A stretch of 64,000 nucleotides of DNA. Origin: Alphaproteobacteria bacterium (GTDB lineage: Bacteria; Pseudomonadota; Alphaproteobacteria; UBA9219; RFNS01). The stretch is taken from the NCBI GenBank assembly GCA_037200005.1, contig JBBCGY010000002.1, forward strand, positions 248,001-312,000. The letters run 5' to 3'. A program made the position numbers and the translations under genes. This document shows, piece after piece, positions 1 through 64,000 of this stretch. The notes under the pieces were generated by a model that had not been told where the DNA came from, did not search any database, and saw only the letters and a program-made list of their open reading frames with translations. Each line of letters opens with the position of its first letter. The first letter of the stretch is position 1.

Positions 1-1414
1 CATGTACATGCTCCATCGTGTGATGATCCGCGCGCGGCCGGCCGTGGAATGTCAGCAGCAGCAAACGCCAGGAATAGAACGCCGTCAGGAAGGCGGTGAC
101 GATGCCAAGCCAATAGGCCAGGTGGCCGAATTTAGAACCGGTGAATCTTCCCGCCGCCCAGGCCGATTCCAGGATCGCGTCTTTGGAATAGAAGCCCGCG
201 AAGCCGAATACATGCTCGAAGCCGATGCCAGCCAGCGCCAGCGATCCGATCCACATCAGGGCGTAGGTCATCGGGATTTTCTTCCAGATGCCGCCCATCT
301 TGCGCATGTCCTGCTCGCCGGACATGGCGTGAATGACCGAGCCCGCGCCGAGGAACAGCAGCGCCTTGAAGAAGGCGTGCGTCATCAGATGGAATATGGC
401 GGCGGAATAAGCCGAGACGCCGAGCGCGAAGAACATATAGCCAAGCTGGCTCATGGTCGAATAGGCGATGACGCGCTTGATATCGAATTGCGTCATGCCG
501 ATCGTCGCGGCGACGATGGCCGTCAGCGCGCCGGTCAGGCACACCACGTCGCGCGCCAGCGGCGCAAGCTCGAACAAGGGCGAGAGGCGCGCGACCATGA
601 ACACGCCCGCCGTGACCATCGTCGCGGCGTGGATCAGCGCGGAAACGGGCGTCGGCCCTTCCATCGCGTCCGGCAGCCATGTGTGAAGACCGAGCTGCGC
701 CGATTTGCCCATCGCGCCAATAAACAGCAGCAGGCATACGGCTTCCAGCGAAGTTATCTCATGACCGAACAGATGGAAAATCCCCGGGACCGCTTCCCCG
801 GCGGCCGTGAAAACCGCGTCGAACTGAATGCTGTTATACAGCGCGAAGCACAGCATGATGCCGAGCGCGAAGCCGAAATCGCCGACACGGTTGACGATAA
901 AAGCCTTCATGGCGGCGCGGTTGGCGCTGTCTTTCTCATACCAGAAATTAATCAACAGATAGGAAGCGAGGCCGACGCCTTCCCAGCCAAAGAACATCTG
1001 CAGGAAATTATCCGCCGTCACCAGCATCAGCATGAAAAAAGTGAACAGGCTGAGATAGGCCATGAAGCGCGGGACGCTCTTGTCGTGGCTCATATAGCCG
1101 ACGGAGTAGATATGCACCATCGACGATACGCCATTGACCACCACCAGCATCACGGCGGTCAGCGTGTCGATCCGCAAATCCCATCCGGCCTTAAAGTCTC
1201 CGGAACTGATCCAATCCATCAGATGGATCGTGCGGGCATGGCCCGCGAGCGCCACGTCCTTGAATATCAAGACGCTGCATATGGCGGAGAACAGCACGGC
1301 GGCGCAGGTAATGACCTGCGCGGCGCGGTCGCCGATCTTGCGCGTGAACAGGCCCACAATCGCCGCGGCCAGAAGCGGCGGGAATACGGCGGCTAAATCG
1401 ATCCAGGCAGGCAT
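1..1414 (-). CDS. nuoL: NADH-quinone oxidoreductase subunit L, 3' part outside the window
   Basis: Membrane subunit of complex I, an antiporter-like proton channel next to the distal end of the membrane arm. The reading frame starts with ATG at 1414 ([18 protein letters not shown]) and stays open to the left edge, giving the first 471 codons of a protein usually near 630-680 residues. Many hydrophobic helices are visible. The family signature [20 protein letters not shown] begins near residue 244, and the conserved [13 protein letters not shown] segment lies before it. It starts 5 bases after nuoK ends, as the last visible gene of the operon; nuoM and nuoN would be expected beyond the left edge. 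Confidence 0.97.
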
Positions 1415-1419
1415 GCTTG

Positions 1420-1746
1420 TCAGCCCCTCATCTGGTTGATGTCTTCGACGGCGATGGTGCCGCGATTGCGGAAATAGACCACGAGAATGGCGAGGCCGAT
1501 GGCGGCCTCGGCGGCGGCCACGGTCAGGATGAACATCGTGAAGACCTGCCCCGCGATATTATGCAGAAACGCCGAGAACGCGACGAAATTGATATTGACC
1601 GCGAGCAGGATCAATTCGATCGACATCAGAAGGATGATGACGTTCTTGCGGTTGATGAAAATGCCGAACACGCCGATGGTGAACAGCAGCGCGGCGACGA
1701 CCAGATACATATTCGCGGTCAGGGGCGCTTGAAGAAATTCGGTCAT
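1420..1746 (-). CDS. nuoK: NADH-quinone oxidoreductase subunit K
   Basis: Small membrane subunit of complex I (108 aa, family usually 100-105). Three hydrophobic helices are visible. The two buried glutamates thought to sit on the proton path are present: E44 in the [11 protein letters not shown] segment and E80 in [12 protein letters not shown]. The ATG overlaps the TGA of nuoJ in an ATGA junction, so translation is probably coupled. An internal Met at residue 13 would give a length nearer the family mean, but the upstream start fits the overlap. Confidence 0.96.
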
Positions 1747-2339
1747 TCTACCCCCCCGCCATTCGCGACCTTAGTCAGCCGGACGACATCCCCGCGCTTC
1801 ACATCGAGCTGCTGCCGGGGATTTTGCCGTTTCAGATCGGTCTTATGGCGCAAGGTCAGCACGATCGCGCCGATCATGGCCACCAGCAGGATCAGCCCGG
1901 AAACCTCGAACGGATAGACATAATCGGTATACAGCACCATGCCGATGGCGCGCGTATTATCGGCAACGGGCGCGACGGCTTCGGCCGCGTGCGGGGCGAT
2001 CTTCGCCGTAAGGCCGAAGAAGGCCAGTTCGGCGCCGAAAATTCCCGCCACCGCCAGACCGGCGGGCAAATACCGCACGAAACCGCGCCGTAGCTCGACG
2101 AAATTGATATCGAGCATCATGACGACGAACAGGAACAGAACCGCAACCGCGCCGACATAAATAATGACCAAAATCATCGCCAGGAATTCCGCGCCGATCA
2201 GCAGGAATAGCCCCGCGACATTGAAGAAACACAGGATCAGGAACAGCACCGCGTGGACGGGATTGCGCGACGCGACAACCATCAGCCCGCTGGTCAGCAG
2301 CACGCCGGAAAAAACATAAAACAGCAGGGTCTGGAGCAT
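1743..2339 (-). CDS. nuoJ: NADH-quinone oxidoreductase subunit J
   Basis: Membrane subunit of complex I, 198 aa with five predicted hydrophobic helices. The chosen start ([15 protein letters not shown]) puts the first helix at the N-terminus, as in the family; a longer frame upstream would add an arginine-rich tail that is read from the nuoI overlap. The conserved segment [15 protein letters not shown] and the [16 protein letters not shown] helix (the pi-bulge helix in solved complexes) are present. It ends in a 4-base overlap with nuoK and starts 5 bases after nuoI. Confidence 0.96.
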
Positions 2340-2344
2340 CGGTT

Positions 2345-2830
2345 TTACCTGTACGGCGCGTCGGCGGCGAGATTGGCGGCGATTTCCGCCTCCCATTTGT
2401 CGCCGTTATCCAAGAGTTTTTGCTTGTTATAGAGAAGCTCGCCGCGCGTCTCGGCGGCGAACTCGAAATTCGGGCCTTCGACGATGGCATCGACCGGGCA
2501 CGCTTCCTGGCACAGGCCGCAATAGATGCATTTGACCATGTCGATGTCGTAGCGCGTGGTGCGGCGGCTGCCGTCGTCGCGCGGCTCGGCTTCGATGGTG
2601 ATGGCGAGCGCGGGGCAAACCGCTTCGCATAATTTGCAGGCGATGCAGCGTTCCTCGCCGTTGGCATAGCGGCGCAGCGCATGCTCGCCGCGAAAACGCG
2701 GGCCTATCGGGCCTTTTTCGTAGGGATAGTTGATCGTCACGCGCTTTTTGAACAGATAGGAAAAAGTCAGCGCCAAGCCGCGCAGGATTTCCACCAGAAA
2801 CAGCCGTTTCGAACCTTCGAGCAGCGCCAT
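2345..2830 (-). CDS. nuoI: NADH-quinone oxidoreductase subunit I, 2x[4Fe-4S]
   Basis: Ferredoxin-like subunit of complex I that carries clusters N6a and N6b and passes electrons toward NuoB. From the start [16 protein letters not shown] it is 161 aa. The two cluster motifs are complete: C62, C65, C68, C72 and C101, C104, C107, C111, each CxxCxxCxxxCP. The ORF could run further upstream, but that extension overlaps nuoH and lacks family similarity. It lies one base from nuoH in the operon. Confidence 0.97.
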
Positions 2831-2831
2831 G

Positions 2832-3905
2832 CTATCCTCCGTTACCCGGCAGCTGGCCCGTGGCCAGCAAAAATCCGGCCACAACAACGACCCAAACCAG
2901 GGACAGCGGCAGGAAGAATTTCCAGCCGATGCGCATTAACTGATCGTAGCGGTAGCGCGGCAATGCGACGCGCATCCACAGGAACAGGAATAAAATGAAG
3001 CAAATTTTCGCCACGAACCACAAGCAGTTGAAATAGCCCAGATCCAGTCCGAACGGAGGCAGCCATCCGCCCAGGAACAGGATGGATGTCGTCGCGCTCA
3101 TCAGGATCATATTGGCGTATTCGCCAAGGAAGAACAGCGCGAAACTCATCGACGAATATTCGGTATTGAACCCGCCGACCAGTTCCGACTCTCCTTCGGG
3201 TAGATCGAAAGGATGACGGTTAGTTTCCGCCAGTCCGGAGATGAAAAATATCACTGCCATCGGCAGCAGCAGCGGAACGCCGACCGGCCAGCCCGCCGGC
3301 GCGAACAGCTTGAACGCGTACCATCCGTCTTTCTGCGCCTCGACGATATGGCTCAGATTGAGCGACCCGGCGCAGAGCAGCACGGTGATGATGACGAGGC
3401 CGATGGAAACTTCGTAGGACACCATCTGCGCCGCCGAGCGAAGCCCGCCCAGAAACGCGTATTTGGAATTGGACGACCATCCGGCGATCACGATGCCATA
3501 GACGCCGAGCGACGAAATCGCCAGCAGATACAGGATGCCGACATTGATATCGGCCAAGACCAGCTTGGCGTCGAAAGGAATGACCGCCCATGACGACAGC
3601 GCCAGGAAGAATGTCAGTATCGGCGCGCCGATGAACAGAACGGCGTCGGCGCCGGTTGGGATGATCGTCTCCTTGCCGAGCAGTTTGATGCCGTCGGCAA
3701 TCGGCTGCAGCAGGCCGAACGGCCCGACGACATTCGGCCCCCGGCGCAGCTGCATCGAGGCCATGACCTTGCGCTCGGCATACGTGAGATAGGCCACGCC
3801 GAGCAGCACCAAGACGACGATGACCAGGATGGCGGCGATCATGATCGCGTAGGGCAGGAACGGCAGCAGGAATGCCGGGGTATAAGGGGTGAGGAGTTCG
3901 ATCAT
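2832..3905 (-). CDS. nuoH: NADH-quinone oxidoreductase subunit H
   Basis: Membrane subunit of complex I that forms the quinone chamber with NuoB and NuoD. It is 357 aa with about eight hydrophobic helices. The hallmark segment from [20 protein letters not shown] on through the [15 protein letters not shown] stretch sits at residues 42-79, and a second conserved loop reads [17 protein letters not shown]. Length and motifs agree with the family. It lies 6 bases downstream of nuoG. Confidence 0.97.
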
Positions 3906-3911
3906 GTCGCC

Positions 3912-5966
3912 TCACTCCGCCGCTTCGGCTGTCGCGGGCGACAGGATTTCCTCGACGCATTTCGCCATCGTCGGCGAGGCGCGGCAGATGGCGTTGGTCA
4001 GATAGAAATTTTTTACCGGCAGAGCAAAAGGCGAAGAGCCGACCTCCCCTTCCCGGCCGAAATTCCCCCATGGCGCGGGCATCACCATGTCCAGTTTTTG
4101 CCAATGGGGAATCTTGGACATCATGCGCCGCTGCAATTCATGGTGAGAGTCGTAAGGCAGCTTTTTGCCGACGGCCTCCGACAAAGCGCGGATGATTTTC
4201 CAGTCTTCCTTGGCTTCACCGGGCGGGAACACGGCCTGGCGCGCCAATTGCGGCCTGCCTTCGGTATTGACGTAGAGCGCTGTCTTTTCGGTATAGGCGG
4301 CTCCCGGCAGGATAATGTCGGCGCGATGTGCGCCGCGATCGCCGTGATGCCCCTGATAGATCACGAAGGTCTTGCCCAGCTTCGACATGTCGATTTCGTC
4401 GGCGCCGAGCAGATACAGCACTTCGATACTGCCCTGTTCCGCCGCCGCGAGAATTTGATTGGTCGCCATGCCACCTTGCGGCAGGAAGCCCATATCCAAG
4501 CCGCCGACGCGCGACGCCGCGTTTTGCAGGACGTTAAAGCCGTTCCAGTCCGGGCGCATCATATTGAATTTCGCCGCCGCATTGCTGAGCAGGATTTGCA
4601 TCGCCGCCCCGTCGGCACGGGCCAGCAGTCCGGCTCCTGCAATCAGCATGGGACGCTTCGCCGCCGCCAGTATCGCCGCGAAGGCGTTCTTTCCGTCCAG
4701 CAGGTCGCCGAGAGCCAGAGCGCCATCGCCAAGATGCTGATAGGGATAGGTCAGGTCGAGCTTGGGGCCGATGACGCCGACGCGCAGCCCGCCCGCCAGC
4801 CAGCGTTTGCGAATACGCGCATTGACGATAGCCGCTTCGTGGCGAGGATCGGTGCCGACCAACAGGATGCAATCCGAGTCATCGATGCCCGCGATGCCGC
4901 TATTCATGACATAGCCGGCGCGCTGGGTTACGTCATAAGTCGCCCCGTCCTGGCGGCAATCGAGATGCGGCGAGCCGATGCCCGCCATCAAATCCTTCAG
5001 CGCGAACATGCTGTCGCAATCGGCGAGGTCGCCCGCGATGGCGGCGACTTTCTGCCCGGACAGGCCGCGCAGTTTTTCCGCGATCGCGGCCAGCGCCTCG
5101 TCCCAGGTGACGGGCTGTAATTTGCCGTCGCGGCGCACATAGGGCCGGTCGAGACGCTGCCTGGTCAGGCCGTCGCAGGCGAAACGGGTTTTGTCGTCGA
5201 TCCATTCCTCGTTCACATCTTCGTTCAGGCGCGGCAGAATGCGCATGACTTCGTTGCCGCGCGCGTCGATGCGGATATTGCTGCCGACGGCGTCCATCAC
5301 GTCGATGCTCTCGGTGGTCTGCAATTCCCACGGACGGGCGCGGAAAGCATAAGGCTTGTTGGTCAGCGCGCCGACCGGGCACACGTCGATCAGATTGCCG
5401 GACAGTTCCGACGTGATCGCGCGTTTGACATAAGTGCCGATTTCGAGATGCTCGCTGCGCTCGAAGCCGCCGAGTTCCGATACGCCCGCGATCTCGTCGC
5501 AGAACCGGATGCAGCGCGTGCATTGGATGCAGCGGGTCATATGGGTTTCGACCAGCGGGCCGAGGTCTTTATCCGTCACCGCGCGCTTTTCTTCATTGTA
5601 TGTGCTGTGGTCGAAGCCGTAGCCGACGGCTTGATCCTGCAAGTCGCATTCGCCGCCCTGGTCGCAGATCGGGCAATCCAGCGGATGATTGATCAGCAGC
5701 ATCGCCATGACATTCTGCCGCGCGCGCTTGACCAGATCGGTCGTCGTTTTGACGATCATGCCGTCGGCGCATGGCATGGCGCAGCTCGCCACCGGCTTGG
5801 GCGCTTTCTCGACTTCAACCAGGCACATGCGGCAATTCGCCGGGACGCTCAGCCGGTCGTGATAGCAAAAGCGCGGCACTTCGATGCCCAATTGCTCGCA
5901 GGCCTGCAGGACGCTGGTGCCGCCCGCGACTTCGATTTCCGTGCCGTCTATGGTTAGCTTAGGCAT
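3912..5966 (-). CDS. nuoG: NADH-quinone oxidoreductase subunit G
   Basis: Peripheral-arm iron-sulfur subunit of complex I, 684 aa. An N-terminal [2Fe-2S] ferredoxin domain has C34, C45, C48 and C62. Next comes the His-Cys cluster (H94, C98, C101, C107), then the C146/C149/C152 set with the later cysteine in the DVCPVGAL segment. The C-terminal part is the molybdopterin-oxidoreductase-like domain, which does not bind molybdopterin in complex I. The length is typical of the shorter alphaproteobacterial and mitochondrial form. It starts 7 bases after nuoF. Confidence 0.97.
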   Translation of the reverse strand: MPKLTIDGTEIEVAGGTSVLQACEQLGIEVPRFCYHDRLSVPANCRMCLVEVEKAPKPVASCAMPCADGMIVKTTTDLVKRARQNVMAMLLINHPLDCPICDQGGECDLQDQAVGYGFDHSTYNEEKRAVTDKDLGPLVETHMTRCIQCTRCIRFCDEIAGVSELGGFERSEHLEIGTYVKRAITSELSGNLIDVCPVGALTNKPYAFRARPWELQTTESIDVMDAVGSNIRIDARGNEVMRILPRLNEDVNEEWIDDKTRFACDGLTRQRLDRPYVRRDGKLQPVTWDEALAAIAEKLRGLSGQKVAAIAGDLADCDSMFALKDLMAGIGSPHLDCRQDGATYDVTQRAGYVMNSGIAGIDDSDCILLVGTDPRHEAAIVNARIRKRWLAGGLRVGVIGPKLDLTYPYQHLGDGALALGDLLDGKNAFAAILAAAKRPMLIAGAGLLARADGAAMQILLSNAAAKFNMMRPDWNGFNVLQNAASRVGGLDMGFLPQGGMATNQILAAAEQGSIEVLYLLGADEIDMSKLGKTFVIYQGHHGDRGAHRADIILPGAAYTEKTALYVNTEGRPQLARQAVFPPGEAKEDWKIIRALSEAVGKKLPYDSHHELQRRMMSKIPHWQKLDMVMPAPWGNFGREGEVGSSPFALPVKNFYLTNAICRASPTMAKCVEEILSPATAEAAE

Positions 5967-5973
5967 CTCGTCC

Positions 5974-7253
<1,280 letters not shown>

Positions 7254-7254
<1 letters not shown>

Positions 7255-7850
7255 TACGATGCCTTCCTGTCCTTCAAACTCGTCGGGCCGGTCTGCGCGC
7301 AGCTGCCGCGCCGCCCGGTCATGGAGCCTGCTTCCGGTTTTCTGCCCGCCGCGAGATCGTCGATCAGCTTTTCCATCCGCGCCGCGTCCAGGTCTTCGTA
7401 GAAATCATCGTTGACCTGCACCATCGGCGCGTTGACGCAGGCGCCGAGGCATTCGACCTCGACCACCGTAAATTTGCCATCCGCCGTCATTTCGTTGAGG
7501 CCGACGCCGAGCTTCTCCCGGCAGACGCGCTTGATGTCGTCCGAGCCGCGCAGCCAGCAAGGCGTCGTGGTGCAAACCTGGATGAAATTCTTGCCGACGG
7601 GCTGGCGGTTGAACATCGTGTAGAAGCTGGCGACTTCGTAGATTTTTACGCGCGGCACCGAAAGCATGTCGGCGACGTAATTCATCGCCGCGAGCGGCAG
7701 CCAATTGTCATGCTGGCGCTGCGCCAGTTCGAGCAGCGGGATGACCGCGCTCTGCTGCCGGGTTTCTGGATATTTGGCGATGATCTTCCGCGCCCGTTCG
7801 ATATTCTCGGGCGTGAAGGCGAAATCAGAGGGTTGAGGATAGCCGGTCAT
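7254..7850 (-). CDS. nuoE: NADH-quinone oxidoreductase subunit E
   Basis: Thioredoxin-fold [2Fe-2S] subunit (cluster N1a), 198 aa. The ligands C93, C98, C134 and C138 lie in [12 protein letters not shown] and [11 protein letters not shown] basic tail of about 30 residues after the core is longer than in E. coli but usual in Alphaproteobacteria. Its ATG overlaps the stop of the unknown ORF upstream by four bases (ATGA), so the two are probably translationally coupled. Confidence 0.97.
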
Positions 7851-8491
7851 AGGCTCAGGCCTCCCATCGGCCTATCCCATCCGGGATAGAACTGATATTC
7901 CCCACGCACAATCCGGTTCACATGCCGCATCGGATCGGCGCTCATAAACAAATGCGCGGCGGTGGGTGTAAGAAGCTCATACGCGGGAGCCAAAACAGGC
8001 TGGCCACCTTCAGGAACATTAAGGCATAGGCTTGTTTCACTAATATAATAGGTATCGCACACAAACAGATTTCGCCGCGTGACGATAGATTGTCCCGTCA
8101 TACGAAAAGACTGCGCGTCCCCATTCACCGCATTCTGACCCGTCAGAATGTTGCCGGTGCGGCGGGGCTGGTCTTCCCGGCATTCTTCCAGGCTGCGATA
8201 GACCGCGTGCCGCTCGTCGTCGGAAGGCGTCATGCGCGTATCGATACCGCTCCCTTCAGACAGCGGCTCAAACCGATTGCCATGCATGAAACGATTGAAT
8301 TTTCCAGTCGATAAAAATGAAATCGCAAGCCTGTCCGCCCCACCTAGCATCTGGCCCACGACGACATACTCCACACTTTTTCTTACCGGATGCACGTCCC
8401 GTTGACGCGGCCTGTCGAAAACTATCTTGCTCCCGATCTGAAACAAATCAAGTATGGAACGCATCTCTTCGGTGACGATATCATTTTTCAT
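7847..8491 (-). CDS. Unknown protein encoded inside the nuo operon (between nuoD and nuoE)
   Basis: A 214-aa protein I do not recognise. It starts at ATG 8491 with a good ribosome site (GGGGAG, 8 bases upstream). It overlaps the nuoD stop and the nuoE start by four bases each (ATGA), so it is a fully integrated cistron. The sequence is soluble-looking, with no membrane helix, no signal peptide and only two cysteines (near residues 100 and 145). The N-terminus ([20 protein letters not shown]) looks helical; the middle is rich in polar and charged residues. nuoD and nuoE are normally adjacent. A complex I assembly factor or accessory subunit is possible, but this is inferred from position alone. 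Confidence 0.85.
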
Positions 8492-9691
8492 CGATCAATC
8501 TCCCCGAACACGATATCCATGCTGCCGACGATGGCCACGGTGTCGGCCAGCATGGTGCCGGGACACATGAATTCCGCGCCTTGCAGATGGGGGAAGCCGG
8601 GCGAGCGGATTTTGCAGCGGTAGGGCCGGTTGGTGCCGTCTGCCACCAGATAGACGCCGAATTCGCCCTTCGGCGCTTCCACCGCCGTATAAGTTTCGCC
8701 TGCGGGAACGTGATAGCCTTCGGTATAAAGCTTGAAGTGATGGATCAGCGACTCCATCGAGCTTTTCATCTCCGCGCGCGGCGGCGGCGCGATCTTGCGG
8801 TTTTCGGTCATGACCGGGCCGGACGGAATTTCCGTGAGGCATTGGCGCATGATTTTAAGCGACTGCCGCATTTCTTCCACGCGCACCAGATAGCGGGCAT
8901 AGCAATCGCCCGTCAGCCCCCACCGGCACGTCGAAATCCATCTTGTCATACACGTCATAAGGCTGCGCCTTGCGCAAATCCCAGGCGACATTGCTGGCGC
9001 GCAGCATCGGCCCGGTGAAACCCCAGTCGAGCGCCTGCTCCTTCGTCACCACGCCGATATCGATGGTGCGCTGCTTGAAGATGCGGTTATTGGTCAGAAG
9101 ATTTTCGAGATCGTTGCAGAATTTGGGAAAACGCTCGGTCCAGGCCCAGATATCGTCGGTCATGCCGTCAGGCATATCCTGATGCACGCCGCCGGGCCGG
9201 AAATAGTTGGCATGCATTCTTGCGCCAGACACGCGCTCGTAAAATTCCATCAGCTCTTCGCGCTGCTCGAAGCCCCACAGCGAAGGCGTCACCGCGCCGA
9301 CATCGATGGCGAAAGTGGTAATGTTTAAAAGATGGTTGAGGATGCGGGTGATTTCCGAGAACAGCACGCGGATATACTGGCCACGCGGCGGCGCTTCGAT
9401 GCCGAGCAGTTTCTCGATGGCCAAAGCGAACGCATGCTCCTGGCACATCGGCGACACGTAATCGAGGCGGTCGAAATAGGGTAAAGCCTGGAGATAGGTC
9501 TTGTGCTCGATCAGCTTCTCGGTGCCGCGATGCAGGAAACCGATATGCGGATCGGCGCGCTCTACCACCTCGCCGTCCATTTCCAGGATCAGGCGCAGCA
9601 CGCCGTGCGCCGCCGGATGCTGCGGCCCGAAATTCATCGTGAACGGCACTTGGCGCTTGCCTTCGGCGGGCTGTTCGGGGCTGATCTTCAT
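8488..9691 (-). CDS. nuoD: NADH-quinone oxidoreductase subunit D, with one apparent frameshift
   Basis: 49-kDa subunit of complex I, forming the quinone pocket with NuoB. The N-terminal part ([12 protein letters not shown], then [20 protein letters not shown]) reads from 9691 to about 8920 and ends in MDFDVPVG. The continuation [18 protein letters not shown] is one frame away, down to the stop at 8488. Removing one G from the run of five at 8917-8921 (C on the plus strand) restores a single protein of about 400 aa. Both sides are strongly conserved and the gene is essential to the complex, so a homopolymer sequencing error is more likely than a mutation. The start overlaps the nuoC stop by one base. 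Confidence 0.95.
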
Positions 9692-10320
9692 TATTTCTCC
9701 GCCTTCGCTTGCGGTGCGGCTTTTTCATCCCCAGGCAACAGCACGTTCGTCATGCCTTCCCAGGGACTCATGAAATCGAAATTGCGGAAATCCTGCGCCA
9801 GCTTGACCGGCTCATAGACGACGCGCTTCTGGTCGTTGTCATAGCGCACCTCGGTATAGCCGGTAAGCGGAAAATCCTTGCGCATCGGATGCCCATCGAA
9901 GCCGTAATCCGTAAGAATGCGGCGCAGATCGGGATGGCCGGTGAAAACCACGCCGAACAAATCCCAGCACTCGCGCTCGAACCAGCCGGCGGCGCTATAG
10001 ACGCTCGTTACGCTCGGCACGGACGTCGCCTCGCTCGCCGTCAGCTTGATCCTGATGCGCAGATTTTTCGACAGGCTCAACAAATGATAGACGACCTCGA
10101 AACGCTCGGGACGCGCCGGATAATCGGCGCCGCAAATATCGATCAGCATGGTGAATCGGGTCGCAGGATCGTCTTTCAATGCGCGCAGCACCTCGGCAAT
10201 GCGGTCGCGTCCGACCGTTACGGCAAGCTCGCCGAGTTCGACGCCGGACGCCAGCACGGCGCTCCCGAGAATACTGCGGATCGCTGCCTCGTCCGGCAAT
10301 TGAGTATATTCCGCCATCAT
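9691..10320 (-). CDS. nuoC: NADH-quinone oxidoreductase subunit C
   Basis: 30-kDa peripheral subunit of complex I, 209 aa from ATG 10320; a second ATG follows at once. The conserved signature is seen as [20 protein letters not shown] followed by [20 protein letters not shown]. The start overlaps the TGA of the unknown upstream ORF by four bases. A longer frame exists upstream but is read out of frame through that ORF and has no family similarity. Confidence 0.96.
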
Positions 10321-10949
10321 TGCTGCGCCATCTGCTCGAAGTCCTCGACCGCGATCGGATGCAGTTTCGCGACGCCGATCAGGGTTTCCAGAGCCAATCG
10401 GAAAGCGATCTCCGGCGCCAGGGTATCCTTGGTGACGGTCAGAATGCGGCATAAGACCAAGGTCATGGCCAGCACCGCCTCGCCGGAAGAAAGCCGGTTC
10501 CTGCGATAGATTTCCAGTATCTTGTCGCGCGCATAGGCGGCGCCCGCCATGGCCCAGAAATTAGGGCGGTGCTCCATCGGGATTGACAATACGGGCAACT
10601 GGTTTTTGTCGATTCCGATGACGGCGGCGCGAAAAATATCGTCGATGTTGGGAAATTTATGCTCGGACAGCCCGACTTTTTTGCCCGTGAAGAGAATGTA
10701 ATCGAGAATATTGCCGCCTTTTTCTTCGCAGATAATGCCGTTGACTTGTCCGGAGAAAATCACGCCGCGCTTGCTGTAAAGCTCGCCTTCGGGGATCGTG
10801 GCGCGCAACGCCGCTTCCGCCGTTATCGCCGCTACGGTGCTGATCAGCGTGTTGACGTGAATGCCGAGATCATCGGCATGCATATCGAGCATCGCCTTTT
10901 CGATAGTCTTAGCGGCGGTCTTTACCCGGTCGTTAAGTTCAGGAAGCAT
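10317..10949 (-). CDS. Unknown protein encoded inside the nuo operon (between nuoB and nuoC)
   Basis: A 210-aa protein I do not recognise. It starts 6 bases after nuoB ends, with an AGAGAGGG ribosome site, and overlaps nuoC by four bases. It looks mostly alpha-helical, with Ala/Leu-rich amphipathic stretches ([38 protein letters not shown]) but no clear membrane span, signal peptide or metal motif. nuoB and nuoC are normally adjacent. With the other inserted ORF, it makes this nuo operon unusual. It is not visibly a paralogue of the 7847-8491 ORF. Function unknown; a complex I-related role is inference from operon position. Confidence 0.85.
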
Positions 10950-10955
10950 AAGCGT

Positions 10956-11491
10956 CTACCCTCTCTGGATGACGCGGTTGCCGCGCCTGATTTTCCGGTG
11001 CAACTGCATGATGCCGTAAAGCAGGGCTTCCGCGGTCGGAGGGCAGCCTGGAACATAGATATCCACCGGCACGATCCGGTCGCAGCCCCCGCACCACGGA
11101 ATAGGAATAATGGTAATAACCGCCGCCATTGGCGCAGCTGCCCCATCGAGATAACCCAGCGCGGCTCCGGCATCTGATCATATACCTTGCGCAAGGCAGG
11201 CGCCATTTTGTTGCATAGAGTGCCGGCGACGATCATCACGTCCGACTGGCGCGGCGAGGCGCGCGGCATCATGCCGAAACGATCGAGGTCGTAGCGGCTC
11301 ATATAGACATGGATCATCTCTACGCCGCAGCAGGCGAGGCCGAACGTCATCGGCCACATCGAGCCGGTGCGCGCCCATGTGAGCAGATCGTCGATCTTCG
11401 CGAGCACGAAGCCCTTGTCCTGGACTTTCTCGCCGATTTGCCGGGCGACGTCATTCGGCATCAACGGCACGGCAGGCGCGATTATTCCCAT
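10956..11491 (-). CDS. nuoB: NADH-quinone oxidoreductase subunit B, with two apparent frameshifts
   Basis: Subunit carrying cluster N2, the last iron-sulfur centre before quinone. From [18 protein letters not shown] it reads the conserved [13 protein letters not shown], then needs one G removed at 11141-11144 to continue as [19 protein letters not shown]. It needs another G removed at 11086-11090 to read [20 protein letters not shown] and finish at 10956. The corrected length is about 178 aa, normal for the family. Cluster cysteines (CC pair, SCANGG, GCPP) are all present once corrected. Two extra Gs, both in G runs, point to sequencing error. The start overlaps nuoA by 10 bases. Confidence 0.93.
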
Positions 11492-11862
11492 TCCAGCGCC
11501 CCTTTCTTCCATTCATAGATAAAACCGACCGTCAGCACGGCCAGGAACAGCACCATCGAACCGAATCCGAACCAGCCAATAGCGCCCAGCGTAATCGCCC
11601 ACGGAAACAGAAACGCTATTTCAAGATCGAAGATGATGAACAGAATCGAAACCAGATAGAACCGCACGTCGAAACGACGGCGGGCATCGGAAAATGGAGC
11701 GAAGCCGCATTCATAGGCCGAATTTTTTTCGCTGTCGGGCTTATGCGCGCCGAGAATGAATGACAAGCCGACCGCCGTGCACGCGACCACGATGGCGATG
11801 CCGATAAACAGCAACACCGGAAAATAAGAAGCGGCCAGATCGGGAGAAACAATGGGCGACAT
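11482..11862 (-). CDS. nuoA: NADH-quinone oxidoreductase subunit A
   Basis: First gene of the nuo operon, a three-helix membrane subunit of complex I (126 aa from the Met at 11862; another Met lies five codons upstream). The conserved loop [20 protein letters not shown], carrying the redox-sensitive cysteine, is intact, and the [20 protein letters not shown] helix follows. The ORF extends further upstream but that part has no family similarity. It lies about 130 bases downstream of tRNA-Asp on the same strand. Confidence 0.95.
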
Positions 11863-11991
11863 CGACGATACCTGCATACGGCGCGTGATTTCTGCGCCAG
11901 CAGCCGCAAATTGAGCCTTTTGATTAAGAAAATCAAGCGGTAAGCGGCCCCGCCGAGCTTCCCTCAAAGATGGGCTTTTTCTTGAAATAAA

Positions 11992-12068
<77 letters not shown>

Positions 12069-12156
12069 GCAGGGCTTAATTAGGTATAAGGTTGCGCTGT
12101 GATAGGGCAAAACCCAGGCCGGTGTCAAATGCCTATCGCAGCGCGGGGTCGCGAAA

Positions 12157-13533
12157 TTAGACGGCGACCGCGCGTCTTTGATGTTCGCGGTCGGAATTCG
12201 CCTGGATAATCGCCTGTGGCTGGCTTATCCGCCCTATGGAAACATACTGGAATCCGGATTCGGCAACTTCCACGGGATTATAGACATTGCGGAAATCGAC
12301 CAGCAGGGATTCAGCCATCAGTTCGCGCACGCGGGCAAAGTCCAGCGCGCGGAACTCGTTCCATTCGGTCAGGATCACCGCCGCATGAGCGCCGGCCAAC
12401 GCGTCATAAGTATCCTGCGCCCAGTTCACGTCTGGCAGCAGCTTGGCCGCTTCCTTCATGCCGACAGGATCGTAAGCCTTAATGACAGCGCCCGCGGCCT
12501 GTAAATCCGGGATCAGGTTGAGGGCGACGCTATCGCGCATATCGTCGGTATTGGGCTTGAAGGTCACGCCCAGCACGGCGACGGTTTTCCCCTTCACATC
12601 GCCGCCGCAGGCCGCGATAACCCGTCCGGCCATGCCGCGCTTGCGGTTTTCATTGGCCTCCACGACGGCTTCGATGATCGAGATCGGCGCGCCGAAATCC
12701 TGCGCCGTCTTGACCAATGCCTTGGTATCCTTCGGAAAGCATGAACCGCCATAGCCGGGACCGGCATGGAGAAATTTACGCCCGATCCGCCCGTCAAGGC
12801 CGATGCCCTTCGCCACGTCCTGAACGTCCGCGCCGACTTTTTCGCACAAATCGGCGATTTCGTTGATGAAGGTAATCTTGGCCGCCAGGAAAGCGTTGCC
12901 CGCATATTTGGTGAGTTCGGAGGTTTCCAGCCCGGTTTGCAGGATCGGCGTTTCCAGCAGATACAACGGCCGGTATAGCGCGCGCATCACCGCGCCGCCG
13001 CGTTCGTCCTCGACGCCGATCACGACCCGGTCGGGGCGCATGAAATCGCCGATCGCCGAGCCTTCGCGCAGGAATTCCGGATTCGAGCACATCGCAAAAT
13101 CGGCGGTCGGATTGGCTTCGCGGATGATCCGCGCCACTTCGCGGCCGGTGCCGACGGGAACCGTGGATTTGGTCACGACGACCGTGAACCGCTTGCCGAT
13201 CACTGCCGCGATGTCGCGCGCGGCCTGATAGACATAGCTCAGATCGGCATGACCGTCGCCGCGGCGGCTTGGCGTGCCGACGGCGATAAAGATCGCGTCC
13301 GCGCCTTCCTGCATCGCGTCAGAGAGGCTGGTTTCGAATTCCAGCCTGCCTGCCGCCATGTTCTTGGCGACCAGATCATCGAGACCCGGCTCATAAATCG
13401 GGATTTGGCCCTTTTTCAGCCGCTCGATCTTGCCCGCATCGGGATCGACACAGCAGACCCATACACCGAATTCAGCGAAACAGGCTCCGGAAACCAGACC
13501 CACATAACCGGCACCAAGAATAACGATACGCAT
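12157..13533 (-). CDS. ugd: UDP-glucose 6-dehydrogenase
   Basis: Oxidises UDP-glucose to UDP-glucuronate with two NAD+, supplying a sugar donor for the surface polysaccharide of the upstream genes. 458 aa. The Rossmann motif GAGYVG is at residues 7-12, the KSTVPVGTG segment follows, and the catalytic cysteine is C265 in GGSCFPKDT. The C-terminal UDP-binding domain contains the GVTFKPNTDDMRDS motif. The start has a GGGGGA ribosome site. It is the last gene of the seven-gene polysaccharide operon and the only one with an intact frame. Confidence 0.97.
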   Translation of the reverse strand: MRIVILGAGYVGLVSGACFAEFGVWVCCVDPDAGKIERLKKGQIPIYEPGLDDLVAKNMAAGRLEFETSLSDAMQEGADAIFIAVGTPSRRGDGHADLSYVYQAARDIAAVIGKRFTVVVTKSTVPVGTGREVARIIREANPTADFAMCSNPEFLREGSAIGDFMRPDRVVIGVEDERGGAVMRALYRPLYLLETPILQTGLETSELTKYAGNAFLAAKITFINEIADLCEKVGADVQDVAKGIGLDGRIGRKFLHAGPGYGGSCFPKDTKALVKTAQDFGAPISIIEAVVEANENRKRGMAGRVIAACGGDVKGKTVAVLGVTFKPNTDDMRDSVALNLIPDLQAAGAVIKAYDPVGMKEAAKLLPDVNWAQDTYDALAGAHAAVILTEWNEFRALDFARVRELMAESLLVDFRNVYNPVEVAESGFQYVSIGRISQPQAIIQANSDREHQRRAVAV

Positions 13534-13630
13534 TGATATATCCCCCTGAGATCATATTTTAGTGTTTGAATTGTTGTAGCGGCAAGCTTTTCTCAAAGCC
13601 CCGCCCGCATCTTTCGCCGCTATCGCATGC

Positions 13631-14400
13631 CTATCGTCTGAAGGCAGGCACGAGGCCGACGATATGCTTTGCCGCCAGGGCATTAATCGCACGCCATACG
13701 AATACTTGATAATCAATAAAATAGCGGCGCCACAGCGGCGAGGCTCTTTATAGAGCCTGTAGGCGAACCGTAAATTGAGTTTATCGATCCACTTCGGATA
13801 ATAGCTTTCTTTTTCCAGATATTGATTGAGAAATCCGCCGCAGGTGATGGCGACGCCTTTATATCCGGCATCACGAAGCGCCAGAAGCAGCATTTCCTGC
13901 CGCGGAGCGCCCATGGCCACGATGACGGCATCCGGCGATTGGTTCATGATGGCGGCCACTTTAGGGGCTATATCGCCATAGCCATGATCCGCGCAACGAC
14001 TTGCAGACCGGGATAGTTTCCGGAGATTTTTTTGCCGACTTCCTCGGCCAGCGCGGGGCTGCCCGCCAATCAGCATAAGCTTATGATTGTTGCGGGCCAG
14101 CGTTTCAAAAAACGGCCCGGCGAGCGAAGACATATCGAAACTGATGCGCTGGCATGAATTGTCGCCGCTGATAACCCGGCAAAGCTCGCCACGCTCTCTC
14201 CGTCCGGCAATACAACGGACATTTGCTTGAGCGCCGACAGATACTGAGGCTCTTTCTTGGCCACCGCCCATGCGAAGGGATTTACGAAAGTGATAAAACG
14301 CTGCGGGTCTTTTTCATCCAGCAATCGGCAGACGTTTTCTATCGTTATACCAAGACTGAGGGGCAACACCTAAAAAGTCGGTCTGCTTTTTCATAATCAT
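13631..14400 (-). pseudogene. WecG/TagA/CpsF family glycosyltransferase, frameshifted
   Basis: Reconstructs to one protein of about 255 aa, the usual family length. It begins MIMKKQTDFLGV, then PLSLGITIENVCRLLDEKD, FVNPFAWAVAKK, VLPDGE, CRVISGDNSCQRISFDMSS and LMLIGGQP. It continues IAPKVAAIMNQSPDAVIVAM, GAPRQEMLLLAL, and ends EPRR-LWRRYFIDYQVFVWRA. The family transfers N-acetylmannosaminuronate or ManNAc-type sugars to lipid-linked intermediates. At least five single-base indels are needed, near 14382, 14190, 14055, 13988 and 13745, and not all lie in homopolymers. Either a decaying gene or poor consensus. It lies about 100 bases upstream of ugd. Confidence 0.8.
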
Positions 14401-14590
14401 GGTTGACTTTGTAAAAAATAGATGATTCAACAAATGACTGCTTTTTTTATACCATATTGAACGCAGTTGCAATATTTTTTTGCAATTGCAGCAAAGTTAT
14501 TAACAGTCCGGTTTCTTTTACCTTCATTATAGGGTCTATATCCCTATATTTATCAAATTATTGCTAATATAAGTTAATTTATCCCCTGTT

Positions 14591-16097
14591 CTATATTTCG
14601 GGGTTAATTATAGAGGCAGACTCAGGATCGACTATAGATACCGGCGGAGCCGCTTTCTGTTTAGCAATCTTTTGGATGAAAGCAAAAAGAAACTTCATTT
14701 GCTGCCATTGGACGACTACGGAGGTTATCAAATATACGCCTCCCCCTAAAAGAATGGATGCCGAAAGATGCAGCCAGGGGTTTTTGAGGCCGAAAATCAG
14801 ACTCCCCGAAAAAATGTATCGCCAGCAGCATCGCCGCCGACGCGGCCAGCGGAGCCCATAGACGCCGGAACTCACGCCATAGCTTAAGAGACGCCTTGCG
14901 CGCCACTATATATATGTAAATCGGCACGGCCAGGGCCGACATGCCGACCAATCCCAGGATAAGGGCACCAGCCCATGGGGGGCCAGAAAAAACATCAACA
15001 TGACATTTCCCGCTACAAGGATCGTCTGGACACGAAGGTAGGTCCCCGTTTGATTATGCGCGCGCAGAATATCGCGCATGATGATGATGAATGGGGTAGT
15101 TCCTCCGGTTATGAGCAGCAGCTGAAGGACGGGTATGGCCGGCTTCCATGCTTCGCCGAAAAACAGCGGCACATACATCGAAGCGGTAATAGCGGCTCCC
15201 GCGATGGCAGGAAACACCAAGGTGCCTGTCACGACGATAATCTGGCCGAGAATCTTTTTCTGTTCCTGATGGTCGTCTTTGATGTTCGAAAAAGCGGGGT
15301 ATAGAACGACCGCGAACGGATGAATCAGTACGTCGTACATCGACTGGCGAATGCGTTCGACCATGCCGAAATGCCCGACCGAGGCCGGGCCGAGAAAATT
15401 GCCGATCAGCAGGCGGGAGATTGCTGTTCAAAAAAATTGCACGAAAGACGATCCCGTCATCTTGATGCCGGGCGCCAGCACGGTAGGCAAATCCGCGCGG
15501 GCTGAACATCAGGCGGGGACGCCAGCCGCAGCCCGGCCATATGATTGCATTCGTCACGCTATACATGACGATCTGTTGCGCCACCAGCGCATAGGCGCCG
15601 AAGCCCTTCACCGCCATCACAATGCCGGTCACGCCGCCAATAAAATTGGCGATGATCGTGCGAATGGTAAAGACCCTGAAATTCATGGACTTATAGACCA
15701 GCGCCGTCGGCACTGACGATCCGGCGATGAGAAGCGGTATTACGGCGAACCACCGCAGCAGCGGTTCGAGATCGGCATGATTCATGATCGCGGCATAAGG
15801 CGCGGCGGCGGCTTGCCAAGCATCGCCATCACAATCCCGGCCGCTATCACCGTCCAGAACAAGGTCGAGAGCCTTCGATCATCGCGCAGCTGAAGGTTCA
15901 CGATGCCGTCGACGATATCCATGATAACGAAATAACAGAATGTTATGTATATGTAGCACAGATTGACCAGGCCCATCTCTTCGGGACCGACGATGCGCGC
16001 GATGACGATAAAAACAACGAAGGGAAAATCCTTGCTGCGCGCCCTTCTCCAGCAGCGCCCAGAACGCTCCATGCGCCATTTTTTTACGGATGGACAT
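14591..16097 (-). pseudogene. Polysaccharide flippase (Wzx/RfbX-like), frameshifted
   Basis: An integral membrane protein of about 490 aa spread over three frames. It begins MSIRKKMAHGAFWALLEKGA. Later pieces include VIARIVGPEEMGLVNLCYIY, ALVAQQIVMYSVTNAIIWPG, FLGPASVGHFGMVERIRQSM, HPFAVVLYPAFSNIKDD and MVGMSALAVPIYIYIVARKA. These fit the polysaccharide-export MATE-like family that flips lipid-linked repeat units across the inner membrane. At least five indels are needed, near 16040, 15810, 15500, 15450 and 14950-14870, one next to a run of T. It stops at 14591, and a 190-base AT-rich spacer follows. A second, intact flippase lies at 51375-52676. Confidence 0.78.
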
Positions 16098-16112
16098 TAA
16101 AAACCCATGCTA

Positions 16113-17029
16113 TCAAATGAGGGTGTCGGCAACGGCTATTCCGTATCTGATAATAGATGAGCAAGCGTTTTTCGGAGCGGCCTTTATGCACTCTTTCATG
16201 TAAGACAACGATTGAATGAAGAGTCCCTTGCGAACATGCAGCGACGCGATGAAAAAACCAATATATGCGAAATTCTCTGCGCGCGTAAATCGGCGAGATG
16301 CTCTTCTGAAAATCTTTTGGTTATGCGCGCATCGGTATAGACAGTATCCAGGGCAGGAATGAAATTGTCGTAGGAGGTGCTGACCGTCTGGCTGATTCGG
16401 AGGAAAGCTCACGATATTCAAGGGCCGTGAAATTCGGGACATATACAAACGGGCCCGCCGTGGCCACCAGAGTCCATGCAACCCAATCGCCGGAGGAACG
16501 CAGATTCTTCTCCCAGCATTTCGTATCGAGAGCGGCATGGCGCCGGATCAAGGCGCATCCTCCTTAGGCATATGATTGCCCGGTCAGAAAATTCTCAAGC
16601 ACGTCTCCCGACGGACGGTTAGGATTCCGTAAAAAGCGCCGAATGCCAAATCGCCTTCCGCGCTCATTGATGCGCACGAAATCCGCATAGGCGAGAACGG
16701 CGTGAGGCGCTTTCGCCAGCGCCTCTTGCAAGACCCTCAAAGGTGCGAGGGCACAGACAGTCATCGGCATCGAAAAAACTCAGCAAGTCGCGAGAAGCCG
16801 CCAGCGTCCCCGGCCCAGCGCGCCGCGGACGGCCCCGCCTTCTTTTGCTGGATCAAACGAATTCGCGGATCCGCGTAGCTCTTGATAATATCTGTCGTAC
16901 TGTCGGTCGACCCATCGTCCACGATGATGAGTTCCCAATCATTGCACCGTCTGGGCAATGACGGAATCGATAGCTTCACGCAAGAAGCGTTCGGCGTTGT
17001 ATGCAAGGCATAATGACGGAAACGGACAT
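16113..17029 (-). pseudogene. Family 2 glycosyltransferase (copy A), frameshifted
   Basis: Starts MSVSVIMP, then AYNAERFLREAIDSVIAQTV and DWELIIVDDGSTDSTTDIIK once an extra T near 17013 and another near 16945 are removed. This is the GT-A nucleotide-sugar fold, with the first acidic motif in VDDGSTD. Downstream pieces include AYADFVRINERGRRFGIRRF and a C-terminal helical part (ASLHVRKGLFIQSLSYMKEC). It is a tandem paralogue of the next gene upstream (16113-17029 versus 17055-17974), sharing YADPRIRL, AVLAYADFVRI and the C-terminal RKG region. At least five indels in about 900 bases. Sugar specificity cannot be told. Confidence 0.75.
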
Positions 17030-17054
17030 CGAATTTCTCACTAAATTTGCGAAT

Positions 17055-17974
17055 TCACAGGAATCTGTCGGCAATCGTCAGAACATATTTGAAGACCAAC
17101 TCGGGTATCTGTTGCGGATTTCCCAAAACAGATTTTTTCAAACAGACCAGGGATTCTTTCCACGCCCCTTTGCGTATATTAAGCGACGCCATATAGGACC
17201 ACATCTGAGACTCCCGCCGGCGGCGAATCTCGCCTAACTTCTGCGGCGAAAATCTCATCTTGATCCGCGGGTCGTTGAAAACCCGCTCTAAGCTGGGCAA
17301 AACCTTATCAAAGTCAATATTGATTTGCTGGCTAAGCCCCGAAGCCAGTTCCCGAATATTCGAGCGCCGTAAAATTCGGCACATAAATGAAAGGCCCGGT
17401 TGCCGCCAGGATCGTCCATGCAACCCCAATCCTCCGCACAACGCAAGGTTTCAATCCAGCAATGGCTATCAATGGCCGATTGCCGCCGCACCAAAGCGCA
17501 GCCGCCGTTCGGCAATCAGGGTCTTTTGCAATGACTGCTCCAGCATATCACCGGACGAACGGCAGGACGGCCGGACAAAGCGGCGCAGGCCATAACGCTG
17601 CCCTTGGGCGTCTATGCGAACGAAATCGGCATAAGCCAACACGGCCTCGGGCGCGTGTTGAAGGGCTTTGCCCAGGACTTCCATGGCGCGCGGCGTCAGG
17701 CGATCATCGGAATCGAGATAACAAATCAGCCCGTGCGATGCCGCTACCGTTCCGGCCATGCGCGCCGCGCCCGGACCGCTGTTTTTGGCTTGCTTCAAAA
17801 GGCGGATACGCGGATCGGCATAGGCTTGGGCGATCGCGGCCGTGCCGTCGGTCGAGCAATCATCGACGACGATAAGCTCCCAGTCCCTTATGCGTCTGGG
17901 CAATAACCGAGTCTATGGCTTCGCGCAGAAAATCGCTCGGCGTTATAGGCCGCCATGACGACCGTGATGCTCAT
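17055..17974 (-). pseudogene. Family 2 glycosyltransferase (copy B), frameshifted
   Basis: Starts MSITVVMAAYNA in an ATGA overlap with the group-1 transferase upstream. It then reads IRDWELIVVDDCSTDGTAAI, AAGTVAASHGLICYLDSDD-type sequence with the DSDD acidic motif, and EAVLAYADFVRIDAQGQRYG. The end reads MASLNIRKGAWKESLVCLKK. Two or three indels, near 17905, 17480 and 17400, break it. It belongs to the GT2 family, inverting, cytoplasmic or membrane-associated. It is closely similar to the gene just downstream, so the pair arose by duplication. The 25-base spacing to the next gene indicates one transcript. Confidence 0.77.
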
Positions 17975-19115
17975 GCCGCACCCGCCGCCGCGATGCTGTC
18001 ATAATAATCCTCGAGCGCCGCCGTGCATTTCCAATATCGAAACGGCTGCGCATAAATCCGGCGCGGCGCGCGACATGGATTCAGCCAAGACATCGTCCGT
18101 TATCAGACGCGTCAGACATCCCGCCAGCGCATCGACATCTTTTTCGGCAAAAGCGAAACCGGTCGAACCGTGCATAATGCCTCGGTAGCCCCTCCCTTTG
18201 CCGATGTTACGACCGGCACGCCGCAAGCCTGCGCTTCGAGAATGACAATAGGCAATCCTTCCGCATCGCCATTCTTCGCTGTAACGCTGGGCAGACAGAA
18301 TATCCGCGCTTCGTCCAATTGCCGTTTGACATCATCGGAAGACATGCTCCCGGTGAAAGTCAACGGAAACATTCAGGCTGGCGGGCGCGCTTCCTTGAAA
18401 GATTCCATCATCGGACCGGTGCCGACCATAACCAATTCGGCATCAGGCACTTCCGCGCGGACGCGGGCAAAACGCGTCTATGAGATATTGTCCGCCTTTT
18501 TTTTCCACCATCCTGCCGACATAGAGAATGCGGCGCTTGCGTTGCGCGACCGGGACCGTGCCAGGGCTGAATTTGTTCGGATCGATGCCGATATACCGCA
18601 CCGTGATGCGCTCGGCCGGAATGCCCGAATTCTATCGCGCGGAGACGGACGGCTTCGCTCACGGCAATGAAGGAGACGCCAGCTGATGGCGAGGTCGAGC
18701 AATTTCTTGGGATACCGGCTCATGCCCTTCAAAACCTGGCTCTCCCAGAACTCACGATAAGTATGAATATCATAGCCATGCAGGGTCACGGCGATGGGCA
18801 GCCCAAGCTTGCGGAGAACGGGCCACCACACCACCGCATCAATGCCGAAATGCACATGGACAAGGGAAGCGGAGAACGATTTCAACCGGGCCGCAATGCC
18901 TGGAGACATGATGCCCATCTTCCAGAACAGCTTGCCGAGCTTGCCGGGAAAAAAGTTTTCGACGATATGAGGGTTCAGCCCGTCCAGCGGCAGGCCATGC
19001 ACATTTTCATTGCCGACGAGAACGGCTTTCCACCGCCTGCAGGCGAGCATCTGCTCCGGATGAAGGTCTCCGAATAACCCAGGCAATTGGAGCGAACGAC
19101 GAGAACTGTTTTCAT
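17971..19115 (-). pseudogene. Group 1 (GT4) glycosyltransferase, frameshifted
   Basis: Starts MKTVLVVRSNCLGYSETFIR, then QMLACRRWKAVLVGNENVHG, LVHVHFGIDAVVWWPVLRKL and GLPIAVTLHGYDIHTYREFW. Later pieces give the donor-binding domain: ARIFCLPSVTAKNGDAEGLP and IVILEAQACGVPVVTS, the usual E-x7-E signature, then HGSTGFAFAEKDVDALAG. It ends ALEDYYDSIAAAGAA in a 4-base overlap with the next gene. At least five indels are needed (near 19060, 18660, 18480, 18375 and 18190). The overlap with copy B shows that this was an intact, coupled operon in the living ancestor. Confidence 0.77.
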
Positions 19116-19117
19116 TT

Positions 19118-20074
19118 TTATATATGCCCGTCTGCCTTCATGCGTATAGGCGCGTATGCGTTATACGTTACGCCGCAAAGTCCCGCCCACATGCCGAGCC
19201 GAAGGCGATCATGGAAAGCGCTTTTACGCCAACATGCTTGAATGCGGCACAAAATAAGAAGGCAGCATGATAAAACCCAAGGCAATCCGCCCGGTTCCCT
19301 TGACCGCGCGCAGCAGCAGCCGGGAAAACGGCGCATGATTCAGCCGTTCGCACAGGGCCAGCGTGTTGCCGTAGCGGAACTTCCGGCGCACGATCCATTC
19401 AAGGTTAACGCGGTTAGGAAAGACGTTTTCCGTCACGACGGCCCGCGCCGCGCCGGCGATTTTCAGCTCATATTTCTCCTGCGCCGTATAAAGGAAGAAC
19501 TCGTCCTCGCCGCCCGCATGGTTAAAGCGCGGATCGAAGCGGTGTCCGGTGCGGCGCAGGAAATTGCAGGAGATCATGATATTGTTGCTGCCGCGAGAGA
19601 GGGCTTCGCTGCCGTCGTTCAGGATCGGCGGCGCGTCGAAGAAATGCCCCTTGCGCACCCAGTCCGGCGTCTCGGACGGCATCGCGTAGCGGATCGCGCC
19701 GCACACGCATTCTGCATTGGCTTCCCTTTGGGTTGTGATCATTTCGTCCAGCCAACGCTCGCTCGCCGTCTCATCGTCGTCGATGAAGCACAGGAAATCC
19801 GCCTGCCCTACGACTGTTTCGATAGCCGTGTTGCGAACATGCGAAAGCCCCTGCCGTGCTTCCGCGACATAGCGAAGCTTCAATGCGCCCCGCTTCAGAA
19901 AATCTTCATAGACCGCGCGCGCCGAACCTTCTCCATCATTATCGATGAGGACGACTTCCCACTCCGGCCTGCGTTTGAGGGCGAATTCCTGCCTTTCGAG
20001 CGACCGCAGCAGCAGACTCAGACTCTCCGGTCTTTATAAGTCGGGATGCAGATGGAGATGCGGAGATTCGTCAT
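19118..20074 (-). pseudogene. Family 2 glycosyltransferase (ExoM-like), frameshifted
   Basis: First gene of the polysaccharide operon. The N-terminus MTNLRISICIPTYK must gain one base near 20030 to continue as RPESLSLLLRSLERQEFALK, the usual PTYKRPESL motif. A long intact stretch follows, with FIDDDETASERWLDEM as the acidic GT-A motif. The last 50 codons change frame near 19240 and again near 19190, and end GLCGVTYNAYAPIRMKADGH at 19118, three bases before the next start. The least damaged of the broken glycosyltransferases. Confidence 0.78.
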
Positions 20075-20159
20075 ATCAGGCCTTCCCCGAAGAAATCGCC
20101 GCGCACATCGCGATGCTGGCGAAGATCAAGAATCCGCTCTGGCAGCAGAAGGAGACCGC

Positions 20160-21066
20160 TTGACGGCGGTTCACACCGATATCAACCAGCGCCACTGGCT
20201 TCTGGACGCTATGCCGTCCGCCTTGCGGCCCTACGCGCTTCTGGCGCGGTGGGATCGTCCGATAGGCACCTGGCTGCTGCTGCTGCCGTCCTGGTGGGCG
20301 ATGGCCCTGGCGGCTGACGGATGGCCCGACATCGATTTGATGATGCTGTTCGCGGGCGGGCGCTGTCGCCATGAGGGGGGCGGGCTGCACGATCAACGAC
20401 ATCCTGGACCGCGACATCGACGCGCGGGTCGATCGCACGAAATCCCGCCCTTTGCCGAGCGGCAAGATTACGGTCTGGCAGGCGGTGGCTTTTCTCGCCT
20501 TCCAGGCCTTGCCGGCTGTCATGATCTTGGCGGAATTGCCGCGGCTGACGATATGGCTCGGCATGGCATCGCTGCCGCTGATTGCGATATACCCGTTGAT
20601 GAAGCGCTTCACCTGGTGGCCGCAGCTTGTGCTGGGCATGATTTTCAACTGGGGCGTTCTGATGGGATGGGCGGCGGCGACCGGCAGTCTGTCGCCCGCC
20701 GCCTATGCGCTCTATCTCGGCGCGGTGATGTGGACGATGGTCTATGATACGATCTACGCGCACCAGGACAAGGAAGACGACAGGCTGGCGGGCGTCAAAT
20801 CGACCGCCCTGTTGTTCGGCAAATGGTCGCGGCCGATTTTATTCGGATTCGCGGCGCTTAGCCTGGGTTTGCTGGCGGCGGCGGGCGCGATCGCCGGATT
20901 AGGCTGGGGTTTCTATGCGGGATTGGGCGGGGCGGCGATTTTTCTGCTGCGGCATTTGCGGGCATGGAAAATCGACGATCCGGCGGATTGCCTGAAAAGA
21001 TTCCGCTCCAGCCGCGATTTCGGCCTGTTGGTGCTGGCCGCGATCATGCTCGGCAAGTTCTTCTGA
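20160..21066 (+). CDS. ubiA: 4-hydroxybenzoate polyprenyltransferase, with one apparent frameshift
   Basis: Integral membrane prenyltransferase of ubiquinone synthesis. It attaches the polyprenyl tail to 4-hydroxybenzoate. The N-terminal part (ARWDRPIGTWLLLLPSWWAM) is joined to AMRGAGCTINDILDRDIDAR by removing one G near 20360. NDILDRDID is the first Asp-rich Mg-diphosphate motif, and YDTIYAHQDKEDD holds the second. TTG at 20160 is chosen because AAGGAG stands 5 bases upstream; the first ATG is at 20211. The corrected length of about 300 aa suits the family. The stop directly abuts the convergent sciP stop with no bases between them. Confidence 0.93.
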
Positions 21067-21393
21067 TTACTCCGCCGCGACCGCTTGATGGGCGATCTCT
21101 CTGGAATCGCGGTAATCCTTCAGCCGCGTGGCGCGCAAAGCCCGCTCGCCGTGATTGTCCATCAGCCGCACCCAGGATTTGAATTCCTCTTCCGATATCT
21201 GATAGCGGGAGCAGGCTTCCTCGACCGACAGCAGGCCGTCATGCACGCCCGCGACCACAGCGGCCTTGCGGCGCATGACCCAGCGTTTGGTGTCGGGAGG
21301 GGGCAGCTTGCCCAGTTCACGCTTATGCTCCGAAATGCGCACAATGCGGACGGTTTCGCCAGATGCAGGAATGGCGGCGTTGAAATGAGACAT
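21067..21393 (-). CDS. sciP: DUF1153 protein, SciP-like (CtrA inhibitory) regulator
   Basis: A 108-aa protein with the DUF1153 core LPPPDTKRWVMRRKAAVVAG followed by GLLSVEEACSRYQISEEEFK, at residues 30-73, a helix-turn-helix-like fold. In Caulobacter, SciP binds CtrA and blocks transcription of CtrA-dependent promoters in G1. The start MSHFNAAIPAS is preferred over a Met 14 codons upstream. The N-terminal 25 residues are longer than in Caulobacter. Convergent with ubiA, with about 210 bases of spacer upstream. The family assignment is firm; the role is taken from Caulobacter. Confidence 0.85.
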   Translation of the reverse strand: MSHFNAAIPASGETVRIVRISEHKRELGKLPPPDTKRWVMRRKAAVVAGVHDGLLSVEEACSRYQISEEEFKSWVRLMDNHGERALRATRLKDYRDSREIAHQAVAAE

Positions 21394-21602
21394 GACACTA
21401 TGCTCCCTTAAAAATACGCAACGTGATGAAATCAAGATTAAGCCTATCCTGAGCCGCTTAAAAAAAAACTAATCCTGCCGCAAATACAATCGAATTGGCC
21501 GTAATTACGCGGAAATCATGGAAAAATAGAGTTTCCACGCCATGCCGCATAGGCCGGATTGCCGCGATCATTCATGTAGTTTTGGTTAAAAAGGGGGACA
21601 GC

Positions 21603-22856
21603 CTAGAGGCATAATCCGCCGATATGGCTTACGCGGAACCGGCTGTCGCCCCATGTCGCCGCCTTTTGGGCGGGCAGGCCGCTATCGCTCAGTATTTCAT
21701 CGCCCCTGGAGAAGGCTTGCGCGTTCTCGCATCTTAGGCGTGGCAAGGCATTGCTGAGATTGTTGGCGGGTCCGAAAGTCGAGGCCAGATCGACGGCGCG
21801 ACTCATGCGGATGAGCAAGCCGGCGCTTCGCCCGGTGAGATTTCTCGGCGCCGTTAGAGTGACGCCTTGAAACAGGCTGCGAGCGTAAGCGACAACCCCG
21901 TCATCGCGGGTTTCGGCGTCGGCGGGCGAGAAAAGAGGCGTGTCGAGTATGGGATAATCCAGATCGATGCTTTGCCGGGCGTAGTCGGATGCCATCCTCA
22001 TCAAGGTGGCGCGATTTTGAGCCTTCACTGCCGCGCCGAAACCTGGTTTTGTCCTCATATCATTGGCTAGAAGCCTCAGGGAAGTTCCCGTATTGTGGCC
22101 TGTATCGCCGAAGCCGACTATAAGAAAATCGCGCGTATCAGCCATGGTTTCCAGTTTTTCCGCCATGTCTTCTTCGTCGTTTTTAATGCGGATTAATCCC
22201 CAATAGGTATCGCTGATCGCTTCAATGCGGCGATTATACATAAGGTCGGTTTCCCATGAGGGCCGCATAAACCCTTTTAGGCAATGGCCGTACTCATGCA
22301 GGCGAATGAATTGGCCTCTGTCGGCGATATCGAGCCTGAGCTTGAATGCCGGGGATATCGGCACGATGGAATTTTTTTCGATAAGTGCCGAAAGAGGCTT
22401 CCCGCTCGATAGAGCAACGCAGCGGTAAGAAGGGTCGGCAGGGTCTAATACTGACTTGACAGCGTAACCGAAAGATTATGAAGCGCTTGGTCGTTATTGA
22501 GAACGGAATTTTCCGATGCGCGGGTTTTCATCTGGCGCAGCGTGGTCGTGATAGCATTGACCTCGGTTTGTCGCGCCCCGCGTTTGGAAAGTTTTTTTTC
22601 GACATCGGCGATAAGCTTGTCGGGATCGTCATAAGCGCCGGAATTGATCTCCAGGATACGGTCTTCGAGGCTAAGGCTGGGGGGAGGAGCGGACTTCCTG
22701 AAATGGGCGCAATTCGCCGTTGTCGCCGCAAGCAAAACCGGAGCGGCGATGCGCCATAGGCGCTGGATGAAAGGGTGCCCGATATAGCGATTTTTGGGGG
22801 TGGGTGGTTTCTTCGGAGGCCGCCTTGCGTTTCTGCGCGGAAAGCTGCCTGGCCAT
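21603..22856 (-). CDS. Membrane-anchored HEYGH (zinc-peptidase-like) protein, two apparent frameshifts
   Basis: Three frames join into one protein of about 417 aa. The start is MARQLSAQKRKAASEETTHP; after removing one C from the run at 22797-22801 it continues KNRYIGHPFIQRLWR with the hydrophobic stretch IAAPVLLAATTANCAHF. That reads as a signal anchor or lipobox (TANC). A charged helical part follows (DDPDKLIADVEKKLSKRGAR). A second shift near 22450 leads to VKSVLDPADPSYRCVALSSG and RLHEYGHCLKGF (HEYGH codons 22298-22284), then EAISDTYW, which could supply a third ligand. HExxH fits zinc metallopeptidases, but the rest matches no family I know. It starts 6 bases after the 98-aa ORF. Confidence 0.6.
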
Positions 22857-22862
22857 TTTCTG

Positions 22863-23159
22863 TTACCGCAGCCTGTGAAGGCCGTCGGTGATGCGCACCG
22901 GCCTTTTCTCTTCGATTTCCGCGACGATCAGGTCATAGCCCGCCCGTAGCGATTCGATGGCGCTGGCGCCCAAAGTGAAGCGCTGATGCATGGGGCAATG
23001 CGATTCGTCATAGATGGTCAGAATTTGTCCCGTCAGCGCGTAGCTTTTGGGCGCGGCGCTCAGAGCTTGGGAAAGAAGCACAAGCTGGCCGTTTTCGCTG
23101 ATGAAGACGGCGGCTTCTTCCAAAGAGTCCGGAGACGCCGCTTGCGGGGCATGGAGCAT
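22863..23159 (-). CDS. Unknown 98-aa protein
   Basis: Small acidic, soluble-looking protein; no motif recognised. It contains one cysteine in DESHCPMHQRF and an IESLRAGYDLIVAEIEEK helix. The stop lies 6 bases before the start of the HEYGH protein, so the two probably share a transcript. Conserved codon use and the tight spacing support a real gene; function unknown. Confidence 0.6.
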   Translation of the reverse strand: MLHAPQAASPDSLEEAAVFISENGQLVLLSQALSAAPKSYALTGQILTIYDESHCPMHQRFTLGASAIESLRAGYDLIVAEIEEKRPVRITDGLHRLR

Positions 23160-23376
23160 GAAGACATCCAGCGCATGATTTCCGAAGGCGCATAACCCTA
23201 ATCATGCCATGGTGAAAATTTCGAGGTGAAAATGGGCCGCTTTGCTTCGCGCATGAGTTGCGAGCCGCGGATCGCGCAGCATGAAAACCATGCCGTTAGC
23301 ATTTCTTAACCAGCGCCTTTTACAATAAATATCCCCGCACGATGCCTAACAAATATGCCACTCAGGCCAAAACGGC

Positions 23377-23895
23377 ATGGATCAAGACAGCCTTAAAGAC
23401 ATCCGCGTTTTGACGGTCGACGACGAAAGGCTCATTCGCGATCTCGTGCGCGACGTGCTCATGAGTCTCGGGTTTCGCGACATCACGCAATTGAACAGCG
23501 GACGCCAGGCGATAGACGCCGTCTCGACCTTTTCATTCGATTTTATCATCACCGACTGGCGCATGAAGGATTTAGATGGCATCGATCTTATCCGTTACGT
23601 CCGCCGTTCGCCGCAATGCCGCTGCCCGCACGTACCGATCATTCTGCTTACCGGAAACACCGAAGCGCATTACGTGCTTGAAGCGCGCGACGCGGGTGTC
23701 AACGAATATATGATCAAGCCTTTTTCCGCCGAGCAACTGGTGCGCCGCATTCGCTCGATCATCGAGAAGCCGCGCAGCTTCGTCGTGACGCCGACATATA
23801 GCGGACCCGACAGGCGGCGCAGCAACCAGCCGCCGCCCCAGGGCCGAGATCGCCGCAAGAGAAAACCTAAACCGTCCGGAGGACGATATGGCTGA
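23377..23895 (+). CDS. CheY-like response regulator with basic C-terminal tail
   Basis: 172 aa. Receiver domain at residues 8-130 with the acidic pair D15/D16, the phospho-acceptor D60 in DFIITDWRMKDLDG, T92 and K114 in YMIKPFS. The last 40 residues are a low-complexity basic tail (GPDRRRSNQPPPQGRDRRKR) and carry no DNA-binding output domain. It overlaps the next gene by 8 bases, so the pair is coupled. Single-domain regulators of this kind occur in alphaproteobacterial chemotaxis, motility and cell-cycle relays. No kinase gene is adjacent. Confidence 0.9.
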   Translation: MDQDSLKDIRVLTVDDERLIRDLVRDVLMSLGFRDITQLNSGRQAIDAVSTFSFDFIITDWRMKDLDGIDLIRYVRRSPQCRCPHVPIILLTGNTEAHYVLEARDAGVNEYMIKPFSAEQLVRRIRSIIEKPRSFVVTPTYSGPDRRRSNQPPPQGRDRRKRKPKPSGGRYG

Positions 23896-24376
23896 ACAGA
23901 ATGACGATAGCGTCAAAGTCTATGAACCGGACCATTCGTTGCATAATAGGATCGGCAAGGGCACGCTCGACCAGGTATTGTCGAAGGAAGCTGTCGCTCA
24001 CGCCGAACAAGCGATTCAGCAGTCATCGGACAAGTTCGCCGAAGAGTGCAAGCAGCGGCTCGAAGCCCTGGAAGCCAGCTATGCCGCCCTGCAGCAGAGC
24101 CCGGAGATGGATGCGGTGCTGCTGGCGCCGGTGATCGACGCGGCTTTCTCGATCAAAATCGCGGCGGCGCAGAGCGGTTACGATCTCGCCTCGGCCATCG
24201 CGAAATCTTTGCATCTGCATTGCGAGAATCTCGGATTCGCCGAGCTTTCGCCGAAAAATATGGACGTCATCGCCTGGCATATTTCAAGCATCCGGCATCT
24301 GCTGAACAATAAAATCAAGGGGACGGGCGGATCCATCGGCGCCGCCATCATGGGAGAGATTCAGAAGCTGGGGTGA
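23888..24376 (+). CDS. Conserved helical partner of the response regulator
   Basis: 162 aa, overlapping the response regulator by 8 bases. Predicted all-helical: an N-terminal coiled-coil-like part (EAVAHAEQAIQQSSDKFAEE) and a C-terminal part with the distinctive IAWHISSIRHLLNNKIKGTG. I have a general memory of similar proteins beside CheY-like regulators in other Alphaproteobacteria but know no assigned function. Candidate roles include a phosphatase, a phosphotransfer partner or an output adaptor. The usual Hpt histidine motif is not obvious. Confidence 0.85.
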   Translation: MAEQNDDSVKVYEPDHSLHNRIGKGTLDQVLSKEAVAHAEQAIQQSSDKFAEECKQRLEALEASYAALQQSPEMDAVLLAPVIDAAFSIKIAAAQSGYDLASAIAKSLHLHCENLGFAELSPKNMDVIAWHISSIRHLLNNKIKGTGGSIGAAIMGEIQKLG

Positions 24377-24493
24377 GGGGTAAGATTAGTCGCTTCTTTG
24401 CGAAGGCTCTTCCTGAATGCGATTGGCCGTATGTTGGGATTTTCGATCATTATGATCTGCAATCCGCTGCTTTAAGTCAGCAGTAGCGCCACT

Positions 24494-24549
24494 GCTTCGC
24501 CCTAACGGTCTACGGTGGCTGCGCCACGCGTAGCCCGTAAGGGCGAAGC
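24494..24549. repeat. 56-bp palindrome abutting tRNA-Gln
   Basis: Arms GCTTCGCCCT and AGGGCGAAGC lie at 24494-24503 and 24540-24549. Between them the pairing continues (ACGG, CTACG, then GTGGC-TGC-GCCAC at the tip) with few mismatches. It ends one base from the encoded CCA of tRNA-Gln and follows a plus-strand gene. No T run follows, so it is not a standard terminator; a REP-like element is possible. Confidence 0.75.
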
Positions 24550-24550
24550 G

Positions 24551-24625
24551 TGGTTGGGGCGGGAGGGATCGAACCTCCGAATGACGGAATCAAAATCCGT
24601 TGCCTTACCGCTTGGCGACGCCCCA
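24551..24625 (-). tRNA. tRNA-Gln (anticodon TTG)
   Basis: 75-base cloverleaf on the minus strand. The acceptor TGGGGCG pairs with CGCCCCA, the anticodon loop GATTTTGATT gives TTG, and the T loop is GGTTCGATCC. Discriminator A and an encoded CCA sit at 24551-24554. Its 3' end touches the 56-bp palindrome. Confidence 0.97.
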
Positions 24626-24670
24626 ATAGAATCGATTCTTTGCAAATTATGGCTCGATTCGACCGATGAA

Positions 24671-24678
24671 TTAACCAT
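24671..24678 (+). promoter_or_regulatory. Candidate CtrA half-site upstream of rcdA
   Basis: TTAACCAT, the common CtrA half-site, lies about 200 bases before the rcdA start in the tRNA-Gln/rcdA spacer. A single 8-base match is weak evidence; it gains interest only from the neighbouring sciP and rcdA genes. Confidence 0.25.
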
Positions 24679-24875
24679 TCTTCGCTAAGAAGCATAGAAG
24701 CGCGGAAACTAGCCCGGTCAAGGACTTGGCGCAAGCATTTCAATGAAAAATGCGCTTTCGGGGCATGGATTTCTTACGAATGGCGCTGTCATCTAAGACA
24801 ATCTTAAGCATTCCATGTCATAGTGGCTCCAATCCAGAAAACAAAAAACATGACACACAATATCTTGGGAAAACG

Positions 24876-25328
24876 ATGGCCAAGCCTGAAAGCCTTATCG
24901 ATAAGACGTTTGCCGAGGGCATGGCCCTTACGGTGGAAGCGCGCAATTATATCGCCTTTCACGAGCAGGCGGATCGGCGGATGCTTGACCTTCCCGGCTG
25001 CCTGCATGTCGGCTATCAGCATACGCGGGTTTCGGCCCGGCTGATTCAGGTGATGACCTGGCTGCTGGCGATGAAGGCGTATTTGTCGGGCGAGATTACC
25101 CGCGAGCAGTTCATCTCGCCGCAATTCGCGCTGGCGGGCGGCAATGAATGCATAGACCCCAGCGGGCCTGAGCTTGTCGACGAATTGCCGCAGGGATTGC
25201 GCAGCCTGCTCGATCGCAGCCATAAATTATACAGCCGCGTCCAGCGCCTCGACGAGATGGTGCGTTCGCGCATGGCGGATGAAGAAGCCGAAAAAAGCAA
25301 AAGCAAATTCGGCTTGCGGCTAGCCTGA
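24876..25328 (+). CDS. rcdA: DUF1465 protein, RcdA-like regulator of CtrA degradation
   Basis: 150 aa from MAKPESLIDKTFAEGMALTV (GGGAAA ribosome site 6 bases upstream). Helical, with the family features FAEGMALTVEARNYIAFHEQ, TRVSARLIQVMTWLLAMKAY and LRSLLDRSHKLYSRVQRLDE, matching DUF1465/RcdA. In Caulobacter, RcdA is an adaptor that, with CpdR and PopA, brings CtrA to ClpXP. It lies within 4 kb of sciP, with the response-regulator pair in between. The family is fairly sure; the role is by analogy. Confidence 0.75.
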   Translation: MAKPESLIDKTFAEGMALTVEARNYIAFHEQADRRMLDLPGCLHVGYQHTRVSARLIQVMTWLLAMKAYLSGEITREQFISPQFALAGGNECIDPSGPELVDELPQGLRSLLDRSHKLYSRVQRLDEMVRSRMADEEAEKSKSKFGLRLA

Positions 25329-25378
25329 TCCTCGTCCTGCCTCATTGTTATTGTCCGGATTGCGCGCGCTCTTGATGA

Positions 25379-25960
25379 TTAAGCGGGCTGAGGCTTTCCG
25401 CCATTCGCTCTTGGCCCGAATACCGAGCGCACCCGCTCCGGGATCGGGCGGTTCGCCGCCGCTTCGCTGCGCTCGGCGAAACCCGGCGTGACGTAGTCGG
25501 GAAATTTCGCGCTGAAGGCCATGACATTCGCCGCGAATGCCGGATCGTCGATAATCGCGGGATTGGCTCCGATGATTTCTCCGAGCATGTTCATAGTCCT
25601 GATAACCAATCCCCGCGCCTGGCTGGATTCGCTCATGAGACGTTTGGCTTCAGGGCTTGCGCGCGACGGGGAGCCGGCATTCGCGCCGCTTGCGCCGCGC
25701 GAGGCCAGCTCCGCTTCCCGCGCCGCATAGCCTAAGACCCGGTTCGCCAAGGCCGGCGTGCATGCCGCCCCGGCTTCCTCGCGTCCCGTCATTTCCGCGG
25801 CCAGTATCTTCATGGACTCGATGGCATAGATTTTACCCATCCATTCCTGGCCGTGAGAATCTTCGCCATAGGGGCCGGTATAGGGGCGTTCGACCACAGC
25901 CATGTGTTCGGAAGCCGCGACCGAAAAACGGGTTATGGATTTTTGCTGGATGTCGCTCAT
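25379..25960 (-). CDS. Unknown protein, tandem paralogue 1
   Basis: 193 aa, soluble-looking, no signal peptide. The N-terminal motif VVERPYTGPYGEDSHGQEW and the C-terminal ERSEAAANRPIPERVRSVFG plus PRANGGKPQPA are shared with the next upstream gene. In the middle are TPALANRVLGYAA and IGANPAIIDDPAFAANVMAF, also shared. The start MSDIQQKSITRF is the first ATG. No function known; probably a lineage-specific family. Confidence 0.8.
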   Translation of the reverse strand: MSDIQQKSITRFSVAASEHMAVVERPYTGPYGEDSHGQEWMGKIYAIESMKILAAEMTGREEAGAACTPALANRVLGYAAREAELASRGASGANAGSPSRASPEAKRLMSESSQARGLVIRTMNMLGEIIGANPAIIDDPAFAANVMAFSAKFPDYVTPGFAERSEAAANRPIPERVRSVFGPRANGGKPQPA

Positions 25961-26048
25961 AATGGCTTTATTTCAAATATAAACGCACGCGGCCGAAATT
26001 CGACGCTCAATAATGACCCATATTATTTTAAGATGCGCTTAAAGCGCC

Positions 26049-26645
26049 TTAAGCAGGCCGAGGATTTCCGCCATTGGCTCTCGGGCCGAATACCGAACGC
26101 ACCCGCTCCGGGGCCGGGCGCTCGGGAGGATTCGCCGCCGCTTCGCTGCGCTCGACGAAATCGGTCGTCAGAAGCCAGGGAAATCTTTCGCTAAAATCCA
26201 CGGCCTTCGACGCGAAATTTTGGTCGGCGATGATGGCGGGATTCGCTCTGATGAATTCGCCGAGCGTGCTCAGCACGCGGCACGTCATGGTTTGTGCTTC
26301 GGCAGATTCGCATTCGCCGTCGATCGTTTCCTGGTTCCTTGGATCTTGGCCGCTGCTTGGTATCGCGCGCATGCTGAAGCTTGCCTGCTGCGCGGCGTAG
26401 TCCATAAGCTGGTTGGCAAGGGCCGGCGTGAAAGTGGCGGACCCGCCTTCATCGTCTCCTGCTGCGGCGCGCGCCGACATTTGGAGATGCTCCAAAGCCC
26501 TTTTTTTATTTTTCCATTCTTGAAAATGAATATCTTCCCCGCCCATGCGAGAATGATCTCGCCCATAAGGAACCGTATAGGGCGCTGTAACTGTCGCCAC
26601 GTTCGCGGCAGCCTGGGCCTGATGGGCGGATGCGTAATCGTTCAT
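26049..26645 (-). CDS. Unknown protein, tandem paralogue 2
   Basis: 198 aa from the ATG at 26645 (MNDYASAHQAQAAANVATVT). It shares with paralogue 1 the blocks APYTVPYGRDHSR...FQEW, TPALANQLMDYAA, ANPAIIADQNFA, and the near-identical tail ERSEAAANPPERPAPERVRS followed by VFGPRANGGNPRPA. The coding DNA of the tail is close to 85 percent alike by eye, higher than the rest, which suggests a recent copy event or strong constraint. Soluble, no motif known. Confidence 0.8.
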   Translation of the reverse strand: MNDYASAHQAQAAANVATVTAPYTVPYGRDHSRMGGEDIHFQEWKNKKRALEHLQMSARAAAGDDEGGSATFTPALANQLMDYAAQQASFSMRAIPSSGQDPRNQETIDGECESAEAQTMTCRVLSTLGEFIRANPAIIADQNFASKAVDFSERFPWLLTTDFVERSEAAANPPERPAPERVRSVFGPRANGGNPRPA

Positions 26646-26722
26646 AATAAAACTCTGCAATATCGTTTGCCGGAACAGGCCGTCACGGCGGACATTAATG
26701 TGTCCGCCGCGTCATCGCGATT

Positions 26723-27052
26723 TTATGACGTCTTTTTTTCTTTCTTCTTCACCGGGCCGGTGGTCATTTTGATTTTCGGCTCGGCTGTTGCCGCGGCGGC
26801 GACCGGAGCTTCGTCGGCATTGGCCGCGTCCTTGGAAGCGGTGATGCCCGCAAAGCGCTTGTTGAACTTCGCCAGCTGGCCGCCGCGATCGACCATGCGA
26901 TGCTGCCCCGTCCATGCCGGATGCGTCTTGGGGTCGATGTCGAGACGCATCGTGTCGCCCGGCTTGCCCCAGGTGGTACGAGTCTTGAATTCGACGCCGT
27001 CGGTCATGACGACGGTAATTTCATGATAAGCGGGGTGAATTTCTGATTTCAT
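26723..27052 (-). CDS. rpmE: 50S ribosomal protein L31
   Basis: 109 aa. The core [20 protein letters not shown] to the [20 protein letters not shown] segment (residues 1-70) is L31 of the cysteine-free (C-minus) alphaproteobacterial type. After it comes an Ala-rich tail of about 35 residues ending in a KKKEKKTS basic patch, longer than the usual 75 aa. Divergent from the small ORF at 27226. Confidence 0.95.
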
Positions 27053-27225
27053 AGTCTTGATCCTCGTTAGATTTATGAGTCTTTTAGGCCACAGCCGTAA
27101 TCCTTTGCAAGAAATTACTCACAGATGTTTTATACTTTCGGAAATCTGTGTTAATATCCCTTAACTAAACTGGTTCCTTCAGAACGCTTTCAAGGTATGG
27201 AAACAGACAAAAGAGGGAGAGCATC

Positions 27226-27474
27226 ATGGCCAAAAATTACAAATTAGCGATCGTCGCGGGCGGCTTAGTGGGCTGCGCCGTTGCCGTACGGGCCGAACTT
27301 AAGGGCCTCGCCAATGATAACAAACGGCAGTTTTCCCTCAAGAATGTCTCCTATCTATCTGTTCCGCCTCAAGAAAGTCAATGGCCTGCCGGGCTGAAGC
27401 TCTACACCGCCGTTTTGATGAATGTCGAGCGCGGCGAGACGCTGGTTAAGGTAACCTACCCGCTGGCGGGCTGA
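27226..27474 (+). CDS. Unknown 82-aa protein with N-terminal hydrophobic segment
   Basis: Starts MAKNYKLAIVAGGLVGCAVA after an AGGGAGAG ribosome site. The first 20 residues could be a signal or anchor. The rest (LKLYTAVLMNVERGETLVKV) looks like a small beta-rich domain. No family recognised. A factor-independent terminator about 125 bases downstream separates it from ffh. Confidence 0.6.
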   Translation: MAKNYKLAIVAGGLVGCAVAVRAELKGLANDNKRQFSLKNVSYLSVPPQESQWPAGLKLYTAVLMNVERGETLVKVTYPLAG

Positions 27475-27598
27475 TCGGCCACGGCGTCCCACGCCGTCAT
27501 TGACTCCATCCCCTGTTCATCGCTAGAAACTAGACATATCCCAAGACTTTCGAGTTTTGAGGGTTGCCGTCTCCGGGTTCGCCTGGAACGGGAATCTC

Positions 27599-27633
27599 GG
27601 CCAGTCCGCGTGATCGCGCACTGGCCCGTTTTT
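27599..27633 (+). terminator. Rho-independent terminator before ffh
   Basis: GGCCAGT and ACTGGCC arms with an inner CGCG-TGAT-CGCG stem, followed by CGTTTTTGCG. It should end the transcript of the 82-aa gene; ffh starts 20 bases later, so its promoter must overlap or precede the hairpin. Confidence 0.8.
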
Positions 27634-27653
27634 GCGTGGTTTAAGGCTAGAGA

Positions 27654-29009
27654 ATGTTTGAGAATTTAACCGGCAAACTGGGCGATATCTTTTCGCGCCT
27701 GACGAAACGCGGCAGCATTAACGAAGCCGACGTCGCCGAAGTCATGCGCGAAATCCGCATCGCGCTGCTGGAGGCCGATGTCGCCCTGCCGGTGGTCAAG
27801 GATTTCACCGCCAAGGTCACGCAGCGCGCGATAGGGCATGAAGTCCTGCGCTCGATCACGCCGGGGCAGCAGGTCGTCAAGATCGTCCATGACTGCCTGC
27901 GCGAACTGCTCGGCGAAGAATCCGTTCCGCTCAACCTCAACGCCGTGCCGCCGGTTTCGATCATGCTGGTCGGCTTGCAGGGCGCGGGCAAGACCACGAC
28001 GGCGGCCAAGCTGGCGCGTCATCTGCAGGACAAGGAACGCAAGAAAGTCTTGATGGCGTCGCTCGATACGCGCCGTCCGGCGGCGCAGGAGCAGTTGGCC
28101 ATTCTCGGCCAACAGACCGGCGTCGCCACGCTGCCGATCATCGCCGGACAAGCGCCGCAGGAAATCGCGATGCGCGCCATCGATACCGCGCGGCGCGAGG
28201 GTTTCGATATCGTCATTCACGATACCGCCGGACGCCTTTCCATCGACACCGAGCTGATGGCCGAAGTCGCCGCGATCAAGGCCGGCGTGAAACCTCAAGA
28301 GGTTTTGCTGGTGGCCGACGCGATGCTGGGCCAGGACGCGGTCAATGTCGCGCAACGTTTCCACGAGGATGTCGGCATCACCGGCATCGTGCTGACGCGC
28401 ATCGACGGCGATGCGCGCGGCGGCGCGGCGCTGTCGCTGCGCTCGGTCACGGGGCAGCCGATCAAGTTCCTCGGCACCGGCGAAAAAACCGATGCGCTGG
28501 AAGTATTCCATCCCGACCGCCTGGCGAACCGGATTCTCGATCTCGGCGATGTCGTGTCGCTGGTCGAGAAGGCGGCGGAGAGCATCGATCGCGACGCCGC
28601 AGAAAAGCTGGCCGCGAAGCTGCAAAAGGGTGATTTCGATTTCGACGATATGGCGGAGCAGTTCAAGCAGATGCGCCGCATGGGCGGCATGAGCGGCATG
28701 CTCAATCTTCTGCCCGGCGTCGGCAAGATCAAGGAGCAGATGAAGAGCGCCAATGTCGATGACAGCATGCTCAAGCGCCAGGAAGCGATCATCGGCTCCA
28801 TGACCAGGATCGAGCGGCGGGATGTCGGCGTGCTGAACGCCTCGCGCCGCCGCCGCATCGCCTTGGGTTCCGGCGTGGATGTCGCCGACGTGAATCGTCT
28901 CGTGAAACAATATCTGCAAATGCGCGACATGATGAAGCAGATGAAGAAAATGGGGCAGAAGGGCTTTATGCGCAATCTGCCGCAAATGCTGGGGAAAGCT
29001 AAAAACTGA
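27654..29009 (+). CDS. ffh: Signal recognition particle protein Ffh
   Basis: GTPase that binds signal peptides with 4.5S RNA and targets ribosomes to FtsY at the membrane. 451 aa: N domain (1-95), G domain with GLQGAGKTTTAAKLA, DTRRPAAQEQL, DTAGR and TRIDGDARGGAAL, then the Met-rich M domain from about residue 310 (MRRMGGMSGMLNLLPG; MRDMMKQMKKMGQKG). First gene of the run through rplS. The start MFENLTGKLGDIFSRL is the usual Ffh N-terminus. Confidence 0.98.
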   Translation: MFENLTGKLGDIFSRLTKRGSINEADVAEVMREIRIALLEADVALPVVKDFTAKVTQRAIGHEVLRSITPGQQVVKIVHDCLRELLGEESVPLNLNAVPPVSIMLVGLQGAGKTTTAAKLARHLQDKERKKVLMASLDTRRPAAQEQLAILGQQTGVATLPIIAGQAPQEIAMRAIDTARREGFDIVIHDTAGRLSIDTELMAEVAAIKAGVKPQEVLLVADAMLGQDAVNVAQRFHEDVGITGIVLTRIDGDARGGAALSLRSVTGQPIKFLGTGEKTDALEVFHPDRLANRILDLGDVVSLVEKAAESIDRDAAEKLAAKLQKGDFDFDDMAEQFKQMRRMGGMSGMLNLLPGVGKIKEQMKSANVDDSMLKRQEAIIGSMTRIERRDVGVLNASRRRRIALGSGVDVADVNRLVKQYLQMRDMMKQMKKMGQKGFMRNLPQMLGKAKN

Positions 29010-29035
29010 ATTTCAACCACTGAAGGAGTACAACA

Positions 29036-29467
29036 ATGCCACTCGTTATGCGTATGACCCGTCACGGCGCCAAGCGTCGTCCCTTTTATCACATCGTCGT
29101 GGCCGACAGCCGCAGCCCGCGCGACGGCCGCTTCATCGAGAAGATCGGCACCTATAACCCGACGCTCGCGAACGACAATCCCGAGCGCGTGAAGCTCGAC
29201 GCCGAGCGCGTCAAGCATTGGATCAGCAAGGGCGCGCAGCCGAGCGACCGCGTCGCCCGCTTCCTGTTCGCCGCCAGCCTGGGGCCGAAGCCGAAATTCT
29301 CGGAATCGCCCAAGAAATCCGCGCCCAAGGCCAAGGCGCAGGAACGCGTAAAGCTGGAAGCCGAAGCCGCGAAGGCCGCCGCTGAAGCCGCCGCCGCTCC
29401 TGCTCCGGCTCCCGCTCCTGTCGAGGCTCCTGCCGCCGAAGCTCCGGCGGAAGAAGCTCAGGCCTAA
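29036..29467 (+). CDS. rpsP: 30S ribosomal protein S16, with long Ala/Pro tail
   Basis: 143 aa. Residues 1-85 are the S16 core ([29 protein letters not shown]). From about residue 95 a Lys/Ala/Glu/Pro-rich low-complexity tail follows ([20 protein letters not shown]), a known feature of alphaproteobacterial S16. The ribosome site AAGGAG precedes the ATG. Confidence 0.97.
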
Positions 29468-29482
29468 GCGCGGAAAGAGACG

Positions 29483-30022
29483 ATGGATCGGCAACGTAAA
29501 ATCTGCGTAGGAAAAATCACGGGCGCGCATGGCTTGCGCGGCCTGGTGCGCCTGCGCAGTTTTACGGAAAATCCTGAAGCCATCGCCGCCTATGCGCTGA
29601 CCGGCGCGGACGGCAAGCCGGTGAAGGTGACGCTGAAATCGCCGATGGGCGAGGAGTTCATCGCCGAGATCGAGGGCGTGAATACGCGTCATGCGGCTCA
29701 GGCCATGCGCGGCGCGGAGCTTTTCACCGACCGCGATGCTTTGCCGCCCGCCGGAGAGCGCGAATATTACCGCGCCGATCTTGTCGGCCTTCGGGTCGAG
29801 GATGCGGCGGGCGCGGCCATCGGCACGATCATCGCGCTGCATGATTTCGGGGCGGGCAGCTTTCTTGAAATCAAGCTGACGGGCGGCAATACGGCGATGC
29901 TGCCGTTCCGCGACGCCTTCGTGCCGACGGTTGATATCGCCGCCGGGCGCGTGGTGGTCACGCCGCCCGCCGACTGGCTGGAGACGCCGAAGCAGGAAAG
30001 CCAGGGAAAGGGGGCTGCATGA
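29483..30022 (+). CDS. rimM: 16S rRNA processing protein RimM
   Basis: Assembly factor for the 30S head that binds S19. 179 aa: an N-terminal RimM domain ([20 protein letters not shown]) and a C-terminal PRC-barrel domain ([33 protein letters not shown]). It lies between rpsP and trmD in the standard order and overlaps trmD by four bases. Confidence 0.97.
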
Positions 30023-30765
30023 CGAACGTATCAAGTCCCGCCCTGCGCTTTACGGTGCTGACGCTGTTCCCGGAAATGTTTCCCGGAACCGCCGGGCACA
30101 GCCTGCCGGGCAAGGCGCTGGCGGAGAAATTATGGACGCTGGATACCGTGAATATCCGCGATTTCTCGACCGATAATCACCAGAGCGTCGATGACGCGCC
30201 CTATGGCGGCGGCGCGGGCATGGTGATGCGGCCCGATATCGTTTCGGCGGCGATGCGCGGGGCCGAGGAGCGTCATGGCAAGGCAGCGCGGCGGATTTAC
30301 CTGTCGCCGCGCGGCAAATTGCTCGATCAGGCGATGGTGAAAGATTTAGCCGCCGCCGGTTCGGTCATGCTATTATGCGGACGTTATGAAGGGCTGGACG
30401 AGCGGGTGATTGAAGCGGAAAATCTTGAAGAGGTCAGCCTGGGCGATTTCGTCCTGGCAGGCGGCGAGGTCGCGGCGATGGCCTTGATCGAGGCTTGCGC
30501 CCGCCTTTTGCCCGGCGTCGTGGGCAATGACGAGACGACGGCGGAGGAAAGCTTCGAGCACGGATTGCTCGAATATCCGCATTATACCCGGCCGGCGGTA
30601 TGGGAAGGCCGCGCCGTGCCGCCCGTGCTGATGTCCGGCCATCACGAGAAAATTCGCGCCTGGCGCCGGAGCGAGTCCGAGCGCCTGACGCAATATCGCC
30701 GCCCCGATCTATGGCGGCGTTATCAATCCATTCAACCAAGCTTAACAAAGGAGAAGGCATCATGA
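30019..30765 (+). CDS. trmD: tRNA (guanine-N1-)-methyltransferase TrmD
   Basis: Makes m1G37 in tRNAs reading CNN and GNN codons with S-adenosylmethionine. 248 aa, SPOUT fold. Motifs: [10 protein letters not shown] near the start, [29 protein letters not shown] and the knot region [20 protein letters not shown]. Its TGA overlaps the rplS ATG. Confidence 0.98.
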
Positions 30766-31184
30766 ACTTACTGCAGACAATCGAACAGGAGCAGCTCGAC
30801 AAGCTCGCCGCGATCACCAAGGTCCCGGCCTTCAGCGTCGGCGACCTCCTCAAGGTCAATGTCAAGGTGGTCGAAGGCACGCGCGAGCGTATCCAGGCCT
30901 ATGAAGGCATCTGCATCGCGCGGCGGAACGCGGGCGTGAACTCGTCCTTCACCGTGCGCAAGATTTCGTACGGCGAAGGCGTCGAGCGCGTGTTTCCGCT
31001 TTACAGCCCCCGGCTTGAGTCGGTCGAACTCGTCCGCAAGGGCGATGTGAGCCGCGCCAAGCTGTATTATCTGCGCGACCGCCGCGGCAAATCCGCCCGC
31101 ATCGCCGAGCGCACCACCGGTCACGGCATGGGCGCCGCTCCGGCCATGGGCGAAGAAGCCGCCGCCGCTGCCGTCATCGAGTGA
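30762..31184 (+). CDS. rplS: 50S ribosomal protein L19
   Basis: 140 aa from [24 protein letters not shown] ribosome site lies inside the end of trmD. Core motifs [20 protein letters not shown], the [20 protein letters not shown] segment and [15 protein letters not shown] match L19. A short Ala-rich tail follows. Confidence 0.97.
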
Positions 31185-31193
31185 TCTGAAGCG

Positions 31194-32615
31194 ATGTCAG
31201 AAAAGCCAAGAACGCTTTATGACAAGATTTGGGATAGCCATGTCGTCATGCGGCAGCAGGACGGCACGGCGATCCTCTATATCGACCGGCATCTGGTGCA
31301 TGAAGTAACCAGCCCGCAGGCCTTCGCCGGCCTGCGCGCGGCGGGCAGGAAGCCCCGGCGGACGAACGCGGCCCTGGCGGTCGTGGATCATAACGTGCCG
31401 ACCGACAGCGCGCGGCAGCAGGCGATCCGCGATCCCGAATCCCGGCTCCAGGTCGAAACGCTCGGCCAAAACGTGGCCGAGGCGGGCATCACCTATTTCG
31501 ATATTCACGATACGCGCCAGGGCATCGTGCATATCATCGGGCCGGAGCAGGGATTCACGCAGCCCGGAACCACCATTGTCTGCGGCGACAGCCATACGTC
31601 CACCCATGGCGCGTTCGGCGCGCTGGCTTTCGGTATCGGCACGTCCGAGGTCGAGCATGTGCTGGCGACGCAGACTTTATTGCTGCGTCCCGCGAAAAAT
31701 ATGTGCGTGATGGTCAACGGCAAGCTTCCGCCCGGCGTCACGGCCAAGGATATGGTGCTCGCCATCGTCGGAAAAATCGGCACCGCGGGCGGCAACGGCC
31801 ACGTCATCGAATTCTCGGGCGATGCCGTGCGCGCGCTCAGCATGGAAGGCCGGATGACGGTCTGCAACATGTCGATCGAGGCCGGAGCGCGGGCGGGCAT
31901 GGTCGCGCCCGACGAAACCACTTTTGCCTATCTCAAAGGCCGCCCCTATGCGCCCCAAGGAGAGGACTGGGATCGCGCCGTCGCTTATTGGCGCAGCCTG
32001 CCGAGCGACGCGGGCGCGGTCTATGACAAAGAAGTCGTTCTGGATGCCTCGGCCATCGCGCCTTATGTGACCTGGGGCACGTCGCCGGAAGATGCGCTGC
32101 CGATTACCGGCGCCGTGCCCGATCCCGCCACCGCCAACGATGCGGGCAGGCGCGCGGCGATGCAAAGATCGCTCGATTATATGGGACTCAAGCCCGGCAT
32201 GAAGCTCGAGGATATTGCCATCGACAAAGTCTTTATCGGCTCCTGCACCAATGCCCGGATCGAGGATTTGCGCGCCGCCGCCGCCGTGGCGCGTGGGCAT
32301 AAAGTGGCGGCCAATATCTACGCCATGGTCGTGCCCGGCTCCGGCCTCGTCAAAAAGCAGGCCGAACAAGAGGGGCTGGATCGCATTTTCAAGGAGGCGG
32401 GCTTCGACTGGCGCGAGCCGGGATGCTCCATGTGCCTCGCCATGAATGAAGACCGGCTGCAGCCCGGCGAACGCTGCGCTTCGACGTCCAACCGCAATTT
32501 CGAGGGACGGCAGGGCAGGGGCGGGCGCACGCATCTGCTTTCTCCCGCCATGGCCGTCGCGGCGGCCGTAACCGGCCATCTTACCGACGTGCGCAATCTA
32601 CCGGAGGCGAGGTAA
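31194..32615 (+). CDS. leuC: 3-isopropylmalate dehydratase large subunit
   Basis: Aconitase-family enzyme of leucine synthesis, converting 2-isopropylmalate to 3-isopropylmalate with LeuD. 473 aa. The [4Fe-4S] ligand segments are [18 protein letters not shown]-like ([11 protein letters not shown]), [12 protein letters not shown] and [15 protein letters not shown]. It starts 9 bases after rplS; leuD follows after one intervening gene. Confidence 0.98.
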
Positions 32616-32617
32616 TC

Positions 32618-33088
32618 ATGGGCCGTTATGTGCAGAACAATCTTCTGACCGGCGAGCAAGTCATCTACGAAGCCAAGGTCTCGTGGGCCGTCTTTATCTT
32701 GCCTGTGATCGTGGCTTTGTTTTTCTTCGCCATCGCGTTCGTGGCGGGGACGGTTTTCTGGATCATCGCCGCCGTCGTCGCCGTTTTCAGCTTTCTTGTC
32801 GCGTGGGTCAAGCGCTTCGCCACGGAAATCGCCGTGACCAATAAGCGCGTCATTCTCAAGACCGGATTCGTCAAGCGCGACACGGTCGAGCAATTCCTGG
32901 AAGGAATCGACAGCATCTCGGTCGATCAGACCGTCACCGACCGCTTGCTCAACGCGGGCACCATCATCGTGCGCGGCAGCGGCCTCAGCTTTTCCCCGGT
33001 CAAATCGATCGACAATCCTCTGGAATTCCGCAAGCAGGTCAGCCAGCAGGTCGACCGGATCAGGAACGGGGGGATAGCGCGCGCATGA
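32618..33088 (+). CDS. PH-domain (YdbS/DUF304-like) membrane protein
   Basis: 156 aa. Two adjacent hydrophobic helices (residues 23-66) are followed by a bacterial PH domain ([57 protein letters not shown]). Proteins with this layout belong to the YdbS/YdbT group of unknown function. It sits between leuC and leuD, 2 bases after leuC and overlapping leuD by four bases. Confidence 0.88.
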
Positions 33089-33723
33089 CGCCTTTCACCA
33101 AACTGACGGCGGCGGCGGCGCCTTTGCCCATGGTCAATGTCGATACCGACATGATCATCCCGAAGCAGTTCCTCAAGACCATCGAAAGAACCGGGCTGGG
33201 GAAATATCTGTTCAACGACATGCGCCGCGCGCCCGACGGCTCGGAGCGGCCCGATTTCGTGCTGAATCGCGCGCCGTACCGCGACGCGAAAATCCTGATT
33301 GCGGGCGCGAATTTCGGCTGCGGGTCGAGCCGCGAGCATGCGCCCTGGGCGCTGCTGGATTACGGCATAAGCTGCGTCATCGCGCCGAGTTTCGCCGATA
33401 TTTTCCACGGCAATTGCTTCAAGAACGGCATTTTGCCCATCGTCCTGCCGCAGGAAGAGATCGACGATCTGATACGGCAGATCAGCGGCGTGGAAACGCG
33501 CCAGGCGAACGGCGCGCCGTTGTCCATCGATCTCGAAACCCAGACCATCACCGCGCCGGACGGCAGAACGATTTCGTTCGGCGTGGATTCATTCCGGCGC
33601 GACTGCCTGTTGAAGGGCCTGGACGAAATCGGCCTGACCTTGCAGCATGAGGCCGAAATTACCGCCTTCGAGGCCAAGCAGCGCGAACAGCAGCCATGGT
33701 TATGGCAGAAGGCAGGATCGTGA
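33085..33723 (+). CDS. leuD: 3-isopropylmalate dehydratase small subunit
   Basis: Swivel-domain partner of LeuC. 212 aa: [20 protein letters not shown], the [17 protein letters not shown] motif and [13 protein letters not shown] are typical. The start overlaps the preceding gene; the stop forms a GTGA junction with leuB. Confidence 0.98.
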
Positions 33724-34811
33724 ATCTCCTTTTCCTTTCCGGCGACGGCATCGGCCCCGAAGTGATGCGCGAAGCGCGGCGCGTGCTGGATTGGTTCGCG
33801 GCGCGCAAGGGCCTCAAAATCGACGTCACGGAAATGCTGATCGGCGGCGCGTCGGTCGATCTTTACGGCGTGCCGCTCACCGATGAAACCGTCGCGGCGG
33901 CGAAGCAAGCCGACGCGGTGTTCCTCGGCGCGGTCGGCGGGCCGAAATGGGCGGGCGTGACCTATGACAAGCGCCCGGAAGCGGGATTGCTCGCCATCCG
34001 CAAGGCGCTCGATCTTTTCGCCAATCTCCGCCCCGCCGTGATTTTCGACGCGTTGCTCGACGCGTCCACCCTCAAGCCGGACGTGGTGCGCGGCCTCGAC
34101 GTGATGATCGTGCGCGAATTGGTCGGCGGGGTTTATTTCGGCCAGCCGCGCGGCATCGAAATTCTTCCCGACGGGCAAAAGCGCGGCTTCAATACGCAAA
34201 GCTATACGACCAGCGAAATCCAGCGCGTGGCGCGGGTGGCGTTCAATCTGGCGCGCGCGCGGCGCAACGCGGTCTGCTCGGTGGAAAAGGCCAATGTCAT
34301 GGAAAGCGGCGTGCTGTGGCGCGAGGTCGTGACGGAGCTGCATAAGGCCGATTATGCCGATGTCGATTTGAGCCATATGTATGCCGATAATTGCGCGATG
34401 CAACTGCTGCGCGATCCTCGGCAGTTCGATGTCATCCTGACCGACAATCTGTTCGGCGACATGCTGTCGGACGAAGCCTCGATGCTTACCGGATCGATAG
34501 GGATGCTGCCGTCCGCCTCGTTCGGCGCTGAAATCGACGGCAAGCGCGCCGCGCTGTATGAGCCGATCCACGGCTCCGCGCCCGATATCGCGGGCAAGGG
34601 CGTCGCCAATCCGCTGGCTGCCATTCTATGCGTCGAAATATGGCTGCGTCATTCTTTGCGGGATGCCGCGCTGGCGGATTTTCTGCTTGCCGCCGTCAAG
34701 CGGGTTCTGGATTCAGGCGCGCGCACCGCCGATCTTGCCGCGCCTGGGGCAGCGGCATTGTCGACGACGCAAATGGGCGATGCGGTTCTGAAAGAACTCC
34801 AGGCGGCATGA
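33720..34811 (+). CDS. leuB: 3-isopropylmalate dehydrogenase
   Basis: NAD-dependent oxidative decarboxylase of leucine synthesis. 363 aa if it starts at GTG 33720 ([20 protein letters not shown]), which forms a GTGA overlap with leuD; an ATG six codons upstream (33702) is the alternative. Motifs: [38 protein letters not shown], the [20 protein letters not shown] segment and [18 protein letters not shown]. Confidence 0.97.
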
Positions 34812-35233
34812 ATATCCGCGAGGCGGCCGTCGGCGATATTTTCGCCATGTACGAGATAAGATTTGCGGTCCGGGAAAACGGTTTTCCCGATTCCGCCGCC
34901 GCCACCTACAAGGACAGCATCGCGCATCTTGAATCCCTCGGCAAAGGATGGGTTTGCGAGGATGATGGGGGCGTCATGCTGGGTTTCGCTTTCGCCGAAA
35001 ATGATGGATTCATATGGGCGCTTTTGGTCAGGCCGGGCCATGAAAGGCGCGGCATCGGCACGCGGCTGCTCGATCGCTGCGTGGCGTGGCTGCGGCAAAA
35101 CGGCGTCAAGCGGGCTTGGCTTCGGACGGCGCCGGGAACCGGCGCGGAGCAGTTTTACCGCCGCCGTGGCTGGCGCGGATCGCGCCGCTGGTGGCGCAGA
35201 GAGATCAAATTCACGATGGATGTGAACGCCTAA
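34808..35233 (+). CDS. GNAT family N-acetyltransferase
   Basis: 141 aa from [19 protein letters not shown], overlapping leuB by four bases. The GNAT acetyl-CoA site is [20 protein letters not shown] (R/Q-x-x-G-x-G/A motif at residues 86-91). Acceptor unknown. The C-terminal [14 protein letters not shown] is unusually rich in Trp and Arg. Its end overlaps the convergent lipoprotein gene by four bases. Confidence 0.9.
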
Positions 35234-35838
35234 AATACGAAAGTCGGCATCGGGTCTTTGTCGATCCAGTCGGGAAAGGCGGTGATCTCGGCGTCGTCGC
35301 CCAGTTTGCGCGCCGTGGGATCGACCGCATAGACCGTGCCGCTCGCCGTTTCGGCCACCGAAGCGCTGTGATGGCCTGCTGTCAGCATCGGCGTATAGCC
35401 GCGCGCGACCGGCGCGGCGGTCTTGTGAAAACGCAGCAGTCCCGCGCCTTCGAGCAGGCGCAGATAGGCAAAAGCGTTATGGGTCTCATCGACGCAATCG
35501 AGCTGGCTCGGATCGACGAACCGCAGCATCGGCGCGGCGGGCAAATCATGCTCCGTGCCGGTTTTCTTCGCCGCCATGACGCGCATATGGCCGATGGTTT
35601 TGGCAAGATTCCCGCGCTCGGCGGCGGCGTCCGGCGCGCGCGGCATCATGGCGGCGATCCCGGCCCATTCCGCGCCGGAAAAAGACACTTGATCGCTATA
35701 GCGGCAGCCATAGCCATGGCAGAAAAGAAAAGAGTGCGCACCGGCATCGGCGCGCACTCTGTCTTCGACATTAGCTTGCTGCAGCGGCATGGCGCAGGAA
35801 GTAAGCGACGCCAGCAGCAGGAGAAAGGGAAGCCGTAT
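35230..35838 (-). CDS. Probable lipoprotein with a non-ATG (ATA) start
   Basis: The conserved-looking body begins FLFCHGYGCRYSDQVSFSGA and continues EWAGIAAMMPRAPDAAAERG, then QLDCVDETHNAFAYLRLL. I recall this as a common alphaproteobacterial family with CHGxGC, normally behind a lipoprotein signal. The first ATG (35790) falls after the lipobox. Upstream in frame, RLPFLLLLASLTSC is a clear lipoprotein signal, and the only start-like codon with a ribosome site (AAGGGG, 7 bases away) is ATA at 35838. Either a rare start or ATG misread as ATA. A terminator-like hairpin lies within its 5' coding region. Confidence 0.7.
   Translation of the reverse strand: MRLPFLLLLASLTSCAMPLQQANVEDRVRADAGAHSFLFCHGYGCRYSDQVSFSGAEWAGIAAMMPRAPDAAAERGNLAKTIGHMRVMAAKKTGTEHDLPAAPMLRFVDPSQLDCVDETHNAFAYLRLLEGAGLLRFHKTAAPVARGYTPMLTAGHHSASVAETASGTVYAVDPTARKLGDDAEITAFPDWIDKDPMPTFVF
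35721..35760 (-). terminator. Terminator-like hairpin inside the lipoprotein gene
   Basis: On the minus strand AGAGTGCGC pairs perfectly with GCGCACTCT (35752-35760 and 35731-35739), with an inner CCG/CGG, followed by TTTTCTTTTCT. It would end the outer-membrane protein transcript 90 bases past its stop, yet lies between the lipobox and the conserved body of the next ORF. Confidence 0.65.
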
Positions 35839-35849
35839 GGCGATACCCC

Positions 35850-36701
35850 TTAGAAGCGGAAGCGATCAGGAAAGACGGCATCCAAGGGAATCGTGACGCC
35901 GACGCGGATGTCGGGGCGGAAGCCGCCGTCGACATTGAACTCATAGCTGTTGCCGAGAGTCGACTGGCCGCTAAAGCTCGTGCCGGGCAGATAGGTGGCG
36001 GTGGCATTGCCGTAAATCTGCGTGCCCACGGGCAGATAGCGAAAACGAAGCGGCGCGCGCGCTTCCACGCCGATATAGCCGCCGACCTTCAGTTCGCTTT
36101 CCCTGAAACGGTTTACGATGCCGCTGCCGCTGGTTTCATCGGTGAAGCCGCTGTAGCATTCGTCGTCCAGTTCCAGGCCGCCGACACCGTAGAATTCGAC
36201 TTCCTGCAGGTTCGCGACCTGAAGGCCGCCGCCGAAACGGCCCGACCAGCTGGTGCCGGTCCGGATGCCGGTATCGTTGCTCATGCCGAAGTGATAATGG
36301 GCGAAAGCGTTGCGGCTGGAGTCGAAGGCGTGTCCCTGAAACTCGGCATTGAAGAAATAGGGAACGCGCCGCTCGCCGCCCCAAGGCAGGCCGGAGAATT
36401 CGCCGTAATAGCGGACGCCGCCGCCATAGTTGAAGCTTTCGGAGTTCAGATCGCCGCTGGTTTTGTTTCCGGCGTAGGTGACTTCGCCGTCCAGCCGCTT
36501 CAGCGCCGTACCGACATGGAAGGTCAGGTTAAGGTGCGACCACAGGTCTTTTTCCACCGCTGGGGGCGTCTCGACCGGAGTGGGGGCGACAGCCGGGGCG
36601 GGTTCCGCTGGCTTATGGAGTTTCGGTTTCTTCGCCATCGCGGGCGGGGCAAAGGTGAGGGCGAGAGCGGAGGCCAGAAGGATCAGGTACGGCTTTTTCA
36701 T
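35850..36701 (-). CDS. Outer-membrane beta-barrel protein
   Basis: 283 aa. Signal peptide MKKPYLILLASALALTFAPP with cleavage after AMA; then a Pro/Ala linker (residues 25-50) and alternating amphipathic strands (WSHLNLTFHVGTALKRL, NYGGGVRYYGEFSGL, FNAEFQGHAFD). It ends in an aromatic Phe (PDRFRF), as barrels inserted by the BAM complex do. No family known; a porin-like or acyl-modifying role cannot be told. Confidence 0.85.
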   Translation of the reverse strand: MKKPYLILLASALALTFAPPAMAKKPKLHKPAEPAPAVAPTPVETPPAVEKDLWSHLNLTFHVGTALKRLDGEVTYAGNKTSGDLNSESFNYGGGVRYYGEFSGLPWGGERRVPYFFNAEFQGHAFDSSRNAFAHYHFGMSNDTGIRTGTSWSGRFGGGLQVANLQEVEFYGVGGLELDDECYSGFTDETSGSGIVNRFRESELKVGGYIGVEARAPLRFRYLPVGTQIYGNATATYLPGTSFSGQSTLGNSYEFNVDGGFRPDIRVGVTIPLDAVFPDRFRF

Positions 36702-36899
36702 GGGGCGCGCCTTTTGTTGGGCTTGTTGAGGAAAACCAGGAAAAGGAAATCAGGGAGCGAAACATAGGTTGGGCCAGGGCGGCCCACACGACTATATGTA
36801 CAAAACCGCCCGGCGGCGGGCAAGGGGGTTTGTGGGATTTGCCGCAAGGGGGTATTCTATAAGTTAACGGCTGAGCAATTGCGAGGATCATCAAAGAAA

Positions 36900-37385
36900 A
36901 TGGCGTCCTTTACGATAAGACGGGCTTCAGCAGCCGACGCCGAAGCTATCGGCGAGTGCCATAGAGAAGCCATCCGGAAACGCGCGGCGGGATTTTACAG
37001 CGAGGAAATCATTGCGGATTGGGCGCGGATTCCCGATGAGATCGAAAGAAGCCGCAGGAGAGGGGAAATCGCCAACCGCGATTGGATATATCTGGTGGCG
37101 GAGGCGGACGGGGAGATTATAGGTTTCGGTATCGTCATCCCAAGCGCCAATGAATTGAGAGCGCTTTACAGCCGCCCCAACCCGCATGGCGGCGTCGGAT
37201 CATCCATCCTGGCCGCTTTGTTCGATCTTTGCCGGCAGCAGGGCTGCGCCTGGCTTGAAATGTCGTCCTCGCTCAATGCCGAAAAATTTTACCTGGATCA
37301 TGGCTTTCGAGCATTGTCCAAAAGCCATCATGTGTCGAATTCCGGCGTCCACTATGATTGCGTGAAGATGCGGATTGATTTATAG
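36900..37385 (+). CDS. GNAT family N-acetyltransferase
   Basis: 161 aa from MASFTIRRASAADAEAIGEC. The acetyl-CoA site is less typical (LYSRPNPHGGVGSSILAALF), and AEKFYLDHGFRALSKS is the usual C-terminal GNAT block. Preceded by about 200 bases of divergent promoter region shared with the outer-membrane protein. Acceptor unknown. Confidence 0.85.
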   Translation: MASFTIRRASAADAEAIGECHREAIRKRAAGFYSEEIIADWARIPDEIERSRRRGEIANRDWIYLVAEADGEIIGFGIVIPSANELRALYSRPNPHGGVGSSILAALFDLCRQQGCAWLEMSSSLNAEKFYLDHGFRALSKSHHVSNSGVHYDCVKMRIDL

Positions 37386-37460
37386 CTTTTCGGCCTGTCA
37401 TTCCGGAGAATGACAATTGCGGCTTATGTTTTGCGACCTATAGAAAGTTTTGACCTAAAA

Positions 37461-39263
37461 ATGTTCCCCCTTTCCCGCATCCGGAATTTCTCGATCATCG
37501 CCCATATCGATCATGGGAAGTCGACGCTCGCCGACCGGCTCATAGAAAAATGCGGCGCGGTCGAACTGCGCGACATGAAGGCGCAGATGCTCGACAGCAT
37601 GGATATCGAGCGCGAGCGCGGCATCACCATCAAGGCGCAGACCGTTCGCTTGCTCTATAAGGCCAAGGACGGCGAGGAATATCAGCTCAATCTGATGGAC
37701 ACGCCCGGCCATGTCGATTTCGCCTATGAGGTCAGCCGTTCGCTCGCCGCCTGTGAAGGCTCGATCCTGGTGGTCGACGCCTCTCAGGGCGTGGAGGCGC
37801 AGACGCTGGCGAATGTGTATCAGGCGCTCGACAATCACCATGAAATCGTGCCGGTGCTGAACAAAATCGACCTGCCCGCCGCCGAGCCGGATCGGGTGAA
37901 ACAACAGATCGAGGACGTGATCGGCCTCGACGCCAGCGACGCGGTGCTGATTTCCGCCAAGACCGGCATCGGCATCGGCGATGTGCTGGAAGCCGTGGTG
38001 ACGCGCCTGCCCGCGCCGAAGGGCGATCCCGACGCGCCGCTCAAGGCGCTGCTGGTGGATAGCTGGTATGACTCCTATCTCGGCGTCGTCATCCTGGTGC
38101 GCGTGGTGGACGGCACGATCCGCAAGGGGCAGAAGGTGCGCTTCATGGCGACGGCGGCGACGCGCGACATCGATCATGTCGGCATTTTCACGCCGAAGAA
38201 ATTAGAGACCGGCGAGCTTGGCCCCGGCGAGATGGGCTTTATCACGGCGGGCATCAAGCAGATCAGCGATACCAAGGTCGGCGACACGATCACCGAGGAA
38301 AAGCGGCTCGCCGCCGCGCCGCTGCCGGGGTTCAAGCCTTCGGTGCCGGTGGTGTTCTGCGGGTTGTTCCCCGCCGATGCCGCAGAATTCGAGCATCTGC
38401 GGGAGTCGCTGGGCAAATTAGCACTGAACGACGCGAGCTTTCAGTTCGAGGCGGAAAGCTCCGCCGCGCTGGGCTTCGGATTTCGTTGCGGATTTCTGGG
38501 GCTGTTGCATCTGGAGATTATCCAGGAGCGGCTGGAGCGCGAATTCAATCTCGATCTCATCACCACCGCGCCGTCGGTGATCTACAAGGTTCACCTCACC
38601 AACGGCACGGTGAAGGAGCTTCACAATCCCGCCGACATGCCCGATCCGGTGCGCGTCGATCATATCGAGGAGCCATGGATCAAGGCGACGATCTTCACGC
38701 CTGACGAGCATCTGGGAAGCATCCTGGCGCTTTGCAACGATAGGCGCGGCGAGCAGGTGGAGCTGACCTATGTCGGATCGCGGGCGATGCTGGTCTATCT
38801 TCTGCCGCTCGGCGAAGTGGTGTTCGATTTTTACGACCGGCTGAAATCGATCAGCCGGGGCTATGCCAGCTTCGATTACGTGCTGGCCGAATATCGCACC
38901 GGCGAATTGGTCAATATGTCGATCATGGTCAATGGCGATCCGGTCGATGCGCTGGCGATCATCGTGCACCGCGGCGCGGCGGAGAAGCGTGGGCGGCAGC
39001 TATGCGAGCGGCTCAAGGAGCTTATCCCGCAGCAATTGTTCAAGATCGCGGTGCAGGCCGCCATCGGTGGCAAGATCGTCGCGCGCGAGACGATTTCGGC
39101 GCTGCGCAAGGACGTCACGGCCAAATGCTATGGCGGCGACATTTCCCGCAAGCGCAAACTTCTCGACAAGCAGAAGGAAGGCAAAAAGCGGATGCGCCAG
39201 TTCGGCGAAGTCGAAATCCCGCAATCGGCCTTCATCGCGGCGCTGAAGATGGACGATAGATAG
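37461..39263 (+). CDS. lepA: Elongation factor 4 (back-translocase)
   Basis: Ribosome-associated translational GTPase. 600 aa from [20 protein letters not shown]; an ORF 17 codons longer exists but lacks similarity. G1 [10 protein letters not shown]2 RGITI, G3 DTPGHVDF, G4 NKIDLP, then domains II, III and V and the LepA C-terminal domain ([20 protein letters not shown]). Its last 32 bases overlap the convergent 39232-39738 gene. Confidence 0.98.
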
Positions 39264-39738
39264 CAGCGGCGGCGGGCCTGGGCTGCGGCGGGGTAGGCTG
39301 CGTCAGGGCGCTATTGTCGTTATGGTTTGCGGGCGCGTGGGGCGGCGTCGAAATGTATGAAACGGCTCCTGAAAGAATAAAGCCCGCGGCGGCCGGAACG
39401 ACAAACGCAGTCACGCGCGCGAGCCGGGACGGGGCCTGATAGTGGAGAGATCGGGCGCTCAGATACCCGTTTCCAGCCGCCGTCATAAGAGTGGCGATCG
39501 CCGTGATAGCGGTGCTCATCGCTCCAACAGCGGCTCCGAGTCCCCCCTGCGCGATGGCAACGAACGGATTGGGATTGACGGCATGGGAGGCGAGCGCGCC
39601 GCCTATGCCGCCGCTGACGGCTGATGCCGCCATAATCTTCTTGAAATGTCTGTTCATAATCCTGGTCATGTCCGCGGCATGGCGGGTCAAGCCGTTCGCG
39701 CATCTGGAAAATAGCGTTTGCGTGGCAATGGCGGACAT
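39232..39738 (-). CDS. Unknown small membrane protein
   Basis: 168 aa from [17 protein letters not shown], with a strong GAGGAGAT ribosome site. Two or three hydrophobic helices ([59 protein letters not shown]) and a Pro-rich tail. It overlaps the lepA 3' end. No family known. Codon use and the ribosome site favour a real gene. Confidence 0.6.
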
Positions 39739-39831
39739 ATCGATCTCCTCGATTACTGATGATGTAATGCTGTTTCTATAGCACGCCGCGTCCATCTTTT
39801 GAATGGTGGAATCGCATTCACCATATCCCGG

Positions 39832-40518
39832 TCATGCCGCCAGCACGGGCTTGAGCAGGCGTCCGACTTGTCCCTGCGGGCCGCAATTTCCTATCGCGAC
39901 GCGGCAGGCAACGACTTGATTTTGCGGAATGTCACTGCGGTCGACCACGAGTATCCTTCGCGCCATTTCCGATGTATCGTGATCGATCCGCACGGCGATG
40001 TGCGGCATGTAATCGTCGCCGCGCCTCGTCAGGAAGTCTTCCGGCGGAACGACGCCGGCCAGGGAATTCACGATCCGTTCCTGCAGACGCAGCAAGGGGG
40101 TTTTCGCGCGCACCTCGATCCAATCCATATGATGCAGTTCATCGCGATTCATGCCGTGGCTTTTGCCGCGCGAAAGGAGGGCGGCGCTGTCGAATTTCGG
40201 CACGCAGGAAAGGCTGGCGATGCCGCGCGTCTCGATGGGGAAAGTCGTTCCGACAAGATGCGTGAGCTGGTATTGCACTTCGCGAACCGTTTCCTGGGCG
40301 ACGCGCACATGCATCAGCGTGCAGTGCGGCAGCGAAAGCCGCATGTCGTTTCCCGGTATTTCCGATAATTCGTAATAAGACGGAGCTCTTTGGTTCAGGC
40401 GCCGCGACAGTTTGATCGCCGCCCGCCGGAAGCTCAAAGTGGGCGGGGCCTCTTCGTCGGGAACGAGGCATATGTTCAGCAGCGTATCGAGCTCCAGCTT
40501 TTCATACGTCTTTGGCAT
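39832..40518 (-). CDS. Unknown protein, possibly 2H-phosphoesterase-like
   Basis: 228 aa, soluble. It has two spaced histidine motifs, LPHCTLMHV (about residue 64) and YMPHIAVRI (about residue 170). These resemble the H-x-T/S-h pair of 2H phosphoesterases (2'-5' RNA ligase-like), but the second has Ala where Ser/Thr is usual. The N-terminus (MPKTYEKLELDTLLNICLVP) fits a first beta strand. Alternative: an unrelated family. Function unproven. Confidence 0.6.
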   Translation of the reverse strand: MPKTYEKLELDTLLNICLVPDEEAPPTLSFRRAAIKLSRRLNQRAPSYYELSEIPGNDMRLSLPHCTLMHVRVAQETVREVQYQLTHLVGTTFPIETRGIASLSCVPKFDSAALLSRGKSHGMNRDELHHMDWIEVRAKTPLLRLQERIVNSLAGVVPPEDFLTRRGDDYMPHIAVRIDHDTSEMARRILVVDRSDIPQNQVVACRVAIGNCGPQGQVGRLLKPVLAA

Positions 40519-40702
40519 ATACCTAGTCCTTTTATAATATCAGCCACTCCATGCATTTATAATCCGCCTGTCGCGGAATTTCCATGGATAATCGCACGTT
40601 GCGCATGCAGCCAATCGGTGTTTTACTATCCGGAATGACCTGGGAGGCGTGTTCCGAATGCCCGTGTTTTCGTTAATTTTCACCCATAAACAATCGCGCC
40701 GG

Positions 40703-41350
40703 ATGAAGCCCGCCAAAATTCTGGGACTTCATATTGCGCTGGCGGTCGCGCTTCTGTCGCTTAACTCGCCTGTATATGCCGCTGCCGAGCGCGAGAAATG
40801 CCTGGCGGTCGCCGAAAACGATCCCGATCGCGCGATGGTCGATTCCGGCATCGCTTTGCGGCAAAATCCGGGCGACCGGGATGCGATGTTGTGCCGCGCC
40901 ACGGCGGAATTCAATATCGGCGATTTTCCGGCGGCGGGCAGGCACTTCCATGATCTGGCGCGCGCGGCGGGACAGGACAACAAAATTGTCGCCGGCATGC
41001 TGGCCAAGGCCGGATGGGCTTTCCTGCGCGCGGGCAATGCCAAGGTGGCGGAACAGGAGCTTGCGCTCGCGGTTCATCGCGATCCCGGCAATATGCAGTA
41101 TTGGCAGGATCATGCCGCCGCCCTGATGAGCCTGGAGCGTTATTGGGATGCCGTCAGGGAACTCGATTACGTCATCAAGCGCGATCCCACGGCGGCGGAC
41201 GCCCTGGCCTTCCGCGCCGATTGCTGGCTCAAGCTGGGACAAGACGCGAAGGCGCGCAGCGACAGCCAGGCCGCCTTGGCGCTCAAGCCGAAACATGATC
41301 TCGCTTCCGCCGTCGCGGTGAAATTGCCGCCTCCGCCCGAGCAAAAATGA
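40703..41350 (+). CDS. Exported TPR-repeat protein
   Basis: 215 aa from MKPAKILGLHIALAVALLSL, a signal peptide cut after VYA. An ATG 15 codons upstream with a GGGAGG site (40641-40646) is a possible alternative start. The mature part holds four to five TPR-like helix pairs (AMVDSGIALRQNPGDRDAML; AKVAEQELALAVHRDPGNMQ; AVRELDYVIKRDPTAADALA). Probably periplasmic, a protein-protein adaptor. Overlaps gluQ by four bases. Confidence 0.8.
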   Translation: MKPAKILGLHIALAVALLSLNSPVYAAAEREKCLAVAENDPDRAMVDSGIALRQNPGDRDAMLCRATAEFNIGDFPAAGRHFHDLARAAGQDNKIVAGMLAKAGWAFLRAGNAKVAEQELALAVHRDPGNMQYWQDHAAALMSLERYWDAVRELDYVIKRDPTAADALAFRADCWLKLGQDAKARSDSQAALALKPKHDLASAVAVKLPPPPEQK

Positions 41351-42207
41351 TCGTCACGCGTTTCGCGCCGAGTCCGACGGGATTTCTGCATCTCGGCCAT
41401 GCCTATTCGGCGGCCTTCGCGTGGCAGAAAGCCCGGCATGGCGGCGGGAAATTTCTGCTGCGGATCGAGGATATCGATCCCACCCGGTGCCGCGACGAAT
41501 ACATAACTGCGATTGAAGAAGACCTGGCGTGGCTGGGCCTGGCATGGGAGCGGCCGGTCCGGCTTCAATCGCGGCATTTCGGCGATTATCAGGCGGCGCT
41601 GGATAAGTTGCGCGGCAAAAACCTGCTCTATCCCTGCTTCTGCTCGCGCAAGGACATCATGGCCGAAATCGCCGATTCCGGCCATGCCCCGCATCCTGCA
41701 TCCCAGGGGCCGGAGGGCGTCGTTTATCCCGGCATTTGCCGCCATCTGTCTTCCGCCGAGCGCGAGCGGCGCATGGAAAGCGGCATGCCCTATTGCTGGC
41801 GGCTGGACATGGAGCGCGCCATGAAATCCGTCGGCGAGTTGAACTGGCTCGACGAGGGACGGGGAGCGATGGCCGCAAATCCCCAGGATTTCGGCGATAT
41901 CGTTCTGGCGCGGAAAGAAACCCCGGCTTCCTATCATCTGGCGGTCACGGTCGACGACGCGCTGCAAGGCGTCACTTGCGTCACGCGCGGCGAAGACTTA
42001 TTGCGCGCGACGGATGTTCACCGGCTGTTGCAGGCGCTGCTGGAACTGCCGGCGCCATTCTATCATCACCACAGGCTGCTGACGGATGTCGCCGGACGCC
42101 GCTATGCCAAGCGCGACAAGGCCATGACTTTGCGGGCGCTTCGTGAAAATGGCGCGTCTCCCAGCGAGGTAATGAACATGGTTGGCGGCTGGCCGGTTTT
42201 TGGCTAG
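41347..42207 (+). CDS. gluQ: Glutamyl-Q tRNA(Asp) synthetase
   Basis: Charges the queuosine of tRNA-Asp with glutamate. 286 aa, a GluRS catalytic domain without the anticodon-binding domain. HIGH-type motif FAPSPTGFLHLGHAYSA, the zinc-ligand set CFCSR and YPGICRH, and the KMSKS-like RYAKRDKAMTL. A GTG or ATG start overlaps the TPR gene by four bases. The length and missing C-terminus distinguish it from full GluRS. Confidence 0.95.
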   Translation: MIVTRFAPSPTGFLHLGHAYSAAFAWQKARHGGGKFLLRIEDIDPTRCRDEYITAIEEDLAWLGLAWERPVRLQSRHFGDYQAALDKLRGKNLLYPCFCSRKDIMAEIADSGHAPHPASQGPEGVVYPGICRHLSSAERERRMESGMPYCWRLDMERAMKSVGELNWLDEGRGAMAANPQDFGDIVLARKETPASYHLAVTVDDALQGVTCVTRGEDLLRATDVHRLLQALLELPAPFYHHHRLLTDVAGRRYAKRDKAMTLRALRENGASPSEVMNMVGGWPVFG

Positions 42208-42231
42208 GATTCCGAGAATCGGGAGAGCGCC

Positions 42232-42714
42232 ATGCTCAATGACATGAGAGAAAAATTGCGCCGCGCGAAAGAAGCGCGCGATAAGGCCAGAATGGCGCGC
42301 GATCGCGCGGAGCGAATACGCGAAGAAGAAACCGCGCGCGCCAAGGCGATGGATGAAGACCGCGTGCGCCGGATGCATACCATTCGCGTGATTACCGGCG
42401 ACGTCAAATACCGTTATGCGATTATCGACACGATCCGCGCCGTGGGTTTCTACGAAGCTCCGGGTGATATCATCGATCCGCATGAATCGACCCGCCTGGC
42501 CATTACGCATATGCAGGAACAAGCTTTCCGTCTTGGCGCCGATGCCATTATTCACGCGCAGTATCATCTGGTGCGCTATGCCGTGCAGCGACGGCAGATG
42601 GTTTTCATGCCGGTTTACGAAACCCATGTCTTCGGCACGGCGATCAAAGTCATCGGCCCGCCAACCGATTGGGAAGGCCCGGCGGAAAACGAAGGACAGA
42701 CGGCGAGCGAGTAG
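42232..42714 (+). CDS. YbjQ-like (heavy-metal-binding fold) protein with coiled-coil N-terminus
   Basis: 160 aa. Residues 1-50 are a highly charged coiled coil (KLRRAKEARDKARMARDRAE). The rest (IRVITGDVKYRYAIIDTIRA, MQEQAFRLGADAIIHAQYHL, VYETHVFGTAIKVIG) resembles the YbjQ/UPF0145 fold with its GADA and GTA motifs. Function unknown. Its stop lies 4 bases from the convergent sdhB stop. Confidence 0.75.
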   Translation: MLNDMREKLRRAKEARDKARMARDRAERIREEETARAKAMDEDRVRRMHTIRVITGDVKYRYAIIDTIRAVGFYEAPGDIIDPHESTRLAITHMQEQAFRLGADAIIHAQYHLVRYAVQRRQMVFMPVYETHVFGTAIKVIGPPTDWEGPAENEGQTASE

Positions 42715-42718
42715 CCGC

Positions 42719-43498
42719 CTATTTCCGTTCGACCATAAGCTTTTTGGTTTCCGCGATGGCCTTGGCCGGATTCAAGCCCTTAGGGCAGGTGTTCGTGCAG
42801 TTCATGATCGTGTGGCAGCGATAGAGCCGGAACGGATCGTCCAGCGCGTCAAGCCGCTCTCCCGTCATTTCGTCGCGGCTGTCGGCGATCCAGCGGTATG
42901 ATTGCAGCAGCACCGCCGGCCCCAGGAACTTGTCGCCGTTCCACCAATAGCTGGGACAGGCCGTCGAGCAGCAGAAGCACAGGATGCATTCATAGAGGCC
43001 GTCGAGCTTGGCGCGTTCCTCCGGCGATTGCAGGCGCTCGCGGTCGGGCGGCGGCGGCGACTGGCTTTGCAGCCATGGCTTGATCGAGGCGTATTGCGCG
43101 TAAACCTGATTCAAATCCGGCACCAAATCCTTGACCACGGGCATGTGGGGCAGGGGATAGATTTTCACGTCGCCTTCGACATCGCCGGTATGTTTGAGGC
43201 AGGCGAGCGTGTTCGTGCCGTCGATATTCATCGCGCATGAGCCGCAGATGCCCTCGCGGCAGGAACGGCGGAAGGTCAGCGTGCTGTCGATATCGTTCTT
43301 GATATGGATGATGGCGTCGAGAACCATCGGCCCGCACTTGTCGAGATCGATGGTATATTCGTCGAGGCGCGGATTCTTGCCGTCATCGGGCGTCCAGCGA
43401 TAGACCTTAAAGGTCTTGGTGCGCTTCGCGCCCTCGGGCGCGGAATGTTTGATCCCGGGCTCGACCTTGGAATTCGCGGGGAGTGTGAATTCGGCCAT
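42719..43498 (-). CDS. sdhB: Succinate dehydrogenase iron-sulfur subunit
   Basis: 259 aa. [2Fe-2S] domain with [21 protein letters not shown], [4Fe-4S] [16 protein letters not shown] and [3Fe-4S] [17 protein letters not shown] motifs. Last gene of sdhCDAB, 11 bases after sdhA. Confidence 0.98.
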
Positions 43499-43509
43499 GA
43501 CGCTTCCTC

Positions 43510-45298
43510 CTAATAAACCCGAGCCTTCGGCTTTACCGCTTCGACCTCGTCGGTCAGCGTGTAGATGTGAACCGGGCGGTAATCGATCTTCGTCGCGCCT
43601 TTGTCATCGACCCAGGCGACGGTGTGTTTCAGCCAGTTTTCGTCGTCGCGCTTGGAGAAGTCCTCGCGGGCATGCGCGCCGCGGCTTTCCTGGCGATTGG
43701 CCGCGCCGTCGAGCGTGACGACGGCCTGATAAAGCAGATTGTCGAGCTCCAGCGCCTCGGCCAGATCGGAATTCCACACCATCGAGCGGTCGGAAATCCG
43801 GACCCGTTCGCGCTTGGCCCAGACTTCGCGCAGTTTCTGCTGCCCTTCGGCAAGAACCTCGCCGGTACGGAAGACGGCGCAGTAATTCTGCATGGTCTTT
43901 TGCATTTCCAGCCGCAGATCGGCGACGCGGATGTCGCCGCTGGCGTGGCGCACTCTGTCGAACCGTTCCATGGCGAAATCGCCCGCGCCTTTGGGCAGGT
44001 CGCGCTGGCGCTCGCCCGATTTGATAAGCTCCGCCGCGCGTATCGCTGCCGCGCGCCCGAACACCACGAGATCGAGCAGCGAGTTCGAGCCGAGCCGGTT
44101 TGCGCCATGCACCGATACGCAGGCCGCTTCGCCGATCGCCATCAGGCCGGGTACGACTGCGTCGGGATTGCCCGGAACGGGGCGGATGACCTCGCCCTTA
44201 TAGTTCGTCGGGATGCCGCCCATATTGTAATGCACGGTGGGCAAGACCGGGATCGGGTCCTTGGTCACGTCCACGCCGGGAGAACACCCGCGCCGTCTCC
44301 GAAATGCCGGGCAGGCGCTCATGAATGATTTTCGGATCAAGATGTTCGAGGTGCAGGTGAATGTGATCCTTGAGCGGGCCGCAGCCGCGCCCTTCGCGGA
44401 TTTCGATGGTCATCGAGCGGCTGACCACGTCGCGGCTGGCGAGGTCTTTCGCGCTGGGCGCGTAGCGTTCCATGAAACGCTCGCCATTGCCGTTGGTCAA
44501 ATAGCCGCCTTCGCCGCGCACGCCCCGGTAATCAGGCATCCCGCGCCATAAACTCCCGTGGGATGAAACTGCACGAACTCCATGTCCTGCAAGGGTAATC
44601 CGGCGCGCAGCGCCATCGCGTTGCCGTCCCCCGTGCAGGTATGGGCGGAGGTGCAGGAGAAATAGGCGCGGCCATAGCCGCCGGTCGCCATGACGACGAT
44701 CTGCGCCCGGAAACGATGGATCGTGCCGTCGTCCAGGTTCCACGCCACGACGCCGCGGCAGACGCCCTTATCGTCCATGATTAAATCGAGCGCGAAATAT
44801 TCGACGAAGAATTCCGCCTCATGCTTGAGCGATTGCTGGTACAACGTATGCAGAATGGCGTGGCCGGTGCGGTCGGCGGCGGCGCAGGTGCGATAGGCGA
44901 TGCCTTCGCCGAATTTCGTCGTCATGCCGCCGAAGGCGCGCTGATAGATTTTGCCTTCCGCCGTGCGGCTGAAGGGCACGCCGTAATGCTCAAGCTCGAT
45001 CACGGCGGGCGCGGCTTCGCGGCACATATATTCGATGGCGTCCTGATCGCCGAGCCAGTCCGAGCCTTTGATCGTGTCGTACATGTGCCAGCGCCAGTCA
45101 TCCTCGCCCATATTGCCGAGTTGCGGCGGAGATTCCGCCCTGCGCCGCGACGGTATGGCTGCGAGTCGGGAAGACCTTGGTGATGCAGGCGGTCTTCAAC
45201 CCCTTTTCCGCCATGCCGAAGGTGGCGCGCAACCCCGCGCCGCCCGCGCCGACGACGATGACGTCATAGGTATGATCGACGAATTGATAAGCAGCCAT
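43510..45298 (-). CDS. sdhA: Succinate dehydrogenase flavoprotein subunit, three apparent frameshifts
   Basis: FAD-bearing subunit that oxidises succinate. Start [20 protein letters not shown] with the FAD dinucleotide site and [13 protein letters not shown], the covalent FAD histidine. Frame changes are needed near 45117 (an extra A), 44532 (an A missing: [12 protein letters not shown]) and 44282 (an extra [18 protein letters not shown]). Corrected, it is about 596 aa with [30 protein letters not shown] and [20 protein letters not shown] intact. Conservation on both sides of each break suggests sequencing error. An operon member between sdhD and sdhB. Confidence 0.95.
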
Positions 45299-45301
45299 AT
45301 G

Positions 45302-45686
45302 TTATCCCAGGGCGATTTTGACGACGGCGAAAATGCCGAGCGCGGCCATGACGACGGCCAGAAACTTGATCGCGACGATGCTGCCCATTTTGCAGAATTC
45401 GCGGTGAACGTAATCCTCAATAACCACCTGCAACCCATTGGCTGCATGATGAAAACCGACGGCGATCAGCAGGCTCATCATGACGGCGGGGGAAGGGGCG
45501 CTGGAGCCATGCATGCGCCGTCTGGTAATCGCCGCCGCCGATGCAGATCAACAGCTTCGCCACGAACCAGCTGCACAGGAAGACCAGCGCCAGCGAGGTG
45601 AGGCGCAATCCCCACCAGTGGGCGGAGCCGTGTCCGGCGGAACCGAGGCCGCGCACGCGGCCGAGCGGAGAACGCATATCGCTCAT
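45302..45686 (-). CDS. sdhD: Succinate dehydrogenase membrane anchor, one apparent frameshift
   Basis: Heme/quinone-binding anchor of complex II. Start MSDMRSPLGRVRGLGSAGHG; SAHWWGLRLTSLALVFLCSW is helix 1. After an extra C near 45504 it resumes SPAVMMSLLIAVGFHHAANG with the conserved His pair, then VVIEDYVHREFCKMGSI. About 128 aa. The start overlaps the sdhC TGA by four bases. Confidence 0.92.
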
Positions 45687-46084
45687 GCAATCCCCCAGAC
45701 ATAGAGCCACAGAAAGACGGTCAGGATCGTCGAAACGCCGAGCGCGATCCGCCCGCTGGCATAAACCTGGGGCAGCTCGAGCAGATATCCCGCATCCCAC
45801 AGCATATGGCGGATGCCGGTGCAGAGGTGATAGCAAAAGGCCCAGCTCCATCCCGTCAGGAACAGTTTCCCGACCGGCGACAGCAGGCATTTCATGAATT
45901 GGCCGTAAGTCTCCGGCCCGGCGCTCAGCGCCAGCAGCCAGCCGACCAGCACCGGCAGGGCAAAGCACAGCCCCACGCCGGTGACGCGATGGAAGATCGA
46001 CATGCCGGTGGTCAATTGCGGCTTATAGATCGACAAATGCGGCGACAGCGGGCGGGAAGCGGCTTTGGGCGCGGGCGCGCTCAT
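45683..46084 (-). CDS. sdhC: Succinate dehydrogenase cytochrome b556 subunit
   Basis: 133 aa from MSAPAPKAASRPLSPHLSIY. Conserved RPLSPHLSIYKPQLTTGMSI, SIFHRVTGV and the heme-ligand HLCTGIRHMLWDAGY. Three membrane helices. First gene of the operon; an ORF continuing upstream is out of the family. Divergent from dapA over 178 bases. Confidence 0.95.
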   Translation of the reverse strand: MSAPAPKAASRPLSPHLSIYKPQLTTGMSIFHRVTGVGLCFALPVLVGWLLALSAGPETYGQFMKCLLSPVGKLFLTGWSWAFCYHLCTGIRHMLWDAGYLLELPQVYASGRIALGVSTILTVFLWLYVWGIA

Positions 46085-46262
46085 GGGAAAGCTCCGGCGG
46101 GGGACATTGATTCCAACCTGCGCACGATAACCCCCTGAGCGGATTTGGGCAATAACCAAAGATTTCAACGGTATAAATTGTGCGCGAGTGTTGTTTCCGG
46201 CTTTTGCCGCCGCTGCCCGCCGTGATAGTGTCGTGACCTGATTTTATGGGGAGAAAGAATCC

Positions 46263-47150
46263 ATGGCCAAGAAACCGGCATTCTGGGGTTCCAATACGGC
46301 GCTGATTACGCCTTTCAAGGACGATAAACTGGATGCCAAGGCGTTCCAGAAATTCGTCGCGTGGCAGATCGCGCAGGGCACGCATGGCCTGGTTCCCTGC
46401 GGCACGACCGGCGAGTCTCCGACGCTGAGCCATGACGAGCATCATCTGGTCGTCGAACTGTGCATCGAGGCGGCGAAGGGCAAGGCTCCCGTGATCGCGG
46501 GCTGCGGCTCGAATTCCACCCGCGAGGCGATCTCGCTGACCCAGCACGCGGAAAAAGCCGGAGCCGACGCCGCGCTGCATGTCACGCCCTATTACAACAA
46601 GCCGACCCAGGGCGGGCTTTACGCGCATTTCAAGGCAATCCACGACAATTCGACGCTGCCGATTTTCATCTACAATATTCCGGGCCGCAGCGTGGTGAAC
46701 ATGAATGTCGATACCATGGCGCGCCTCGCCGAACTGCCGCGCATCGTCGGCGTCAAGGACGCGACGGGCGATCTCGCGCGCCCGGTCAAGACGCGCCAGA
46801 CCTGCGGCAAGGATTTCATCCAGCTTTCGGGCGAGGACGCGCTCGTGCTGGCTTTCCTGGCGCATGGCGGGCATGGGATCATTTCCGTCACGTCGAATGT
46901 CGCGCCGAAATTATGCGCGCAATTCCATGAAGCCTGGAAAAAGGGCGACGTGAAAAAAGCCCAGGCGATTCACGATAAATTATCGCCGCTGCATGACGCG
47001 CTGTTCCTGGAAACCTCGCCGGGGCCGGTGAAATATGCCGCCTCGCTGCTCGGCCTGTGCCAAAACGAATTGCGCCTGCCGCTGGTGCCGGTGGGCAAAG
47101 CGACGCAGACGGCGCTCGAAAACGCGATGAGGTATGCGGGGTTGGTGTAG
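46263..47150 (+). CDS. dapA: 4-hydroxy-tetrahydrodipicolinate synthase
   Basis: Condenses pyruvate with aspartate semialdehyde, the first committed step to lysine and meso-diaminopimelate. 295 aa (beta/alpha)8 barrel: GTTGESPTLSHDEH, YYNKPTQGGLYAHF, FIYNIPGRS and the Schiff-base lysine in VGVKDATGDLARP. Ribosome site GGGGAGAAAG. Convergent with dapB, separated by a palindromic element. Confidence 0.98.
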   Translation: MAKKPAFWGSNTALITPFKDDKLDAKAFQKFVAWQIAQGTHGLVPCGTTGESPTLSHDEHHLVVELCIEAAKGKAPVIAGCGSNSTREAISLTQHAEKAGADAALHVTPYYNKPTQGGLYAHFKAIHDNSTLPIFIYNIPGRSVVNMNVDTMARLAELPRIVGVKDATGDLARPVKTRQTCGKDFIQLSGEDALVLAFLAHGGHGIISVTSNVAPKLCAQFHEAWKKGDVKKAQAIHDKLSPLHDALFLETSPGPVKYAASLLGLCQNELRLPLVPVGKATQTALENAMRYAGLV

Positions 47151-47153
47151 AGC

Positions 47154-47279
47154 CGTCATTCCCGGCGGCTTTGACCGCCAAAGCGGGCGAAGCCGAACGG
47201 GAATCCCGTTTTCTTCTTTCTTCTATAAAACAAACGGGATTCCCGCTCGCCGCGCTGAGGCGCGGCGTCGGGAATGACG
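47154..47279. repeat. Nested palindrome between dapA and dapB
   Basis: Outer arms CGTCATTCCCG (47154-47164) and CGGGAATGACG (47269-47279), inner arms CGGGAATCCCGTTT (47198-47211) and AAACGGGATTCCCG (47232-47245). It lies between convergent genes, so it may act as a two-way terminator. CGTCATTCCCG...CGGGAAT hairpins are a repeat type common in other bacterial genomes. Confidence 0.8.
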
Positions 47280-47285
47280 ACACCA

Positions 47286-48008
47286 CTAAACCCCCAGCAT
47301 GTCATTCATGCCGTATAACCCAGGCTTCTGGCCGTGCAGCCAGAGCGCGGCGGCGATGGCGCCGCGGGCGAAGATGGCGCGGTCGGTGACGCTGTGGTGA
47401 ATGGTTAGAACTTCGCCTGTCCCGGCGAAAATCACTTCATGCTCTCCGACGATGTTGCCGAGCCGGTGCGCGGCATAGGAGGGCTTGGCGTCGGGATTGC
47501 CCGCCAGAACCGCCGCGCCGAGGGCTTTGGCGGTGCCGGACGGCGCGTCTTTCTTATGCCGGTGATGAATGTCGGTGATGCCGATATCGTAATCGCGCCC
47601 GCGCAGCAGCTTTGCCGCCAGCGTCGTAAGCTGTTTCGTCACGGCCAATGACAGGCTGGTATTCGGCGCTTGCAGCAGCGGGATGCGTTGCGCCGCCGCT
47701 TTGATCGCCTCCTGCTGCGCATCGCTCAGGCCGGTGGTGCCGGTGACCAGGGGCTTGCCCAGCTTCGCGGCATGGGCAGCGAAAATCGGCGAGGCTTCGG
47801 CGGTGGTGAATTCGATCAGCGCGTCGCTGGCGGCGATCACGGCGTCGAGATCGTTGCTGACCAGGCAGCCTTCCGGTATGGGCGTATCGTCTTTCTTCTG
47901 CCGCCAGTATAGCGCGGCGAGCGTGCAGCCGGGATGGCGCTGCGCCTCGGCGGCCAGCAATTGCCCCATCCGCCCGCCGAAACCCAGGATGCCGATCTTG
48001 AGCGTCAC
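47286..48008 (-). CDS. dapB: 4-hydroxy-tetrahydrodipicolinate reductase
   Basis: 240 aa from GTG 48008 (TLKIGILGFGGRMGQLLAAE), chosen for an AAGGAG site 8 bases upstream and a GTGA overlap with asd. NADP site GFGGRMG, then EFTTAEASPIF, VTGTTGLSD, ITDIHHRHKKDAPSGTAKAL (catalytic His and Lys). The longer ATG-less extension upstream lies inside asd. Confidence 0.97.
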   Translation of the reverse strand: MTLKIGILGFGGRMGQLLAAEAQRHPGCTLAALYWRQKKDDTPIPEGCLVSNDLDAVIAASDALIEFTTAEASPIFAAHAAKLGKPLVTGTTGLSDAQQEAIKAAAQRIPLLQAPNTSLSLAVTKQLTTLAAKLLRGRDYDIGITDIHHRHKKDAPSGTAKALGAAVLAGNPDAKPSYAAHRLGNIVGEHEVIFAGTGEVLTIHHSVTDRAIFARGAIAAALWLHGQKPGLYGMNDMLGV

Positions 48009-49027
48009 CGCAAATACTCCTTCACCAGCATCTCGGCGATTTGCACGGCGTTCAGCGCCGCGCCCTTGCGCAGATTGTCGCTGACGATCCATAAATTGAG
48101 GCCGTTCTCGACCGTCATGTCTTCCCGGATGCGGCTGACATACACGGCGTCTTCGCCCACGCATTCGACCGGCGTGACGAAGCCGTCATCATGCCTGTGG
48201 TCGATCACGGTGACGCCGCGGGCTTTCTTCAGCGCCGCGCGCGCTTCCGCCGCGCTGATGGGATTGGCGAATTCGACATTGACCGCCTCGCTGTGGCCGA
48301 TGAAGACCGGCACTCGCACGCAGGTGGCCGTGACCTTGATCTTGGGGTCGAGAATCTTTTTGGTCTCGACCATCATTTTCCATTCTTCCTGCGTGCCGCC
48401 GTCTTCCATGAACACGTCGATTTGCGGAATGGCGTTGAAGGCGATCTGCTTGGTGAAGACTTCTTTCTTGAGGGCGTCGTTGACGAAGATCGCGCGCGTC
48501 TGCGTGAACAGTTCGTCCATCGCTTCCTTGCCCGCGCCGGATACCGACTGATAGGTGCTGACCACCACGCGGGTGATGGTCGCGAGGTCGTGCAGCGGCT
48601 TGAGCGCCACGACCATCTGGATCGTCGAGCAGTTCGGGCTGGCGACGATATTGCGCTTGTGGAAATCCTTGAGCGCGCCGGGATTGACCTCCGGCACCAC
48701 CAGCGGCACGTCGGGGTCCATGCGAAAATGCGAGGATTTATCGACCACGACGCAGCCGATCTTTCCTGCCTTGGGCGCGAAATCGGCGGTGATTTTCGAG
48801 CTCACGGCGGACAGGCAGATGTCGGTGCCCTTGAAGTCGTATTTTTCCAGATCCTGAATTTTCAGGATGTCGTCCTCGCCGAAACTGACCTCGCCGCCCG
48901 CCGAGCGGCTGGAGGCGAGGGCGACCACGTCGGATACCGGGAATTTGCGCTCATAAAGCGTATTGAGCAGTTCGCGCCCTACGGCGCCGGTCGCGCCGAC
49001 AATGGCGACTTTGTATTCGCGTGACAT
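48005..49027 (-). CDS. asd: Aspartate-semialdehyde dehydrogenase
   Basis: Makes aspartate semialdehyde from aspartyl phosphate, feeding DapA. 340 aa: VAIVGATGAVGRELLNTL, the catalytic cysteine in VASPNCSTIQMVVAL, QSVSGAGKEAMDEL and VFIGHSEAVNVEF. It forms an operon with dapB. The leader contains a hairpin that pairs its ribosome site. Confidence 0.98.
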   Translation of the reverse strand: MSREYKVAIVGATGAVGRELLNTLYERKFPVSDVVALASSRSAGGEVSFGEDDILKIQDLEKYDFKGTDICLSAVSSKITADFAPKAGKIGCVVVDKSSHFRMDPDVPLVVPEVNPGALKDFHKRNIVASPNCSTIQMVVALKPLHDLATITRVVVSTYQSVSGAGKEAMDELFTQTRAIFVNDALKKEVFTKQIAFNAIPQIDVFMEDGGTQEEWKMMVETKKILDPKIKVTATCVRVPVFIGHSEAVNVEFANPISAAEARAALKKARGVTVIDHRHDDGFVTPVECVGEDAVYVSRIREDMTVENGLNLWIVSDNLRKGAALNAVQIAEMLVKEYLR

Positions 49028-49033
49028 AAAAGA

Positions 49034-49051
49034 CCTCCCAAATCTTGGAGG
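49034..49051 (-). promoter_or_regulatory. Hairpin sequestering the asd ribosome-binding site
   Basis: Minus strand: CCTCC, 8-base loop, then GGAGG, which is the Shine-Dalgarno site 7 bases before the asd ATG. The short 5-bp G-C stem could lower initiation; it may equally be chance. Confidence 0.35.
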
Positions 49052-49097
49052 GGGAATTTATACCGTTCTTTCACGCTTCACCAATTAAAATCGGCTT

Positions 49098-49430
49098 ATG
49101 ACCGGAAAGATCGAGACTTACGCCGAATTCTGGCCGTTTTACCTGGGCGAGCACCGCAAGCGCGCGACACGGCTGGTTCATGTCGCCGGGACGGGCGTAG
49201 GCGTGGCGCTGTTTATCGTGGCGGTGGCGGCGTGCCGGTTTGATATTCTGCTGATGGCGCTGGCGGCGGGGTACGGCTATGCATGGCTGGCGCATCTGTT
49301 CATTGAAAAGAACCGCCCCGCGAGTTTCAGCTATCCGGCATGGTCGCTGCGGGCGGACTTTCAGATGGCGTGGTTTTGGCTGACCGGGCGGCTGGAGGCG
49401 GAGCTGGTCAGGAATAATATCCTGACCTAA
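49098..49430 (+). CDS. DUF962 (Mpo1-like) membrane protein
   Basis: 110 aa. The family pattern is visible: YAEFWPFYLGEHRKRATRLV with HVAGTG, a membrane helix, then GYGYAWLAHLFIEKNRPASF with SYPAWSLRADFQMAW. Yeast Mpo1 is an Fe(II) dioxygenase acting on 2-hydroxy fatty acids; His residues that could bind iron are present. Bacterial function not established. Confidence 0.88.
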   Translation: MTGKIETYAEFWPFYLGEHRKRATRLVHVAGTGVGVALFIVAVAACRFDILLMALAAGYGYAWLAHLFIEKNRPASFSYPAWSLRADFQMAWFWLTGRLEAELVRNNILT

Positions 49431-49444
49431 CCCTGCTTCTGATC

Positions 49445-50956
49445 TTAATACGCGCCTTTGCGGAACAGCAGCACCGCCGGAGTTTTGCAGAGAATGGCGA
49501 TGTCGTGCCACAGCGACCAGTTGCTGACATACCAGCGGTCGAACTGCACGCGCTTCTCGAACGAGACGTGATTGCGTCCGCTCACCTGCCACAGGCCGGT
49601 AATGCCGGGCTGCATCTGGTGATAGAAGCTGACGTCGGGGCCGTAGATTTCCGCCTGGTCGATCATCATCGGGCGCGGGCCGACGAGGCTCATGTCGCCC
49701 TTCAGCACGTTGATGAGCTGCGGCAGCTCGTCGATGCTGGTCTTGCGGATGAAGGTGCCGATGGCGGTCACGCGCGGATCGTTGCGCAGCTTCTGGAATT
49801 CGTTCCATTCCTTGGCGGCTTCCGGGTTATTCGCCAGATGCTCTTTCATGACCTGATTGCTGTTCATGACCATCGAGCGGAATTTCAGGCAGCCGAAGGA
49901 CAGCCCGCCGGTGCCGACGCGCCGGTCGGAATAAAAAACCGGGCCGCCGTCGCGCTTGATGAACAGCGCGACCACCGCGAACACCGGCGCCAGGGCCAGC
50001 AGCGCCGTGCCCGACACCGCGATGTCGAACGCGCGCTTGATGAAGCGCGGCAGCGGCTCCTCCAGCCGGTTGCAGCGGGTTAGCAGCATGACGTCGTGAT
50101 TGAAGAAGTGCTGGCTCTCCATGCCCAGCACCGGCACGCCGCGCAGCGGCGGGCAGATGGCGAAGGGGATGTGCTCGCGAGTCAGATTGGCGATGGCGTC
50201 TTCGGCGGCATGCAGTTCCGCGCCGTCGAGCGCGATCAGCACGAAATCGGCCTTGTACCAGTTGCACAGGCGGGTCCACGATCCCTGCGCGTCTTCGCGC
50301 AGCTCATCGAGGTCGGCGACTTCGCCGACGATCTGATAGCCGAGCTGTTCGGACTGGATTGCCGCCTTGGCGTCGTCCGCGACGCTGCCGCCGCCGATCA
50401 CGAGCGTCCGCACGTTCCACAGGCCCTTGCTTTGCAGGATTCTACGGGTCGCGATGCGCAGCGCCACGATCATGCCGCCGGTCAACGCCCAGCCGCCGAC
50501 CAGCCACAGGCGGGACAGGTCCTGCTTCGCGGCGAATTGCAGGAAGCTGTCGAGCAGAAGGCAGAAACCGGCGCCGCAGAAGATCTGCTGCGTCGAGGTC
50601 CAGAAAGGCATCCGGGTGCGGTAGTGGCTCCGATGATTGAACCACAGGATCAGGCCGGCGCCGATGGCCACGACATTGATCGTGCGGGACAGCAATTCGC
50701 CCTCGAGCATGCTTTGCACTTCGCGGCCGAGGTAGTTGTTGACGACCAGCGTCGCCAGCCATGACAGGGTGACGCCGACAATGACCGCCAGCGCGTCGCT
50801 GAGAATGAAGAACTGAAGAGCCTTGCGGGTGTTGTTAAGGGGCTGCGGTTCGGCAAAAGGAGCGAGCCGGAGAGTTTGCAGCGTTTCGGTTGCATCGAAA
50901 TTCTTTTGCGATTCGGATTGCTTAATTTTACGTGCGGCTTGTGATATCATAATCAT
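49445..50956 (-). CDS. Polyprenyl glycosylphosphotransferase (WbaP/ExoY type)
   Basis: Starts a lipid-linked glycan by moving hexose-1-phosphate from a UDP-sugar to undecaprenyl phosphate. 503 aa: four membrane helices (residues 45-150), a Rossmann-like middle (GGGSVADDAKAAIQSEQLGY) and the C-terminal catalytic domain from about residue 305 (KRAFDIAVSGTALLALAP; VGTGGLSFGCLKFRSM; RKTSIDELPQLINVLKGDMS; LVGPRPMM). The sugar is probably glucose or galactose. Divergent from the flippase across the AT-rich spacer. Confidence 0.95.
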   Translation of the reverse strand: MIMISQAARKIKQSESQKNFDATETLQTLRLAPFAEPQPLNNTRKALQFFILSDALAVIVGVTLSWLATLVVNNYLGREVQSMLEGELLSRTINVVAIGAGLILWFNHRSHYRTRMPFWTSTQQIFCGAGFCLLLDSFLQFAAKQDLSRLWLVGGWALTGGMIVALRIATRRILQSKGLWNVRTLVIGGGSVADDAKAAIQSEQLGYQIVGEVADLDELREDAQGSWTRLCNWYKADFVLIALDGAELHAAEDAIANLTREHIPFAICPPLRGVPVLGMESQHFFNHDVMLLTRCNRLEEPLPRFIKRAFDIAVSGTALLALAPVFAVVALFIKRDGGPVFYSDRRVGTGGLSFGCLKFRSMVMNSNQVMKEHLANNPEAAKEWNEFQKLRNDPRVTAIGTFIRKTSIDELPQLINVLKGDMSLVGPRPMMIDQAEIYGPDVSFYHQMQPGITGLWQVSGRNHVSFEKRVQFDRWYVSNWSLWHDIAILCKTPAVLLFRKGAY

Positions 50957-51374
50957 CCCCGTGCAAAATCGTTATCTCGTACCATGATGCAATGCGATAA
51001 GTGCATTGCAACATGTAAAATCGATATGTGTCATATTAAACATCCAGTAATACTTTCAGCCAGGAAAATATCATTTTTGTTAACGAATTTTTTGTTGTGC
51101 GTTGCAAAAAAATCAATAAGAGCATGAAGTTAACCATTGTGCACGGCAAGATGATTATCCACAATGGTTAATAAGATGCTGAATCTGTGGATAAGTATGG
51201 TTAATAGACTACCTTTGTATGGACAGCATATGCTGCAGTGCGGTCATTCGCATGTTGTCAGAATTTTTCTTAATGGGTTTTGGGAGGCTGGCTCTATAAC
51301 CTTTTTCGAAATCCTTTTTTGCCATCCATCCTTACCGCTAAGCCACCTGCCAACTTTTGAGTTGCGATGATTAT
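50957..51374. other. AT-rich spacer with inverted repeats
   Basis: About 420 bases between two divergent polysaccharide genes; no ORF I believe. It holds an 8-bp inverted repeat TGCAATGC/GCATTGCA (50988-50995 and 51003-51010), AT-rich stretches and the DnaA/CtrA-like cluster at 51130-51204. It must carry the promoters of both flanking genes. Confidence 0.8.
51130..51204. promoter_or_regulatory. Cluster of DnaA boxes and CtrA half-sites
   Basis: Two perfect DnaA boxes: TTATCCACA (51155-51163) and TGTGGATAA (51186-51194, reverse). Three CtrA-type half-sites: TTAACCAT (51130-51137), ATGGTTAA (51164-51171) and ATGGTTAA (51197-51204). The first two half-sites sit in a perfect 12-bp inverted repeat TTAACCATTGTG/CACAATGGTTAA (51130-51141, 51160-51171). 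Could be a replication origin element or a cell-cycle promoter. Confidence 0.6.
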
Positions 51375-52676
51375 ATGAGAGTCAATTGGGTAGAGAAAAC
51401 GGTTCGGGTCGGCGCCAGCTTGGGATTACGCGGGGGCTCCTTGCTCGCGAAATTTGCGCTGATGGTATACATCACGCGCTTTATCGGCCTTGAGGCGGTA
51501 GGCATTTTCGGTCTTCTGCAGGCGGCGAATGTCATAGGCACCAAGGCTGCGGGCTGCGGCTTTTCCTTTGTCGCCAACCGGGCGATCGTCGACGCGCCGC
51601 CGCCTCAGCAGGCGCGCATTATCCGCGATCAGCAGATCGTTTACGTCATCGGTTACGCGGTGATGATTCTGCTGTCCTTGCTGGTTTATCCTTGGATTCC
51701 AGATCAATACCGATTGTATATGATGTATTCCATCATCCTTCTGATCGTCGGGCATCAGGTTCTGGAACTGGGAAATATATTATACGGCATGCATCGCGTG
51801 CTCGCGGGGAATACCATTTTCGCCCTCAATAACGGCCTGTGGGCTTTCGTGATGATTCCTTTGGGCCTGGCGTTCGCGGAATTTCGCACGCTCGACGCCG
51901 TCATCATCGGGTGGCTGGCCGGCACGGTCGCGGCGTTCCTGATGGGGCTTTGGCTGATCGCGCGGCTGCCGTTCGCCGAAGCCGTCAAACAGAAACCGAA
52001 TTGGAACTGGATCAAGCGCGGCCTGTGGCGTGGATTTCCGCTTTACGCCGCCAGCCTGGCGCAGCACGGCAGCAATTATGTCGACCGTTATGTCGTCTCG
52101 GGATTCGTCGGGCTGGAATATGGCGGCGTTTTCGTGATGTTTTGGTCGTTCGCCTATGCCGTGCAGGTTCTGGTGGAGACCGGCCTGCTCGCGGGCGGCA
52201 TGCCGAAACTGGTCGCCAGCTATAAATCCGGCGATGAATCGGAATTCTGGCGGCGTTTCCGGGACTTGTCGGCGATGATGGCGCTTGCCGGGGCGGGGTT
52301 CTCCTTGGTCGCGGCGGCATTAATCCACCCCGTTCTGTCTTTCATCAATAAACCGCTGGCGATGGAGAATGTCGGCAGTTTCTATCTAATATTGCTGGCG
52401 TTCTGGATCAGGTTCCAGGCCGGCGCCAGCAATGCGGCGCTCTATGCCCGGCACCAGGACCGGACGCTTACGCTGGCTTACTGGCTCAATCTCGTGGTGG
52501 CCAGCGCGACCAATATACTATTCGTATGGCTGTGGGGGCTGTGGGGCGCGGCGCTGGCGCAGGTCGTCACGGCTATATTTCTCAGCGTGTTCCAGGCGAT
52601 CTTTCTATGGCGCTTGCGCCATGACCGTCCCAAGGTGCTGGAAGACGAGAGCTCTAGTCCCGGCTTGCTGGTCTAA
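51375..52676 (+). CDS. Polysaccharide flippase (Wzx-like)
   Basis: 433 aa from MRVNWVEKTVRVGASLGLRG; a TTG six codons upstream is possible. About 12 hydrophobic helices; YITRFIGLEAVGIFGLLQAA and YVDRYVVSGFVGLEYGGVFV are typical of lipid-linked oligosaccharide flippases. Intact, unlike the flippase at 14591-16097, and distinct in sequence. It overlaps the convergent glycosyltransferase by four bases. Confidence 0.88.
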   Translation: MRVNWVEKTVRVGASLGLRGGSLLAKFALMVYITRFIGLEAVGIFGLLQAANVIGTKAAGCGFSFVANRAIVDAPPPQQARIIRDQQIVYVIGYAVMILLSLLVYPWIPDQYRLYMMYSIILLIVGHQVLELGNILYGMHRVLAGNTIFALNNGLWAFVMIPLGLAFAEFRTLDAVIIGWLAGTVAAFLMGLWLIARLPFAEAVKQKPNWNWIKRGLWRGFPLYAASLAQHGSNYVDRYVVSGFVGLEYGGVFVMFWSFAYAVQVLVETGLLAGGMPKLVASYKSGDESEFWRRFRDLSAMMALAGAGFSLVAAALIHPVLSFINKPLAMENVGSFYLILLAFWIRFQAGASNAALYARHQDRTLTLAYWLNLVVASATNILFVWLWGLWGAALAQVVTAIFLSVFQAIFLWRLRHDRPKVLEDESSSPGLLV

Positions 52677-53713
52677 TCGCCATACAGATCGAGCAGCGCG
52701 TCTCTTTGCGTCGTCTCGTTATAATTCTTGTTGAGCACATCGTTGATCGCCGCGAATGGCGAGGTGTCCAGGCTTTCGCCCCATGCCATCTGGGTGAAAC
52801 TGTCGACCGCCGCCTTGACCGAGGGCACGATAGGCTGCACCGGCAGGCTGGCGATGGCGGGCGTATCGCGGCAGACCAGCAGAAGCCCGAGATGCGAAGC
52901 CTCTAATATCGACATGGGACAGGATTCCCACGCGGCGGTATGGTAATAGATATCGCATCCGGCAAGTTTGGCGAGAAGCTGTTCATGCGGCATCCATCCG
53001 CTGACTTCGACTCCCGCCGCGCGCATTTTTTTCTCCCATGCGGCATCGCCGCCGCCGAGCCATACGAACTCCGCCGGAACATCGCGCTCTTTGGCGAGAT
53101 TGACCGTCTCGAGGAAGAAGGTGGGGTCTTTCTGGGGGGAGAGCCGTCCGACCATGGCAATCCGCAATTTCTCGCCACGCTTATGGCCGCGCCGCAGTTC
53201 CCTGATATTTTCCGGTATGACCGGGGAGTTGGGCAGCAATATAGTGTGCTGCGCAATGAGCATTTTCTGCGCCAGCTCGAGTTCGCGAGGGCTGACGGCT
53301 GCCGTCGCGCCGCCGCCAATGCAGAGAAGCTGTTCGGCAAGCATGTAATACCACCGCTTAAGCTTGCTTACATCGCGGCGTTCGAAAGCATAGCAATGCG
53401 GAGTATAGACAACGCGATTGCGGGGCAGCATCGCCATGCGGCCATAGGCTCCGGCATAGGAAGAATGCAAATGCACCCAATCCGGCTTGATGTCGTCATA
53501 AACTTTCCGAATTGTTTTGACGGCCGGGCTGAGACTGCGGGGCAACTCGTAATGTCCGGCAAAACCTTGCAGCCAGCCCATCTTGTCATGGGTCCCCTCG
53601 CGCGCGGCAGCGAGCAGAAAATGCCAGTGCTGCGGCGTGCTCTGCAAATAGCCTTGCATGGCGGTGGCGACGCCGCCGCCCAGCGACTCTGTGATATGGA
53701 GGATTTTTTTCAT
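52673..53713 (-). CDS. Group 1 (GT4) glycosyltransferase
   Basis: 346 aa: MKKILHITESLGGGVATAMQ, VYTPHCYAFERRDVSKLKRW, then the donor domain RIAMVGRLSPQKDPTFFLET, VEVSGWMPHEQLLAKL and the signature ESCPMSILEASHLGLLLVCR (E-x7-E). Retaining transferase, cytoplasmic face. Donor and acceptor unknown; probably works with the neighbouring flippase. Confidence 0.9.
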   Translation of the reverse strand: MKKILHITESLGGGVATAMQGYLQSTPQHWHFLLAAAREGTHDKMGWLQGFAGHYELPRSLSPAVKTIRKVYDDIKPDWVHLHSSYAGAYGRMAMLPRNRVVYTPHCYAFERRDVSKLKRWYYMLAEQLLCIGGGATAAVSPRELELAQKMLIAQHTILLPNSPVIPENIRELRRGHKRGEKLRIAMVGRLSPQKDPTFFLETVNLAKERDVPAEFVWLGGGDAAWEKKMRAAGVEVSGWMPHEQLLAKLAGCDIYYHTAAWESCPMSILEASHLGLLLVCRDTPAIASLPVQPIVPSVKAAVDSFTQMAWGESLDTSPFAAINDVLNKNYNETTQRDALLDLYGD

Positions 53714-53859
53714 GACAAAGGAAGGTTCCGTTACGTTCTTATGGACATTAACGCTTCAGGCTGGTTTTTCAACTGATAATTCTTTCAAGGCGTTAAAGGC
53801 AAGTCCCCAAGAGGAAAGCATGTTTTCCTTAATCGCGCCTTATGTCAAAGTATTAGAGG

Positions 53860-54115
53860 CGAGACTCATAAATAACATGGGTTCTGCGCGAGCAGAAAAG
53901 CCGATCCGGCTACGAAAAGGCCGTAGCAGGTAGCGGTGCTTACCTGCAAGGCCGTTGAGAACGCCGGTCGGCTTTTATGCCGCGCCCTTCGGGTTTGCAA
54001 AAGAAGCCCAAGGGCGGCGTCAACTTCGCTCGCCGTAGGTGTCTACGGCTTCGCTCGTTTCCTGGCCCTTGGGCTTCTTTTATCAAACAGAACCTCATGC
54101 TATTTATGAGTCTCG
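53860..54115. mobile_element. 256-bp nested palindromic element (MITE-like)
   Basis: Terminal inverted repeats of 27-28 bases (53860-53886 and 54088-54115) both read CGAGACTCATAAATA, then CATG and GGTTCTG, with one mismatch and one extra base. Inside are two further long stems: 53896-53910 with 53963-53976 (AAAAGCCGA-CCGGC), and 53999-54015 with 54065-54081 (a perfect 17 bp, AAAAGAAGCCCAAGGGC). These enclose hairpins at 53909-53927, 53926-53947 and 54032-54049. No ORF. The rest of the 53714-54151 gap shows nothing clear. Confidence 0.75.
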
Positions 54116-54151
54116 ACCCTCGAGTGATTCGCTGAAAATTACGTTTTTTAT

Positions 54152-55006
54152 ATGACCGAAAAACCTCTTTTGCCCAACCGTAGACTGTTTTTGCGCTGCG
54201 CTTTGGGCTGCGCTGCGCTTGGAATCTCGGTTTCGGTGCCGACTTCCTTATTTTCCGCCGAAATCAAGAAGCCGGGCCGCAAAAAGCGTTTTCCCATGCA
54301 GTCAGGGGCCGCGGCCTCGCCCCCTAAGCTTCTGATGATCGATCCTGGCCACGGAGGCCGCGATCCTGGGGCTATCGGCGCGGCGGGCACTTATGAAAAG
54401 GATATTACCCTCGATATATCGCGGCGAATGGCGCAGCATCTGGCCGGGAAGCCCCGCCTGAACGCTTCGCTGACGCGCGACATGGACGAATTCATGCCCT
54501 TGGCCGATAGGGTGGAAAAAGGACGGCAGACCAAGGCTGATTTTTTCGTCTCCGTGCATGCCGATAGCGCCTCCAATCGGGAAGCGCGCGGTTTCTCGGC
54601 CTATACGCTCTCCGACCAGGCGACCGACGATTTTTCCAAGGCTCTGGCGCAACAAGAAAATCTTGCCGACAGAATCGGCGGCGTCAATCTCGACGGCACC
54701 GATCAGGAAGTGGCGGGCATTCTTCTGGATTTGGAGGCGCGGCGTTCGCGCGATGTCGCCCAGCGGGCGAAAGTCGATTTGGTGCGCGGCGTGGGCAAGG
54801 AATGGCGTTTGCTCAATAACCCCTTGCGCGCCGCCAATTTTGCCGTATTGCGCGCGCCCGACATACCTTCCATTTTGGTCGAGACGGGCTTTCTGTCCAA
54901 CAAGAAGGACGAGGCCATCCTGCGTCAGCCCGCGCAACGCGAGAAAATCGCCAAACTTCTGGCCAATGAACTGGCAAGAATTATGGCGGTCAGCGCGAAT
55001 GGCTGA
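54152..55006 (+). CDS. N-acetylmuramoyl-L-alanine amidase, Tat-type signal
   Basis: Zinc hydrolase that cleaves the peptide from the glycan of peptidoglycan (Amidase_3, AmiC-like). 284 aa. A twin-arginine signal (NRRLFLRCALGCAALG, R10-R11) targets it to the periplasm. Zinc ligands H67 (DPGHGGRDPGA), E82 and H136 (SVHADS), catalytic E244 (ILVETGFLSN). No AMIN domain, so shorter than E. coli AmiC. Confidence 0.93.
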   Translation: MTEKPLLPNRRLFLRCALGCAALGISVSVPTSLFSAEIKKPGRKKRFPMQSGAAASPPKLLMIDPGHGGRDPGAIGAAGTYEKDITLDISRRMAQHLAGKPRLNASLTRDMDEFMPLADRVEKGRQTKADFFVSVHADSASNREARGFSAYTLSDQATDDFSKALAQQENLADRIGGVNLDGTDQEVAGILLDLEARRSRDVAQRAKVDLVRGVGKEWRLLNNPLRAANFAVLRAPDIPSILVETGFLSNKKDEAILRQPAQREKIAKLLANELARIMAVSANG

Positions 55007-55015
55007 TGGGAAGCG

Positions 55016-55564
55016 CTAAAATTCCACGAGCGGCTGCTTGAGATATTCTTCTTCCGCCGCCGTGGAGGGACGGCCGAGAATCTTGTTTCTTTCCGGGAAA
55101 TGGCCGAAACGCAGAACCGTATTATAGTTATGTTCGGCATGGCCGAGCCAGACCGGATGCTTGGTGCGTTCGCGGATGTAGAACAATGCGAGCCGCTGAT
55201 CGCCCATATTTTCGGAATGCGCGAAGGGCAGATAGAAGCATAATTTGTAAGACGTGCCGATCCGGTCGTCGAAATGCTTGATGATGCCGGTTCGCGCCAA
55301 CTCGAGCGCGGCGTCGTCGGTGGCGAAAGCGCGCGGCGTGTTCCGGAACATATGGCGCGGAAACTGGTCAAGCAGCAGCATCAGCGAGAGCATGCCGGTG
55401 GGCGTGTCTTCCCAGGCCGACATTCCGCCGCCTGCCGCGCGTTCGTGATCTTCCAGGAAGCGTTTGGTGATCTCCTGGTCGCGTTCGGGGCTGCTGGCGA
55501 ACCAATTGTCCGCGCCAACCTCGTTAAACCAGTAATCAAGAACTTCTTCGGGCGCAGTGCTCAT
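55016..55564 (-). CDS. DUF924 family protein
   Basis: 182 aa. Conserved blocks: EVLDYWFNEVG, LSLMLLLDQFPRHMFRNTPR, FYLPFAHSENMGDQRLAL and ERNKILGRPSTAAEEEYL. All-helical, TPR-like fold. Function not known. Convergent with the amidase (9 bases between stops). Confidence 0.9.
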   Translation of the reverse strand: MSTAPEEVLDYWFNEVGADNWFASSPERDQEITKRFLEDHERAAGGGMSAWEDTPTGMLSLMLLLDQFPRHMFRNTPRAFATDDAALELARTGIIKHFDDRIGTSYKLCFYLPFAHSENMGDQRLALFYIRERTKHPVWLGHAEHNYNTVLRFGHFPERNKILGRPSTAAEEEYLKQPLVEF

Positions 55565-55693
55565 AAGGAAGGAACCCGGGTCAAAAGGATTAGGAAGGGA
55601 GTTAGCCGGGAAATCCTAGTTCAAGAAAGTTACTGAAAGCTTACCGGGCATCAAGTCTTGTTAAAGGGTTGTCCTTATTACCCTGCTTCCAAA

Positions 55694-56584
55694 TTACCCT
55701 GCTACCAAGCCCGCGGGTTGCCATAGAGCCTTATGATCAGGCCGCGAGGGCGATGTCTCCTGCTTTCCAGGCATGGTGAAGAATAGGGTCGTATTGATGA
55801 TCTGGGGCGTCGCTTTCGTGCCGCGCCTGAAGCGAAGATTGAGGCCATTGCCCGCTTGCGGTTCGAGCGGGCTGTAGAGCAGCTTATGAACCCCTTCGGA
55901 ACTGCGAATGGCCAGGGTTTTATTTCCCGGACTGGCATGAATTTGCCGCATGACGCTATTTTTATCGCCGACCAGGCTGGCGATAAAAACAATCGGGTTG
56001 GCCGAATAATCATAATGTTCGCCGGCGGTGCAGCGATATTGAACCGCATCGGAGGAAAGGCCCGATTTTTTGATGAAATCGCGGCCCAATGCCGCCGCTT
56101 CAGGGTCGTTGTCGAGGCAAACGATGCGGCTGCCGGTTTTTTGATGCATGAGGATCGCGCTAAGCGGCAAGGGACCCGCGCCGACGAAAGCGATGCTTTC
56201 ATGTTTCGCAAGGCGGGGACGTCCGAGCTGTTCCAGCTCGGCATCGACCAGGCCGTCATAGTTTTCAAAATAGCGGAAATCCTGCAGGCGGCGTCCGCTG
56301 AGGACGGCGCTGTCATACAGTTCCATGGCCGATTCCGCCTGCGATAGTCTTTCCCACATGCGGCTCTGGTTGGCGGCGATATCGTCATGCTGAAGAATAG
56401 CGCGGGTTTCCGCGGGATTAAACGGCATCGAAACGGCGCCGACCAGCGCGGAAAGGTCGCGGCTGATGAGGGGATTGTTCGGCGATAAATCGGAGGCGTT
56501 CGTCACGGTATCGCGCGCGCGCCGGTAAGCTGCGATGACATGTTTGACTTTGGTCTGGTCGGCGGATTCATAAATATTACGCAT
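55694..56584 (-). CDS. Nicotianamine synthase-like protein B
   Basis: 296 aa. C-terminal SAM-binding Rossmann domain with IAFVGAGPLPLSAILMHQKT (residues 131-150), CLDNDPEAAALGRDFIKKSG and AIRSSEGVHKLLYSPLE. Upstream, FRYFENYDGLVDAELEQL aligns with the helix carrying the catalytic Glu of archaeal NAS (here E116). The family condenses aminobutyrate units from SAM into nicotianamine or, in CntL-type enzymes, onto an amino acid. NAS motifs are better kept than in protein A. Third gene of the cluster, 48 bases after the methyltransferase. Confidence 0.85.
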   Translation of the reverse strand: MRNIYESADQTKVKHVIAAYRRARDTVTNASDLSPNNPLISRDLSALVGAVSMPFNPAETRAILQHDDIAANQSRMWERLSQAESAMELYDSAVLSGRRLQDFRYFENYDGLVDAELEQLGRPRLAKHESIAFVGAGPLPLSAILMHQKTGSRIVCLDNDPEAAALGRDFIKKSGLSSDAVQYRCTAGEHYDYSANPIVFIASLVGDKNSVMRQIHASPGNKTLAIRSSEGVHKLLYSPLEPQAGNGLNLRFRRGTKATPQIINTTLFFTMPGKQETSPSRPDHKALWQPAGLVAG

Positions 56585-56632
56585 CGTTTGTCTTTCAAAG
56601 AACGGTTACGGGTGCTGTTCGATTGGCGGGCG

Positions 56633-57328
56633 TTATGTCTTCCTGCATCGGAATAAAATTTTATGATCGACGTGATAGTTCAGGCTGTCGATCACGCGCG
56701 GAAAATAGGTATTGTCCGGCTTTAATTTGATAAAATCGTCGATCAGGTATTTTTGCGCGCTGACTTCAAAACCGGCGCTCCAGAACGCGCGGGCATAGTC
56801 GTCCAGAGCGTAATCCTGAACCGGCAGATTACTGGTTTCCGCGATCAGCTTCGTCCATGCCGGCCATAGCGGGTTTTCGGTATGGCAGCCGATGGCATAG
56901 TAATAGACGCCGCCCGGCTTCAGGACTTGATGGATTTGCCGGGCATGGGCCGCGAGATCGGGCAGCAGATAGACGACCTCATGGCTGAACGCGCAGTCGT
57001 AGCGTTCCTGCCAGGGATCGGGAGCGCTGGCGTGGTGATAGCGGATCGGCGCCGCGCTTTTGTTCTCGGCGGCGCGCGCCAGGGATTCGAGAGCGATGTC
57101 GACGCCGACCGCGAGGCGGTAGGGATGCGACTGATAGAGCCGCCTCAGGAAGCCGCCCTGATTGCAGCCGAAATCGAGAACGGCGGCCTGCGTCAAATCA
57201 AGGTCGCCGAGCTTTTCGATCATGCGCTGCCATAAATAATCATGCTCATCCTCCATGCCGTTCTCTTCGGCGGAGTCGCGGTACCATGTTGCGATCGATT
57301 GCGCGGCGGCGGTTGGGCTGTTTTTCAT
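56633..57328 (-). CDS. Class I SAM-dependent methyltransferase
   Basis: 231 aa from MKNSPTAAAQSIATWYRD (GGAAAG ribosome site). SAM motif I AVLDFGCNQGGFLRRL (residues 49-64), acidic D77 in VGVDIALESL, motif post-I YDCAFSHEVVYLLPDL and LKPGGVYYYAIG. It sits between two NAS-like genes in one orientation, so it may methylate their product. Substrate unknown. Confidence 0.9.
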   Translation of the reverse strand: MKNSPTAAAQSIATWYRDSAEENGMEDEHDYLWQRMIEKLGDLDLTQAAVLDFGCNQGGFLRRLYQSHPYRLAVGVDIALESLARAAENKSAAPIRYHHASAPDPWQERYDCAFSHEVVYLLPDLAAHARQIHQVLKPGGVYYYAIGCHTENPLWPAWTKLIAETSNLPVQDYALDDYARAFWSAGFEVSAQKYLIDDFIKLKPDNTYFPRVIDSLNYHVDHKILFRCRKT

Positions 57329-57356
57329 GTGATTTGCTTTCCGTAAAATGAATTTT

Positions 57357-58484
57357 CTAAATCGGAGATTGATCCGCCTGGCTTCTCCAAAGCCGGCGTT
57401 GGCGATACAAGCTGATATCTTCCAGATTCTCGGGGCCGAAATCCCAATTGGCCTTGGCGTTCGGATCGCATTTTTTCTGCGGCAGCCTGAACAGCAGGCT
57501 GGTGTTGTAAGGCGATCGGCCGTCCCCGGATTTTCCGCTGGTTTTCTTGACCAGATATATCTCATAGGCCTGCTGGTTGGCCGCGTCGAACGGCTGGAAC
57601 AGCAGTTCGTTGCCGCCCTCGGCGCTGCGGATCAGGATCGAGGTGCAGGTGTTGCTGCTGGCGCATATCTGGCTCAGCACGGCTTCACGATTGGGGACCG
57701 AAGCGTCGATGATGATAAGCGGGTTGGTGACATAATCGAACTTCGTCGGCTGCATGCACAGCAGGCTGATGCCGTGATTGTTCTGCTGCTTCTGCGGCTG
57801 ATGATGGCCGAGATGGTCGAGAAGGCGACGCGTGACGTCGTAGGTTTTTTCGCACGGATCGATGCAGGTGATGCGTAGGCCGGTCTTTTGGTGAAGCAGA
57901 ATGGCCGTCAGGGGCACCGAGCCAGAACTGACATAAACGACGCTTTGATGCGCGTTCATGCCCGGCATGATGCGCGGCATCCCGAGCAGCTTCATCTCCG
58001 AATCGACGAGGCTGCGGTAGTGATCGAGCAGGACGGAATCCCTGCTGCGATCCATCCAGTCCTGGAAGGCGGATGGGCTCGATCCATGCGTGAAGTAGGC
58101 ATTAACCGCCTGCCGGTCGATAATGGATTCGGCGCGCAGGTAATGATAGCGCAGACTCGGCACCGCCCTTCCGACTGGTTCCGAAGCCAGCAGGCGGCGG
58201 GCAGAGGTTTCGGGAAGCGAGACCGTCCATTTGACGAAATCGCCGATTTTGGCTTGCCGGGCGGGCGGCAAATCCTGCTGCGGCTCCAGGCCCAGCAGGG
58301 ATTCGGAGAAGGCCAGAACCGCGTCGACGGTTTTCTGCGGCGGGGGATTATGCGTATCCGCGCATGCTTCCTGCCGGGTCGCGGCGAAGGCTTTCCGGCC
58401 GTTCTCGAAAACCGGTCGAAGCTGCGTTTCGGCAAACTGGGAATGAGCGGCGGACTGCATGAGCGGAGGGCAGGTCTTCATCAT
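57357..58484 (-). CDS. Nicotianamine synthase-like protein A
   Basis: 375 aa, longer at the N-terminus than protein B. SAM domain SVVYVSSGSVPLTAILLHQK (residues 181-200) with the glycine loop degenerate (SSGSVPL in place of GxGPLPL), then CIDPCEKTYDVTRRLLDHLG and ILIRSAEGGNELLFQPFD. The upstream helix LLDHYRSLVDSEMKLLGMPR has Glu at 163, aligning with E116 of protein B. First gene of the three-gene cluster; a palindrome lies 14 bases before its ATG. No strong ribosome site; a second Met at residue 9 is possible. It may have a different substrate or a non-catalytic partner role. Confidence 0.82.
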   Translation of the reverse strand: MMKTCPPLMQSAAHSQFAETQLRPVFENGRKAFAATRQEACADTHNPPPQKTVDAVLAFSESLLGLEPQQDLPPARQAKIGDFVKWTVSLPETSARRLLASEPVGRAVPSLRYHYLRAESIIDRQAVNAYFTHGSSPSAFQDWMDRSRDSVLLDHYRSLVDSEMKLLGMPRIMPGMNAHQSVVYVSSGSVPLTAILLHQKTGLRITCIDPCEKTYDVTRRLLDHLGHHQPQKQQNNHGISLLCMQPTKFDYVTNPLIIIDASVPNREAVLSQICASSNTCTSILIRSAEGGNELLFQPFDAANQQAYEIYLVKKTSGKSGDGRSPYNTSLLFRLPQKKCDPNAKANWDFGPENLEDISLYRQRRLWRSQADQSPI

Positions 58485-58497
58485 GAGGAAGAAGGAA

Positions 58498-58530
58498 ATT
58501 CTTACTAGTGATAGTAAGAATTATTGTCAA
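58498..58530 (-). promoter_or_regulatory. Promoter with 10-bp palindromic operator before the NAS-like cluster
   Basis: Minus strand: TTGACA (58530-58525), 17-base spacer, TAGTAA (58507-58502). A perfect inverted repeat ATTCTTACTA/TAGTAAGAAT (58521-58512 and 58507-58498, 4-base centre) covers the spacer end and the -10. A repressor bound here would block RNA polymerase. Predicted leader about 10 bases. Confidence 0.65.
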
Positions 58531-58613
58531 CTGCCATATGAAGGTATTGTAATATAAATGAAAAATATGCCCATGTGATGCGAGAAGGCAACGGCGGCCA
58601 GTAGCCGAATCGC

Positions 58614-59384
58614 TCAATGCAGCTTATGCCATACGCGGCGCTTCACGACATACATGATCCCGGCAAAGACGATCAGGAACAAAATGACCTTGATGCCGGT
58701 CTGTTTGCGGATTTCCAGCTTCGGCTCCGCGGCCCAGGTCAGGAAGGTCGCGACATCCTTGGACATCTGCGCGACGGTGGCTTTGGTGCCGTCGGCATAG
58801 GTGACCTGGTCGTTAGTCAGGGGCGGCGGCATGGCGATCTGGTGGCCTGAGAAGCTGGCATTGTAATACATGCCCGCCATCAGCGTCACGCCTTCGGGCG
58901 GTTTTTCCTCATAGCCGGTCAGAAGCGAATAGATGTAGTTTTCTCCGCCGTGGCGTGCCTTGACGATCAAGGACAGATCGGGCGGCAGAGCGCCGTTATT
59001 CGCCGCACGCGCCGCCATGTCGTTGGGGAAGGGCTTGACGAAACGATCGGAGGGAAGGCCGGGCCGCTGGAACATTTCTCCTTCGTCGTTGGGGCCGTCC
59101 GCGACTTGATAGCCGGAGGCAATCGCCTTCACTTCATCGGCGGTGAAACCGATATCGACGAGATTGCGGTAGGAGAGAAGGTGAAGGCCATGGCATGTCG
59201 CGCAGACTTCCTTATAGACCTGAAAGCCGCGCTGCAACGACGCGCGGTCGAAGGTGCCGGTGATGCCTGCATGATGCCATCCGCCCGCCGGTTCGCGCAG
59301 CGGCGCGGTGTCTTCCGAGGCCATGAGCGCGGGCGCATACAAGAGAGCGGCGGCGAGGAGCAAGGCATAACGATAATTTTTCAT
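58614..59384 (-). CDS. petC: Cytochrome c1 of the bc1 complex
   Basis: 256 aa. Signal peptide [20 protein letters not shown]; heme site CATCHG (C61, C64, H65); axial Met in the [20 protein letters not shown] segment; C-terminal membrane anchor near residue 230. Accepts electrons from the Rieske centre and passes them to cytochrome c in the periplasm. Its start overlaps petB by four bases. Confidence 0.97.
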
Positions 59385-60679
59385 CGGCTGGTTTCCGATG
59401 CTGTGGGAGAGTGTAACACGGACGCGGCGATGCTGTCCGGCAATGGTTCGGTCTTTTCGAATTTCGGCAGGAAAAACAGAATGACGAAAAACCCGAAATA
59501 ATAAACCAGCCCCAGCACGCCGAGATATTTAAGCTCGATGGGGCCTAGCGTGCCGTCCGCCGGCTGCGAGCCGACATAGCCGAGCAGGAAGCAATCGATC
59601 ACGAAAACCCAGAACAGCTTGCGGTATATCGGGCGGAACACGGCGCTGCGCACCGGCGAGCGATCGATCCATGGCAGCAGGAACAGGATCGCGATCGAGC
59701 CGAACATGCAGATCGCGCCGCCGAGCTTGGATGAGATGATGATGATGCTGGTGAACGGAATGGTGATGTCGATCGTCACCGCGCGCAGCATCGCGTAGAA
59801 GGGCAGGAAGTACCATTCCGGCACGATATGTGGCGGCGTCTGCGCCGGATTGGCGGGGATGTAATTGTCGGGATGGCCCAGATAATTGGGTGCGAAGAAT
59901 ACCATCGCCGCGAAGAAAACCAGGAACACCGTCAGCGCGAAAAGGTCTTTGGCCGTGTAATAGGGATGGAACGGGATCGTATCCTGCGGGCCTTTCGGCT
60001 CGATGCCGAGCGGATTGCCGGAGCCGCTGATATGTAGCGCGGCGACATGCAGGAACGCCACGCCGAAAATCACGAACGGCAGCAGGTAGTGCAGCGCGAA
60101 GAACCGAGTCAGAGTCGGATTGTCGACCGAGAAGCCGCCCCATAGCCAGGTGACGATCTTGTCGCCGACCAAGGGAACCGCCGAGAAAATATTGGTGATG
60201 ACGGTCGCACCCCAGAAGCTCATCTGTCCCCAAGGCAGCACATAGCCCATGAAGGCGGTGGCCATCATCAGCAGGAAAATCAGCACGCCCAGAATCCACA
60301 GCAGTTCGCGCGGCTGCTTGTATGATCCGTAATAAAGCCCGCGGAACATGTGAATATAGACGACGATGAAGAACATCGACGCGCCGTTCATATGGATGTA
60401 GCGGACGAGCCATCCCCAATTCACGTCGCGCATGATGCGCTCGACGGAGTCGAAGGCGAGCGTCGTGGAGGCGGTATATTGCATGGCCAGCACGACGCCG
60501 GTCACGATCATGGACACCAGCATGAACAGCGCCAGGCCGCCGAAACTCCACAGATAATTGAAATTCCGGGGCGTCGGGAAGGTGCCGTATTCCTTCACCA
60601 GCATGGTGAAGACGGGCAGCCGCAGATCGATCCATTCGATCACCGGATTTTGAAAGGGCGTGCGCTCTTGGTGCGACAT
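59381..60679 (-). CDS. petB: Cytochrome b of the bc1 complex
   Basis: 432 aa, eight membrane helices. Quinol-oxidation motif [14 protein letters not shown], heme-ligand histidines in helices 2 and 4 ([38 protein letters not shown]). Full length of the bacterial bc1 type rather than split b6/IV. Middle gene of petABC. Confidence 0.98.
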
Positions 60680-60697
60680 AATTTTAAGACTCCGGAA

Positions 60698-61300
60698 TCA
60701 GCCGATCTTGATGCGTTGGTCGGCGATGAAGGCATAGGGCGGTATATCGAGATTGCGCGGCGCCGGTCCCTTGCGGATGCGTCCGGCGGTATCATAGACC
60801 GAACCGTGGCAGGGACAGAACCAGCCGTGATATTCGCCGCGATTGTCGGTCGGCTTCTGGCCCATGGGGATGCAGCCGAAATGGGTGCAGATGCCGATGA
60901 CGATCAGCCATTCCGGCATGTCTTTGCCGCCGAATACGGAGCTTTTGACCCGTTCCTGGTCGGTTTGCGGATCGCGCAGCTCTTTCACGTTCACCGCGCG
61001 CGCTTCTTCGATTTCGGCGGCGGTGCGGCGGCGGATGAAGACCTGCTTGCCGCGCCAGGTCACGTTCATCGACTGGCCGACCTCGACCTTGCTGAGATCG
61101 ACCTCGATCGAGGCGAGCGCCAAGGCGTCGGCGGCGGGATTCATGGTGTCGATCAAGGGCAGGGCGGTTATGGCCGCTCCGACGCCTCCCATGGCCGCCC
61201 CGGCAAGGATCATGAAATCCCGGCGCGTCTGGACGGGGCATTCGGCGGCATGGTCGCAACAAGGCGAGTGACCGGCAAGTTTGCTGTCGCTATCGGACAT
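60698..61300 (-). CDS. petA: Rieske iron-sulfur subunit of the bc1 complex
   Basis: 200 aa. Tat-like signal with [20 protein letters not shown] as the anchor; cluster ligands C138 and H140 (CTHFGC) and C162 and H165 (CPCHGS), with C143/C164 the disulfide. An unusual Cys-rich N-terminal stretch [12 protein letters not shown] precedes the Tat motif. First gene of petABC. Confidence 0.97.
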
Positions 61301-61416
61301 TATAAAGGACCTTCAAGGCTAATAACCTGCCAGTCTTTTGCGCTGTTTCCCTTGTTTCGTCAAGGGGTTGCGCCTGAATATTGGACATTCCGGCAAGGCT
61401 GTGGCAATCCGGCGCT

Positions 61417-61896
61417 ATGCAACTGCCTGATATTTCAGCCCACCGGCTCCGCCTCGCTTTGTACCAGCCCGACATGCCGCAGAATACGGGCGCGATGCTG
61501 CGGCTTTGCGCTTGCCTGGGGCTGGGGATGGATATCATCGAGCCCTGCGGCTTCGTGCTGGACGACGCGCGGCTTAAGCGGGTGGCGATGGATTATGCGC
61601 AGCTTGCCGCGCCCGTCCGGCATCGCGGCTGGGATGATTTCCATGGACAGCTGGGTGCGCGGCGGCTGATTTTGCTGACGACGAAGGCCGGCATGGCCTA
61701 TACCGGTTGCGCCTACCGCCCCGATGATGTTTTTCTGGTCGGGCAGGAAAGCGCGGGCGTGCCGGAGGCCGTTCATCAGGCGGCGCATCTGCGCGTGACG
61801 GTGCCGCTGGCGTCCGGCGCAAGATCGCTCAATGTGGCGATGGCGGCGGCGATGGTGGCGGGAGAGGCGATCAGGCAATTGGGGAACCATGGCTAA
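61417..61896 (+). CDS. trmL: tRNA (cytidine(34)-2'-O)-methyltransferase TrmL
   Basis: 159 aa from [25 protein letters not shown] (TrmH) fold: [50 protein letters not shown] and [20 protein letters not shown]. Methylates the wobble base of tRNA-Leu isoacceptors. Overlaps hemF by 8 bases. Confidence 0.95.
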
Positions 61897-62770
61897 TCCG
61901 GAATATCAGGCCACTGAACGGCAACGCGCCGAAGCCGCCGCATGGTTTGCCGTGCTGCGCGACCGGATTTGCGCCGCGTTCGAGCGGCTGGAAGACGAAT
62001 TGGGCGGCGATGCGCCCGTTGGCCGCTTCGAGCGCAAACTATGGCGGCGTCCCGATCCGGCGGCGGGCGATGGCGGCGGCGGCGAAATGTCGATCATGCG
62101 CGGGCGCGTATTTGAAAAAGTCGGCGTGAATATCTCCACCGTGCATGGCGAATTCTCCGAGGCGTTCCGCGCGCAAATTCCCGGCGCGGCGGGAGACGGA
62201 AAATTCTGGGCGGGCGGCATCAGCCTCGTCGCGCATATGCGCTCGCCTTTGGCGCCCGCCGTGCATATGAACACCCGGATGATCGTGACCGGCAAAAGCT
62301 GGTTCGGCGGCGGCGCGGATTTGACGCCGATGTTTCCCGAAAGCGCCTCGGCGCAAGATGATGCCGCGCAATTCCATGCCGCGCTGAAGGCCGCCTGCGA
62401 CAAGCACGGCGCGGACTACTATCCGCGCTTCAAAAAATGGTGCGACGAGTATTTTTATCTGCCGCATCGCGGCGAGGCGAGGGGCCTTGGCGGGATTTTC
62501 TACGACAATCTCAACAGTGGAGATTTCGCGGCGGATTTCGGTTTCACGCGCGATGTGGGCGAGACGTTTCTTGCCGTTTATCCCGCTATCGTCCGCAAGT
62601 GCATGGCCGAGCCGTGGACGCCAGAGCAGCGCGAGGCCCAGCTGGTCCGGCGCGGGCGCTATGTGGAATTCAATTTACTATATGATCGTGGCACGGCGTT
62701 CGGCCTGAAAACCGGCGGCAATACCGAGGCGATCCTCATGTCGCTGCCGCCGGAAGTGAAGTGGCCTTGA
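61889..62770 (+). CDS. hemF: Coproporphyrinogen III oxidase, oxygen-dependent
   Basis: 293 aa from [20 protein letters not shown]. Uses O2 to decarboxylate coproporphyrinogen III in heme synthesis. Signatures: [68 protein letters not shown] and [20 protein letters not shown]. Its presence with bc1 points to aerobic life. Confidence 0.97.
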
Positions 62771-62775
62771 CGTTA

Positions 62776-63096
62776 TTACGGGCTGGGCGTGGCAGACCCG
62801 GACGCGCTTTTTAAGGCGGCAAGAAAGCTTTTCCTGTCCCATGTCGCGGCTGAGATCGCGACGTTGAAAACGTCAGGCAGCAGACGTTGCTCTTCAAGCG
62901 CATCTTTGTATTGCTCGCACTCACGCAGGCTTTTTAAGGGTATTCCTTTTGCCGGGAGTCCGAATCCAGGGCGCGGTATCATTGTCACCGCGTTTCTGCC
63001 GATGTGGAAGCCCGCGATCATATCGCTTTCCGTCTTAATGTAGCTGCCGGTCTTTAGGGGATGAATTCTCACTGATTTTTCTGGCGATACGATCAT
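62776..63096 (-). CDS. Unknown 106-aa protein
   Basis: Start MIVSPEKSVRIHPLKTGSYI with a good AAAGGA ribosome site. No family known; a GFHIGRNAVTMIPRPGFGLP segment and a Ser/Ala-rich C-terminus. Lies 54 bases downstream of the next gene on the same strand. Confidence 0.6.
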   Translation of the reverse strand: MIVSPEKSVRIHPLKTGSYIKTESDMIAGFHIGRNAVTMIPRPGFGLPAKGIPLKSLRECEQYKDALEEQRLLPDVFNVAISAATWDRKSFLAALKSASGSATPSP

Positions 63097-63150
63097 GGCA
63101 TTTTCCTTTCAAATAATCCGGCGATTGAGCAATGGGTGCTATTTTAATAA

Positions 63151-64000
63151 TCAGCTGTTCGAAGGCAAGGAGTTTGTTGCCGCCGCCCGATTATTCTTGC
63201 GCCGCGGGGGCGTGGGTTCCGGGTTCCCGTATTTAGCGATGATGGCGTCGGTATGCGTCACGAGGCTGCGCATGATTTCAGGCACGTTTTCGTTATGGCT
63301 CATGGCGGCGCTGACACCGGCGTAATTCAGGCGCGATAATTTCTCGGCCGTATCCCGGCTGACGACTATATATTCCTGCCCGGCGGTTTTGCCGTAATGG
63401 CCGGAAGGATTCGCGGGCGACGGCCCCTCGAATAAGTCAATCTGGTTGGTGATTTCCCTGCGGGCGGAGAGCCATTCCCGCCTGAGGCCGGGGATTTTGT
63501 ACAGTTTAGAAGAACCCTGCCGTATGGGCTGAGAGAAATGCGCGTACATCCGGATATCGCCCGGATCGGGATTGCCGTTATTCCGGTCGTCCGCCGTATA
63601 TCGCTGATTCAGCATGAAGGAAATCTGGCTGCGCGTGCCGCCCGGAAGTGTCACGTTGAAAACATTGCCGTCGAGTGCCAGAAGCTGGAAGGGGGCGGTC
63701 AGGGGGTCGTGAATCTGACCCCAGATTTTAAGCTCGTCGGCGCGTTCCAGAATTTTCTCGGGAATATAGGGTTTGTAATCCCGGCCGAGAATATTTTTCG
63801 CCACCTGGAGAAATTTCGCAACGACTTCGGGCTGGTAAAATTGCCTGCGGTTTTGCTCCGACATATCAACGCTGGGACCGCCATCCACGAAATGACGCAC
63901 GTCGAGATTGGCGCGCAAGGGGCAGCGTTCTTTCGGCTGGGTCTTCTTATCCTCTGCCGCATGGAAGTAGGCTCGTTTGACTTTCAGCGACGTCGTGCCG
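63151..64000 (-). CDS. Unknown protein, 5' end beyond the window
   Basis: The frame is open to the right edge (at least 282 codons). Visible part: SLKVKRAYFHAAEDKKTQPK, RANLDVRHFVDGGPSVDMSE, QPEVVAKFLQVAKNILGRDY, ALDGNVFNVTLPGGTRSQIS, YIVVSRDTAEKLSRLNYAGV; basic, Asn-rich C-terminus. Soluble, no motif recognised. Confidence 0.7.
   Translation of the reverse strand, partial: GTTSLKVKRAYFHAAEDKKTQPKERCPLRANLDVRHFVDGGPSVDMSEQNRRQFYQPEVVAKFLQVAKNILGRDYKPYIPEKILERADELKIWGQIHDPLTAPFQLLALDGNVFNVTLPGGTRSQISFMLNQRYTADDRNNGNPDPGDIRMYAHFSQPIRQGSSKLYKIPGLRREWLSARREITNQIDLFEGPSPANPSGHYGKTAGQEYIVVSRDTAEKLSRLNYAGVSAAMSHNENVPEIMRSLVTHTDAIIAKYGNPEPTPPRRKNNRAAATNSLPSNS

Follow-up and report, generated by a model that had tools for sequence, protein, structure and literature searches.

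What is the elaborately folded stretch of DNA that separates a glycosyltransferase gene (52673-53713, minus strand) from a divergent amidase gene (54152-55006, plus strand) in this alphaproteobacterial contig, and at which level, DNA or RNA, is its fold maintained? Within the window, the 64,000-nucleotide stretch analysed here, positions 53855-54120 hold one copy of a multibranched inverted-repeat element of 264 bases, with limits at 53856 and 54119. A sequence-only reading had recognised nested inverted repeats at this locus and placed them at 53860-54115; the repeats are present and the element itself stands, although these limits miss roughly 4-5 bp at either end. The 25-nt outer arms (53855-53879 and 54096-54120) are 88% complementary and enclose two pairs of inner arms (53988-54015 with 54065-54092, and 53892-53922 with 53950-53980) as well as small hairpins. 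The minimum free energy is -146.7 kcal/mol on the plus strand (z = -10.6) and -159.2 kcal/mol on the minus strand (z = -14.1), and none of 200 dinucleotide shuffles folded as well on either strand. The ORFs of the ORF list that overlap the element are all small, at 91 aa or less.

Read from left to right, the element begins after a TA (53854-53855), presumed to be the left half of a TA target duplication, with the left arm of the outer stem (53856-53885, plus strand). This is a terminal inverted repeat which, compared with insertion sequence (IS) ends, is of IS5 type, degenerate in this copy. Arm B follows (53886-53985, limits approximate), with a lower stem, conserved internal loops and the apical hairpin CAGGTA..TACCTG. 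After a small central hairpin, GCCCTTCGGGTT (53984-53995), comes arm A (53997-54085, limits approximate), built likewise from a lower stem (53997-54015 with 54065-54084), conserved internal loops and an apical hairpin, CCGTAG..CTACGG. These three parts were delimited by an RNAalifold consensus, supported for both arms by per-helix covariation. The right arm of the outer stem (54086-54119, minus strand), assigned from inverted repeats, fold and consensus, is the second terminal inverted repeat; the TC that follows (54120-54121) presumably represents the right-hand TA of the duplication, now decayed.

Copies, mobility and target sites

To search for further copies, we analysed the genome of origin and its relatives by BLAST and with a covariance model. 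The genome of origin (G000; 2.36 Mb in two contigs) carries four copies, of which the other three are 87, 80 and 75% identical to the window copy. BLAST returned matches in 8 of 59 genomes, one of them (G053, a 28-base match) probably by chance. The covariance model, built from 19 copies and spanning 272 positions, matched 10 of 33 genomes of the order, at least 17 of 289 genomes of the class and at least 23 of 398 genomes of the phylum, 10 inside the class and 13 outside; a few of these matches are weak and partial, the E-values are rough, and the genome counts are probably low, no more than 4-6 candidates having been scored for each genome in the larger searches. When named genomes were scanned with a pattern, 17 loci emerged, all of which the model matches too; they lie in five assemblies, each labelled Alphaproteobacteria or Proteobacteria bacterium. 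Plasmid copies were seen in Pseudomonas, Azotobacter, Pseudoalteromonas, Shewanella and Thalassospira, most as partial matches. No match was obtained in viral contigs, in phages searched with the L116 element, or in plasmids searched with the window, L116 and L264 elements. The sequence-only reading had proposed this search for copies and named a single copy with an unconserved fold as the outcome that would refute it; that outcome did not occur.

At the gathering threshold, Rfam models detected only tRNAs in the window and none inside the element, and a permissive search of eight loci (E up to 5) gave weak hits outside the element and none inside. The claim that no known family matches holds within Rfam and the literature searched, where we found no described family corresponding to it, and this kind of element has apparently not been described until now.

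The element is mobile. At both loci queried for empty sites, L052 and L057 of genome G010, the element is absent from the congeners G004 and G008, where its flanks are contiguous or nearly so; at one of the loci a gene's apparent stop codon precedes the element and the apparent start codon of the following gene comes after it. At neither site is the TA duplication exact. Several similar copies in G006 are located at contig ends, which suggests recent spread. Across 87 copies, with end positions picked with a bonus for TA and one G215 copy entered twice (L061 and L228), a TA adjoins the left end in 68 (YTA in 61 of these) and the right end in 62 (TAR in 57); both sides carry it in 49 copies and neither side in six. 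According to the description in PMC5493358, IS5 elements target Py-T-A-Pu, mostly CTAG. The proposed check for target duplications was borne out by the 49 copies with TA on both sides; the window copy has TA and TC. Three single-arm elements of about 168 bp in G011 (L041, L049 and L055) have CTAG on both sides and nearly identical outer stems.

Gene context was judged in the 61 of 87 copies with sufficiently long flanks, the flanks of the other 26 being short. In 15 of the 61 the stop codon of a long ORF ends one base inside the element, whose first G would complete TAG. These ORFs were called mechanically, so genes may have been truncated in such cases, with the exception of L052, whose empty site already has TAG there.

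The link to IS5-family insertion sequences

The ends of the element identify its closest relatives. Genome G003, from the same taxonomic family as the genome of origin, contains an 847-bp IS5-family IS, one end of which is 93.5% identical to the G016 element across 31 bp. An IS5 element of Nitrobacter shares 18-22 bp with the ends of the G000 and G006 copies, and ISs of Moraxella and Psychrobacter share 18-23 bp with the ends of the G010 and G441 copies; the matching ISs are about 845-847 bp long. The window copy is degenerate in this respect (18 bp at 88.9% identity, E = 0.03). All three transposase ORFs checked carry PF13340 and match the NCBIfam IS5 model, one of them above its cut-off. Outside the ends, six elements compared with four ISs showed no similarity reaching E = 0.05. 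As both the ends and the YTA/TAR flanks match those of IS5-family ISs, the element is a miniature inverted-repeat transposable element (MITE) by its ends, target and mobility.

An autonomous element with the same ends, which the sequence-only reading had suggested looking for, was not found in the genome of origin; a partner with a G016-type end is present in G003. A PF13340 profile search of G000, G012, G010 and G013 gave no match. Searches of the genome of origin and of other genomes for an IS bearing the element's ends returned only lone ends besides the known copies; among 83 end matches in G215 no inverted pair at IS length was seen, and tblastn found no IS5-type transposase adjoining the fetched element copies. 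Of the 33 genomes of the order, 8 match an IS5-type ORFA and 6 do so above the cut-off, with no correlation to the presence of the element. On a Psychrobacter plasmid, pP32BP2, an IS5-type IS with TAGGGCGTGTCATCAATTA ends lies at about 1503-2345 (L299) and is absent from the gene table of the record. A distant copy, L278 (G628:C3:169047-169316), has quite different ends, TTATACCAATTG...CTTGGTATTA, from which it seems that the core may bear non-IS5 ends as well.

Mobile DNA hairpins are also handled by a different class of enzyme, the Y1 transposases, which read hairpins with unpaired motifs. We considered whether the element could be a single-stranded DNA element moved by a hairpin-recognising Y1 transposase of the RAYT or IS200-IS605-like kind, whose substrates its conserved DNA hairpins and unpaired motifs resemble. 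The Y1 domain PF01797 has no match in the element-bearing genomes G000, G006, G012, G013 and G031 and is present in element-free genomes such as G014 and G018. G006, estimated to be 100% complete in 120 contigs, is a particular argument against a Y1 mover, and ends and targets fit IS5 instead. We rejected Y1 transposase as the mover on this distribution and regard the reading as extremely improbable.

Apparent maintenance of the core at the DNA level

To determine whether the fold is conserved, we carried out the covariance analysis that had been suggested for the copies. Across 19 copies, 95.1% of cells in the stems are paired and 72 of 95 stem pairs have changed on both sides; none of 500 shuffles reached either value. 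Covariation of this kind, together with the extreme stability of the fold and the many copies that lie directly before start codons or between same-strand genes, could be explained by a structured non-coding RNA or mRNA leader that is spread by transposition and selected as RNA. Stem changes in RNA commonly pass through G.U, so selection on RNA should leave G.T far above A.C among the mismatches.

This excess was not observed. The stems of 40 copies contain 72 G.T and 70 A.C mismatches, with the better strand kept at each locus (73 matches reduced to 40 loci). By subset, G.T and A.C stand at 50 to 57 in the 31 order copies and at 22 to 13 in the nine class copies. For RNase P RNA, taken as a control from 22 genomes of this order (22 of 29 loci, L193-L221, passing the length cut; 30 fetched), the counts were 172 G.T to 13 A.C. 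Refolding each strand of the element independently gave 46 to 38 and 54 to 39, and the outer stem, counted in 78 of 82 copies without any fold model (four skipped; the G215 copy again entered twice), has 41 G.T and 33 A.C. In ten G215 copies G.T exceeds A.C by 20 to 11, three that could not be oriented being omitted; a 13-copy version in which some copies are misoriented gives 64 to 22. These leanings in G215 and in the class subset run against a DNA reading, but they are far from the RNase P ratio.

Since G.T is about as common as A.C, unlike in RNase P RNA, the pairing is kept at the DNA level, and the core appears to be selected, or at any rate maintained, as folded DNA. In distant copies the two strands have similar folding energies, which, like the lack of an Rfam match, speaks against an RNA. 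A leader RNA, which the many nearby start codons had suggested, was dropped after the mismatch count; a regulatory RNA is not supported, and selection as RNA is in our view very improbable. The sequence-only reading had left the choice between a MITE and a structured RNA; the copies, empty sites, flanks and IS5-family ends uphold the former, and the mismatch counts and Rfam searches tell against the latter.

Loop conservation, decay and modular forms

Conservation is uneven within the arms. With 7 of the 40 copies omitted as short or partial, identity in the nine class-level copies is 0.60-0.61 in the unpaired internal loops of the arms and 0.29-0.40 in their lower stems. Taken over all columns, paired and unpaired positions differ little (0.43 versus 0.53) at class level and in the opposite direction (0.68 versus 0.61) at order level; because this difference is small or absent, the contrast is confined to the arms, where internal loops differ from lower stems.

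Differences between pairs of copies were then sorted into single-sided and Watson-Crick double changes. For the 19 copies from the order, a pair shows about 8 single-sided differences throughout the identity bins from 85% down to 60%, and 11-15 below them; double changes increase over the same bins from 5 to 26. In the most similar pairs, single-sided differences exceed double ones, by 4.5 to 0.5 where identity is at least 95% (n = 2 pairs) and by 7.1 to 1.6 at 90-95% (n = 9). The pattern of the order copies fits neutral decay of landed copies combined with constraint in the multiplying lineage. Among ten G215 copies, single-sided differences keep climbing from 4.5 to 19.0, with no plateau.

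The same MITE could also owe its complementarity to arm-to-arm copying during replication, through quasi-palindrome correction by template switching, rather than to selection on pairing, with the loops kept for another reason such as protein binding. Copying of this sort would yield changes that are only Watson-Crick and roughly strand-symmetric, as observed, and in five elements (L038, L002, L043, L277 and L034) both ends match the left end of the IS better than, or equally to, its right end, as if one had been copied from the other. However, the excess of single over double differences between the closest copies indicates that correction is infrequent in landed copies, and arm copying leaves the greater conservation of internal loops over lower stems unexplained. 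We therefore consider it a less likely explanation, though one of some weight.

Loop conservation also bears on whether the element might simply be an ordinary, decaying IS5-derived MITE with functionless inner hairpins. Its IS5-type ends and TA flanks, and the neutral-looking mismatches of landed copies, are what such a relic would have. Yet scattered genomes throughout the phylum share the two-armed architecture of about 270 bp under different ends, the internal loops keep their sequence as the stems change, and the core beyond the ends is unlike the four ISs compared, which together make functionless hairpins improbable.

The architecture varies in a modular way. G011, G010, G024 and G215 contain elements of 165-184 bp with a single arm, so two arms are not strictly needed, and G215 has forms of 317 and about 390 bp with extra sequence at the central hairpin, corresponding to about 53984-53995 in the window copy. 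In the roughly 390-bp forms (L223-L227 and L250) the extra sequence is a long GC-rich central hairpin, which may point either way with respect to the arms. A 537-bp form (L232, G215:C37:34300-35900, element at about 502-1042) has a further two-armed unit nested inside a hairpin arm, with the different ends GATACC...GGTATT. Very short remnants with one or two ends and no core, at L100 (G000:C1:437889-437909) and L083 (G031:C13:7090-7110), look in their sequence as if the core had been deleted. That arms A and B are inverted duplicates of each other is not claimed here: the model matches both strands, which is suggestive, yet only one of four copies exceeded the best of 200 shuffles by sequence.

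Taken together, the element is likely to be a MITE with IS5 ends that is moved in trans and whose core needs its DNA fold during multiplication, landed copies decaying neutrally. It would have two parts of different origin, an outer 18-31 bp of IS5-family ends and an inner conserved DNA fold. The outer ends would derive from IS5-family ISs, which have a DUF4096-type transposase, YTAR targets and a duplicated TA; given such ends, an IS5-family transposase presumably moves the element in trans. The inner fold would comprise the two hairpin arms with the small hairpin between them, and pairing of the ends would close it; its stems may vary freely in sequence as long as both sides remain Watson-Crick complementary, with the internal loops better conserved. 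It would be required as DNA while the element multiplies, possibly forming as a cruciform, in single-stranded DNA at the replication fork, or under supercoiling. Our best guess at its role is that the folded core pairs both ends and presents the loops to a transposase or a host protein, allowing movement or copying. More tentatively, the elements may constitute a phylum-wide selfish DNA fold that acts as folded DNA rather than through RNA or protein, takes on the ends of whichever IS5-family transposons are available, and gains or loses hairpin arms.

Known systems resemble parts of this picture. IS5-family ISs (IS1301-like, NF033580/PF13340) and the MITEs derived from ISs have similar ends (18-31 bp), YTAR targets and TA flanks, and IS-derived MITEs are likewise dispersed without a transposase gene. 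The core of our element, by contrast, is not part of the four ISs compared, occurs phylum-wide under several ends, and shows Watson-Crick covariation and conserved loops. The attC sites of integrons and REP/BIME hairpins act in the form of folded single-stranded DNA; their unpaired features are conserved and their stems vary. The element is similar in its conserved loops and variable stems and differs in its size and ends, its IS5-type target and the lack of a Y1 transposase match in five element-bearing genomes. ERIC/RU, Correia and similar repeats are small, mostly intergenic and TA-flanked, with terminal inverted repeats and a long hairpin fold. The element is alike in size class, intergenic placement, terminal inverted repeats, TA and hairpin fold; going by their description, its two separate conserved arms, modular variants and double-sided stem changes set it apart. 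Bacterial MITEs are described in general terms in PMC5896051 and PMC10969869. QMITE1 of Coxiella burnetii, as portrayed in PMC5896051, is 300-400 bp long with 21-28 nt terminal repeats, and BLASTN is stated there to have found no orthologues; by that description it resembles our element in its long palindromic fold and terminal repeats.

On the more tentative reading of a phylum-wide fold, the element would amount to a transposon satellite, with its heritable function residing in DNA shape. Compensatory change is usually read as a sign of functional RNA; here it is accompanied by nearly strand-symmetric mismatches, which points to a fold kept in DNA, and counting G.T against A.C provides a simple test that separates DNA folds from RNA folds. 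The element thus offers a natural case, scattered through the phylum, in which DNA shape is apparently constrained in mobile elements, and for which a candidate transposase family is at hand.

Follow-up and report, generated by a model that had tools for sequence, protein, structure and literature searches.

A putative iron-responsive operon encoding two divergent nicotianamine synthase homologs and a methyltransferase in an alphaproteobacterium

An operon of three genes, encoding two different relatives of nicotianamine synthase (NAS) and a class I methyltransferase, was identified in a stretch of 64 kb from an uncultured alphaproteobacterium (hereafter, the window, meaning the whole of the DNA analyzed), which belongs to a genome of 2.36 Mb in two contigs. 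Our preferred reading, to which we assign a probability of about 0.57, is that this operon responds to iron and directs the synthesis of a nicotianamine-type chelator that would not depend on a dehydrogenase. As two different NAS relatives are combined with a methyltransferase and the dehydrogenase is absent, the product is probably a plant-like metal chelator that has not been described.

The three open reading frames are co-oriented on the minus strand of the window and tightly arranged. Gene 1 (57357-58484, 375 aa), the first gene of the operon, encodes a divergent NAS homolog; it is followed by the gene of a class I SAM-dependent methyltransferase (56633-57328, 231 aa) and by gene 3 (55694-56584, 296 aa), encoding a NAS homolog with a predicted complete plant-type active site. 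The intergenic gaps measure 28 nt, from the stop codon of gene 1 to the methyltransferase ATG at 57328, and 48 nt, from the methyltransferase stop codon to the ATG of gene 3; the ATG at 57328 agrees with the alignment of the methyltransferase family, and a longer reading frame starting at 57565 would overlap gene 1. The operon is bounded by the genes of cytochrome c1 (58614-59384) and of a DUF924 protein (55016-55564); with an amidase gene these make up its neighbors, and no importer or exporter gene (transporter, TonB receptor or exporter) was found beside it. An Rfam search of the segment from 54.5 to 60 kb gave 0 matches. The first-pass annotation of this DNA, in which gene 1 and gene 3 were named A and B, had placed these two co-oriented genes at the same coordinates, flanking a methyltransferase, and this arrangement was recovered on the minus strand, with all three reading frames in one orientation, as were the motifs on which it relied (GAGPLPLSAIL and RSSEGVHKLL in 55694-56584, SSGSVPLTAIL and RSAEGGNELL in 57357-58484). 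The class I methyltransferase that it placed between both NAS genes was likewise confirmed by a match to PF13489 (E = 3e-15).

Gene 3 is a clear NAS homolog; its product matches the Pfam NAS model PF03059 with 65.3 bits (E = 7e-18), above the gathering cut-off of 27.1 bits; by sequence, it also matches MtNAS, the archaeal thermonicotianamine synthase (3fpg, E = 2e-12). MtNAS residues E81 and Y107 have been proposed as catalytic bases (PMC10491745), and they correspond to E88 (by profile alignment) and Y109 of gene 3. In the plant enzyme AtNAS1, residues E77, Y106 and E73 are essential, the latter being needed for nicotianamine formation, and E73 is conserved among plant NAS and different in microbial NAS-like proteins (PMC10248798). 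Gene 3 residues E84, E88 and Y109 are the predicted equivalents of AtNAS1 E73, E77 and Y106, respectively, E84 being taken as the counterpart of E73 because the latter lies four residues before E77. Judged by these residues, the plant-type active site is complete in gene 3. Using gene 3 as the sole query, no relative was obtained in a scan of the genome collection, and nothing was obtained among viral contigs.

The first-pass annotation had regarded both proteins as NAS-like and proposed a Pfam search for each. This view holds in full for gene 3; gene 1 falls under the PF03059 cut-off (20.5 bits, E = 3e-4), but is linked to the family by sequence comparison and by its predicted structure. Its product is 31% identical to the NAS of the alphaproteobacterial genome G003 (E = 2e-40) and 31% identical to gene 3 (E about 2e-26). 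The AlphaFold model of gene 1 has a mean pLDDT of 77, with most of the core above 85, and all of its 12 best PDB matches are MtNAS or CntL, with a TM-score of up to 0.81 normalized to the MtNAS chain; the structure prediction that had been suggested as a check thus yielded a NAS fold. With a likeness far beyond chance, gene 1 is best placed within the NAS family. The contrary outcome named in the annotation, no NAS match for either protein or their assignment to unrelated SAM families, did not occur, gene 3 scoring 65.3 bits and gene 1 being homologous. Among 28 NAS sequences, gene 1 is the sole case with an Asp (D123) at the position of the catalytic Glu (MtNAS E81) and the only one in which the first Gly of the SAM loop is replaced by Ser; the Pro of this loop is also replaced by Ser. 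Residues kept in gene 1 include the Glu of the AtNAS1 E73 type (E119), the active-site Tyr and R286, and the reading frame is intact. With an Asp where the catalytic Glu is expected, and with an altered SAM loop, gene 1 is not equivalent to gene 3.

The E73-type Glu separates NAS proteins according to their association with a dehydrogenase. It is present in 18 of 18 dehydrogenase-free proteins, including gene 3 (E84) and gene 1 (E119), and in none of nine dehydrogenase-linked (CntL-type) proteins, where dehydrogenase-free denotes that the stretch fetched, which for some contigs was short, holds no dehydrogenase gene. The former set comprised 17 alphaproteobacterial NAS proteins and an archaeal one (Halocatena); the latter was initially composed of proteins from S. 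aureus, Paenibacillus, Priestia and the fusion found in locus L086, and was extended with five proteins fetched after the rule had been stated (two from Vibrio, and those of Photobacterium, Arsenophonus and S. epidermidis), all five of which display Leu or Val at this position. The Tyr equivalent to MtNAS Y107 follows a similar distribution (16/18 versus 0/9). This single residue therefore divides the dehydrogenase-free from the opine class in 27 of 27 sequences; MtNAS has a Gly at this position and lies outside both sets, and since it is dehydrogenase-independent yet devoid of the E73-type Glu, this residue constitutes a marker and not proof of the chemistry. By this marker, the NAS enzymes of the window are plant-type rather than CntL-type, and the presence of the plant-type Glu in both makes the absence of a dehydrogenase an expected feature. 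The lack of an opine dehydrogenase reported in the first-pass annotation extends to the entire genome, where PF10100 is absent, and the characterized pathways of staphylopine, pseudopaline and yersinopine all require this enzyme (PMC7438024). Neither CntL of staphylopine nor its pseudopaline counterpart, the known enzymes named in that annotation, is the closest functional model, as both window proteins carry the plant-type Glu missing from every dehydrogenase-linked CntL compared.

Regarding the methyltransferase, its predicted structure is a standard class I fold (pLDDT 90) with no informative single nearest relative, and the alignment of its family is coherent. Members of this family directly adjoin NAS in three alphaproteobacteria: the window genome; G003 (locus L020), whose enzyme is 55% identical and encoded about 12 nt upstream of NAS; and G249 (locus L039), whose enzyme is about 44% identical and encoded by a gene that overlaps the leading member of a NAS gene pair. 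Other members were found in two loci that combine NAS and dehydrogenase: one within the opine-metallophore cluster of Paenibacillus sp. 37 (L054), the other in an Armatimonadetes-labelled MAG (L086), close to a fusion of NAS and dehydrogenase that precedes an EamA-type exporter. Further, of the 80 best family loci, 26, mainly from rhizobia, show the methyltransferase gene adjoining a complete FecBCDE-type importer without NAS. The family is also common without NAS, in Reyranella and rhizobia, with many members showing ordinary neighbors, a DEAD-box helicase for example; the enzyme may therefore act on something other than a NAS product. On account of these ordinary neighbors, we discarded the idea that the family occurs with metallophores only; its metallophore link is recurrent, not exclusive.

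A predicted Fur box, whose sequence in the direction of gene 1 is GACAATAATTCTTACTATC, is located on the minus strand at 58510-58528, within the promoter of gene 1; compared on the opposite strand, it agrees with the Fur consensus at 14 of 19 positions. It is the single site of the 64 kb with a score of at least 14/19, with a probability of about 0.01 according to shuffling of the upstream stretch. A matrix was also derived from sites upstream of NAS in six other alphaproteobacterial loci (L020, L039, L018, L044, L046 and L047), all chosen as good Fur-consensus matches in their own upstream regions, which favors the finding of similar sites; with this matrix, 58510-58528 ranked first among 63,982 positions, with a score of 18.2 versus 10.3 for the runner-up. 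When each of the six loci was left out in turn, its site ranked first in four cases and second in two, the top position in L044 being an overlapping register. A degenerate box pattern allowing two mismatches had one match in the 2.36 Mb genome, at this same promoter. No good Fur-type box precedes the NAS loci L019, L040, L041, L043 and L045, and the element thus appears to be common among NAS loci, not universal. The genome encodes a Fur protein (133 bits) and one further member of its family, as well as two TonB receptors; from the predicted box and the presence of Fur, we infer that the operon is bound by Fur and belongs to its regulon. The Fur box overlaps a perfect palindrome (58497-58522) with arms of 11 nt and a spacer of 4 nt, which ends 13 nt before the start of gene 1. 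No second copy of the palindrome was found in the genome with up to two mismatches, and with three mismatches its matches did not exceed those of a control pattern; this exact palindrome, not being repeated, defines no regulon. A perfect -35-like hexamer, TTGACA (58525-58530, minus strand), was recognized by eye at the border of the Fur box, and 17 nt after it a poor -10-like TAGTAA (58502-58507, minus strand); this putative pair was omitted by a consensus promoter scan because its -10 is weak.

Genuine NAS genes are rare among the genomes sampled: NAS above the Pfam cut-off was present in 11 of 385 genomes of the class, and the window genome was the only one to carry it in a phylum sample of 398; in the order, a NAS was present in 4 of 33 genomes. 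NAS matches in loci L048-L050, all under the cut-off, were discarded as two CheR-type proteins and one unrelated methyltransferase, and an alignment of 13 NAS sequences held no stretch conserved enough for scanning. In the phylogenetic tree, gene 1 grouped on a long branch with the sole NAS that G003 and G013 each encode (support 96/92), and gene 3 with the NAS of G017 and G077 (88/93); a recent tandem duplication was rejected, both genes lying in different NAS clades. G003 belongs to the same family as the window genome, and its member of the gene 1 clade likewise has an adjoining methyltransferase. Two other genomes, G096 and G215, carry two adjacent NAS genes each, which form a clade of their own (100/97) and lie ahead of the gene for a class I methyltransferase from a different family; an EamA exporter gene lies directly upstream of this operon in G096, and a GNAT gene and a second methyltransferase gene are added to it in G215. 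A NAS fragment with a methyltransferase of the G096/G215 type was found in G039. The double-NAS and methyltransferase operon of G096 and G215 is independent of that of the window. Altogether, 14 NAS-bearing genomes of alphaproteobacteria were encountered; NAS adjoins a methyltransferase in 6 of them and is double in 4.

Under the reading that we favor, iron shortage would release Fur from its operator at 58510-58528, allowing the transcription of gene 1, the methyltransferase gene and gene 3. As in plant and fungal NAS, gene 3 would join 3-amino-3-carboxypropyl units, derived from SAM as the sole substrate, into an aminobutyrate chain with release of methylthioadenosine, a mode of chain building for which no opine dehydrogenase is needed. 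The methyltransferase would methylate the chelator or its precursor, and gene 1, as a second NAS, would add a unit with altered chemistry or act as a non-catalytic partner of gene 3. The chelator may be either secreted or used within the cell. A more specific scheme, which we advance tentatively and regard as somewhat doubtful, is that the two NAS work one after the other or form a heterodimer and, together with the methyltransferase and no dehydrogenase, produce a methylated nicotianamine-type metallophore induced by iron shortage, an analogous pathway having arisen separately in a second alphaproteobacterial family.

Different readings of individual components have to be considered. Without the catalytic Glu and the SAM-loop glycine, gene 1 may be inactive, and it is a serious possibility, albeit short of even odds, that it is a catalytically dead NAS paralog serving as regulatory or structural partner, with the chemistry carried out by gene 3 and the methyltransferase alone. 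Its two substitutions, found in no other of the 28 sequences, would fit this role, as would its end branch, the longest of its clade (1.88), and the fact that structures of MtNAS and CntL have been solved with a Gln substituted for the equivalent Glu (E81Q, E84Q); however, an Asp is able to serve as a base instead of Glu, and gene 1 retains its fold, E119, the active-site Tyr and R286 in an intact reading frame. This alternative touches one part of the favored reading and is compatible with the remainder.

By comparison, a CntL-type opine pathway, in which NAS would load aminobutyrate on His and a dehydrogenase of another family encoded elsewhere would complete the opine, seems very improbable. 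The same methyltransferase family does occur in or beside the canonical NAS and dehydrogenase clusters of Paenibacillus sp. 37 and the Armatimonadetes-labelled MAG, and a weak match to the CntL model was obtained with gene 3 (32.7 bits), but the window proteins (32.7 and 17.6 bits) are far below the cut-off of 350 bits of the CntL equivalog NF033601, PF10100 is missing from the genome, and both proteins hold the Glu and the Tyr (E84 and Y109 in gene 3) that are lacking in nine of nine dehydrogenase-linked proteins. It also seems rather unlikely that the methyltransferase is an unrelated passenger with another small-molecule role and that the cell makes plain nicotianamine, or a related chelator, for internal use. 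The abundance of the family without NAS in Reyranella and rhizobia, the lack of a transporter adjoining the operon, and the internal use of nicotianamine by plants are in line with such a passenger; nevertheless, the gene lies between both NAS genes, spaced from them by 28 and 48 nt, its relatives are likewise paired with NAS in G003 (about 12 nt apart) and in G249 (overlapping), FecBCDE-type importers adjoin about a third of the family loci kept (26/80), and a different, unrelated methyltransferase pairs with another double NAS.

Returning to the dehydrogenase-independent reading, the operon combines features of several known systems. With plant and fungal NAS such as AtNAS1 it shares the family, the E73, E77 and Y106 equivalents in gene 3 and the dispensability of a dehydrogenase, and it differs from them as a bacterial operon with a second divergent NAS, a methyltransferase and a Fur-type box. 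MtNAS, which also works with no dehydrogenase, has in common with gene 3 the catalytic Glu and Tyr, and is the best match of the gene 1 model by PDB structure and of gene 3 by sequence; unlike the window proteins it has a Gly in place of the plant-type Glu, and gene 1 has an Asp for its E81. CntL of staphylopine, pseudopaline and yersinopine belongs to the same family and an aminobutyrate transfer from SAM is likewise expected, but the window genome lacks the CntM dehydrogenase, the operon has no adjacent transporter, its active-site residues are others, and its scores against the CntL model are far under the cut-off. A similar logic is found in the BtaA/BtaB betaine-lipid pathway, in which an aminocarboxypropyl group is transferred from SAM and a class I methyltransferase then carries out N-methylation; BtaA, however, is not a NAS, and its acceptor is diacylglycerol.

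Neighborhoods of NAS and methyltransferase are also shared with the opine-like zincophore clusters that contain extra methyltransferases or an extra cntL (PMC7438024). These clusters were found via CntM and all contain it, one of them with an additional cntL, and the survey itself states that dehydrogenase-free systems would escape a CntM-seeded detection (PMC7438024). NAS enzymes, methyltransferases in zincophore clusters and one cluster with an extra cntL are already known (PMC7438024). In the literature searched, which did not cover the main review of bacterial NAS diversity (Laffont and Arnoux, 2020), so that a prior mention is possible, we found neither a description of a dehydrogenase-free operon with double NAS, methyltransferase and Fur-type box, nor the residue rule, nor N-methylated nicotianamine as a metallophore. 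The NAS operons that lack a dehydrogenase thus make up a small but concrete class, in which methyltransferase partners recur and a Fur-type box suggests a connection with iron. Repeated transfer from microbes was found in a 2025 study of NAS genes in moss and plants, which cited the scant knowledge of bacterial NAS as an obstacle (PMC12454661); now that the plant-type glutamate is seen in bacterial NAS, a microbial origin of plant NAS becomes more testable. Where the AtNAS1 motif 206-VGMD-209 might be expected, gene 3 shows LVGDK, with a gap of four residues relative to L042 and L043 in an alignment of non-plant sequences.

Within the comparison locus L086:728-7915, drawn from a MAG labelled Armatimonadetes, an open reading frame of 675 aa encodes a fusion of nicotianamine synthase (NAS) and opine dehydrogenase, and the methyltransferase of this locus is 47-49% identical to that of the window; EamA-type exporter and ABC-2 genes are also found there. 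Independent operons with two NAS genes and a methyltransferase were identified at L040:3-3200 and L041:6637-10320, with a methyltransferase from a different family than the window's. An EamA exporter gene lies directly upstream of one of them, and the other is followed by GNAT and second methyltransferase genes.

In three alphaproteobacteria other than the window's (L042:9278-13474, L044:2-2303 and L045:7434-9769), the NAS gene adjoins DapE/ArgE-like M20 deacylases, with a GNAT acetyltransferase nearby in two of the three, an arrangement that hints at an intermediate carrying an acyl protecting group or at chemistry related to diaminopimelate. At L046:9311-11133, the NAS gene is directly followed by a GshB/RimK-like ATP-grasp ligase gene, making peptide-like tailoring of the NAS product possible; a predicted Fur-type box lies upstream of this pair. 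A second strong predicted Fur-type site (L039:11156-11174) is located just 3' of the double-NAS operon of genome G249. A cluster containing ketosynthase-like, acyl-ligase and reductase genes also encodes a marginal NAS-like protein (27.2 bits; L022:8445-9464), which may be an aminocarboxypropyl transferase of another kind.

The window's methyltransferase family also adjoins a FecBCDE-type importer, at L053:8989-13443 and at 26 more loci among L080-L151, mostly from rhizobia and with no NAS gene, where it perhaps handles imported chelates. In Staphylococcus epidermidis, the gene after a family member encodes a substrate-binding protein that shares 25% identity with CntA (L055:8977-11219); this species' own cnt operon lies far away in the same record.
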